Source: a virus
Direction: 5' to 3' (one strand)
Virus record (IMG/VR): IMGVR_UViG_3300037264_000803
Coordinates: 1-38,044 of that record
DNA length: 38,044 nt
Below are positions 1-38,044 of the stretch, piece after piece. A model generated the notes under the pieces. It saw only the letters and a program-made list of their open reading frames with translations. It was not told the DNA's origin and did no database searches. Each line of letters begins with the position of its first letter. Position 1 is the stretch's first letter. Made by a program: the position numbers and the translations under genes.

Positions 1-11
1 ACAAGTAGCGC

Positions 12-43
12 CCCGCCCCCCGTCCCGGCGCGTCCGGGGCGGG
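12..43 (+). other. GC-rich hairpin upstream of first gene
   Basis: An 8-bp stem pairs CCCGCCCC at 12-19 with GGGGCGGG at 36-43 around a 16-base GC-rich loop. No T-run follows, so it is not a standard terminator of a gene to the left. It could be a transcript leader structure for the gene at 80 or the end of an element cut by the window edge. Confidence 0.35.
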
Positions 44-66
44 ATTGTGAGGCGATAGACACTGAC
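44..66 (+). repeat. Leader direct repeat, copy 1
   Basis: These 23 bases occur again, identically, at 500-522. Each copy is followed after a few bases by a purine-rich Shine-Dalgarno (AAAGGAGG here) and the ATG of a small gene, so the duplicated unit is a translation or transcription leader. Confidence 0.8.
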
Positions 67-79
67 AAAGGAGGATGCC

Positions 80-463
80 ATGGGATTCATGAACGCGGAA
101 ATGACGGATCGGCAGGTTTGGATGGAGATCGACGGGCCTCAGGGAACGGAATGGATTCCGGCAGACCTGTTCGGAATCGGTGGGGATAGCTGCAAGCATC
201 ATCTGATCCCGTCGATTCTGGCGCTCACGTTCAAGGAGGATTCGGACGGCTACCGGACCCTGCCGGATGAGATCACGACGTATAGCGAAAACAAGAAAGC
301 CTTCCGTGCCGTAGATTCGATTCGATTCATCAGCGGGTATGGCGTCCGTTCCTCCGCGTCCGGCTACATGGACAGGACGGAATGGGCAGTCTACACGAAC
401 AAGCGGGACGCGGAACGTGCGGCCCGTAAGGAACAGCGGGAATGCGACGGATTGGAGGATTGA
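80..463 (+). CDS. Hypothetical phage protein, 127 aa
   Basis: I do not recognise this family. The ATG at 80 is preceded by AAAGGAGG with about 6 bases of spacing, which fixes the start. The protein is soluble and acidic to neutral, with no membrane segment. The last third is rich in Arg/Lys/Glu (the stretch TNKRDAERAARKEQREC), likely a charged helix. It is the first gene of the rightward block and shares its leader with the next gene at 536, which suggests the two are expressed at a similar time. Confidence 0.75.
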   Translation: MGFMNAEMTDRQVWMEIDGPQGTEWIPADLFGIGGDSCKHHLIPSILALTFKEDSDGYRTLPDEITTYSENKKAFRAVDSIRFISGYGVRSSASGYMDRTEWAVYTNKRDAERAARKEQRECDGLED

Positions 464-499
464 TGCGCCATCCAGCCGGTTAGGACGCTAACCCGCTCC

Positions 500-522
500 A
501 TTGTGAGGCGATAGACACTGAC
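500..522 (+). repeat. Leader direct repeat, copy 2
   Basis: Second perfect copy of the 23-base leader found at 44-66, followed by TAAGGAG and the ATG at 536. Before it, GGTTAG and CTAACC around 477-492 can form a short hairpin. Confidence 0.8.
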
Positions 523-535
523 TAAGGAGCAAGTC

Positions 536-808
536 ATGAAACTCGACATCGAAACCATCGCTGGTGTCCTCGCGGCGCAGAAGCGCATCGACAACATCAT
601 CCCGGTCATCGCGAGTCGCAACGGCCTCCTGCAGGAGCTACAGGCCAAGGCCTCCAACCTGACCCGGGAGGAGGCCATCGAGCTGATGAACGCCCTCCTC
701 GCCCTCCAGAGCCATTGCCGGGCGATGGGGTTGGCGGAGTTGGAAACGGCGGGCCACCTCCAGAGCCATTGCCGGTGTCAACCAAGCAACGACGGATGGG
801 TAAAGTGA
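536..808 (+). CDS. Hypothetical protein with internal repeat, 90 aa
   Basis: Unrecognised. TAAGGAG lies 6-8 bases before the ATG. The N-terminal two thirds look like a helical small protein (a run of Ala, Leu, Glu and Arg). The C-terminus carries LQSHCR twice, encoded by a 19-base perfect repeat at 703-721 and 757-775, 54 bases apart and so in frame. The tail may therefore have arisen by a short tandem duplication or slippage event. The stop overlaps the next start as TGATG, indicating translational coupling. Confidence 0.65.
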   Translation: MKLDIETIAGVLAAQKRIDNIIPVIASRNGLLQELQAKASNLTREEAIELMNALLALQSHCRAMGLAELETAGHLQSHCRCQPSNDGWVK

Positions 809-1002
809 TGAACATAGACCACAAGGAATACCCTAAGCGCTTGCGGGGATTGCCGGATGAATCCTTGTTGTTCATCATTCGGGATTGCCAGCGAGCTATT
901 GCTGCAAACCCGGATGCGGATAAGGTCCGGTCCGGGTATTACGCTGATGAAATTTCCTATGCTGGCATGGAATTGACTCGTAGACGCAAGGTGGGAAAGT
1001 AA
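808..1002 (+). CDS. Small conserved phage protein, 64 aa
   Basis: The product begins MNIDHKEYPKRLRG and has the pattern 'RLRG...D.SL.FIIRD...AI.ANPD...GYYADEI.Y..MEL.RR', which I recall from many small phage proteins of unknown function. The start at 808 is chosen because the conserved pattern begins there and TGATG couples it to the upstream gene. The open frame continues upstream to 715 as Gly/Pro-rich sequence that merely shadows the gene at 536. Probably a single helical domain with no catalytic motif visible. Confidence 0.75.
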   Translation: MNIDHKEYPKRLRGLPDESLLFIIRDCQRAIAANPDADKVRSGYYADEISYAGMELTRRRKVGK

Positions 1003-1016
1003 AGGACGAAGGAGAT

Positions 1017-1175
1017 ATGAGGACGATCCGTTGGTACGCCGTGGAGCTGCTCGACTGGGCTCTAGGGCTCTTGACTAGATACCGATGCGACATCTGCCGT
1101 CGCCCGGTCAGGAATAGCCTAGTGTTGTTCTGCCCGCGCTGCTTCAACAGCGAGCTTCAAAGATGGAGCCTGTGA
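1017..1175 (+). CDS. Small zinc-ribbon-like protein, 52 aa
   Basis: The ATG at 1017 follows GAAGGAGAT, a good Shine-Dalgarno. The product carries CDIC (residues 24-27) and CPRC (39-42), two CxxC knuckles 11 residues apart, typical of a small zinc ribbon. The N-terminal 20 residues are hydrophobic and basic. No function can be assigned. It follows the 64-aa gene by 14 bases and is the last gene before the structured gap at 1176-1442. Confidence 0.65.
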   Translation: MRTIRWYAVELLDWALGLLTRYRCDICRRPVRNSLVLFCPRCFNSELQRWSL

Positions 1176-1192
1176 GAATCGAAAGATGCATA

Positions 1193-1401
1193 ATGCCTCC
1201 ATGAGGCATATTTGGAGTGGTGTGACTGTGTAGCGCAGTTGCATAGTCCTATTGGCAACGCTACTGCCAATCGGGGCCTCACCACGGGCCTTGAGAGGTT
1301 CTCCTTAAGGGGGGAACTGAGACTGGAAAGCTTGGTAGTTGAGCAGCTACACTTGCTGCAATACTACTAAGCCATCAACCAAATATGCCTCATATGGGCA
1401 T
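1193..1401 (+). ncRNA. Candidate structured RNA (multi-hairpin element)
   Basis: This gene-free stretch folds by eye into a run of stable helices. ATGCCTC/GAGGCAT at 1193-1209 has a 3-base loop. A 6-bp stem GTGGTG (1217-1222) with CACCAC (1280-1285) encloses two hairpins, GACTGTG/CATAGTC (1224-1248, 11-base loop, one GU) and ATTGGCA/TGCCAAT (1251-1271, 7-base loop). The two loops are complementary (TAGCG 1231-1235 with CGCTA 1259-1263), so a kissing contact is possible. CCTTGAGA/TCTC..AAGG follows near 1289-1310. A 10-bp stem (1330-1339 with 1363-1372) is capped by a 5-bp stem, and ATGCCT/GGGCAT lies at 1385-1401. It could be a leader or riboswitch for the gene at 1443 or a separate small RNA. 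No strong promoter or terminator is visible. It matches no RNA family I can name. Confidence 0.45.
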
Positions 1402-1442
1402 GGTAATGTGTGCATAACGCTGAATAACTCATCGAGGAAGAT

Positions 1443-1694
1443 ATGAGCAACGAGATCAAGATTCCCGGGCACGTTCTGAGGGACGCCGCCGATCAGTTCC
1501 TCGACGGCATGAACGCCAATGACCTTGCGAACATCAAGTACGCCCAAGTCATCGCCCGTTGGATGCGCGAGGAGTGTGCGAAGGTGGCGATGAAGATGTG
1601 TGAGATGGGGTGCGCGTCTGATGAGTTCGACCATGGCAGTATAGAGCGAAAAGGCTGCGCGATTGCTTACGAGATCCGTAAAGTTGGCACCTAA
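1443..1694 (+). CDS. CAKVA-motif small phage protein, copy A, 83 aa
   Basis: Related to the proteins encoded at 12742 and, more distantly, 11543. It starts MSNEIKIP..VLRDAA, has the core ARWMREECAKVA, and ends EIRKVGT, matching MSDEIKIP..VLRDAA, ARWMREECAKVA and EIRELGTK of the 12742 product. This 'R..CAKVA...IR' pattern is common in small phage proteins of unknown role. Cysteines between the two motifs could bind a metal. GAGGAAGAT provides the ribosome site. The hairpin-rich gap at 1193-1401 is directly upstream. Confidence 0.75.
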   Translation: MSNEIKIPGHVLRDAADQFLDGMNANDLANIKYAQVIARWMREECAKVAMKMCEMGCASDEFDHGSIERKGCAIAYEIRKVGT

Positions 1695-1710
1695 TAAAAA
1701 GGAGGCTAGC

Positions 1711-1902
1711 ATGTTTCTATACGACGACCCGAAGTCAGTCTGCAAATGTGGACATACCGGCGATGGGAATGAAAGCAGTCATTTGGGGCGACTTGTTGAT
1801 AACGGCCATGGCAAATGCATGCTGTGCCCATGTCAGCAATTCACTTGGAAGAAGTTCCTCCCAGCATTTCAGGAGTTCCTTGATGCAAAGGAAACGCGAT
1901 GA
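1711..1902 (+). CDS. Small cysteine-rich (zinc-ribbon-like) protein, 63 aa
   Basis: AAAAAGGAGG with 6 bases of spacing fixes the ATG at 1711, although the frame is open upstream. The motif CKCGHTGD (residues 11-18) and a later CMLCPC form two cysteine knuckles, with histidines between them. Small phage proteins with this 'C.CGH......C..C.C..F' layout are common, and their function is unknown. The end overlaps the next start (GATGA), so translation is coupled. Confidence 0.75.
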   Translation: MFLYDDPKSVCKCGHTGDGNESSHLGRLVDNGHGKCMLCPCQQFTWKKFLPAFQEFLDAKETR

Positions 1903-2189
1903 GTGTAAATAGAGGGCGAGGCTATAGAAAAGAAGGGAAATTCTTTTTCTGCGCTATTTGCCGTACCTGTATCCCAGACCCTGAGAATACAGAGTCTAAC
2001 GGCGGCGACACCTGCGATATTTGCGACATGCGTGACGCTTCAGAGATCATCGTGCAACAGATCCTTAGCCTTGACAGCAAACAGCTGATTCGCGTGTTCG
2101 ATGCACTTGCATTTGATGTCGGTACGAGCTTGCGTATTGAATCCATGCTTCGGCTAACCAAAAATCTAAAAAAGAGGGAAAACCCGTGA
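1899..2189 (+). CDS. Zinc-finger-like protein, 96 aa
   Basis: The N-terminal half carries CAIC and CDIC (CxxC pairs about 19 residues apart), and the C-terminal half is predicted mostly helical with a basic Lys-rich end. A small zinc-binding domain fused to a helical segment is the best description. It overlaps the previous gene by 4 bases and the next by 4 bases, placing it firmly in the operon. Function unknown. Confidence 0.7.
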   Translation: MSVNRGRGYRKEGKFFFCAICRTCIPDPENTESNGGDTCDICDMRDASEIIVQQILSLDSKQLIRVFDALAFDVGTSLRIESMLRLTKNLKKRENP

Positions 2190-2353
2190 CTATAGACTGG
2201 AAGGTATACCACTTCGCAAAGCTATGGCTCGTCGGAAGCGTGATGGAGCCTGACAGCCCAGATGTCCTACCACTTGCCGAACATGTTCAAAGGGCCGTCG
2301 AGGAGTTTATGGCAATGAAGAAAGAGCATGAGATGAAACATATAACCGGGTGA
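2186..2353 (+). CDS. Small hypothetical protein, GTG start, 55 aa
   Basis: The GTG at 2186 overlaps the upstream TGA as GTGA and is preceded by AAAGAGGGA. The frame is open to a stop at 2351-2353. The product begins MTIDWKVYHFAKLW and ends in a charged helix (residues 40-51). There are no recognised motifs. Coupling on both sides and a usable ribosome site are the main support. Confidence 0.55.
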   Translation: MTIDWKVYHFAKLWLVGSVMEPDSPDVLPLAEHVQRAVEEFMAMKKEHEMKHITG

Positions 2354-2385
2354 GACGTTTCTTATTCCATTTACAAGGAGATCAT

Positions 2386-2619
2386 ATGCCACGATCATCA
2401 GCGCCCATTGATCGCAATAAGACGATCCAAGAAAACATCAACAATGCGCTTCTCTGGATTGGACATGCACAAAAGCACTCTGACAAGGAAGATCTGTTCT
2501 CCAGCACTCAAGTCATCGCCAATCTTTCTACGGCGATAGATTCCCTTTCATCTGCAATCTGGTGGAAGGTCAGAGAGATGCAGCAACAGGACATGGACAA
2601 GCGGGATGGTTATTTATGA
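2386..2619 (+). CDS. Hypothetical protein, 77 aa
   Basis: The ATG at 2386 is preceded by AAGGAG with 5 bases of spacing. A GTG at 2350 in the same frame has no comparable site and is less likely. The protein looks largely alpha-helical (NALLWIGHAQKHSD and SLSSAIWWKVREMQQQ are amphipathic). No known family. Its stop overlaps the next ATG (ATGA). Confidence 0.7.
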   Translation: MPRSSAPIDRNKTIQENINNALLWIGHAQKHSDKEDLFSSTQVIANLSTAIDSLSSAIWWKVREMQQQDMDKRDGYL

Positions 2620-2831
2620 TCAGCCCTGAGTTGCCTGATTTTGATGGGCACATAACCAGCGGGCATTACAGGGCATTTGTCATCAAGCTGAGGCATTCCG
2701 ATAGATCAACCGGCGATGTCATCCACAAATGGGAAGCCCCGGCATTCAGCGAGTATGGCGGCTTGTTCCTGAATAACGATGACGACTGGTTCTGCCCCGA
2801 GTGCGGAGAAGGAGGGAGACAAGAGCCATGA
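2616..2831 (+). CDS. Hypothetical protein with C-terminal CxxC, 71 aa
   Basis: It starts at the ATGA overlap with the preceding gene. The product carries a single CPEC pair ten residues from its end and several His/Asp residues upstream, so it could bind a metal with another partner or be half of a split ribbon. Unrecognised. It overlaps the gene at 2828 by 4 bases. Confidence 0.6.
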   Translation: MISPELPDFDGHITSGHYRAFVIKLRHSDRSTGDVIHKWEAPAFSEYGGLFLNNDDDWFCPECGEGGRQEP

Positions 2832-3079
2832 GAAAGCGCCGCAGCATTTCACAAGCAACAAACCCTGAGAATCCGGGGGTTCATCCTACGTCGCTGGGAA
2901 CGTGCGATAAATGTGGGTGCGTCTATCTGGACGGATTGCAAGTGTGGGTCAAGAGCGAATCCCCGTTCACAGTTTGCGACCCTCGCTACCAAGCTTCTCC
3001 GCACAAAGCATCACAAAACTATGGAACATGGATTCGCGCAATATTTAAGCCCTTGAGTGGCGGGGATACGGCTTTATGA
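2828..3079 (+). CDS. Hypothetical cysteine-containing protein, 83 aa
   Basis: Start at the ATGA overlap, with GGAGGG about 12 bases upstream. The product begins with a basic segment (MRKRRSIS) and contains CDKCGCVY near residue 27. The second knuckle is weak, with one further Cys, so zinc binding is uncertain. No family recognised. Coupled at its end to the gene at 3076. Confidence 0.6.
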   Translation: MRKRRSISQATNPENPGVHPTSLGTCDKCGCVYLDGLQVWVKSESPFTVCDPRYQASPHKASQNYGTWIRAIFKPLSGGDTAL

Positions 3080-3315
3080 GTGTCATGCGTTGCGATGCAT
3101 GCGAATCGTTTATCGACACAGACATTAGCGCTGAGGACATCATCCTCTGGACGCCAATCTGTATCTGCGCTTCATGCTTTGAAAAAATGCCAGCGTCTGA
3201 GGTTTGGGAGCTTGCATTCAAGGCGTTGAAGCATGAATTTGAATTCTGCTCAAAAGAGACGCTTGACAAGGATGCTATAATGGTTGTCATCAAGAGAGTG
3301 TTCGATGGGATATGA
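3076..3315 (+). CDS. Zinc-ribbon-like small protein, 79 aa
   Basis: ATGA overlap with the previous gene. The cysteine layout CDAC (residues 6-9) and CICASC (residues 30-35) is a compact two-knuckle ribbon, followed by a charged helical C-terminus. An alternative ATG lies 9 bases in. Function unknown. Confidence 0.65.
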   Translation: MSVMRCDACESFIDTDISAEDIILWTPICICASCFEKMPASEVWELAFKALKHEFEFCSKETLDKDAIMVVIKRVFDGI

Positions 3316-3551
3316 GAAAGAATATCACTGTAACAGTTTACGAAAGAATATATGTAAAGCTGTACGAAGCATACTTTAACTGTACAGCGTGTACATCACC
3401 GCTGAGGATATCTAACTCCCTTGAGTACTATTACTGTTCTCATTGCGATGGGGATGTTAAAGATAAAAGACACAAATCTATTCGTGGCTTAGTTTCCATG
3501 ATGGAGGTTAAGCGTGGCAAAAGCAGCGTCGGAAGACAAGTGTTCTGGTAA
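3312..3551 (+). CDS. Zinc-ribbon-like small protein, 79 aa
   Basis: ATGA overlap with the preceding gene. CTAC (around residue 24) and CSHC (around residue 42) are spaced as in classic zinc ribbons, and the C-terminus is basic (VKDKRHKSIRG). This may be a nucleic-acid-binding or protein-binding ribbon. It overlaps the next gene by about 38 bases, an unusually long overlap for this operon. Confidence 0.6.
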   Translation: MRKNITVTVYERIYVKLYEAYFNCTACTSPLRISNSLEYYYCSHCDGDVKDKRHKSIRGLVSMMEVKRGKSSVGRQVFW

Positions 3552-3696
3552 ATGGTGCCGTACATCTCTCCCACGGGGGAGCGCGATTCAATATGTGATC
3601 GACGGAACAGAGTTCAGGGTATGCGTTCAATGCTGGACTAAGATCTGCGAGACTCTCATCTTTGTATTGCTCATCATTCCTAGGATACTTTTTTAA
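3514..3696 (+). CDS. Small Cys-containing protein with hydrophobic tail, GTG start, 60 aa
   Basis: GGAGGT lies 5 bases before a GTG at 3514, which decides the start. CSGKWC and CVQC give four cysteines. The last ~15 residues (ETLIFVLLIIPRILF) are strongly hydrophobic and could anchor the protein in a membrane. Unrecognised. The start sits inside the end of the preceding gene. Confidence 0.6.
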   Translation: MAKAASEDKCSGKWCRTSLPRGSAIQYVIDGTEFRVCVQCWTKICETLIFVLLIIPRILF

Positions 3697-3705
3697 GGAG
3701 GCTTT

Positions 3706-4071
3706 ATGGCTAAGGAGATTGACTTCATGGAAGGATTGGACCCATTGAAGGGGGTTAATAAGGAAAAGCTGAAGGAATGGTTGTTGGAAGGTGACGGCCA
3801 TACCATCTTTACCCCAGATTTCTTTACTGAGGAGCTTGGGTTTGGCAACTCATTCATTAAGCCATTCATCATGAGACATGGTGAGAACGCTACCTCTTTT
3901 AAGAGTACAGTGTTTAACCGCGATGGTAAGACCGGACCTATAAAAGGTGTCTATGGATTAACTGTTCTTGGCTGGCTGGCTGGATTGTATGATGTGCATT
4001 CAGACAAGTTAGGCCGTGGTTTCCGGGCTGCTGAGCTTGGGCGCGGACTGATTGAGAAGCTTAAACTGTAG
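3706..4071 (+). CDS. Hypothetical protein, 121 aa
   Basis: AAGGAGGC with good spacing fixes the ATG at 3706. It is a soluble protein without cysteine knuckles, with Gly-rich turns and helical ends (KEKLKEWLLEG and RAAELGRGLIEKL). It begins a sub-block where genes are separated by short gaps and each has a strong ribosome site, unlike the coupled genes before it. No family recognised. Confidence 0.75.
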   Translation: MAKEIDFMEGLDPLKGVNKEKLKEWLLEGDGHTIFTPDFFTEELGFGNSFIKPFIMRHGENATSFKSTVFNRDGKTGPIKGVYGLTVLGWLAGLYDVHSDKLGRGFRAAELGRGLIEKLKL

Positions 4072-4079
4072 GAGGATAT

Positions 4080-4337
4080 ATGACCACGAAAGAATTGTCT
4101 CCAATGGGGAAGAAAAAGGTTGATGTCAAGCTGTGCGGTGCAGATGGCAATGCGTATGCAATTCTGGGTAGGGTAGCGCGTGAACTTCGGCGCTCTGGAT
4201 ATACCGAAGAAGAGATAGAGAAGTTTCAGATTGACGCTACAAGCGGAGATTACAATCATCTCCTGTCAGTCACAATGAAGTGGGCGAATGATGCTGGTGA
4301 TGACGATGACGGTGATGATGACCTTGACGTTGAATGA
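4080..4337 (+). CDS. Hypothetical protein with acidic tail, 85 aa
   Basis: TAGGAGGATAT precedes the ATG. The core ('AYAILGRVARELRRSGYTEEEIEKF.IDATSGDY..LL') resembles small phage proteins with two helices and a conserved 'SGDYn.ll' turn. It ends in a run of Asp residues after AND, a highly acidic tail that could mimic nucleic acid or bind a basic partner. That role is inference. Confidence 0.7.
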   Translation: MTTKELSPMGKKKVDVKLCGADGNAYAILGRVARELRRSGYTEEEIEKFQIDATSGDYNHLLSVTMKWANDAGDDDDGDDDLDVE

Positions 4338-4386
4338 TGTGCTGATCTTAAAGAAGCTTAATCAGCTACAAAAAGGAGGCTTTCTT

Positions 4387-4551
4387 ATGCCACACCCTGT
4401 CATGAAGTCTATGGAGAACATCTTTCACACCTATGGGGATAACGTGGATCTCAATGAGATCCGCTCTTATGTCATTGCTGATCTGCAGCATGACCTAGGC
4501 TTATCTACCGAAGAGGCAACTGCAGTTTACGACCGCTGGGTATCATCGTAA
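4387..4551 (+). CDS. Small hypothetical protein, 54 aa
   Basis: AAAAGGAGG lies 8 bases before the ATG at 4387. The frame is open upstream, but that part repeats the end of the previous gene in another frame. The product is helical and acidic, with a conserved-looking 'DLQHDLGLSTEEATAVYDRW' helix pair. Function unknown. Confidence 0.65.
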   Translation: MPHPVMKSMENIFHTYGDNVDLNEIRSYVIADLQHDLGLSTEEATAVYDRWVSS

Positions 4552-4677
4552 ATTCTCCGCAAACCCGGTGGTCTGCCGCCTAACGACACGGGGGGCTGCT
4601 ATCCGCTGCCTACCTCCTGAAAAGCGGGCGGGCTTTGGTCGCGGGTACCGGCCATTACTTTTACATACCGAGGGGAT
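4552..4677 (+). promoter_or_regulatory. GC-rich gene-free leader
   Basis: A 126-base gap in an otherwise closely packed block, clearly GC-richer than its neighbours. GGTGG/CCGCC with a TCTG loop forms a short hairpin near 4569-4582, and further weak GC pairings follow. It ends at GAGGGGATATG, the ribosome site of the gene at 4678. No sigma70 promoter pair stands out. Its role is unknown. Confidence 0.3.
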
Positions 4678-4914
4678 ATGAAGAAGAAGCTTAAGCGTAA
4701 AAAGAAAATAGAGAAGACCTTTTTAATCACCGCAAACATCAGTTATGCGGAGATTGAGGGTGAAATTATCGCAAAGGACGAAAAAGAGGCGATGCGTTTG
4801 TTTGATGACAGAGTTCAGAATATGGGCTTCCCAACTAAGGGCTACGCATGGGTGTATTCTACCAGCCATGTTGGATACGACTCAGAAATAGACAAGGAGG
4901 TAGGCCGTGGGTAA
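4678..4914 (+). CDS. Hypothetical protein, 78 aa
   Basis: GAGGGG precedes the ATG. A very basic N-terminus (MKKKLKRKKKIEK) is followed by an alternating beta/alpha segment ('TFLITANISYAEIEGEIIAKDEKEAMRLFDD') reminiscent of small phage proteins with a ferredoxin-like or DpnD-like fold, though I cannot assign one firmly. It overlaps the next GTG start by 8 bases. Confidence 0.65.
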   Translation: MKKKLKRKKKIEKTFLITANISYAEIEGEIIAKDEKEAMRLFDDRVQNMGFPTKGYAWVYSTSHVGYDSEIDKEVGRG

Positions 4915-5161
4915 TTGGCGGGTGAAGTTGAAGCTTAAAGACCTGTGGGAGAACGCCCACTACGAAACTGAGGAAGAAGAGTTAAGCGGTGTTCCAGCCC
5001 TTGGTCAGCAGGTAGCGCTAAGGTTAATGAAGAGTACGACACCAGCTATTCTTTGTGGTTTTCCGAAGAGATTCAGGTCAGTTAAGACTGAAACTGGATT
5101 CAACCGTGTTTTAGAAGACTTCTACGATATGTGTGATGAGCATTTGATTTGTGTTGATTAG
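4907..5161 (+). CDS. Hypothetical protein, GTG start, 84 aa
   Basis: AAGGAGG with 6 bases of spacing sets the start at the GTG at 4907. The product has an N-terminal basic beta-like segment and an acidic stretch (ETEEEE) near residue 20. No motif recognised. It is part of a run of four genes with tight spacing up to 5869. Confidence 0.6.
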   Translation: MGNWRVKLKLKDLWENAHYETEEEELSGVPALGQQVALRLMKSTTPAILCGFPKRFRSVKTETGFNRVLEDFYDMCDEHLICVD

Positions 5162-5169
5162 AGGACCAT

Positions 5170-5391
5170 ATGAAAAACAAGAAGTCAAAGCGATACAGAC
5201 TGATGATGGATTTCAGAGACTTTCAAACCATGCATGAGTGTTACAAAGACATGATTAGGCTTGGCGTTATTCACTTAGATGCCAAGCTTTGTCCAACGGA
5301 TGTGCTTGACTGGCGTGGTAAAGACATCACCGAAGCCATCTTATCTAAGGACGTTCGCTTTACCTTTGATAGAGATGGAGTTGTCAGATGA
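5170..5391 (+). CDS. Hypothetical protein, 73 aa
   Basis: GAGGACC precedes the ATG, a modest ribosome site. The N-terminus is basic (MKNKKSKRYRL), and the rest mixes helix and strand and ends FDRDGVVR. Unrecognised. The stop overlaps the next start as ATGA. Confidence 0.6.
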   Translation: MKNKKSKRYRLMMDFRDFQTMHECYKDMIRLGVIHLDAKLCPTDVLDWRGKDITEAILSKDVRFTFDRDGVVR

Positions 5392-5654
5392 AAGAAGATG
5401 TTAACTTTCAGGATGCATATGAAGGGCTACTCCGACTCGCAAGAAAAGTGCCTTGGAACCCTGAAGCCATTCAGCAAGTGGCTACTTACGTTAATGCAAC
5501 CCATAGGACTGAGCAGCAAATGCTCATGAGGGTCATCATCCTTATCTTGAAGGCAATCGTAGCTGGTGGATACGACGCTCGTAACGCTAAATCTTGGGAG
5601 ATAGCTAACGAGGTCTGCGTCAAGTACGGTGAAACCCATTTACCACACATCTAA
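5388..5654 (+). CDS. Hypothetical protein, 88 aa
   Basis: Coupled to the previous gene by ATGA. It is predicted all-helical, with one hydrophobic helix (MRVIILILKAIVAGG) that is too short and polar-flanked to call a membrane segment with confidence. No known family. Confidence 0.6.
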   Translation: MKEDVNFQDAYEGLLRLARKVPWNPEAIQQVATYVNATHRTEQQMLMRVIILILKAIVAGGYDARNAKSWEIANEVCVKYGETHLPHI

Positions 5655-5662
5655 GGTGTAAA

Positions 5663-5869
5663 ATGGATGACGTTAGAATGAAACTAGAGCAGAATTTGGA
5701 GGATTATATCAACCGTAAGATTAAAGTTAACTTCAAATCTAAACCTTACAAGGCTGTCTGGCCTTGGATATATAGGGATATCAAGCTTGAAATGTCTAGT
5801 GGATTGACGGTAGATGAATCTATCGCCATTGTGTTTAAGTACTACTTTAATGAGGAAAAACAATCATGA
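5663..5869 (+). CDS. Hypothetical protein, 68 aa
   Basis: Short gap after the previous gene, with the weak purine site AAGGTG upstream of the ATG. The product is helical, with an aromatic patch (KAVWPWIYRDI). Its stop overlaps the ATG of the DUF932 gene (ATGA), suggesting coupled expression with it. Confidence 0.6.
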   Translation: MDDVRMKLEQNLEDYINRKIKVNFKSKPYKAVWPWIYRDIKLEMSSGLTVDESIAIVFKYYFNEEKQS

Positions 5870-6846
5870 GTGCAAACCTTGGAACGTTCCGTGGTAGAAC
5901 TGCCATGTTCTACGCCGGGAAGGAAACCCCTTGGCATGGGACTGGGGTCAAGCTGGAGAAGAGGGCCACCGCTGCTGAAGCGTTGGAAGCTGCCGGTCTT
6001 GATTGGGAAGTCCATCGCCGCCCCATCTACAATGCAGAGGGGCAGCAGATTCCTAACTATCAGGCTCTTGTGAGGTCTGACACCAGCGATGTGCTATCTG
6101 TCCTTGGGGATCGGTATGTTCCTTTGCAGAACAGGGAAGGCTTTAACTTCTTCGATGAGGTTGTCGGAGAGGGGCAGGCCATTTACGATACGGCTGGCTG
6201 CATCGGTAATGGTTACCGCGTGTGGATTCTCGCTAAGCTCCCCGGTGAGATCATCTTGGATGATAAGGATAAGATCGATAAGTATCTTCTTCTTGCTAAT
6301 GGGCATGATGGAACTCTGGCCTTTAGAATGTTCTTTACTCCAGTCAGGGTGGTGTGCCAGAATACCCTGAACGCTTCACTAAGTAAGGCGGCAAGTGGCC
6401 TGTACCTTAAGCATACGAAGAACATCCTTACCAAGGTTACCCAAGCGAAGAAGCTTCTGGGAATTGTCAACGAGCAGTACGCTAAGTTTGAAGTTAATGC
6501 CCGCATCTTACTGGCTACCAAGGTTGCGAACAAAGAGATCCTCGCTGACTATGTTGACTCTGTGTTCCCCGTGAATCGTGCCCTTAAGCCTGAGCAGGTC
6601 ATCTCTCGCAGGATGGGAGTCATCGGTTTGATGGAAGGCAGTGAGACGAATAACATCGGGAAGATGTCTGGCACTTGGTGGTCTGCCTATAATGCGGTGA
6701 CGGAGTACATTGATCATGGACGCCTTGACCGACTCTCCACAGAATATACGGATACGCGCCTGAATAATATCTGGATGGGTCAGGGCGCTACGGTTAAACA
6801 GAAGGCCATTAACAATGCTCTTGAGATTTGTGGGGTGAAAAACTAA
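5866..6846 (+). CDS. DUF932 / TIGR03299-like phage protein, 326 aa
   Basis: The N-terminus ('MFYAGKETPWHGTGVKLEKRATAAEALEAAGLDW') and the repeated pattern ('LGDRYVPLQNREGFNFFDEVVGEG' onward, then 'FRMFFTPVRVVCQNTLNASL') match the DUF932 family found on phages and plasmids (plasmid/phage-like protein TIGR03299). The length of about 330 residues is normal for the family. Its biochemical role is not established. Members often sit beside recombination or anti-defence genes, and here it is the last large gene before the recombination operon. Start taken at the ATGA overlap. Confidence 0.85.
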   Translation: MSANLGTFRGRTAMFYAGKETPWHGTGVKLEKRATAAEALEAAGLDWEVHRRPIYNAEGQQIPNYQALVRSDTSDVLSVLGDRYVPLQNREGFNFFDEVVGEGQAIYDTAGCIGNGYRVWILAKLPGEIILDDKDKIDKYLLLANGHDGTLAFRMFFTPVRVVCQNTLNASLSKAASGLYLKHTKNILTKVTQAKKLLGIVNEQYAKFEVNARILLATKVANKEILADYVDSVFPVNRALKPEQVISRRMGVIGLMEGSETNNIGKMSGTWWSAYNAVTEYIDHGRLDRLSTEYTDTRLNNIWMGQGATVKQKAINNALEICGVKN

Positions 6847-6857
6847 GGAGATACTAA

Positions 6858-7106
6858 GTGAAGACAACGCAGCTAACAAGGATAGCTAAGTATCTTAGGG
6901 ATGGCTTGGTGGAGGTTCTTGGTGACCGTGAATGTGACCATCTAAAGACACCCGGCATTGAGAATGGATACTGCATATGCAGATTCCTTCATGTCATCTC
7001 AGATTACGATTCTTGGTACGCTAATAAACGTAAGCGTGAAGAGTACTTCAAGAAATACAACTTAAAGCGAAAGGGGACTGGAGATTCCAAGGGGATTGAT
7101 CAATAA
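6858..7106 (+). CDS. Hypothetical protein, GTG start, 82 aa
   Basis: TAAGGAG lies 7 bases before the GTG at 6858. The product contains three cysteines and a His (CDHL...CICRFLH) that could bind a metal, and a basic C-terminal half (KRKREEYFKKYNLKRKG). Unrecognised. It is the last gene before the promoter at 7133. Confidence 0.6.
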   Translation: MKTTQLTRIAKYLRDGLVEVLGDRECDHLKTPGIENGYCICRFLHVISDYDSWYANKRKREEYFKKYNLKRKGTGDSKGIDQ

Positions 7107-7132
7107 TAATCCACCTAATTCCATCCAAATAC

Positions 7133-7161
7133 TTGACGGCGGTAGAGGGCTAGGGTATAAC
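7133..7161 (+). promoter_or_regulatory. Sigma70-type promoter for the recombination operon
   Basis: TTGACG at 7133-7138 and TATAAC at 7156-7161 are separated by exactly 17 bases and lie in a 142-base gene-free gap. Each hexamer differs from consensus by one base. Transcription would begin near 7168, just before the leader hairpin at 7186-7227, and read through the annealing protein, nuclease and resolvase genes. Confidence 0.75.
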
Positions 7162-7185
7162 TACTAGACCTTCTCTCTTAACGGC

Positions 7186-7227
7186 ACCCATCAGCGGGAT
7201 TCTCCATTCTCTTTCCCGCTGGTGGGT
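7186..7227 (+). promoter_or_regulatory. Leader hairpin downstream of promoter
   Basis: A 14-bp stem with one GU pair (7186-7199 with 7214-7227) and a 14-base pyrimidine-rich loop. The sequence after it (CTTATTAACC) lacks a U-run, so an efficient terminator is unlikely. It may stabilise the transcript or regulate the downstream operon. The ribosome site AGAGGA at 7239 lies outside the stem. Confidence 0.55.
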
Positions 7228-7248
7228 CTTATTAACCTAGAGGAAACT

Positions 7249-7503
7249 ATGCCGCAGATATACTTCCCGACGAAACCAAACATGGAAGTCGTTGAAAGTT
7301 CGATTCGTGACTTGTCAATCAAAACAAGAAAGGAACATGACGCTGCAATTGAAGACCTTAAGTGGGGTAGATGGAATGCGGCTTACTCTAAGATAGAGAG
7401 CATGGAAGAGTCCCTTTACCATTTGAGAGTACTGCTGAATCAAGTTGCTTTTTACTATCCATCATCTAACGATGAGCCAAAGAGGAGAGATGAAAATGTC
7501 TAA
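7249..7503 (+). CDS. Hypothetical protein, 84 aa
   Basis: AGAGGA lies 4-5 bases before the ATG at 7249. The in-frame GTG at 7222 falls within the leader hairpin and is rejected as start. The product is helical ('EHDAAIEDLKWGRWNAAYSKIESMEESLYHLRVLL'), probably a small coiled coil. It is the first gene after the promoter and overlaps the annealing-protein gene by 8 bases, so it may be an accessory to recombination. That is inference. Confidence 0.65.
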   Translation: MPQIYFPTKPNMEVVESSIRDLSIKTRKEHDAAIEDLKWGRWNAAYSKIESMEESLYHLRVLLNQVAFYYPSSNDEPKRRDENV

Positions 7504-8626
7504 TGAAATCACCCCAGCGCCTGAAGTAACTGATAAGAATCTTTCTCATGACACAAAGAATCTTATCCACGCCAATGCGACAACGATCAACACGGAGCAG
7601 TACGTTAATGCCAGCCTCGCGCCATTCAAACCCGAGGTGCAATCAATCCTCAGCGAGAAGATTGATCCTGCGCTAGTAGAAATCAAGCCTCACAATGGCA
7701 TAGTATTTCTACCCGGATCGTTTTACCGTGGGCGTTTGATCAAGGCATTCGGTGCTGGCGGTTGGAGTATGGTGCCAAGGGGACCACGCTCAATGCGCGA
7801 CTCAAAGATGTTCAGGGAGTATGCGCTGTTCGCCCTTGGTCAGTTCGTCGCGGAAGCAGTTGGGGAACAGGAATGGATTGAGTCGAACCGCGAGATGTCA
7901 GAGGCTGATGCAGCGGAAGGATGCAAGACCAATGCGATCCAGCGCTGCTGTAAGGATCTTGGCATTGGCATTGAGCTATGGGAACCCGCCTTCATCAACC
8001 TCTGGAAGAAGAATCACGCCATTCAAATCTGGGTTGAGAATCAGCAGACCCACGCAAAGAAGCTGTACTGGCGACGGAAGGACAGGCCAGCATACAACGC
8101 CTTCCCATGGGTTGAGACTGGGATTCATGAGGAACCGCCGATGCCTCGCCGGAAGTCTGAGTCACAAGGTGTGACGATTGCTCCAGCTGCAGCTAAAGTG
8201 GTGATCCCTGAGCCTGAGAGCAGGACAATCCCATCTTCCGATAAGCCAATAACGCAGGTGGAGGCTGAGAAGTTGCATGTTACGCCTGACGAAACAAGAA
8301 CAGAAGTAGCCTTTGACGACCCTCAGAATAGAGGGCATAAAGTCTACGAGCCGGTGAAGAAGGATGATGTCGAAGCTGCCTTTGGTAAAGTGATTGGCCT
8401 GAATTCAAAAGAAGGATCTAATGCAAGGGGGCCATGGACTCTCCATGGCGTTCATTTCAAACCTGAAGATGGCGCTCCGTTCTGGATGAATACATTCTCA
8501 AAGACAGTTGGCGCTAAGGCTGCTAAGTTTAGAGAGTTGCAGAGCAGGGTGTATGCCCAGTACAAGAAAGCAGCAAGAGGCATCGAGCTTATTGATATCG
8601 ATGACTCAGATGACATCCCATTCTAA
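7496..8626 (+). CDS. Mgm101/Rad52-type single-strand annealing protein with SSB-like C-terminus, 376 aa
   Basis: Residues ~60-235 carry the Mgm101 signature: GAGGWSMVPRGP (86-97), REYALFALGQFVAE (107-120), EGCKTNAIQRCCKDLGI (141-157), ELWEP and YWRRKD. Mgm101 belongs to the Rad52 superfamily and anneals complementary single strands, which in phages drives recombination and repair. After a low-complexity linker, residues ~285-365 ('GPWTLHGVHF...FWMNTFSKTVGAKAAKF') look like an OB-fold. The protein ends IDIDDSDDIPF, very close to the acidic tip of bacterial SSB. This would be an annealing protein with a built-in SSB-like tail. The start at 7496 follows AGGAG by 8 bases. Partners are the nuclease at 8601 and the resolvase at 9194. 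Confidence 0.88.
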   Translation: MSNEITPAPEVTDKNLSHDTKNLIHANATTINTEQYVNASLAPFKPEVQSILSEKIDPALVEIKPHNGIVFLPGSFYRGRLIKAFGAGGWSMVPRGPRSMRDSKMFREYALFALGQFVAEAVGEQEWIESNREMSEADAAEGCKTNAIQRCCKDLGIGIELWEPAFINLWKKNHAIQIWVENQQTHAKKLYWRRKDRPAYNAFPWVETGIHEEPPMPRRKSESQGVTIAPAAAKVVIPEPESRTIPSSDKPITQVEAEKLHVTPDETRTEVAFDDPQNRGHKVYEPVKKDDVEAAFGKVIGLNSKEGSNARGPWTLHGVHFKPEDGAPFWMNTFSKTVGAKAAKFRELQSRVYAQYKKAARGIELIDIDDSDDIPF

Positions 8627-9197
8627 TCTTAAGTTCGACCCTATAGATCATTGCTATTACCTTAACGATGAAAGGATACCCGGTATAAGCAAGATCCTTG
8701 CAGCTGGTGGGCTGACTGGGAAGATGCCTTATAACCCAGCCGCCATGAATAAAGGTATTAGGATTCATAAGGGGATTGAGTATTTACTTGGCGGTGATCT
8801 TGATTTTCTTACGGTAATACCTGAAGATCTAATCTATCTAAAGGAAGCTGAGCAAGCCGTTAACTACCTCAAGCTTCAAATCTCAGGACTTGAGATGCTG
8901 GTATGCAATGAGACAAAGAAATACGCAACGCAGATCGATGTTGTTGCAGTATGGGAAGGACAATCAACTGTAATCAACTGGAAGACTGGGAGAAAGTACA
9001 GTTGGCATGGCCCACAAACTGCAGGAGAAGCGGGGTGTTTTACTGTGCCTATGCGCAGGCTTGCCATCTATCTGTCTGGTAAAGGAGAGTGGACTTATAA
9101 AGAATACACTGAGCAGAGCGATTTGGATATGTTTGATGAGTGCCTGAAAAAGTTCGATGAGAATGAGAGGAAGCAATATGCTACGGGGGAAAAATGA
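8601..9197 (+). CDS. RecB/Cas4-like PD-(D/E)XK nuclease, 198 aa
   Basis: The layout fits phage exonucleases of the PD-(D/E)XK superfamily: 'KGIRIHKGIEYLL' (helix motif I), then QIDVVAVWEGQSTVINWKTG, where D of QIDVV and K of NWKTG fit motifs II and III, then a Gln/Tyr-containing helix. The usual acidic residue before 'xKTG' is Asn here, so catalysis may use a shifted acid or be weakened. It should resect ends to give single strands for the annealing protein encoded immediately upstream. The gene overlaps the end of the annealing-protein gene; ATG at 8601 or 8610 are both possible, and neither has a strong ribosome site. Confidence 0.75.
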   Translation: MTQMTSHSNLKFDPIDHCYYLNDERIPGISKILAAGGLTGKMPYNPAAMNKGIRIHKGIEYLLGGDLDFLTVIPEDLIYLKEAEQAVNYLKLQISGLEMLVCNETKKYATQIDVVAVWEGQSTVINWKTGRKYSWHGPQTAGEAGCFTVPMRRLAIYLSGKGEWTYKEYTEQSDLDMFDECLKKFDENERKQYATGEK

Positions 9198-9538
9198 AAT
9201 GGCAATTCACTTTCCCAGACATAGTTCCCTATGTAAGAACTACCCAGAGACAGAAGTTTGTAGATCCAAGATACCAGCGGTACGCCGAATGGAAGAAAAG
9301 TATAAGACTCGTCGCTAATACCGCTGGCGTTCCTGCCGAGTTAGATAAAGAGAATATCTATGGCGTTCAAGTCATCGTCAAGTGGAAGAACAAGGCTAGG
9401 GCTGACTTGGATAATGCAGGGATTAAGAATGTTCTCGATGCGCTGTGGCCTCAGGATCGGTCTATTGTTGCTATCGTGGCAACAACGAAGCTTGAGCATG
9501 GCTCAGACGAGCTTGATATTTCCATCAGTAAACTGTGA
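9194..9538 (+). CDS. rusA: RusA-family Holliday junction resolvase, 114 aa
   Basis: The segment KARADLDNAGIKNVLDALW (residues 67-85) followed by QDRSIVAI is the hallmark of RusA. Asp71, Asp73 and Asp88 fit the catalytic acidic residues of E. coli RusA. The family cuts four-way DNA junctions as a dimer in the cytoplasm, resolving recombination or replication intermediates before packaging. The length of 114 residues is typical. The ATGA overlap with the nuclease gene indicates coupled translation. Confidence 0.88.
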   Translation: MKWQFTFPDIVPYVRTTQRQKFVDPRYQRYAEWKKSIRLVANTAGVPAELDKENIYGVQVIVKWKNKARADLDNAGIKNVLDALWPQDRSIVAIVATTKLEHGSDELDISISKL

Positions 9539-9541
9539 TTT

Positions 9542-9913
9542 ATGGCATGGTTTCAATGTCACGACACTTTGCCAGATCATCCTAAAACGTATGAACTGGC
9601 AAGGCTATTAAAGGTTTCAACTGTCCAAGCTATTGGACATCTCATCTGTTTGTTCACTTGGACTGCGCGTTTCAGACCTGACGGCGAGCATAAGAAGACA
9701 CAGAACACGGTGGCAACAGCGTCTAGATGGGAAGGGGATCAGGCCATATATATTGACGCCTTGTTGAAGAGTGGTTATCTGGAGGAAGAAGGTGCGTCAT
9801 ATAGGGTACATGACTGGTCCCAGTATATGCGGATTGTGAATCGTATCGCCAATGACAATGCTAGAAGGAGAAAGTGGTACGACAACCACAAGTCTAAAGG
9901 AGAATCCTTTTGA
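9542..9913 (+). CDS. Replisome-organiser-like (DnaD-type N-terminal) protein, 123 aa
   Basis: The N-terminus 'MAWFQCHDTLPDHPKTYELARLLKVSTVQAIGHLICLFTW' resembles the winged-helix N-terminal segment of many phage replication organisers ('D.L..hpK...la..L......v.gll..L...'), and DALLKSGYLEEEG plus VHDWSQYM continue that fold. The protein is short and lacks the C-terminal DnaD domain. It sits just before a possible helicase-loader gene, so a role in loading the host replisome is a reasonable inference. The TGA overlaps the next TTG start. Confidence 0.6.
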   Translation: MAWFQCHDTLPDHPKTYELARLLKVSTVQAIGHLICLFTWTARFRPDGEHKKTQNTVATASRWEGDQAIYIDALLKSGYLEEEGASYRVHDWSQYMRIVNRIANDNARRRKWYDNHKSKGESF

Positions 9914-10419
9914 ATAAAGAAGAGTTTCTCACTGAATTGTCAAGGCTCAAGGCTGTCACACCTAAAAGCTGGGATGATCAGGACTCCGAAAGAAAGAAGG
10001 CGTTAACTGAGGAGTTGTGGATCATCTATCAGAATTATTCATTCGAGAGGTGGAGTCGAGTGGTCGGGTGGGTTGTAAGAAACCATAAAGCCAATACAAT
10101 CCCTACTGTTTACGAGTTTACTCAGGGCAGGGAAGCCACAAAAGATACTGAATACCACCCATCAGCGCCAATGGAAACTTCTTATGAAAGGTATACATGG
10201 ATGATAGCTGAGGCAGCGTATCTAAGTCCGAAGGTAGCGAGATGGTGTCTGGGCCAGATTAAGAAGTACAGCTCTAAGTTCCATCCTGACGTTGAAGGTA
10301 TGTTGTTGCAAATTATATCGGGTGATAATGCTGTTGATGGAACGTCGGCAGCGGAATCGCCAGTTACATCCTCCTCTCCTGCTACCACGGGGGAGGAGGA
10401 TACTATTACTTTCTTCTAA
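9910..10419 (+). CDS. Possible helicase loader (G39P-like), TTG start, 169 aa
   Basis: AAAGGAGAATCC precedes a TTG at 9910 that overlaps the upstream stop (TTGA). The first ~75 residues ('EEFLTELSRLKA...ELWIIYQNYSFERWSRVVGWVVRNHKANTIPTVYEF') follow the pattern of the SPP1 G39P family of helicase loaders: a tryptophan-anchored helical hairpin ending in 'PT..E'. The rest is less conserved and ends in a Ser/Thr/acidic tail. Together with the gene at 9542 it would recruit host DnaB. Similarity is by pattern only; moderate confidence. Confidence 0.55.
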   Translation: MNKEEFLTELSRLKAVTPKSWDDQDSERKKALTEELWIIYQNYSFERWSRVVGWVVRNHKANTIPTVYEFTQGREATKDTEYHPSAPMETSYERYTWMIAEAAYLSPKVARWCLGQIKKYSSKFHPDVEGMLLQIISGDNAVDGTSAAESPVTSSSPATTGEEDTITFF

Positions 10420-10434
10420 TTAAGGGGACTGATG

Positions 10435-10689
10435 ATGTCTAAGCAAGATCGGGCGAAGAAGCTTCGTAAGAAGGGGCTGACTCTCAAGCAGATTGGTAAG
10501 AAGTTAAACCTTCACTTCACGACTGTCTGGGCACTGCTTAATAAGAAGGCCAAGCCAGCGAAGAAGATTAAGAAGGCTAAGCCAGATAAGAAGGTGAAGC
10601 GGCAGATCATGACGACGGGTTGGGGTCTGTCTAATGAGTCATTCATTAACTTCGTGCATGATCTTGGTAAGTTCCTGTCTAATTACTAA
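10435..10689 (+). CDS. Helix-turn-helix protein with basic linker, 84 aa
   Basis: Residues 4-33 ('RAKKLRKKGLTLKQIGKKLNLHFTTVWALL') form a resolvase/Hin-type helix-turn-helix. A Lys/Pro/Ala-rich basic linker (KKAKPAKKIKKAKPDKK) and an aromatic C-terminus follow. AAGGGG with 7 bases of spacing favours the second of two adjacent ATGs. It is a DNA-binding protein, either a regulator of the operon or a replication accessory. Confidence 0.7.
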   Translation: MSKQDRAKKLRKKGLTLKQIGKKLNLHFTTVWALLNKKAKPAKKIKKAKPDKKVKRQIMTTGWGLSNESFINFVHDLGKFLSNY

Positions 10690-10698
10690 GAGGTAGCG

Positions 10699-10926
10699 AT
10701 GTCGTCGCAGAGAGAAAGGTTAAAGAGAGTCTTAGAGGATGGCGCTCCTCATAGGAGCGATGAGTTACTTCGTGTAGTGTATGGCTCAGATCATCTTGGG
10801 TTGGCTAGACTGGCCGCTAGAGTCTACGATCTTAAGAAGACGCTACCAGTGGGGGTTGGTGTTAAGTCATGGCGTGACAGTGACCACCCGACCCTCACTT
10901 GGTATCGTATGGGAATTAAACTGTGA
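10699..10926 (+). CDS. Winged-helix-like small protein, 75 aa
   Basis: The product 'RERLKRVLEDGAPHRSDELLRVVYGSD..GLARLAARVYDLKK' has the look of a winged-helix domain used by phage proteins that control strand choice or transcription, followed by a beta wing. AAGAGGTAGCG precedes the ATG. It directly follows the HTH gene, so the two may act together. It is the last AT-richer gene before the GC-rich accessory block. Confidence 0.65.
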   Translation: MSSQRERLKRVLEDGAPHRSDELLRVVYGSDHLGLARLAARVYDLKKTLPVGVGVKSWRDSDHPTLTWYRMGIKL

Positions 10927-10959
10927 ATAAGGAGCCCAATTGAAATATTGGAGGACGCA

Positions 10960-11130
10960 ATGAACAAGATCCACGTCAACATCGACACGCTGCTCGGCTA
11001 CCACGATGTCAAGGTTGTGATTTCGAGGGACGGAAAGGTGCTGGTCGATATGCCCGGCGTTGAGTTCATCGGCTGGCTGGAAGTCCTGATGAACCATCAG
11101 GATCTCTGCAAGGCTACCAAGTCCTCATAG
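10960..11130 (+). CDS. Small hypothetical protein, 56 aa
   Basis: The site ATTGGAGGACGCAATG gives a strong Shine-Dalgarno and sets the start at 10960; an in-frame ATG at 10948 lies before it. The product begins MNKIHVNIDTLLGYHDVKVV and is a mixed alpha/beta fold without recognised motifs. It is the first gene of the visibly GC-richer block that runs to about 14270. Confidence 0.6.
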   Translation: MNKIHVNIDTLLGYHDVKVVISRDGKVLVDMPGVEFIGWLEVLMNHQDLCKATKSS

Positions 11131-11136
11131 AAATAT

Positions 11137-11349
11137 ATGACGACCTCAACCGTCCTGCGCTGTAACTCCTGCACCTCCGTAGCGGAGAAGAGTCAGGGGT
11201 GGGGCGGCTGGTGGTACGTCCGGATTTCTTGGAAGAACGAAGAGACGGGGAAATGGATTGAGACGTTTGTGGATATTTGTCCGAAGTGCCAAGAGAGACC
11301 GCTGAAGGATATTCGCCCTCTCGGTACTTGGATCAATGATCGCAGTTGA
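11137..11349 (+). CDS. Zinc-ribbon-like protein, 70 aa
   Basis: Two cysteine knuckles, CNSC near residue 9 and CPKC near residue 50, bracket a Trp-rich beta segment (GWGGWWYVRISW). This is the standard layout of a small zinc ribbon. No strong ribosome site precedes the ATG, so translation may depend on the upstream gene 6 bases away. Function unknown. Confidence 0.65.
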   Translation: MTTSTVLRCNSCTSVAEKSQGWGGWWYVRISWKNEETGKWIETFVDICPKCQERPLKDIRPLGTWINDRS

Positions 11350-11364
11350 ATCGAAAGGTCGGAC

Positions 11365-11499
11365 ATGAAACACAAGCACCGCTGGACTAAGTGGATCGTC
11401 GGGTGGCCCATCAAGGCGAGGGGCTGTAAGGCGAAAGGATGCCCGGCGATGCAGGTGGCAGGAATGCCGATCAAGGCTCCGATCATCTACGCCAAATAA
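11365..11499 (+). CDS. Small basic cysteine-containing protein, 44 aa
   Basis: AAAGG lies about 6 bases before the ATG. The product begins MKHKHRWTKWIVGWPIKARG and contains CKAKGC, resembling the many tiny phage proteins of the form 'HRW...C..C'. Its stop lies in the first copy of the 39-base repeat (11494-11532). Likely real but of unknown role. Confidence 0.5.
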   Translation: MKHKHRWTKWIVGWPIKARGCKAKGCPAMQVAGMPIKAPIIYAK

Positions 11500-11532
11500 C
11501 CGAAGTACGCAATCCTAGAGACACAACTACTG
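11494..11532 (+). repeat. 39-bp direct repeat, copy 1
   Basis: Identical to 11750-11788. It spans the stop codon of the 44-aa gene and ends 10 bases before the ATG at 11543. The repeat therefore joins a gene end to a gene start and acts as a portable intergenic leader. It contains no clear Shine-Dalgarno. Confidence 0.85.
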
Positions 11533-11542
11533 GATCGTCCCT

Positions 11543-11755
11543 ATGGAAAACGAAGAACTGGCCGATGAGGTGCTGAATGGTGCAGCCGCCACTGTGGACG
11601 GCTTCCACCTTGAGCTGCGCGGGCGAATCATGTCGGCTATACAGAAGGCACGGCAGGAGGAGCGGGAGCGGTGCGCTCAAGTAGCTGAGAGGTTTACGGA
11701 CGCTCCGGGTAGGTGTGGGTGTGCTGCGCGTATCCGGGCGATAGGGACGAAATAA
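11543..11755 (+). CDS. CAKVA-motif small phage protein, copy B, 70 aa
   Basis: A shorter, diverged relative of the products at 1443 and 12742. It has 'ARQEERERCAQVAERF' in place of 'ARWMREECAKVA' and ends 'AARIRAIGTK' versus 'EIRELGTK'. The pattern is widespread in small phage proteins. It has CGC near the C-terminus. It is flanked on both sides by copies of a 39-base repeat, so the whole gene is a cassette that could have been inserted or could be lost by recombination between the repeats. Confidence 0.65.
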   Translation: MENEELADEVLNGAAATVDGFHLELRGRIMSAIQKARQEERERCAQVAERFTDAPGRCGCAARIRAIGTK

Positions 11756-11788
11756 CCGAAGTACGCAATCCTAGAGACACAACTACTG
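11750..11788 (+). repeat. 39-bp direct repeat, copy 2
   Basis: Second perfect copy, 256 bases downstream of the first. It covers the stop of the gene at 11543 and ends 8 bases before the ATG of the MT-A70 methyltransferase gene at 11797. Confidence 0.85.
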
Positions 11789-11796
11789 AAAGACGC

Positions 11797-12318
11797 ATGA
11801 TCTTCAGAACGATTGTTGCCGACCCGCCTTGGGATTGGGGTTCTCGGTGTGACCGAGGCTCTGGTCATAAGCCATTCTTTCCAACGATGACGGTGGAAGA
11901 GATCATGGCTCTGAAAGTACCGGCAGCTTCTCAATCTCACTTGTGGCTTTGGGCTGTGAGCAAGAAGGTGGATTGGGCATATCTCGTTGCTGAAGCGTGG
12001 GGGTTCAAGCCGATCACACTCCTGACTTGGGCAAAGTCCGGCCTCGGCCTTGGTCGATTCCAAACCAATACCGAGCACATCCTTCTTGCGCGACGTGGAC
12101 CTGCGGCTGGTAATGCCTTCTTGCCTACGAAGGGAACATGGTTCAACTGGCCTAAGCGTCGATGCGTTGAGAAGCCTGATGAATTCTATCAGCTTGTTGA
12201 GCGCGTCAGCCAAGGACCGTACTTGGATATGTTCGCTAGGAAGGAACGTTCAGGATGGGCCGTTTGGGGAAACGAGGTTCAGTGTGACATTGAAATCGCA
12301 AGCGCATACAAAGGGTGA
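11797..12318 (+). CDS. MT-A70 family adenine methyltransferase, 173 aa
   Basis: DPPW at residues 9-12 (context MIFRTIVADPPWDWG) is the catalytic motif of MT-A70 N6-adenine methyltransferases. Later segments fit the family: SHLWLWAV, WGFKPITLLTWAK, NTEHILLARRG and the terminal 'DMFARKERSGWAVWGNEV'. It uses S-adenosylmethionine to methylate adenine, in phages usually DNA, to evade restriction or mark phage DNA. The length is typical. The start at 11797 is chosen because the family begins close to DPPW and because the duplicated leader ends there. No cognate restriction enzyme is nearby. Confidence 0.88.
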   Translation: MIFRTIVADPPWDWGSRCDRGSGHKPFFPTMTVEEIMALKVPAASQSHLWLWAVSKKVDWAYLVAEAWGFKPITLLTWAKSGLGLGRFQTNTEHILLARRGPAAGNAFLPTKGTWFNWPKRRCVEKPDEFYQLVERVSQGPYLDMFARKERSGWAVWGNEVQCDIEIASAYKG

Positions 12319-12321
12319 ACG

Positions 12322-12537
12322 ATGACCGTAATTGAGATGGCTGAGAAGGAGCGGAGGCGCAGGGAGCGCGTCGTCCGCACCATCAAGCTCTGCATCCAGA
12401 GGCTCCAAGGGCTTAGGTCCAGCGGAAGATTGAAGGACAGGGATGGGCGCGGGTTCGGTGACATCGACGCCCTCGCTCGCGTGAAGGGCGCGGAGTGTCT
12501 CTTGAAAGAGGCGCTCGACATCCAGATGGAATCCTAG
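12322..12537 (+). CDS. Small charged helical protein, 71 aa
   Basis: Starts 3 bases after the methyltransferase stop. The product is very rich in Arg, Glu and Lys at the N-terminus (MAEKERRRRERVVRTIKLC) and predicted helical throughout. Unrecognised. Possibly an accessory of the adjacent methyltransferase, judged only from position. Confidence 0.55.
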   Translation: MTVIEMAEKERRRRERVVRTIKLCIQRLQGLRSSGRLKDRDGRGFGDIDALARVKGAECLLKEALDIQMES

Positions 12538-12553
12538 TTCAACGGAAAGACGC

Positions 12554-12745
12554 ATGAAGAATTTGAAGTTGCGGGACATCGAGCAAATCCTCGATGTGCT
12601 TTATTACTGGCATGGGTTTGCGGTCGGAGATACTGAGGAAAGCGCCAAGAAAGAGCAAGCGGAGTTGGAGCGAGCGATCCGTGGAGCCTACCGAATCAAG
12701 CGCCATCTCAAGGTGGCGCGTCAGCGAGGAAAGGGGAAGCGATGA
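12554..12745 (+). CDS. Small hypothetical protein, 63 aa
   Basis: Preceded by GAAAGACGCATGA, a 13-base leader/start sequence shared exactly with the MT-A70 gene start at 11797. The product is helical and ends in a basic tail (ARQRGKGKR). The stop overlaps the next ATG (ATGA). No family recognised. Confidence 0.6.
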   Translation: MKNLKLRDIEQILDVLYYWHGFAVGDTEESAKKEQAELERAIRGAYRIKRHLKVARQRGKGKR

Positions 12746-12981
12746 GCGACGAGATCAAGATCCCGGATGCCGTCCTCCGTGACGCCGCCTGCATTGCGGA
12801 GGGCGAGTCTGACGGCGCAGCGTGGGAGTTCATCGCCCGCTGGATGCGCGAGGAGTGCGCGAAAGTGGCGGAGGATCGAGTCCGATGTCACGAATCTCTG
12901 CACGACAACTGCCACTCCTGCACGGCCCGCTTGTGCGGGCAGGAGATCGCCAGTGAAATCAGGGAACTAGGGACGAAATAG
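12742..12981 (+). CDS. CAKVA-motif small phage protein, copy C, 79 aa
   Basis: Close relative of the product at 1443: MSDEIKIPDAVLRDAA, FIARWMREECAKVAED and EIRELGTK align with little change, and the DNA is also similar over the core. Between the motifs are C-H-C-C residues (CHESLHDNCHSC) that could bind zinc. AAAGGGGAAGCG precedes the ATG. The stop is followed in the same frame by the remnant of a DNA methyltransferase. Confidence 0.7.
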   Translation: MSDEIKIPDAVLRDAACIAEGESDGAAWEFIARWMREECAKVAEDRVRCHESLHDNCHSCTARLCGQEIASEIRELGTK

Positions 12982-13188
12982 CTGGGAGACGCAGATAACT
13001 GCATCGGCAGCGGAACAACGGCTGTGGCCTGCTTCAATACTGGAAGACGGTTCATCGGAATTGATCTCGATCCAGCTTGTGTCAAATTAGTAAGGAGGCG
13101 TCTATGCGATGCGAAGAAGGCGAGTGCCTGCTTGTCATCAAAGGGAAACGCGCTGTCTGCCGAATCTGCCGAAGCGTCTACAGGCTAA
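12982..13188 (+). pseudogene. C-terminal remnant of a DNA methyltransferase
   Basis: Reading in frame from 12982 gives DNCIGSGTTAVACFNTG followed by RRFIGIDLDPACVKLVRRRL, then low-similarity residues to a TAA at 13186. 'D.F.GSGTT..AC...GR.FIGIE.DP' is the AdoMet-binding motif I end of N4-cytosine/N6-adenine DNA methyltransferases of the DPPY-first architecture. No start codon or catalytic SPPY/NPPY part is present: the sequence immediately upstream is the stop of the preceding gene and GGGAGACGC, a leader-like motif. It is best read as a deletion remnant of a third methyltransferase. Confidence 0.75.
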
Positions 13189-13211
13189 TCAAAAGGATGA
13201 TCGCGCAATAA
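13104..13211 (+). CDS. Tiny cysteine-containing protein overprinted on remnant, 35 aa
   Basis: TAAGGAGG with 5 bases of spacing before the ATG at 13104 is one of the best ribosome sites in the region. The product is MRCEEGECLLVIKGKRAVC followed by RICRSVYRLIKRMIAQ, with four cysteines (CxxxxC and CxxC) and a basic end. It lies in a different frame from the methyltransferase remnant it overlaps. It may be a new gene or a start site left from a neighbour. Confidence 0.45.
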   Translation: MRCEEGECLLVIKGKRAVCRICRSVYRLIKRMIAQ

Positions 13212-13229
13212 CTCATCGGTGAGCAGGAA

Positions 13230-13337
13230 ATGAAAAAGGCATCGACCACCAGCAGCGCGAGCCCGCTGACCAAAGCTGGCACGTGGTGGTCGATGCCTTC
13301 GAGGGGCATTGTACCATGCGGAGGTCGCCAATCATGA
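13230..13337 (+). CDS. Tiny hypothetical protein, 35 aa
   Basis: Starts at the ATG at 13230 after AGCAGGA and ends at 13337, overlapping the next start as ATGA. The product (MKKASTTSSASPLTKAGTWW...) is low in complexity and contains the whole 15-bp inverted repeat at 13236-13299, so the apparent coding could be incidental to an RNA or DNA structure. Confidence is low for that reason. Confidence 0.35.
   Translation: MKKASTTSSASPLTKAGTWWSMPSRGIVPCGGRQS
13236..13299 (+). repeat. 15-bp perfect inverted repeat (large hairpin)
   Basis: The 15 bases at 13236-13250 pair perfectly with 13285-13299 around a 34-base loop that itself contains CAGCG/CGCTG (13253-13268). The hairpin ends 20 bases before the ribosome site of the gene at 13334. 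No U-run follows, so a simple terminator is unlikely. It could be a regulatory RNA structure or a protein-binding DNA palindrome. Confidence 0.7.
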
Positions 13338-13705
13338 GTGAGATGCACAAAGCTGAGGCTCTGCTTGGGCGGTGCCAAAAGTTCATCCAGCAAATCGCTG
13401 GAGTGGATTGGATCGCCTACGAAGGGAAGGACCACGGCGAGAGGACGGACGCGCAGCACAGAAAGCTGCTCGACGATCTGCTCGCTTACGACTACCAATC
13501 GGAACGCGATGAAGTGGCATTCGTACATATGATCCGAGGCTCTACAGCTTGCACCTGCGGAGCGTTGTCGAGCTGCTATAACGCGAAGAGTTCAAGCGCC
13601 CAAGTGGGTACGTTGGATGAGCTGCTCGACTACATCGAGGCGCATCCACACATGGTCATCAATCGACTTGGCCGGGCAGGAACGAATCCCGCCCCTATGC
13701 ACTAA
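13334..13705 (+). CDS. Hypothetical protein, 123 aa
   Basis: The start at 13334 follows GGAGG and overlaps the tiny upstream frame by ATGA; the frame open to 13283 runs through the inverted repeat and is rejected. The product has a helical N-terminal half (SEMHKAEALLGRCQKFIQQI) and a Cys-containing centre (CTCGALSSC). It resembles no family I can name. It sits between the methyltransferase remnant and the Dam-type methyltransferase. Confidence 0.65.
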   Translation: MSEMHKAEALLGRCQKFIQQIAGVDWIAYEGKDHGERTDAQHRKLLDDLLAYDYQSERDEVAFVHMIRGSTACTCGALSSCYNAKSSSAQVGTLDELLDYIEAHPHMVINRLGRAGTNPAPMH

Positions 13706-13716
13706 TCTGGACTACG

Positions 13717-14163
13717 ATGCCTTACATCAACAAACGCTTTGAGAGCGCGACAGAGGAATGGTCTACACCCGATAGTTTATTCCGCCCTTTACTGGATGAA
13801 TTCAAGTTCGATCTTGATGTTTGCGCTTCTCCTGAGAACGCAAAGTGTCAAAGGTATATCACTAAAGATCAGGACGCGCTGAAACGTGACTGGACTGGCT
13901 CCTGTTGGATGAATCCACCATACGGTCCACGGATGAAAGATTGGGTAAAAAAAGCCTACTCATCTGCGAAAGCTGGAGCCATTGTGGTCTGCCTGCTTCC
14001 AGCTCGCACAAACGCAAACTATTGGCATGACTACTGCTTCAAGGGTGAGGTCCGCTTTATTAAAGGCTATCCAAAGTTTGGGAACGCAAAGCAAGGACTC
14101 AAAGCGCCGCTGGCTATTGTTATTTTTCGTCCTACTGCGTCAATCGGGTGGGAGACGCCATGA
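13717..14163 (+). CDS. dam: Phage Dam-type DNA N6-adenine methyltransferase, 148 aa
   Basis: Matches the DNA_N6_Adenine_MTase family (phage Dam, as in phage T1 and lambdoid phages). The first part has EEWSTPDSLFRPLLDEF and FDLDVCASPENAKC (31-44, AdoMet-binding region). WMNPPYGP contains the catalytic NPPY (66-69). Then VVCLLPARTNANYWHDY and FGNAKQGLKAPLAIVIF complete the usual end. The length is normal for the short form. It methylates adenine in short sites, probably GATC, protecting phage DNA or affecting packaging. The ribosome site is weak. The stop overlaps the next ATG. Confidence 0.9.
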   Translation: MPYINKRFESATEEWSTPDSLFRPLLDEFKFDLDVCASPENAKCQRYITKDQDALKRDWTGSCWMNPPYGPRMKDWVKKAYSSAKAGAIVVCLLPARTNANYWHDYCFKGEVRFIKGYPKFGNAKQGLKAPLAIVIFRPTASIGWETP

Positions 14164-14267
14164 AACTGCTCGGCTGTATTCTCTGCCGCATCTTCGGGCA
14201 TTGGTGGAAGCTGTCGCGGAGTTTGATGAGAGGCGAAAAGAAAGGTACACACGGAGTTAGACATTGA
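14160..14267 (+). CDS. Tiny hypothetical protein, 35 aa
   Basis: ATGA overlap with the methyltransferase gene, preceded by GGGAGACGCC. The product MKLLGCILCRIFGHWWKLSR followed by a basic tail resembles the common tiny phage proteins with 'CxxCRxFGHxW'. It is the last gene of the rightward block. Confidence 0.5.
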   Translation: MKLLGCILCRIFGHWWKLSRSLMRGEKKGTHGVRH

Positions 14268-14350
14268 GCCGTATAGGATAGCGCCATAGGCAATTCTAGA
14301 ATCAAGAACCATGTTATAAGTTGATTTTTTGTAACGTTACGAGAAACCCC

Positions 14351-14492
14351 TTAGAAGAGAAGAGAGAAGAGGAGATAAGAAGAGAAGAGATAAGAGTATA
14401 TTCTTATCTTCTTTTAGAAGAGGAGAAGAGAGGAGGGGGGTAGGGGGGAGGAGAGAAGAGGAGAAAGAGAAGAGAAGAAAGATAAGAAGAGA
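14351..14492 (+). other. Purine-rich convergence tract
   Basis: About 140 bases that are almost entirely A and G on the plus strand, broken mainly by the hairpin at 14388-14415. GGAGGGGGGTAGGGGGGAGG near 14431-14450 could form a G-quadruplex. No gene is present. It separates the two converging gene blocks and borders the terminase stop at 14493. The bases from 14268 to 14350 hold only short palindromes (ATTCTAGAAT, GTAACGTTAC). Confidence 0.7.
14388..14415 (+). terminator. Candidate bidirectional terminator hairpin
   Basis: AGATAAGA (14388-14395) pairs with TCTTATCT (14402-14409) around a 6-base loop, followed on the plus strand by TCTTTT. On the minus strand the sequence after the stem is CTCTTC-rich. 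The stem is AT-rich and only 8 bp, so it is weak, but it lies exactly where two convergent transcripts should end. Confidence 0.45.
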
Positions 14493-15914
14493 TTATATTC
14501 TATTCTCTTCGAAGGGATTATACTCATGCTTAGCCTCGCCCTTCAAAGACATCACTGCAAGGCCAGCTTGAGACATATCTGGTAGAGCAAAAGTAAGCGC
14601 TAATGCATCAGCTTTATCAGGCGAAAAGCCTAGCCTAGATTTAATCTGGTCTTTATCTTCTATAATTAGCTTGCCATTCTTAAACGTATAGGTAGCGCAT
14701 GTTAACTCTCTAGCAAGCTCGGGATCGTTAGGTAAACAACCACCTCTTTTAATCCATTCACACATCTCAAACCACATCTCAGCACGTTTGTTGTAGTAGT
14801 GATTATTAATTGGTCTGCTAGAAAAGTTAACACCATGAGGCGTCTGACCAGACTGAAATAGCGTATCAACTACACCAGCACCGTACCCACCAGTGTCGTC
14901 AATAAACTCAATATCCGTATTCCACTCGCTCTTAATCTTCATCACCCTAGCTGCTATATCAAAGCTTCGAGCATTCCTCAACTCATCCATTGGGAATGCC
15001 ATCAAGCCCTGTCGCCTAGCTAAGATCGTTCGATCATCTCCGAATCTAGCTACGTCTACACCTAGCTTCTTCTGAGCGTATTTCACCTCAGCTTCATGAA
15101 CAGTCCGGCGCATAGCCGCGCTGATCTCATCCGGGCCTATCAATAGATTAAGAGATGATGGCGGAAACTTACCGTATACGTTTACAAGCACCCATGGATT
15201 ATCCTTGCCAAACTTCTCAATCTGCTGTCTTGCCCATTTAATGTCCACCCTAGGAGATCTATCTAAAGCATCAGGATCGCCATTAACCTCCTGAACAAAC
15301 CACATATGCCGCTCTCTTGTGCAGATTCTATAGAGCGGGCCGTCAACTGTCGTAGGGTTTCCACCAATTAGAAGCTTAGTCTCTATGCCAGTTGATAGAC
15401 CAGCCTCTGCCGTAGCCATGACTGCATCTGGGATGCCTCCAACCTCGTCCAGAACGAATAGAAGATAGTCAGCATGCAACCCAGCTAGAGTATCAGCCTG
15501 TGCGCTGGAGTCAGCACTCTTAGGCCACGTTCTAGCTGAACACCACCAGACCTCAGGGTTACTCTTAGATTCAATGCGTGTCTTTGAAAAGGTAAATCCA
15601 GCCCGTAGGACAGCTGATGTCTGATACCATTTAGCTAGCTCAGTCCAGAGTCCGTCTGTAAGGTTAGCCTCTGAGACTGACGTTACTGCAATCTTGGGAT
15701 TTGGCCGTGTAAGCAGGAAGTTCCAGATACACCAAGCCTCAACAGTAGACTTACCAACACCCTTAGATGCCTTCATGCAGATGCGGTTGTGTGTAGGGAA
15801 GGCAGTTAGAACACTCTTTTGCCATTCATCAGGCTCTACATTGAATACATCCCTGACAAATGCAACTGGGTTATCTCTCCATGTTGCAAGGCGCTCGACT
15901 ACTAGCTCGTCCAT
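14493..15914 (-). CDS. Terminase large subunit, 473 aa
   Basis: The DNA-packaging motor. Walker A is KASKGVGKST (48-57), Walker B LLFVLDEVGG (151-160), and the RNase-H-like nuclease acids lie in LGVDVARFGDD (D287), IEFIDDTGG (D339/D340) and SPDKADALAL (D433/D436). The start at 15914 (MDELVVERLATWRDNPVAFV) fits the usual terminase N-terminus; the open frame upstream overlaps the tail-fibre gene and is a shadow. No clear ribosome site precedes the ATG, 37 bases after the tail-fibre stop. Its position as the last gene of the leftward block, after the tail fibre and far from the expected portal, is unusual. Confidence 0.92.
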   Translation of the reverse strand: MDELVVERLATWRDNPVAFVRDVFNVEPDEWQKSVLTAFPTHNRICMKASKGVGKSTVEAWCIWNFLLTRPNPKIAVTSVSEANLTDGLWTELAKWYQTSAVLRAGFTFSKTRIESKSNPEVWWCSARTWPKSADSSAQADTLAGLHADYLLFVLDEVGGIPDAVMATAEAGLSTGIETKLLIGGNPTTVDGPLYRICTRERHMWFVQEVNGDPDALDRSPRVDIKWARQQIEKFGKDNPWVLVNVYGKFPPSSLNLLIGPDEISAAMRRTVHEAEVKYAQKKLGVDVARFGDDRTILARRQGLMAFPMDELRNARSFDIAARVMKIKSEWNTDIEFIDDTGGYGAGVVDTLFQSGQTPHGVNFSSRPINNHYYNKRAEMWFEMCEWIKRGGCLPNDPELARELTCATYTFKNGKLIIEDKDQIKSRLGFSPDKADALALTFALPDMSQAGLAVMSLKGEAKHEYNPFEENRI

Positions 15915-15951
15915 TTGATGTACTCGGTTTTGTCGCCCATGGATTAGCCCA

Positions 15952-17691
15952 CTATCCCTCGAGCATCCCCTGCAACCCAGCCATCGCGACGAACCCCGCG
16001 CCGCCGTCGGTAGTCGCAGGTAGCCAGTTCGTCGTCCCCGTCGGCTCCGAAACTTCGAGCCAAACGAGCCTATGACGACCGGGCGCGAGCGCGACGTCGC
16101 CAAGCGAAAGCGTGGCGTGAAGAGTGAGCGGGCTATTGGCAACCTGAGTGACCTCGTGGCCGGAAATGCAGCTCGCGTGAGGGACCGTGGTTGAATCAAG
16201 CCCGATAGAGACGCCAACCTGCACGTCGAGGCTCGCGTTGAAGTAGCCGATTGCAACGCGGGCCTCCACAGCCACCTCATCCACGCCGATGATGAAGTCC
16301 AGTTGGTTGCCAGCGTTCGCGTTGGCCTGCCTCCAAGTGTTCAGCGTGTAGGTCCACTGGGAGGTCCCCTCGTTCTTCCGCATGGTGCGACGGACGCGGT
16401 TGTAGTAGTTCCAGAGGAACCGCTTCGCAGCGGAGTCTTCCGTCTGACCGGACACGCCCGTCGTCCTGAACGAACCGACATACCGGCGGGTGAGAGCGCC
16501 CGTCTTGACGAAGATCCCATCCTGCAGTACGAGCGCCGTCGCGCGCGTGGTGTCGCCGGACCACGCCGTCAGCTCGAGGGTGGGAGTGCCCGCGCTGTCG
16601 AAGACGAAGACGTCGTAGTTCGTGTCCGTCGTGGCTGGGACGGCAATCGAGATTTCCGATAGGGTGAATATCTTCCAGTTCGCCCCGTCGAAGAGGGCGA
16701 TGCGGTTGCTCTTGTAGGGCGTTAGGTAGACGAGCGTTCTGGCCAGCTGGTTGTCCTTCGTGACTGGCGTGGCCGCTAAGAGGGTCAGGCGGGCCTCGAA
16801 TGTCCCAGCCGCCACGACTGGCGGAATGGCCGAGCGCGTGTAGACAACGCACCGGACGACACCCGCAGCGTATCCGCGAAAGACCGCGAAGTCGCCCGCC
16901 GCCGTCAGGATGTTGGCACCGCCGGGCAGAACGAGCGATGCCCCGTGCGTCAGCGTCAGCGCGCCCGTGAAGCGGACGGTCTTCTCAAGCCCCTCGGCCA
17001 GCGTGATCGCCGTGATCGTCGTCGTGCCGGTGACGTCGATGAGATCGCCAGTCGCCGTGTCGAGGTTGATCGTCGCGGCGCTCGCGATGTCGGCGCCCTT
17101 CTTGTCGAGGAGGAGCGTTTGTCTCGCGGTCGGAGCGTCCGCGTCGTCGAGCAGGGTCTGGATGAAAGCGGACGCCATCACGCCAAGCGTGACTGTCGAG
17201 CTTGCGATGGGATTCCCCGAAGCGTCGAAGGCTAGCATCTTACTCGCGCGAGTGGTTGCGTTCGGAAGCACGGTTGCCACTACTGAAGGGACTTCCGTCT
17301 CTGGCAACCTAATCGAGCGGTTGAGATCATTCTGCTGCTGCTGGTCAATGTACCTGCATTTATCGAACTCATCTTCGTGAAGTTTAGGCTTGAATGGGCC
17401 TTGGTTTCTGATGTCAGTAAGCTGGGTAATCTGGACTACCCTGCGGATACTGAGGGTGAAATTCAACGCAAGGTTGACCGTAAGTACAATGGTGCCGCCA
17501 GACGGGTTGTTTACACCAACGACAGGCACAGTGTAATCAGAGTCAAGTACTAACGTTGTCTCAACTCCACCCAAGTCCTTCCTAGTGACAAGAAGATGAG
17601 AAGCGGAGGTGATGATATAAGTGAATGAGTAGGTAGCTAATGCTCCAGTTCCAATATAGTCATTACGGCTTGCCTGCGACGAAACGCTCAT
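15952..17691 (-). CDS. Tail fibre, T7-type N-terminus, 579 aa
   Basis: Residues 1-~135 match the Phage_T7_tail domain that attaches the fibre to the tail (NDYIGTGALATYSFTYII, IRRVVQITQLTDIRNQG, HEDEFDKCRYIDQQQ). The middle (~150-280) is a Thr/Ala-rich beta segment. Residues ~285-579 form a receptor-binding-like region with YLTPYKSNRIALFDG, YDVFVFDSAGTPTLEL, RRYVGSFRTT and WNYYNRVRR, a pattern I recall from fibres and appendages of diverse phages. Only the N-terminal part shares the base composition of the neighbouring virion genes; the rest is much GC-richer. AGGGAGA precedes the ATG. Confidence 0.88.
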   Translation of the reverse strand: MSVSSQASRNDYIGTGALATYSFTYIITSASHLLVTRKDLGGVETTLVLDSDYTVPVVGVNNPSGGTIVLTVNLALNFTLSIRRVVQITQLTDIRNQGPFKPKLHEDEFDKCRYIDQQQQNDLNRSIRLPETEVPSVVATVLPNATTRASKMLAFDASGNPIASSTVTLGVMASAFIQTLLDDADAPTARQTLLLDKKGADIASAATINLDTATGDLIDVTGTTTITAITLAEGLEKTVRFTGALTLTHGASLVLPGGANILTAAGDFAVFRGYAAGVVRCVVYTRSAIPPVVAAGTFEARLTLLAATPVTKDNQLARTLVYLTPYKSNRIALFDGANWKIFTLSEISIAVPATTDTNYDVFVFDSAGTPTLELTAWSGDTTRATALVLQDGIFVKTGALTRRYVGSFRTTGVSGQTEDSAAKRFLWNYYNRVRRTMRKNEGTSQWTYTLNTWRQANANAGNQLDFIIGVDEVAVEARVAIGYFNASLDVQVGVSIGLDSTTVPHASCISGHEVTQVANSPLTLHATLSLGDVALAPGRHRLVWLEVSEPTGTTNWLPATTDGGAGFVAMAGLQGMLEG

Positions 17692-17705
17692 TGTTGAATC
17701 TCCCT

Positions 17706-20700
17706 CTATTTACCAGAAGTATAACCGACAACATCTCTCACAAGACCTTCGCCAAGTACCTGCGAGCCAGAGGTTTCACCCTTCGCCTTATTAATCACAT
17801 ACCCTATCGGACGGCTGATAGCGTCGAAAGGAATGCCAGTCAAGATTGTAAGTGCTGTAGCTGAATCGCCAACAGCTGTCTTAGTAAACTCACCGGTCTT
17901 GACGAACTCTTTAAGATCATCCGGCAATCTGCCAAATTTCTCAAGGACACTAAGAACCGGCGAGATAGACATTTTATCATTATATCTATCGCTGTCGAAC
18001 CTGTTAATAGCTATTGATAAGGCAAGCCCGCCCATCGGGAGTGACGCAACTGGATACTGAAGTTGACTAAAGAATAGAGCATCTAGAGCAACATCAGTTA
18101 AGTCATCATCATCATCTGGCTTACCGGAAGCTAATAGGTACAAACTCTTACCGATAATGGCTGGAATAGCCAAGTTCATTAGATAGATGAACAGCAATCT
18201 AGCCGGGACTCCAATGCCATTAAAGTCTCTAAAAGCATTCCTAGCTTCAGTTACACCAAGGTTAAGCTGTGTATTCCAGAACGTACTGAACATTACAAGC
18301 AGCCTAGCCCATGCTGGCCCTGCTTCATATTGAGAGAGATCCTCAGCAAAACTAGATCCCTGCGTCTGCCTGACGACAGAATCAGCCTCTCTCATAGCCG
18401 CTATATCATCAAAGCCCTTATCTAGAGCCTGATCTCTCGCAGCATTCCATACAACAACGTCGATCTGGTTCTGAGCAAGGTGCTGCAGAATGTATGTATG
18501 CCTTTCGAACCAAGAATCTATCTTTCCAAGCTGGTTAGTCTCAAGAAGCAGGTTGTCAATTGCTCCATATGTATTGGCCATCTCGTTAGTGAGACGGTTG
18601 AACATCAAGGTGGAGAGCTTAGCTTGGTCGAACAACATCTTAGGATTAGTCACAAGGGCGTATGTAGTTCTAAAAAGATACTTTGGCGATACCTTTGAGG
18701 CTGCAGCTGTAACAGAAGAGAATTGCTGGACAGCGTTAACCACGTTCATGAACATTAAACCTAGACCAGTGCGCTTCCTAAGAATCCTCATTATACTGTC
18801 AGCCTTACGGTTCTTAGATGGCTGCATTATCAGCTGCTGAACGCTGCGCTTAAGCCAAGGGATAAGGAACTTATCCACTGCCATTGGGTCATAGCCTTCG
18901 ATAAGCGCTCTTGACCGCTCATCGTTGATGATCTTCATAACATCATTCGCTGGATTCGCCATATATGTGAATCTTAGAACACGGTCGAATCCAGTAAGAA
19001 TGGTTGATCTGATATCCCACATGATTGGCATACTTGACTTCTCAGATCGCTCCTTTGCCATCGATGACGCTGGAGTAGGCCAGAGATCGTCAAAGCCACG
19101 CCCTTCTATATCAAGCACCGCTTCCTTGGCTGCAAGCTCCTGATTCTGAGAGAACCTGTCTGGAGTAATGGGGTAGTACCCACCTTTTGACATGCCGAAC
19201 GGCGTCCTGTACGGCTTAAACTTTAGAGGGGCGAAGTAATGTCCGTATCTATCCCTATATGCTTGCTGGAAAATAGGCAGGTAAAACTCGTATTTATCAT
19301 GGATCTTCGTAACAAGATCCTGCATTTCCTTAGTCCAGACACCCTCCCTAGCTACGCGATCCATGAATGCGAAGAGTTTCGAATCATCTACCAGCCCAGT
19401 CTTCTTCCCATCCTCATCTAAGATCTCTTCACCTGCGTTGTAGCCCAACCGGTTGAGGCTTCTTACGATCCTCTGCCTTCCAGACTCACTTCCCATGTGA
19501 AGCGCGAATCCAATGAGATCAAACGCACCATTACCAAATGTGTAATTCTTCTTCTCAACACCATCGAATTCATTTGCGATGATCGCTGAAGCATCCAGCT
19601 TATTCTTAAGAGGTAGGGATGCCTCAACAATAAACTTCTCAACATCAGACTTAGCATGCCTTAGCAAGTTGGCGGCATTTGATATTGGATCGAATATCAG
19701 CCTTCTGAAGCGCGAGCTGATAGCCTCAGCCCAATGCTCCACCCTTCTGAAGTAGGCTTTAATGGCCTTGAAGTAGGACCATTCGATATCCTTCTGTGAA
19801 GCTGAGCCCTCTTTACCAATAGCCTTATTCGGGAACTTTGCGAAATCTGGCTTGAGTTGATTCTCGATGATATCTTCGATCTTCTTCTCGCCCTCAAGTG
19901 TCGCAACCTTACCAGCATCAATCGCCATTTGCTTTAATGTTTCAAGCTGCTCAAACAGATCATAGATATTGCCTACAGTTTCCCCGCGAATCGCTGGCTT
20001 ATCTTTCTGGGCTATCTTCTGGGCTTGAGCAGCATTATTCTTAATGGCCGAGAGTTGATCTTGGATCTGACTGTAGAACGATGGATCTACCTCTGAAATA
20101 AGACGTATAGCTTTGTCTGGATCTATCTTGGAATCTTCAGTAAGCCCATATGCGTTCATCAATGCTTTTGCAGCATAGATAAAGTTCATCCCATTCTTGC
20201 CGTATATCTCAGCTGCGGCCTTCTCGTTCCTGAAGATCTTCTTAAACTTAACTACAGTCTTTCGATAGTTTTCCTTGAATACAGATGCAAGCCTGATCCT
20301 TTCCGTGTAGGAGATCCGTAGCTCCTGCATCTCGATAGCCATATCCCAGTCACCCTTGATAAGCGCCCTATTCATCTTGTTGGTGGCGAGAGTAAGAGCG
20401 GCCTTCCATGAGCGAATCTCAATGCTACTGAAACGTGTCTTACGGATAGCATTATCAGCTTCATTGGACAGAGCTTCAACGCGGTTGAACTTAGTGACGT
20501 TAATCCCAAGCCTTCGTTGTACTTCAGCCCTCTTCTTAAGCATGAAGTTAAGCTCGATAGTCATCATCTGCGTACGGTCGAGCTTATCGATAGCTTCCTG
20601 AACCTTCTCCCTGAGAGCCTTCTGTAGATTAACGTCAGCCATAGGGTCAGCTATCATCTGCATCTGACGCTCTACGAGAGCATCGATGAATTGCGCCCTA

Positions 20701-23700
20701 CGCCTTTTGAAGACTTCCGTAGATTCCTTAGAAAGGATGCGATTTCTATACTTAAGCGTCTTAATCTCGTTCTTATCAAGCCTGATCTCATTCGTCCATC
20801 CCTGATATTCAGGCGTTTCAGCGATGCGCTTTTCAGCTGCGAGATATTCCTCTCTAGCCTTCTCCTTTTGAGCTTCAGCTTCTTTGTTGCTAATCTTAGC
20901 ATCGACTTGCTGAACGTTGATTGCCCTAACCTTTCTATCTAGGATCTCTCTGAATTTTAGCGTAGTTCTATTCTGCTTCTGCTGAAGTGAAGCTATATCC
21001 TCAGACAACTCTTTTATCCTTAGCTGCCTACGCGCTTCAATAGCATCTCCACCATTCGGGTCTACAGCTTGAATGGTTGAGTTTAGATCGCTTTCAGCCT
21101 CAACCAATGCATTAAGCATTTCGGTTCCACTATGGAATCCGAATAGAGCGGCCATCTCATTAGGTGAGATGCCCCCCTTGCTCACAGCTGTCCTAGGTGG
21201 AAGGATATCCTTAAACTTTGGGAAGTGCCTATTAACCACTTGCCTAGACAGCTTAAGGATAGGCCCTACAAATGGAGCCCCATCGGTATCAGTCTCAGAT
21301 TGAAGGAAAGCGAGAAGCCTATGACCTCTATCAAGCCTAACCTCCCGCTCAACGCGCAACCTGATCTTATTCGATAGCTCACTTTTCTTCTTGAGAGACT
21401 CGGCAATCAGCTGGCTCTCAACAGTCTTACTGATCTCCATGTGAATTCCATGGCGACCATCATTGCGAAGCACCATGTGCCTGACGGCATCGGCATCAGT
21501 CATGCCGATTCTCTTAGCGTCTTGGAAGAATGAGATAGAGTCTTGATTCTCCATCATTCTCTCTATCTCATCGGTTGTGGCGAACATCCTGCTTATGACG
21601 CTTCTAATATCTGGAGTCAGCGGCACAAGCTGGTCTGTAGTTTTATAGATCTGCTTGATTCTATTTGCAATTCGGATGAATACACCAAGAAGGCCAAGCG
21701 ATGGGAACTTACCCTTGAAGGCTACCTCTCCCGCTCCCGTTGGTTCCGCAACGACAGCACCCTCTAGGAAATAAGCCTCCATTGCCTTGGCCCACTTCTC
21801 ATGCAATGGGCGGCGCTCCTCGAAATCCATTCCAGCCCATACCACCCTATCAACGCCAAGAAACTTAAAGATCAGATCGACATCAGCCTTCAACTCATCG
21901 CTGCTCTCTTCCCTGTTGGAGAGGTCAATCATGATATCCAAGGCGAAGTGGCCGAAGATCTCATGAATTACCGTAGACGCATTCGCCTTCCCAGCCATGA
22001 GAGCGACAACGCCTGAGTTGCCCTCCCTCCAATAAGCACCGCGCCTAGACCGTGATGGATTCTTAGGGATGATAGAGTCGTCGGTATTCTGCCATAGTCC
22101 GCTATCTTCTATCTCTTCAGAGATAGCTTGCTCAAGCACATCGCCAACCTTGTCTGGATCAGGATTAATATCCTTCCCTGTGGTTATAGCGTCATTTGCC
22201 AACTCCTCAGGGGTCTTTTCTGCACCAGCAGTCTGCTTCTCAAGCGCAGTAATGTCTTCTTCAACCTTCCCAAGCTGAGAAGTTAAGAGGATATTCTTTC
22301 TCCTCTGCTCCGCAGCCTCCAGAGATTCCATCATCCTCTCTTCAAGAGCTTTGGATATATCTGAGTATTTCTTTGGAATCTTGATCGGCTGGTTATCCTC
22401 AAAGAGCATCACACGGTACATTTTATTTTCAGTCTTGAACGTCCCGTCTTTATTCTTTCCACGAATAACCAGACCATCATGCCCGACAGCCTTCACACGC
22501 TCAATCCAAGCCGCAATCTTGTTTGCTGCAGTTTCCTTCCTAGTCTCCTTTAGGAAGGCGTCTAGAGTGTCGAAGTATACCGGGTTCTTAACTGAGAGAA
22601 ACGCAGAATGCAATTTACTCTGCCTCTCCTTATAGACCTCCCACCTCAGCCTTGAATTCGGAAAATCTTCATACCATTTCCAGTTACTGAGTAGCTCGAT
22701 CTTCCTTTTGTAATCAGCTTTCTCGATTGTTGCAGGGCCAAACCTTTCCCTTAGCTCCTTCTGCTGTGCAGCAAATCCTTCATCATCTGGATAAAGAACC
22801 TTATCCCCATACTTACTACCCTCAGGAATCGTAGTCCCGGTTATCTTCCACCACGGGATTCCAAGGGCCTCGTTGATCTCCCTTTCCTGCTCCTCGAATC
22901 CCTCTTCACCCGGCCTGAGAATTGGAATATCCTCAAGTTCGTCGCTGGCAAGATCTGGATGTTCAGCTTCAAAAGCGGCTAATTGCTTTGATGGAGTGGC
23001 GTTTTTTAGATCCTCTCTGGATTGGATAAACAAATAGAACGGGCTTCTTACCTGATCCTCGAATATCCTTCTCCTCTCAGCCTTCCACTCTTCATTCTCA
23101 GCGGTCGCCTTATCAGACAGAATAGTACCTTCCGCTGTCTGCTCTATCTTAAGTAAGGAGTTGCTCTTTCTGGCAGACTTAACCCTATTTGTAGGTATAA
23201 CCTCAAGCCGCCACATGGGAGTTGGAACGCTATTCTGGTTGGTTATCTTGGTACCAGCCAACTTCGGTCGAATATCCTTTCGTCTGAAGTATGAATAAGA
23301 CTTCCTATGGATAAGCTTTCCAATCTGGTTCCACACGGTTTTATTAAGGACAACACCGGCAAACGCTCTCGCCTCAACCCCAGATTCGCTCATGTCCTTT
23401 GATATAGAAGCCTGAAACTTCCTAAGGATAGCATCTCGTTTCGCTGGATTTTCCGCAGTCTCAAGCTCTAAGAGATCCATCATCAGATCTCGCTGCCCTT
23501 TTCTGACGAATTCATCCAATTTGATGAATTGATCCTGAGTGAGCTTTTGCCGCTGCCACAATTCGTAGATGGACTGCGTGTTTAGCGAGAGAAGTAACGC
23601 GCTAGCCTCTTCAGGTGGAAGATCCTCCCACTCAAGGTACTCACCAAGAACGCTATCGTCAGGATCTTCTTCGATCTCTGATGTCTGCTCGTAGAACTTA

Positions 23701-26700
23701 CTAAGGCGGAAATCGTAGTTGCCGCTGTTTGAGATAGCGCTCTTTAATTGACCTTGATGAAGGACTATGAATGATTCAGCAGCCTGCGGATACTGATCCT
23801 TAAACTCTTTGTCAGTCAAGCTGTCGATATAGGAGGGTGACAATTTTTTAGTTTGTGGGATTTCGAATCTATTAAGATAGACGATGCTATCGTAGCCCTT
23901 CTCCATCAGAAGGCCAGCGACATAGCGCGAGTAGAGGACATTGAAATCCTTCTGCCTAGTCCTGATAAAGAGATCCCTATCCTCATTGAATTCAGCTGGG
24001 ATTTTGCTAGTGATCGCTGCTTGAACCATTGCGTCAAGAACTTTACTGTAGCGATCAAACTCGACAGCTTCTGAATGCGTGATTACTTTAGCGTTTTCCA
24101 GCTGAATTAAGAACGCTGGGCCATACCAGCTGCCACGATCTTCTAGTCGAAGTGGTTTTCTGATCCTGACCCAGAACGGATATGTACTATGCCCATGCTC
24201 TGATGGGATTTCAGACCGCACAGCAGCTGACTCTGCAGACGTAGACACATGTAACCCAAGCGTAGTTTTACCAAAGTCAATCTCCTCAAACTTCTCCCCA
24301 GTGCGAGAAACGTGATACACGATCTCCTGATGCACTGAGTCTTTAACGAATCTAAATAGCGCCTCAGGAGAGAGATCATTTCTATGATCATTAATTGCAA
24401 GACCCTGCTCCTGCAATTCCTTAACCGTTTGAATTCTAAGTGCGAACCACTCAGCCACCTCTTCAGGGGAAATGTTGGCTTTGACGGCTAAGCCAAAGGC
24501 GAATCTTTTGAAAGCCTTACCGACATCTTCAGCAATCGCTATGATATCTTCATGTGGTTGAAACGGGGCTAACTTGCTCTCCTTCAACATCTTTACGATG
24601 TTCTTTGTCGCCTCGTTTACCCTAGCCCTTAGTTCACCAACCGTGATGGCAACCCTCTCCCTCTTCTTCGGCGCGGGACTCTGGACTGAAACTGTCCTTC
24701 CTGCATCCGAAGCTTCTGCGGCGGTAGCCCTAGTCGGGATCTGCGGTGTAGGCGCAGGCGCATCCAATTGAGCTAGAGGATTTGGCGGTGGTATTGGAGT
24801 AGGAAGTGGGTGGACAACTGCGCCCGGCTCTTGAGTTGGCGGTACTTGAGCGGGCGCAACGTTGGAAGCGGCTGGAGCCTTCTCAGGTTCCTGCTCTACT
24901 TGCTCCTCATCCTCATCAACATACAACTCAATGATCTGATCATCGGTCATCTCATCGAGTTCTACTTGCTGAGCCTGCGCCTTTAGAAAGTCATCAGCCC
25001 TCCTGCTGATGATCTTGGCACGAAACTCACTTTCCTTTACGGTAAGGTCATTCTCAGGATCGAACTTATAGATGGCTGAGAAGTATGTATTAGATTTATC
25101 GTTCTTTGCTATATGTTCCGTGTAGCCCTTGATTGGAATTGCAATGTATTCGCTAGGCTTGGCTACATTATATGCAGTTACATCACCGCCTACTTGCCTG
25201 TAGAATTCCCTTGGATCTACCTGACTGCCATTCTCATCCTGTGACTCTGAGTAATGGGCTAGCCACTGTTCTTTTGTAACGTATATCTTATCCCGAGCGC
25301 CAGAGAACTGCTCAACCATCTGCCCAAGAGAATTTGGAGACAACTTGCCTACGGTGGTATTATTTACAGCCTCCCCAAGTCCCTTAAGCGCGGACTCTCT
25401 TTTCTTAGAATCAATAACCTTTGCTGCCGCATCCTTCTTGAGGGCTGAGAAATGGTCCTTATTTGAGACTGACCCATCACCACTAATCAACCCAGCCCCA
25501 AGTCTAAGGAGGGAAGGCGCTCCTAAGACAAGAAGATCGGTGAAAAACTGCTGAGTTGTCGGAACCCTGTAAGGTTCGTACCCGCTTACTGCGTTGAACA
25601 GCTTTTCAACTTCATTCTCGTACAATTCTGCAGGGAGAGACTGTATAGCGGCCCGCTCCAAGTAATCAGTTACCTTATTCCCAAATCCAACCCTTCCAAT
25701 CTTAGACCAGACCTTCATCATCGGGATCATCGGCTTGAAGGCTGAAGCCATAACCGCCAGCGATGCTCCACTTCTCTCAGCTAGATTCCCAGTGAATTGA
25801 TTCAGCATGGCGTAGTACGCTGAGTCGTCTGGATTTGAGAACCTAGCTGAATTCGGAACGGTAGAATACGAGAAAGACCCATCCTCCTGTAGGATTACCG
25901 TTGTAGCTGGGGTCATATCGCGGTAATACTGACCAACGTGTGACGCTACCTGAATAGTAGGAGTTAGAGCGCTGGCTATAGCGGTCGAACCCATTCTAGC
26001 TAGGTTATTTCTCACCTTGGCGCTAGCTATTTCATTAATGATCGGAAGTGCTGTTCCAGCTCTCCCAAGAGTGTAAGATGAGCGCAGCACACCAAGAGTA
26101 GAGGCTTTGACAGCCGAGTACCAGCCAGCAGTCATCGCAAACTCTAGCCCATATGGGACTAGGTTTAGAATCCCATCAACAACATCGGCTCCCATGGTTG
26201 TTCCACCACGAAGCGAATGGACTTCTCCTAAGCGTTCGTAGTTGTTGATTAGCAGCTTCTGCTTAGCTGTAGCCGTATTCGACTGTATAGCAATAGCGGC
26301 GTCATACAAAGCAGATGCTGTAGCCGCCGGGATGATTCCATTTATAAATGGAAGTAGCCTGAAGATATTTTCAGAGAATTTATCAGCGGTATTCTCTACT
26401 AATCCGATCTTCCCAAGTTTAGTAAGGTTGTCTTCGAATTTCCTTTGTGTCTTAAGAAGTTCTCCAGCTAAAGTATCTCGACGCCTCTCATCTTCTTTAG
26501 ATATCTGTCCAACAAAGTTGACGCCGAATACATCCTCCGTCGCTAGATCAATTGAGTCTTTAACTAGAGCTTCAGTCGTTCTAGGCCAGAGAGACGGTGG
26601 CCTGTCAAAAATTACCTCAAGCTTCTTCAGCTTGGATAGCTCCTCTACCGGAACCATCGCAGCTAAGTATCTGTCTCTGCTAAGTATGTCGTAAAGTAGA

Positions 26701-27143
26701 GGGTTTCCCTTCCTGAACTCAACGGGATCAATTGACGGGTTGTTGGCTACTTTCTCAAGCGCCTCTAGACTTCCACTAACAACGTCAGATGGAAGTCTTA
26801 ATACATTCTGAACGTGTTTAATTCTAGCTGCAGTAGCGGGTGGGATTGGTTTGCCATCTTGCATCCTAAGGATTGTCAGGCTATTAAACTGGGGTTGCCG
26901 CAACGCCTGACCAGCAGCGGCCCATTCGTCAAATGTCCCAACAGCCTGAGAGTCAGGTAGAACGGGGATAAGGGGAGGGGGCTTTGGTGGCTTTCCTATA
27001 CTTGGAAACTGCTCCTCAATAGTCTTTGGTGGATAGTAGCTATCGAGTGTTTCTTCGACCGCAGGTACTGCCAGTGGGACGTATGGCTTCTTCTCTTCTT
27101 CTTGAGACTCTTGGGAAGAAGGATCTCCGGGGACAATAGGCAT
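17706..27143 (-). CDS. Giant polyvalent internal virion/ejection protein, 3145 aa
   Basis: It occupies the slot of the T7 gp16-type ejection protein. Regions by pattern: Pro-rich N-terminus (1-70); helical hydrophobic segments (~250-580); a 'KIYVTKEQWLAHY...YIAIPIKGY' domain (~615-700); Pro/Ala linker (~745-815); ADP-ribosyltransferase-like domain (~940-1145, begins VYHVS, His944, ends FIVLHQGQLKSA); a second ART-like or LPD segment (~1480-1600, AVGHDGLVIRGK); a zincin-like segment with HEIFGH (1727-1732) and HEKWAKAMEAYFLEG (~1781-1795); long coiled coils (~2030-2350); and an LPD38-like C-terminus (~2640-3145). Such polyvalent proteins are injected with the DNA. The ATG at 27143 is preferred over the upstream TTG at 27155. 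No RNA polymerase motif was found. Confidence 0.85.
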   Translation of the reverse strand: MPIVPGDPSSQESQEEEKKPYVPLAVPAVEETLDSYYPPKTIEEQFPSIGKPPKPPPLIPVLPDSQAVGTFDEWAAAGQALRQPQFNSLTILRMQDGKPIPPATAARIKHVQNVLRLPSDVVSGSLEALEKVANNPSIDPVEFRKGNPLLYDILSRDRYLAAMVPVEELSKLKKLEVIFDRPPSLWPRTTEALVKDSIDLATEDVFGVNFVGQISKEDERRRDTLAGELLKTQRKFEDNLTKLGKIGLVENTADKFSENIFRLLPFINGIIPAATASALYDAAIAIQSNTATAKQKLLINNYERLGEVHSLRGGTTMGADVVDGILNLVPYGLEFAMTAGWYSAVKASTLGVLRSSYTLGRAGTALPIINEIASAKVRNNLARMGSTAIASALTPTIQVASHVGQYYRDMTPATTVILQEDGSFSYSTVPNSARFSNPDDSAYYAMLNQFTGNLAERSGASLAVMASAFKPMIPMMKVWSKIGRVGFGNKVTDYLERAAIQSLPAELYENEVEKLFNAVSGYEPYRVPTTQQFFTDLLVLGAPSLLRLGAGLISGDGSVSNKDHFSALKKDAAAKVIDSKKRESALKGLGEAVNNTTVGKLSPNSLGQMVEQFSGARDKIYVTKEQWLAHYSESQDENGSQVDPREFYRQVGGDVTAYNVAKPSEYIAIPIKGYTEHIAKNDKSNTYFSAIYKFDPENDLTVKESEFRAKIISRRADDFLKAQAQQVELDEMTDDQIIELYVDEDEEQVEQEPEKAPAASNVAPAQVPPTQEPGAVVHPLPTPIPPPNPLAQLDAPAPTPQIPTRATAAEASDAGRTVSVQSPAPKKRERVAITVGELRARVNEATKNIVKMLKESKLAPFQPHEDIIAIAEDVGKAFKRFAFGLAVKANISPEEVAEWFALRIQTVKELQEQGLAINDHRNDLSPEALFRFVKDSVHQEIVYHVSRTGEKFEEIDFGKTTLGLHVSTSAESAAVRSEIPSEHGHSTYPFWVRIRKPLRLEDRGSWYGPAFLIQLENAKVITHSEAVEFDRYSKVLDAMVQAAITSKIPAEFNEDRDLFIRTRQKDFNVLYSRYVAGLLMEKGYDSIVYLNRFEIPQTKKLSPSYIDSLTDKEFKDQYPQAAESFIVLHQGQLKSAISNSGNYDFRLSKFYEQTSEIEEDPDDSVLGEYLEWEDLPPEEASALLLSLNTQSIYELWQRQKLTQDQFIKLDEFVRKGQRDLMMDLLELETAENPAKRDAILRKFQASISKDMSESGVEARAFAGVVLNKTVWNQIGKLIHRKSYSYFRRKDIRPKLAGTKITNQNSVPTPMWRLEVIPTNRVKSARKSNSLLKIEQTAEGTILSDKATAENEEWKAERRRIFEDQVRSPFYLFIQSREDLKNATPSKQLAAFEAEHPDLASDELEDIPILRPGEEGFEEQEREINEALGIPWWKITGTTIPEGSKYGDKVLYPDDEGFAAQQKELRERFGPATIEKADYKRKIELLSNWKWYEDFPNSRLRWEVYKERQSKLHSAFLSVKNPVYFDTLDAFLKETRKETAANKIAAWIERVKAVGHDGLVIRGKNKDGTFKTENKMYRVMLFEDNQPIKIPKKYSDISKALEERMMESLEAAEQRRKNILLTSQLGKVEEDITALEKQTAGAEKTPEELANDAITTGKDINPDPDKVGDVLEQAISEEIEDSGLWQNTDDSIIPKNPSRSRRGAYWREGNSGVVALMAGKANASTVIHEIFGHFALDIMIDLSNREESSDELKADVDLIFKFLGVDRVVWAGMDFEERRPLHEKWAKAMEAYFLEGAVVAEPTGAGEVAFKGKFPSLGLLGVFIRIANRIKQIYKTTDQLVPLTPDIRSVISRMFATTDEIERMMENQDSISFFQDAKRIGMTDADAVRHMVLRNDGRHGIHMEISKTVESQLIAESLKKKSELSNKIRLRVEREVRLDRGHRLLAFLQSETDTDGAPFVGPILKLSRQVVNRHFPKFKDILPPRTAVSKGGISPNEMAALFGFHSGTEMLNALVEAESDLNSTIQAVDPNGGDAIEARRQLRIKELSEDIASLQQKQNRTTLKFREILDRKVRAINVQQVDAKISNKEAEAQKEKAREEYLAAEKRIAETPEYQGWTNEIRLDKNEIKTLKYRNRILSKESTEVFKRRRAQFIDALVERQMQMIADPMADVNLQKALREKVQEAIDKLDRTQMMTIELNFMLKKRAEVQRRLGINVTKFNRVEALSNEADNAIRKTRFSSIEIRSWKAALTLATNKMNRALIKGDWDMAIEMQELRISYTERIRLASVFKENYRKTVVKFKKIFRNEKAAAEIYGKNGMNFIYAAKALMNAYGLTEDSKIDPDKAIRLISEVDPSFYSQIQDQLSAIKNNAAQAQKIAQKDKPAIRGETVGNIYDLFEQLETLKQMAIDAGKVATLEGEKKIEDIIENQLKPDFAKFPNKAIGKEGSASQKDIEWSYFKAIKAYFRRVEHWAEAISSRFRRLIFDPISNAANLLRHAKSDVEKFIVEASLPLKNKLDASAIIANEFDGVEKKNYTFGNGAFDLIGFALHMGSESGRQRIVRSLNRLGYNAGEEILDEDGKKTGLVDDSKLFAFMDRVAREGVWTKEMQDLVTKIHDKYEFYLPIFQQAYRDRYGHYFAPLKFKPYRTPFGMSKGGYYPITPDRFSQNQELAAKEAVLDIEGRGFDDLWPTPASSMAKERSEKSSMPIMWDIRSTILTGFDRVLRFTYMANPANDVMKIINDERSRALIEGYDPMAVDKFLIPWLKRSVQQLIMQPSKNRKADSIMRILRKRTGLGLMFMNVVNAVQQFSSVTAAASKVSPKYLFRTTYALVTNPKMLFDQAKLSTLMFNRLTNEMANTYGAIDNLLLETNQLGKIDSWFERHTYILQHLAQNQIDVVVWNAARDQALDKGFDDIAAMREADSVVRQTQGSSFAEDLSQYEAGPAWARLLVMFSTFWNTQLNLGVTEARNAFRDFNGIGVPARLLFIYLMNLAIPAIIGKSLYLLASGKPDDDDDLTDVALDALFFSQLQYPVASLPMGGLALSIAINRFDSDRYNDKMSISPVLSVLEKFGRLPDDLKEFVKTGEFTKTAVGDSATALTILTGIPFDAISRPIGYVINKAKGETSGSQVLGEGLVRDVVGYTSGK

Positions 27144-27145
27144 CT

Positions 27146-29563
27146 CTAATCCCAATCCGAAATTTCATTCATTATACGAAAATCAAGCCGCATTCTCTCT
27201 TCCCTCATCTCTGGCGTCATGTTTTCTACGTTAGTTTCAGGCATCAACAACCTCATGGTGTGAATCCACCCTACTCTTTGAGGGGTAATGCTAGCTGTGG
27301 CGTTATAACTTCTAATAGTGGCTTCTATGCTGCTCCTCTCTTTTAGCGGCAGAGCTAAAGCGAAAGCAGGATCAACATTATCTACCGATAGATTAAAATC
27401 ATTTATACTCAGCAGTTTAGGTTTAGAATACTTTTCTCTGATCTTTTCGTATGCACCCTGCCTGAACTGTAAGTACAGCTCATCCTTTAACTTTACATAC
27501 TTCTCGCTAATGAGATCAGGGCGTATCTCCCTAACGTAATACTCTACCTCTAGCTTTTTATATAACGCTACATTTTGCTTCACATTAAATGTATTAAATC
27601 CTTGACTATTAATATATTTCTCGAAATTGTTCTGCCACTGTTGAGATCTATATTCAGGGGTCTTTATCATCTGCTTAAAAAGACTAGACTCTTCGCCATA
27701 TGATAAATTTAATGATCCAGTATTTAATAAGGCTAAAGCCTCAATCTTCGCTCTGTCTTCAGCAGCTTTAGAAGCATCTCTCTGCTCCATTCTTTCAGCT
27801 GATCTCTGCTCAGCCTTATACTCTGGGTCATTCAATCGAGCGTATTGGAGATGCCTTTCTATAGTAGCTGCATATGAAGAGATTACATTTCCAACAGCTT
27901 CCCCTTCATCAGTTCTCTGAGCCGTCTTATGTAATCTCCACTCGTAAAAAATCTCATCTGGAGAAGCCTTGGGATTCTTTCTAGCAAAATCTTCAGCCCA
28001 CTGCATGTATGAAGTGTGAGCTAAAGTGACGGCGTTCCAAGTAGTAGAGTTGGCCCTATCCTTTTTGAGATTCCCTTTTGTGAAGTATTCATTCTTCCCA
28101 TCGCTGAACCGATTGTACATGTCTTCAACGGTTATAGCTCCAGCCCTAACCCTTCCCTCTTTGAGTATAGCTGGAGCATCCTCAACATATTTCTTAAACC
28201 GCTTTGCATCATCTTCGCTCATATGCTGGTAATACATCACCTGCCAATCTTCAGGATTCATCAACCTTCTGGTTCGACGCTGTGGGTCTGAATAGTCATC
28301 AACCTCCATGCCAACAATCTGTTCTGGAGTAAGAGCCCACGCTTTGGTGTATACATCTGGACTGGTAAGCCTACCCTTTTCTGCGGCATCTACGGCTTGA
28401 GCGAATCTATGAGGCCCTAGCGCAGCCTTCACCCACGGCTCTACAGATTCAGGAGTTACTTTTCCTTGCAGGATAGACACTGTAACGTAGTTCTGAAGAG
28501 AGTTTTTTCCTTGGATCTCCATTCTTTGGAGAAGGTTTACATTACGATCAGCCTTATCTCTAGCCCGCTCCTTTACCGCTTCACTAAGGTTAGGAGATGA
28601 AGCAAGGTAACTCTCAAACTGAACCCTTGCAGCTTCGGCTAGTTCTGGATTCATACCCATCGGAATATGCCCGTCAGCTAACGCATTTCCGACGCGAATA
28701 GATGAGCCTTTATCCAGATGATCCTTAAGCTTAAAATACTCATCCCCTAGCTCGCCTTTGAACTTCTCAAGAAGCTTCATCGCGGTAATATCATCACCAC
28801 GCGCATTGGCGCTTTGAACAATCTCAGCAAACAATTTGCTATGATCTTGGGCTATAGTTTGCTTGATAGCGCTTTCCCTGTCATCTCCGGGCTGAATCTC
28901 ATCTGATAGGAAATCAACTGTGGTGCTGTCGTAGACATTAAGCTGGAAGTTGAATTCATTAGGGATTAGAAGGACGCTCTCCTCACCGGGCTTCCCTTCT
29001 ACGGTAGTAATATCAGCAGCCGCATGGAGCAGGGCCTTTCTTGTTTCAGCTTGCAATTCACCATATGTGCTAGCTCTTGACAGTGAAATCTGCTTATCTA
29101 CATGCGCGATAAATCTATCATTAAAGGCCGCTTCTCTATCATAGACATGCCCCGTAAAAGCATACTTCACATCTGGATCTGTTATGCTGTTAATGACATC
29201 CCGCATCTTAGCTTGATATTCTGTGGTCTTAGGTTTATAAGCCGCCCCAGCAGCTTTCCCCTTCAAGTCAACCACGCCATCAAGCTTACTTGTCGGATCT
29301 CCCCACCAGAATTGATCTTCGAATGTAGCCCAGTCACGCTTCTTCTCCATTAACAGCGTGTTTTTCGCCTTTCTCTTGGCGTCATCCTCCTGCTTAGCGA
29401 TGATACCTGCGCCTATCTCAGCTGTCTTTCCGAAAGCCTCATACACCCTTGCCGTAGACTCACCACCACCAAACGCTTCAAGAGATGGCCTGTCATTAAT
29501 GAAGGCTGATGGGGTCTCTCCGGGGAGAACCTTCCTACCGCTATACTCTGGAACGTTAGCCAT
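27146..29563 (-). CDS. Internal virion protein (gp15-like), 805 aa
   Basis: Large, mostly helical, highly charged protein between the gp14-like and giant ejection proteins, the position of T7 gp15. The N-terminus 'STARVYEAFGKTAEIGAGIIAKQEDDAKRKAKNTLLMEKKRDW' is typical of podovirus internal virion proteins. It has several Arg/Glu-rich coiled-coil segments (for example around EQRSAERMEQRDASKAAEDR). It would form part of the trans-periplasmic DNA ejection channel. It starts 2 bases after the upstream stop, with AAGGGA as ribosome site, and its stop precedes the giant gene's ATG by 2 bases. Confidence 0.8.
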   Translation of the reverse strand: MANVPEYSGRKVLPGETPSAFINDRPSLEAFGGGESTARVYEAFGKTAEIGAGIIAKQEDDAKRKAKNTLLMEKKRDWATFEDQFWWGDPTSKLDGVVDLKGKAAGAAYKPKTTEYQAKMRDVINSITDPDVKYAFTGHVYDREAAFNDRFIAHVDKQISLSRASTYGELQAETRKALLHAAADITTVEGKPGEESVLLIPNEFNFQLNVYDSTTVDFLSDEIQPGDDRESAIKQTIAQDHSKLFAEIVQSANARGDDITAMKLLEKFKGELGDEYFKLKDHLDKGSSIRVGNALADGHIPMGMNPELAEAARVQFESYLASSPNLSEAVKERARDKADRNVNLLQRMEIQGKNSLQNYVTVSILQGKVTPESVEPWVKAALGPHRFAQAVDAAEKGRLTSPDVYTKAWALTPEQIVGMEVDDYSDPQRRTRRLMNPEDWQVMYYQHMSEDDAKRFKKYVEDAPAILKEGRVRAGAITVEDMYNRFSDGKNEYFTKGNLKKDRANSTTWNAVTLAHTSYMQWAEDFARKNPKASPDEIFYEWRLHKTAQRTDEGEAVGNVISSYAATIERHLQYARLNDPEYKAEQRSAERMEQRDASKAAEDRAKIEALALLNTGSLNLSYGEESSLFKQMIKTPEYRSQQWQNNFEKYINSQGFNTFNVKQNVALYKKLEVEYYVREIRPDLISEKYVKLKDELYLQFRQGAYEKIREKYSKPKLLSINDFNLSVDNVDPAFALALPLKERSSIEATIRSYNATASITPQRVGWIHTMRLLMPETNVENMTPEMREERMRLDFRIMNEISDWD

Positions 29564-29565
29564 GC

Positions 29566-30060
29566 CTACATTCCCTTAGCTACGCCAGCACCGATGCTGT
29601 TTATGAAGTTTAGACCACCAGTAATGAGTGTGTTACGGCGCTGGTTCCGATAAGCAAGTTCATCAAACCTTGATTTACTCTGTAGTGCAGTCTGCTGTGT
29701 TCTAAAACCCCACGCCTCCAGCTGTGCATTCGTCCTGATGGTAACAGCATCACTCATTCCGTAGCTAGTCGTTTCGGCTGCAACATCTCCAGCAGAACCG
29801 GTATCAACCTGTACACCCTGCCCAGCATACGAAGCCCTACCAGTACCGACAGCCTGCCTGACCTTTCCTACATGGGCTGAATATGCAAGATCCCCTCTCT
29901 TCAGGGCGTCCTGCTCCTTCTGCTGTAACAGCCACAGATTAAAACGATCAAGAGTTCTCTCGTACCTTCGCTGACCGCGCATGGCAACGGTTTGAGCATA
30001 CGCGCCCGCGAGAGATGTCATCCCCTGTAAGGCGTAAAGACCTATCAGCGCTGCAGACAT
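29566..30060 (-). CDS. Internal virion protein (gp14-like), 164 aa
   Basis: A hydrophobic N-terminal helix (LIGLYALQGMTSLAGAYA) and the conserved 'GRASYAGQGVQVDTGSAGDVAAET' pattern identify the small internal virion protein found beside gp15/gp16-type proteins in podoviruses. In T7, gp14 inserts in the host outer membrane during DNA ejection. The C-terminal hydrophobic segment (LNFINSIGAGVAKGM) fits membrane insertion. Spacing of 2-3 bases on either side indicates one transcript. Confidence 0.82.
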   Translation of the reverse strand: MSAALIGLYALQGMTSLAGAYAQTVAMRGQRRYERTLDRFNLWLLQQKEQDALKRGDLAYSAHVGKVRQAVGTGRASYAGQGVQVDTGSAGDVAAETTSYGMSDAVTIRTNAQLEAWGFRTQQTALQSKSRFDELAYRNQRRNTLITGGLNFINSIGAGVAKGM

Positions 30061-30063
30061 AAA

Positions 30064-32646
30064 CTACCTCTCAAGGGGGATATAGCCAGCCGAAGCGATA
30101 GCAAGGATTGCAAACGGCAACGGATCAATCTGCCGGATAAATACAGACCCCTGCGACTCCCAAGACCCATCAAAGACAATATCGACCTTGCCAGTCACAA
30201 GATTAATGGGAGATCTATACTCTTCATTCTCTCTCACGGTAAGTTCAGACAGGCCGGTGACGACTGTTGGCGCATCGCTGGCTGGCTCTTGAGCCCCAGC
30301 CCAGATCCCACGCGAAGACTCAACGGTTAGAGTCACTTTATTGTTGATGAGCTTATTGTCGGCAAGCGTTTCGCCTCTCCCAGACTCTGGATCTAGCGTC
30401 TTAAGGTCTGATATATAAGGCAGACCCACTTGGATGACGGCGTAATCATCATCTAGTGTGATCTGCCCATTGGTAACTGTAACCACGCCGATATTTGCAT
30501 CGTTTGGATTGGCGACTACTGTCCCATCAGCTAGCGCGGAAACAGCTTTCCCCTCTAAGTACCACAGACCGCCTATGACGTTATCCCCTCTAGCCCATAG
30601 AGTAATTGGAGTGTTACGGAGTGCTACTGCAATGGTCGCGTCTGGCCTACCCAAGAGAACTGTTGGAGATGTGTAATTCTCAATGGCGATCCACACCTCG
30701 TCTCCAGCTGCATTACGGAATCGATAAGCATCCCCTACGTCAGTTGTCTTAAAGATTCCAGCTGAGGCGGTTAGTGTGCATTGAGATGTCTGGTCGAACG
30801 TTGTGCCTGTAATGGTAATCGTGGTGGCGGTCAAGTTTCGTCCATCATAAGTTGACGCGGCATCCATGAATATCGCGTCATCTATATTGCTGACATATCG
30901 CGTATGCAAACGCTCAATGTGACGGACAGATGCGCTATTAATCGTTCGCTTAACGCAGATGTAAAGGATATCCTCAGGCCCCTCTGGAATAACGCATACG
31001 TTTTCGACAAGCCCGCCTAGATCGTGCTTATGCCACGCAAGGATTCTATGCTCCTTGATGTAGGTCCCGCCAATCAACATTCCATCATTCCTGACAATCC
31101 ATATAATGGAATGGGGATTCTGCTGATACGTTGCGTCAACAATCGAGAACCCATCGAATAGGTGGGCTGCAAAGACCGTCAGATCGTTCCCGCGATATCC
31201 GTCATCCTCAAACTGAAACGAGATATCCCTGACGATCACGCCACGGTCCTGAATGTAGAGCGTCCCCCCGCCGATATCCTGAGGCATGACAGTGGATGAG
31301 CCGTACTTGGTTTCTTGCTTGAGGTTGATCTGGGTTGGCGTGACCGTGCCGCTTGAATCCCCACCGACGACCCACTCGCCAGAGTTTGTAAAGATTACAA
31401 ACTTGCCAAGGTCGCGCATGTGCCGGATGGCGTTAAGCTGTCTCGATGAAGGGGTGAACGTGATCGCATCGTCATCCTGAAGCGGAGTGCTGATGCAGAA
31501 GTTCTTAGGGAGTCCGACCTTTGAGCCGTAAACAGTCTCAGGGTTGTTGAGGGTATTGGCAAAGAACCGCCTCTGCTGAAAGTAAGAGACAGCCGCCGGT
31601 CTATTGCCAGCGCCAGAGAACGGGTTCCTAGCAAGTGGAGGCGTATCTTGAACATCTGGCGTATAGCCGATATCAACGAAAGTGATAGCGCCACTGTGGA
31701 TCACGCTACCAACAAAGCCGGGAATGCCGTTGAGTTCGCGGTATACGTTGTAATAACCAGCACCAGAAACACCCGTCAGTGTTACAGTAACGGGACTGCC
31801 GAGTGCTGGAGCGGTTAGCGCACCTTGCGAAAGGAACCCAGCAAGCCCCTCCTCGTCTGTTGTAGAAGATACTGCTGTTGCATGATAGACAAGCGTTGCG
31901 GCTCCTGCCGTACCAGTAATGCTGAAGACGACACCCGCTCCGATAGTCGGCCCTATAGTAACTGTAGAGAAGGTCCAATTACTATCCGATACCCATAAAA
32001 GCTCACGAATATCGTAGTCGTTATGAACTAAGGTAAGAATCTTTCCGGCTTGGGCATACTGGATACGAGCGATTGCCGCAACTGCGAATGGCGATACCGT
32101 CTTATAAAGACGGTAAATATTTCCAGACGCAGACCACGCAGAGAATGATGTAGCGTTAATATCAACGCCGTCAAGATCACTGATCGCTATCTGATTAGGA
32201 GATACCACCGTTTTAACTTTATAGTTCCGCCCGTTTAGCTCTAACATTCCGCCCGTGTTGATGATGTAGATTTCATCACCAACGGACAGGCCGTGCGCTG
32301 TCGCGTCAACCAAGCATGGATTAGTTTGCTGTACGTTAGTGATCGCAATAGTGGAGTCGATGACATACGCGCCGTTCTTGATAACCCTCATTGTCAGGTC
32401 ACCAAACTCAAGAACATACGCAATGTCTGAAGTAAGGATGAAAGGGATCAGCCTAGTCGTATTGGCTGAGTTCTGATTCCTGCCAACGTACTTCGTGCCG
32501 GGACGGTTGTAAGCTCCACCGTGCCTAGCGATAAAAGCGTTCTTGCAAGTCTTAAGGCCGGTCTGATACTTCGCCTGATCAGTACGGCCATAGACGCTTG
32601 GCGCTACTTCTCCACCTACGAAGGAGAGTTGATTTGTAGTTGTCAC
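30064..32646 (-). CDS. Tail tubular/stabilisation protein (gp12-like), 860 aa
   Basis: The N-terminus 'NQLSFVGGEVAPSVYGRTDQAKYQTGLKTCKNAFIARHGGAYNRPGTKYVG' is the conserved opening of podovirus tail tubular protein B and tail stabilisation proteins ('F.gGE..P...gR.D...Y..g...c.N......Gg..rRPGT'). The rest is beta-rich, with FSPSSRQLNAIRHMRDLGKFVIF and a repeated beta module, as in nozzle proteins. It forms the tail nozzle below the gp11-like adaptor. ATGA overlap with the upstream gp11-like gene. Confidence 0.88.
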   Translation of the reverse strand: MTTTNQLSFVGGEVAPSVYGRTDQAKYQTGLKTCKNAFIARHGGAYNRPGTKYVGRNQNSANTTRLIPFILTSDIAYVLEFGDLTMRVIKNGAYVIDSTIAITNVQQTNPCLVDATAHGLSVGDEIYIINTGGMLELNGRNYKVKTVVSPNQIAISDLDGVDINATSFSAWSASGNIYRLYKTVSPFAVAAIARIQYAQAGKILTLVHNDYDIRELLWVSDSNWTFSTVTIGPTIGAGVVFSITGTAGAATLVYHATAVSSTTDEEGLAGFLSQGALTAPALGSPVTVTLTGVSGAGYYNVYRELNGIPGFVGSVIHSGAITFVDIGYTPDVQDTPPLARNPFSGAGNRPAAVSYFQQRRFFANTLNNPETVYGSKVGLPKNFCISTPLQDDDAITFTPSSRQLNAIRHMRDLGKFVIFTNSGEWVVGGDSSGTVTPTQINLKQETKYGSSTVMPQDIGGGTLYIQDRGVIVRDISFQFEDDGYRGNDLTVFAAHLFDGFSIVDATYQQNPHSIIWIVRNDGMLIGGTYIKEHRILAWHKHDLGGLVENVCVIPEGPEDILYICVKRTINSASVRHIERLHTRYVSNIDDAIFMDAASTYDGRNLTATTITITGTTFDQTSQCTLTASAGIFKTTDVGDAYRFRNAAGDEVWIAIENYTSPTVLLGRPDATIAVALRNTPITLWARGDNVIGGLWYLEGKAVSALADGTVVANPNDANIGVVTVTNGQITLDDDYAVIQVGLPYISDLKTLDPESGRGETLADNKLINNKVTLTVESSRGIWAGAQEPASDAPTVVTGLSELTVRENEEYRSPINLVTGKVDIVFDGSWESQGSVFIRQIDPLPFAILAIASAGYIPLER

Positions 32647-33245
32647 TCTCTTCCCCTGATGAATTCCGACTCAGGAGGTTCTTCAATCTGTATATCATTC
32701 CGCGAGTTAGCCACCGCTTCCTGAAGTTGCATCTGGTATGCCTGATAGTTACGCTCACTAAGCTTAAAAGGATCTCCACCAGTAAGGCTAGGAGCGATGA
32801 GAGAGGCGATTCTCCTAGCTAATGCGATAGCGAAATCAGGCGGAAACTTATCAACATCCTGCTCATCGAAAATGTATTCGAGGATGGCGTCTTCCTGATC
32901 TGTGTATATGTAGCTTCCAGAAGCCGCCTTAACGACCTTATATGGGACACGGCTTTGCCTTGAATCGTTTCTTAAGCCGCTCAGAATCCTGATAAGTTTA
33001 AGGCTCCCAGATGGCACTTGATATGAAAAATCCCACTCTTCAGTGGGTTCTTCCTCGACAAGCCCGAGAGTGGCCTCAACCGTAGCCCAAGGCCAACTGT
33101 GTGCGCGAAGAAGCTCCTGCCTAGCCATGTCGTAGAATCTACGGCAGACATTAGCCTCAGTACTCTCGTCGGTATCTAGATTAGCGATCTCTTTTGAGGC
33201 AACGAACCTCAATGCCATGTTAGCGATACTTGTCGAAGAACTCAT
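32643..33245 (-). CDS. Tail tubular protein A (gp11-like adaptor), 200 aa
   Basis: The helical N-terminal half with 'IANMALRFVASKEIANLDTDESTEANVCRRFYDMARQELLRAHSWPWA' is the signature of T7 gp11-like and related head-tail adaptor proteins ('N.al...g...I.s..d.s..a......y..arr..Lr.hpW..a'). PPDFAIALARRIASLIAPSLTGG continues the fold. It joins the portal to the nozzle. It is transcribed just before, and overlaps, the gp12-like gene. Confidence 0.88.
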   Translation of the reverse strand: MSSSTSIANMALRFVASKEIANLDTDESTEANVCRRFYDMARQELLRAHSWPWATVEATLGLVEEEPTEEWDFSYQVPSGSLKLIRILSGLRNDSRQSRVPYKVVKAASGSYIYTDQEDAILEYIFDEQDVDKFPPDFAIALARRIASLIAPSLTGGDPFKLSERNYQAYQMQLQEAVANSRNDIQIEEPPESEFIRGRE

Positions 33246-33247
33246 GT

Positions 33248-33649
33248 CTACCCCGCTTTACTCTCAGGCTTATTCCCCAAGATCTTATCAACCATCTTCT
33301 TTGCTTTAGCGGCGTTGTGACTTTCTTCAAGCTGTGCTTTAAGTTTCTCCCAGACCTTCGCACCATCTGGCGTTGACTTAAACTGCTCAACAGCATTAAC
33401 AGTACTGGTAGCAGCATCAGTCCATTGCTTTGCGCGAAGCTTCTGGTAGATGGTTCCAGCGGCACCAATTACAGTGCCAACTACACCAAGGCCGGGGATG
33501 AGCCCAGCCAACCCACCAATACCACCACCGGGAGTAGCGGTGGTTGTCCCGTCTGCATTAGTCTTAACGCCAAAGATGGCGTCAAAGACAACGCATCCAG
33601 TAAGGAAGAGAAACGGCAAGATGATAATCATCAAATATCTGAGTCTCAC
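33248..33649 (-). CDS. Phage lipoprotein, possible lysis-associated, 133 aa
   Basis: A signal peptide with the lipobox LTGC (Cys19; MRLRYLMIIILPFLFLTGC) marks a lipoprotein. A Gly-rich hydrophobic segment (~43-65, IGGLAGLIPGLGVVGTVIGA) and a charged helical tail follow. Phage lipoproteins with this layout often lie beside holin-like genes. It could be an outer-membrane lysis partner (spanin-like) or part of the ejection apparatus. Its ATG overlaps the stop of the small membrane-protein gene upstream (ATGA). Confidence 0.65.
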   Translation of the reverse strand: MRLRYLMIIILPFLFLTGCVVFDAIFGVKTNADGTTTATPGGGIGGLAGLIPGLGVVGTVIGAAGTIYQKLRAKQWTDAATSTVNAVEQFKSTPDGAKVWEKLKAQLEESHNAAKAKKMVDKILGNKPESKAG

Positions 33650-33933
33650 TTATGATCTCCTTTGAAGTTGAAGAGTGCAATCGCAGCAGCAAATAAGGAA
33701 GACAGAAATGCAAGTATTACGCCAATCCACACGGCTGCTGCATTCCCACGACGCTCCTTTTGAATCTCATCGTGACCGTCAATCCGCTTGTGGGCTGACA
33801 CGACACGCTGCTCAAGAGTCGCATCCCTGATGCCACTCTGAGTAATATGATCGTTTAAGAGTGATAATGTCTTGGTAAGAGCATCGTCAATCTTATCGAA
33901 TCGTTTCTCTGCCTCTGAATTCAAAATCATCAC
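33646..33933 (-). CDS. Small C-terminal membrane protein, holin/XhlA-like, 95 aa
   Basis: The N-terminal ~60 residues are a charged coiled coil (EAEKRFDKIDDALTKTLSLL and RVVSAHKRIDGHDEIQKERR). Residues ~66-90 (AVWIGVILAFLSSLFAAAIALF) form one membrane segment ending NFKGDHK. This arrangement resembles XhlA-type and other phage lysis accessory proteins. Coupled with the lipoprotein gene downstream, it may form the lysis cassette, although no endolysin is visible. Two adjacent ATGs are possible starts, after GAGAGGG. Confidence 0.62.
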   Translation of the reverse strand: MMILNSEAEKRFDKIDDALTKTLSLLNDHITQSGIRDATLEQRVVSAHKRIDGHDEIQKERRGNAAAVWIGVILAFLSSLFAAAIALFNFKGDHK

Positions 33934-33969
33934 CCTCTCTTATCCAGAGAAACTGATTCCACTGAAGAA

Positions 33970-33997
33970 GGACTGGGGGGATTTCTCCCCCCAGTCC
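33970..33997 (-). terminator. Strong terminator hairpin after capsid genes
   Basis: A perfect 12-bp stem (33970-33981 with 33986-33997). Read on the minus strand its loop is GAAA, a stable tetraloop, and the following bases are TTCTTC. It lies 17 bases beyond the cement-protein stop and so would cut transcription after the scaffold-capsid-cement genes, raising their transcript level relative to the tail genes. Confidence 0.8.
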
Positions 33998-34013
33998 GAC
34001 TGTGGTCTCAGTG

Positions 34014-34445
34014 TTACGAGATCGTGATGTTATCAGGATACGCAACCCACAGAGAAGGATCGAGCGTGACCAGCGTGGTAAAGCTACCCGTTGTCAAGTT
34101 TCCGTTGGCGACAGTATACGTCACGCGAAGAAACCTCTCAGCCGTTGCGAAGTTCATCACAGGAGCGACGATCCTCGTTCCAACAGCCGAAACAGCCGCG
34201 AACGTTCCCAACGTCTGAACCGTGGTGGGCGAACCAAACGCGGCGGTAGTGTCACTCTCCAAGATCACCGTGATCGTGGAGTCACTCCCGGCGTCCGTCA
34301 TCGCCACCGTAACCACACTGACCAGATAGATTGGCTGACCAGCAGAGAGCTGATGAGCCGCCCTGAGATCAATCAGGTTCGTTGACGCTGCCGATGCAGT
34401 CACCGCCTGACTGTCCGAAAACCTAGTGAAATTGTCGATGTACAT
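34014..34445 (-). CDS. Bbp16-like capsid cement protein, 143 aa
   Basis: 'MYIDNFTRFSDSQAVTASAASTNLIDL' and the beta pattern continuing to 'ERFLRVTYTVANGNLTTGSFTTLVTLD' match the cement protein of Bordetella phage BPP-1 (Bbp16 family), which binds the outer capsid surface and stabilises the head. The length is typical. It follows the major capsid gene, and both genes carry the same 15-base leader before their starts. The out-of-frame ATG 7 bases upstream is closer to the ribosome site but is rejected, because the MYID start fits the family. Confidence 0.85.
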   Translation of the reverse strand: MYIDNFTRFSDSQAVTASAASTNLIDLRAAHQLSAGQPIYLVSVVTVAMTDAGSDSTITVILESDTTAAFGSPTTVQTLGTFAAVSAVGTRIVAPVMNFATAERFLRVTYTVANGNLTTGSFTTLVTLDPSLWVAYPDNITIS

Positions 34446-34453
34446 GAGTCATG

Positions 34454-34468
34454 TCTCCTAGTTAATAA
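34454..34468 (-). repeat. Leader repeat with ribosome site (cement gene)
   Basis: Read on the minus strand, TTATTAACTAGGAGA. The identical 15 bases occur at 35483-35497 before the major capsid gene. It holds the AGGAG ribosome site. Confidence 0.75.
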
Positions 34469-34473
34469 CCGGA

Positions 34474-35475
34474 TTACGCGACGAGAGCCTCATTCTCAGC
34501 CAGCTGATCAACCAACTTGACCGGGATACCACGGAAGCTGACCTGACGCCGACCACCAAGGTCAGCATACGTCAACTGCCCGCCCGTGGAAACATCGTCC
34601 CGGCCCTGAATGTCGAGCATCTGGAACAGTGTCCGGTTCATATAGAACACCGGACGGCACCCCTGCAGGTTGGGAATACGGTGAGTCGCCTTGATCATGA
34701 GATCAAAGAGGTCAGCCGCACTCGACTTCGCCACAAGGTTGCTGATGTCGATATTCGGAACACGGACGACATAGCGCCAGTCCTTCACCGCAAGGCCACA
34801 CCGCCAAGTGAAGCACTCACGGTAGGCAAGATAGACCGAGCCAGCAATGCCAGTCGTATCAACGACAGTCTCAATGCCACGGTCGTTCCGCTCGATACCA
34901 GCGCGAGTCCCCTTCGGATAGATGCCAAAAACGGTATCAGGCCCCCACCCGACAAGATAGAGCGATGCGTTGTCAATCCCGACGCCTCCACCAAGAATGA
35001 TGTTCTGACCGTTATTAGCGGTGGTGGAATTGTACCGCTTGGCGAAACCATCATACTCACCAACCGTGGTGGTGGAATCACCGTTGAACAGCACATCGGT
35101 GTAACTCTGACCGAGAGACTCAAGGTGTCCCTTCGCTTCCTGCATCCTGATAGCGGCGGCATTACCACCGATCTCAGCGACCAGCTTATCGATCACGCTC
35201 CATGACTCAAAAATAGAGCAGGATTCCGTGACCTGCGTGGCCGCACTGGAAGTCGGCGGAACACCGGCATTCAGGGTGCGAAGCGCGATGGTGGGGAGAG
35301 CGGTCCTGATGGACATCACATGGCCCATCAGCGAGTTGGCCTCCATGTAAGGCACATCGGGAATGACTTCATTCGCCTGATGCAGCAACTCACCAAGAAT
35401 AGCCGCAGCCCCAGTAGGGTCTGTCCTCTTAGCGATATCAATAACGCTAAGATTATTAGCTCCCAAGGTTGCCAT
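34474..35475 (-). CDS. Major capsid protein (BPP-1 Bbp17-like), 333 aa
   Basis: The sequence 'MATLGANNLSVIDIAKRTDPTGAAAILGELLHQANEVIPDVPYMEAN' and the later WRYVVRVPNIDISNL, MNRTLFQMLDIQ and FRGIPVKLVDQL segments match the HK97-fold major capsid protein family of BPP-1-like podoviruses. It forms the icosahedral shell. The length (333) fits that family. Its neighbours are the scaffold upstream and the cement protein downstream, the expected order. AGGAG lies 8 bases before the ATG. Confidence 0.9.
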   Translation of the reverse strand: MATLGANNLSVIDIAKRTDPTGAAAILGELLHQANEVIPDVPYMEANSLMGHVMSIRTALPTIALRTLNAGVPPTSSAATQVTESCSIFESWSVIDKLVAEIGGNAAAIRMQEAKGHLESLGQSYTDVLFNGDSTTTVGEYDGFAKRYNSTTANNGQNIILGGGVGIDNASLYLVGWGPDTVFGIYPKGTRAGIERNDRGIETVVDTTGIAGSVYLAYRECFTWRCGLAVKDWRYVVRVPNIDISNLVAKSSAADLFDLMIKATHRIPNLQGCRPVFYMNRTLFQMLDIQGRDDVSTGGQLTYADLGGRRQVSFRGIPVKLVDQLAENEALVA

Positions 35476-35482
35476 TTCTAAA

Positions 35483-35497
35483 TCTCCTAGTTAATAA
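35483..35497 (-). repeat. Leader repeat with ribosome site (capsid gene)
   Basis: Identical 15-base leader to that at 34454-34468, with AGGAG correctly spaced from the capsid-gene ATG at 35475. Confidence 0.75.
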
Positions 35498-35506
35498 AGT
35501 AATCCG

Positions 35507-36202
35507 TCACTGCGTGTTCTGACTGCCGTACAAAATGGTCAGAGGGTCTTTAGGGGTATCACTGGATGAAACTCCAGAGAGTACCATCTTATCGACCTCT
35601 ATGGCCTTCCCTACAGCAGCCCACGACTTGAGGAACTCGACGTTGTTTCCAAGACCGGACTCATTGGCGAACTTCTTCATGGCTTCCGTGGCGTACTTGG
35701 TGAATCCCCTTTTCGCCATCTCGACATTTTCCTTGAAGTGTTCCCCTCCGAACTCCTTGTCAGACTTGGCTTCTGCAAGCCATTCCGTGCGCTTGGACAA
35801 CATCTCTTCCCTCAACTCCATTGCATACTGATTAACCGACTGATGTTCCCTGTCCAGAATTGCTTGTGCATGCTCTTTAGACAATCCTCGCTCCTTGGCA
35901 AAGGAAGCGATCTCGTCAGCAGCACTAGCCTTCAGCAGGGAACCTTCAGGAACCTTGAGGGCGATCTTTTCTTCCGCCTTCTTAGCTTCTGCAGGCTTGT
36001 CATCAGCCTTCTTCTCAGCAGCATCGCCAGAAACAAGAACCGTATCCGCGATTGGCTTCTCTTCCTGCTTCGATTGCGCTACCGCAGCAGGTTGAGTTCC
36101 CTTCGCTGGAGCCGATTCAGTGGCTTTAGTTTCAACTACAGATGAAGTGATGGCAGTTTCCGCTGTGGGTGTAGCCTTAGCGGTTTCGACTGCATTAGCC
36201 AT
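35507..36202 (-). CDS. Scaffolding protein, 231 aa
   Basis: Position just before the major capsid gene and composition identify a scaffold. It has a disordered Ala/Thr/Glu/Lys-rich N-terminal ~85 residues. A helical core follows (SAADEIASFAKERGLSKEHA, 'LREEMLSKRTEWLAEAKSDKEFGG') with the 'W...v..D.e.GG..f.en...a.r...kf' pattern found in phage scaffolds, and a short C-terminus ending DPLTILYGSQ that probably contacts the capsid. AAGGAG is 7 bases before the ATG at 36202, which is preferred over ATGs at 36208 and 36244. The start overlaps the upstream stop by 8 bases. Confidence 0.82.
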   Translation of the reverse strand: MANAVETAKATPTAETAITSSVVETKATESAPAKGTQPAAVAQSKQEEKPIADTVLVSGDAAEKKADDKPAEAKKAEEKIALKVPEGSLLKASAADEIASFAKERGLSKEHAQAILDREHQSVNQYAMELREEMLSKRTEWLAEAKSDKEFGGEHFKENVEMAKRGFTKYATEAMKKFANESGLGNNVEFLKSWAAVGKAIEVDKMVLSGVSSSDTPKDPLTILYGSQNTQ

Positions 36203-36518
36203 TACCATACTCCTTCCGGTTCGTATCCATCTTAAACCGCCCATACATGAGCGGATCTATTTCATTCATCCTGACAAACAACTTCCTCCCCAACTCGCTC
36301 TCACCAGCTTTATAAAAGGTCTGGCTGCTTCCCGTCATGATGTTATCAAAGGGATTAGAGTTCTGATATATCCAAGATAGAAACACTTTTCCATACGCAT
36401 TTGCAACTAGAAACTTGATCGACTCCTCAAGCATATCATCAAATGATTTAATCTTCTTCTCAGCCTTGCTGACCTGACCCTCATCAGCGGCATTTCTTAC
36501 GCTAACATGTTCATTCAT
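36195..36518 (-). CDS. Bbp19-like phage protein, 107 aa
   Basis: 'FDDMLEESIKFLVANAYGKVFLSWIYQNSNPFDNIMTGSSQTFYKAGESELGRKLFVRMNEIDPLMY' matches the Bbp19-like domain found beside scaffold and capsid genes of BPP-1-like phages ('f.....t..GR.fL..il..............F.....t.f..G...vg..l...i...dp..y'). Its role in the virion is not established. AGGAGGT immediately before the ATG at 36518 sets the start. The ribosome site lies inside the end of the upstream gene. Confidence 0.8.
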   Translation of the reverse strand: MNEHVSVRNAADEGQVSKAEKKIKSFDDMLEESIKFLVANAYGKVFLSWIYQNSNPFDNIMTGSSQTFYKAGESELGRKLFVRMNEIDPLMYGRFKMDTNRKEYGNG

Positions 36519-36519
36519 G

Positions 36520-37092
36520 CTACCTCCTGCCTCGCCGCCTGTTGCGAATGATAAACTCATCTAGCGCTGGTGGCGCTGTGTAAGTAACGTCGAGATAAGC
36601 CTTGTTGCCGTCCGCGTGTTCGAAGGCGCTGAAAAGCACGGTCGATGGGAATTCTAGCTGCAATGGTCCAAATCGAGCCCTGTATCCCATTGTACCCGAA
36701 AGCGCCGCCTGTACAGCCGCAGCTGGGATGGTGAACGTCTTTAGGCCGATGCTGCCGAAAAACGTCCCGCTCGAATGGAGCGTCATCGCCGCGTTGAAGT
36801 CGCCAGTGTCGAGAGTACTCCCGAGGCAATTGTTGCAGTAGTAGAGGGATTCCTGATGAAAGCCGGGGATGTTTACCAAGTTGACGTAACACGCGAAGGT
36901 CGCTGCGGTCACGGTGGCCCCAGCAGGAATCTCCGCGAACAGCGGGATGAACCAAAACGCGCGCGCTTCGTCCGTGAAGGCGCTGTTGCCGTACATCGTG
37001 ATTGAGGCGGCTGTCTTGTTCAGCGACAGGAAGCCGTAGCTGTCCTGAACGTGCCCATCCTCCGCTGTCGTGTAGACTCTGGTGGTCGGCAT
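36520..37092 (-). CDS. Beta-sandwich structural protein, 190 aa
   Basis: No signal peptide. The pattern 'ARAFWFIPLFAEIPAGATVTAATFACYVN' followed by alternating strands and 'GNKAYLDVTYT' near the end resembles DNRLRE-type or carbohydrate-binding beta-sandwich modules. In this position it may be a head decoration or fibre. The C-terminus is very basic (RNRRRGRR). The DNA is GC-rich, unlike the scaffold and internal virion genes. It starts 3 bases after the nucleotidyltransferase stop. Function is inferred only. Confidence 0.6.
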   Translation of the reverse strand: MPTTRVYTTAEDGHVQDSYGFLSLNKTAASITMYGNSAFTDEARAFWFIPLFAEIPAGATVTAATFACYVNLVNIPGFHQESLYYCNNCLGSTLDTGDFNAAMTLHSSGTFFGSIGLKTFTIPAAAVQAALSGTMGYRARFGPLQLEFPSTVLFSAFEHADGNKAYLDVTYTAPPALDEFIIRNRRRGRR

Positions 37093-37095
37093 CGG

Positions 37096-37653
37096 TTAGT
37101 CCATGTGGTCGCATTCGAACTTTCTCGTCGGCTTCGGGATGAGCCTCCACTTCTGGGTGGCCTCATTCCACCGGCCCTTCACGCGCACGGTCTCGCCCGC
37201 CTTGCGTCCGTAGATTTTTCGTTCCTTCAACGAATAGCAATAGCCGTAGGTTCTGCAGTCTGGATTCATAAACATGATGTCAACCTTGATCTTGTGGGCG
37301 TGGCTGAACTGAGCGGCAAGGCTCTTGGCTTCGGCCCACAATCTGCGGCCATCGGCCATGAGGATCTTCTCCATGACCTTCTGATCCGTCCAGTCCTTCG
37401 CGGACACGTTCAGGTCAATATCGCTGCCGAGTTCAGCGCAGCCGAAGGCGTAGCTCCCGCAGATTTCGAAGTCGTGGACTAGATGCGCGAGACCGACCGC
37501 ATCGACAATGCTCTGCATGAGTTGCTCGATCTCATCGAGCAGCTTTTTTGGAAGCTCCTCGACGCGCTCGACACGCCACTTCTTATCTTTTAGGTCGCAG
37601 TAAGGTGTGATGTCCTTCGGCGGCTCTTTCAGCTTGTCCGGTGGATTTGGCAT
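37096..37653 (-). CDS. Polymerase-beta-type nucleotidyltransferase, 185 aa
   Basis: CGSYAFGCAELGSDIDLNV (residues ~65-83) is the GS...SDIDL catalytic motif of the NTP_transf_2 superfamily, with the third acid in KVDIMFM. The family transfers nucleotides to proteins, RNA or small molecules using two metal ions. The C-terminal third contains YCYSLKERKIYGRKAG and looks like an added domain. The gene is embedded among virion genes, coupled to the upstream structural gene by a TAATG overlap. Substrate unknown. Confidence 0.8.
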   Translation of the reverse strand: MPNPPDKLKEPPKDITPYCDLKDKKWRVERVEELPKKLLDEIEQLMQSIVDAVGLAHLVHDFEICGSYAFGCAELGSDIDLNVSAKDWTDQKVMEKILMADGRRLWAEAKSLAAQFSHAHKIKVDIMFMNPDCRTYGYCYSLKERKIYGRKAGETVRVKGRWNEATQKWRLIPKPTRKFECDHMD

Positions 37654-38015
37654 TACTTGAACGGCCTCCTGAGGAGGATCGTGACGGCGAGGTTTGTTGT
37701 GCCATCGCCAGCGGTCACCCGGGGACGCATATAGCGCGTGATCTCAAGAACCTGCTCGATCTTTGCCACGGTGAAGTCGAGTACGTTACCCTGCGGATCG
37801 TTCAGCGGGTAGTAGGTCGTACCGTCATTCGTGCCTTCCCAGCGCAGTGTCCCTCCAGCCCCGAAGGTACCATCGACTTGGACAGTGCGATCAGCAGAGC
37901 CCGGCATCTCAACACGGTCACCCGTGTCGGTGTTGAGCAGACCCGTCCACCTGATGATGTGGCAGTCATCCATGAAGGTCTTAAGTTCAGTGATCGTGCC
38001 GATTCTCTCCGCCAT
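37653..38015 (-). CDS. Conserved phage structural-region protein, 120 aa
   Basis: A small beta-rich protein with 'GTLRWEGTNDGTTYYPLNDPQGNVLDFT...YMRPRVTAGDGTTNLAVTILLRR', a pattern I recall in proteins from head or decoration regions of many podovirus and siphovirus genomes ('v.iegSND...w..l.d..g...........ye....iRp.v.gGd.t.l.v.l..r'). No enzyme motif. AAGGGGAT before the ATG at 38015 gives the start. The next leftward-reading gene, perhaps the portal, should lie beyond the window edge. Confidence 0.7.
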   Translation of the reverse strand: MAERIGTITELKTFMDDCHIIRWTGLLNTDTGDRVEMPGSADRTVQVDGTFGAGGTLRWEGTNDGTTYYPLNDPQGNVLDFTVAKIEQVLEITRYMRPRVTAGDGTTNLAVTILLRRPFK

Positions 38016-38044
38016 CGCCTATCCCCTTATGATCGCTTCGGCCT

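Follow-up and report, generated by a model that had tools for sequence, protein, structure and literature searches.

A phage protein of 376 residues carries in one chain an Mgm101-type annealing core, a C-terminal domain that is confidently predicted to be an OB barrel, and an acidic tip, DSDDIPF, of the type that ends bacterial SSB. As these parts usually lie in two genes, the protein looks like a merger of SSAP and SSB functions, coupled to an exonuclease gene. The sequence analyzed was IMG/VR record IMGVR_UViG_3300037264_000803, positions 1–38,044, and "the window" refers to this whole stretch of 38,044 nt.

The Annealing Gene and Its Neighbors

The following features, all on the plus strand, describe the annealing gene, the parts of its product, and the two genes downstream.

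7496..8626, + strand: gene of the Mgm101-type annealing protein, 376 aa (open reading frame and translation)
7592..8110, + strand: Mgm101/Rad52-type annealing core, residues 33–205 (PF06420; yeast Mgm101, 9yi6)
8111..8371, + strand: linker, residues 206–292, rich in Pro, Glu, Ser, and Thr (composition, poor conservation)
8372..8605, + strand: predicted OB-fold domain, residues 293–370 (AlphaFold2 model; Foldseek neighbors in PDB and BFVD)
8603..8623, + strand: SSB-type acidic tip DSDDIPF, residues 370–376 (sequence, pattern rarity)
8610..9197, + strand: exonuclease, PD-(D/E)XK-like, phrog_298 (E 8e-10), downstream of the annealing gene
9194..9538, + strand: RusA-like resolvase of the same recombination/replication cluster (phrog_6537, E 1.8e-13)

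The annealing gene starts at ATG 7496, 3' of the ribosome-binding-like sequence aagaggagag, and stops with TAA at 8624–8626. The Mgm101-like core that the first-pass annotation had read from the sequence was borne out by profile searches. Residues 33–205 belong to Pfam PF06420 (Mgm101p) at E 2.5e-52, with 177.3 bits against a curated cut-off of 27 and coverage of positions 3–169 of the 170 in the profile. Yeast Mgm101 (9yi6) is the sole significant PDB relative of the protein (E 1.9e-40). About 87 residues link the core to the OB domain, and their composition and poor conservation suggest that this linker is probably disordered.

Both candidate ATGs of the exonuclease gene, at 8601 and 8610, fall within tip codons, so that the annealing and exonuclease genes overlap by 17–26 nt. 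The exonuclease start constrains part of two tip codons and not the DDIPF-stop ending. The adjacent exonuclease gene expected of a two-part system of SSAP and exonuclease is therefore present, as the phrog_298 gene overlaps the annealing stop, and a phrog_298-type exonuclease also lies downstream of the annealing gene in five relatives (L003, L008, L013, L039, and L040). No SSB of the PF00436 type was recognizable in the window record or in the 12 related virus records searched. By its structural genes (14493–38015), the phage is close to podoviruses of the phiV10/epsilon15-like and Caulobacter Rauchvirus types, and the major head protein is 44–45% identical to those of phages of Proteobacteria. 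The recombination gene of phiV10 is instead a RecE-RecT fusion. The window also contains a very large open reading frame of 3149 aa on the minus strand (17706–27155).

The Predicted C-Terminal OB-Fold Domain

The region following the core had been described as patterned like an OB fold, and both structure prediction and Foldseek comparison return an OB fold for the window protein. With a three-row alignment, AlphaFold2 gave a mean pLDDT of 57.8, and the C-terminal strand order E-E-E-H-E-E was already present. A five-row alignment, whose rows were picked by the analyst for an OB-like pattern, gave a pLDDT of 90.8 for the C-terminal domain and a pTM of 0.78, with the order unchanged. The strands of this model (293–309, 312–323, 329–333, 351–359, and 362–370) and its helix (336–348) follow the OB order b1-b2-b3-a-b4-b5. 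Nearly all PDB neighbors that Foldseek gave for it are OB folds, with modest E-values (7e-4 at best); they include AB5 toxin B-subunits (neighbors in fold alone), the Ta0387 OB domain, RPA70, Streptomyces SsbB, Bacillus SsbA, a cold-shock domain, and LEF-3. The best structural match in the viral library BFVD spans the OB domain (TM 0.77). Residues 293–370 of the window protein are thus a well-supported OB barrel at the level of the model.

Sequence comparison did not tie this domain to known SSBs. Profile searches detected no homology of the OB domain to any SSB family, the PF00436 profile gave no match to it up to E 10, and the annealing protein matched neither phrog_112 nor PF10991 of the gp2.5-like families. 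Of the features that define a bacterial SSB, the protein thus has the OB fold (AlphaFold2, Foldseek) and the DDIPF tip, and lacks the PF00436 match. Leave-one-out profiles failed to recover the OB domain of the window protein and, likewise, those of L041, L003, L002, and L013. A single OB family across the relatives was therefore rejected as a claim. Given this failure, and given that the rows were chosen as OB-patterned, the fold has good support for the window protein, yet mutual homology among the OB domains is unsupported.

Three further candidates were rejected. Kinship with T1-like SSBs was suggested by a hit to L159 (E 1.2e-4) in a profile that contained the window protein; a profile of nine T1-like members scored the window OB domain at E 45 and aligned only a KEGSNARGPW-like stretch of b1-b2. 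Kinship with E. coli RadD had been prompted by a weak first model (Foldseek best E 0.04), but hhalign found no match and a small profile of the RadD C-terminus missed the window protein. WD-repeat and other short PDB matches were attributed to chance.

The Acidic Tip

The protein ends in DSDDIPF, as the first-pass annotation had pointed out in likening it to the DDDIPF of bacterial SSB, and an ending of this kind is unlikely to arise by chance. Given the phage's residue composition, a protein would end in [DE][DE][ILV]PF with a chance of ~6e-6 and in exactly DDIPF with a chance of 4e-7. The last five residues of the window protein, DDIPF, are the same as those of E. coli SSB. A DNA pattern that additionally allows Met as the third residue, [DE][DE][I/L/V/M]PF-stop, has one match in the 20 virus records carrying the Mgm101 family (~0.78 Mb), and this match is the stop of the window protein. 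In one bacterial genome of 1.5 Mb, the pattern again matches once, where the SSB gene ends, ~170 bases after an SSB-domain match on the same contig and strand. Model confidence is low at the tip itself, with a mean of 62 in the last block.

DDDIPF is a frequent ending of phage SSBs. Of 79 phage proteins that end in it, 22 match the SSB family PF00436. Matches among the rest include DUF669, additional SSB families of phages, gp2.5-like proteins, and DNA helicases, and one protein with this ending (L113) is probably a gp2.5-like member of an annealing family (phrog_112, PF10991). The tip is thus widely used by phages, and its presence on phage proteins other than SSB, L113 among them, is not new. 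DDDIPF is also found at the end of two phage helicases that are RadD-like by sequence (L064 and L084) and of five phage proteins of ~73–75 aa that are unlike SSB (L047, L056, L062, L082, and L110).

Relatives of the Window Protein

Scans of viral contigs found 20 relatives, 19 of them viral and one in a Candidatus Peribacteraceae MAG (L017). The latter is the sole bacterial relative found, with none in 286 other genomes of the phylum, and it may come from a prophage or a contig of a phage. Neither phages nor plasmids yielded a relative in searches by DNA, tblastn, and family, and none occurs among the 50,697 phage records of a cultured-phage collection. The cores of the relatives are mostly 32–55% identical, and the nearest relative is only 37% identical overall. 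Their C-termini, assigned to types by eye and without models, are OB-like in about five (L002, L003, L013, L041, and perhaps L040), helical in 13, and zinc-ribbon-like in two (L017 and L036). Rare phage Mgm101-type proteins thus use the three kinds of C-terminus interchangeably, as far as types assigned by eye can tell, and the fusion of OB and core is only partly a family trait. On the core tree, the OB label requires five changes, which is no improvement on shuffled labels, so that the domain looks repeatedly gained or lost, albeit at low support.

The tip ending is absent from all 20 relatives and so does not characterize the family as known. The anatomy proposed by the first-pass annotation, with annealing core, OB domain, and SSB tip in one chain, stands for the window protein (PF06420, OB model, and tip), whereas the expectation that the tip would be conserved in homologs failed. 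The complete chain of core, OB, and tip was absent from the 20 relatives and the 50,697 phage records, and no description of such a fusion was found in the literature searched, in keeping with the annotation, which knew of no such description.

Two relatives whose annealing proteins lack an OB domain have a small gene right after the Mgm101-type gene. Its product ends in NGDEPPF in one (L014, 4073–4513) and in PSDDVAF in the other (L038, 5101–5583). Neither small protein has a Pfam or PHROG match, and possibly both are partner SSBs. In a tree whose one eukaryotic sequence is mitochondrial Mgm101 of yeast, this sequence falls among the phage proteins, in a group with the window protein and L002 (support 84/90; 92/92 after L003 and L006 were added), which hints, from that single sequence, at a phage origin of the mitochondrial recombination protein.

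Proposed Mechanism and Alternatives

The reading that we favor, at about an even chance of being right, is that one chain merges the work of an annealing protein and its partner SSB and offers its tail to host SSB-docking proteins. The core would bind and anneal complementary single strands, probably as a ring or another kind of oligomer like that of Mgm101, and the overlapping downstream exonuclease would produce these strands. The flexible linker would carry the OB domain, which may add single-strand affinity or help to displace the SSB of the host. The DSDDIPF tail, left free, would be offered to host proteins that dock on SSB tails (e.g., RecO, PriA, Exo I, RecQ, primase, or Pol III chi), and the docked proteins may be either recruited to phage recombination intermediates or diverted from them. 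The core homology, the OB model, a tip beyond chance, the lack of a recognizable SSB gene in the window record and 12 related ones, and the overlap and recurrence of the exonuclease gene all count in favor of the merged chain. So do the row of three genes in T1-like phages described below, the small proteins of L014 and L038, the head-protein likeness to phages of Proteobacteria, and the DDDIPF ending of Pseudomonas and E. coli SSB. Against it count the absence of the tip from all 20 relatives (of which the nearest is only 37% identical), the lack of SSB homology in the OB domain, and the exonuclease starts held in the tip codons. The first-pass annotation had gone further in supposing that host SSB matching could be bypassed. 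A self-contained annealing platform that replaces host SSB at recombination intermediates and recruits SSB-docking enzymes directly would, having SSB parts of its own, depend less on a matching host SSB; we regard this extension as rather improbable. The window protein carries a tail rather than reading one, so recruitment of, or competition for, tail-binding proteins is the more direct prediction.

The tip may instead act within the molecule, covering the OB or core DNA-binding surface and being released when DNA binds, so as to tune affinity with no host recruitment; acidic tails cover the protein's own DNA-binding surface in SSB and in T7 gp2.5. The core and the OB domain are net basic (+3 each) against −3 for the tip, and binding of the SSB tail to its own site is cited in the literature (PMC5928155). 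General acidity would be enough for such a role, yet the exact DDIPF matches the docking motif, and we consider this explanation unlikely. The tip could also dock on a partner encoded by the phage, with the overlapping exonuclease as the simplest choice, and have little bearing on host proteins; the system would then be a two-part recombinase like Red beta and lambda exonuclease. The tip codons are shared with the start of the exonuclease gene, and such an exonuclease is found next to relatives as well, but those relatives keep the exonuclease without the tip, and the likeness to the host SSB tail is left unexplained; this possibility seems distinctly unlikely. The least probable account takes the OB domain for an accessory domain of an ordinary kind and the tip for a coincidence, partly shaped by the overlapping exonuclease start codon. 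The tip is indeed missing from all relatives, C-termini vary widely in the Mgm101-type family, and the overlap with the exonuclease gene contains an ATG. That overlap, however, dictates only xAT-Gxx and not DDIPF-stop, and such an ending arises by chance in only ~6e-6 of proteins.

The merged-chain reading bears on genome editing with phage annealing proteins, where the match with the tail of the host SSB is thought to be limiting. With core, OB, and SSB tail joined by nature in one chain, the window protein offers a ready test of whether dependence on this match can be removed.

Comparison With Known Systems

Yeast Mgm101 shares with the window protein a core of ~170 aa (47% identical in the aligned stretch), but its PDB chain of 256 aa stops soon after the core and has no OB domain or SSB tip. 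T7 gp2.5 holds an OB domain, an acidic tail, and annealing activity within one chain. The gp2.5-like proteins (phrog_112, PF10991) resemble the window protein in joining OB and acidic tail, and L113, a probable member, even ends in DDDIPF; in that group, however, annealing is done by the OB domain, and a Rad52/Mgm101 core is lacking. Red beta likewise bears an accessory C-terminal domain on its annealing core, but that domain, made of helices, binds to the tail of the host SSB, whereas the window protein carries such a tail.

In T1-like phages, exonuclease VIII, an annealing recombinase (Erf-like in PH1062), and an SSB ending in DDDIPF (FDDDIPF in T1-like SSBs) are encoded by three consecutive genes, and erf-ssb and rad52-ssb pairs were reported as common in a survey of Firmicutes (PMC8093625). 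These modules unite an annealing protein with a tip-bearing SSB, as the window protein does, but in two separate genes. SSAP portability is believed to go along with conservation of the SSB tail, and the SSBs of Pseudomonas and E. coli both end in DDDIPF (PMC10711431). Annealing by Sak4 of phage HK620 requires the six C-terminal residues of the cognate SSB, whose tail is NDYPPF; there, in contrast to the window protein, the tail sits on the SSB and is read by Sak4, which is RecA-like (PMC5928155).
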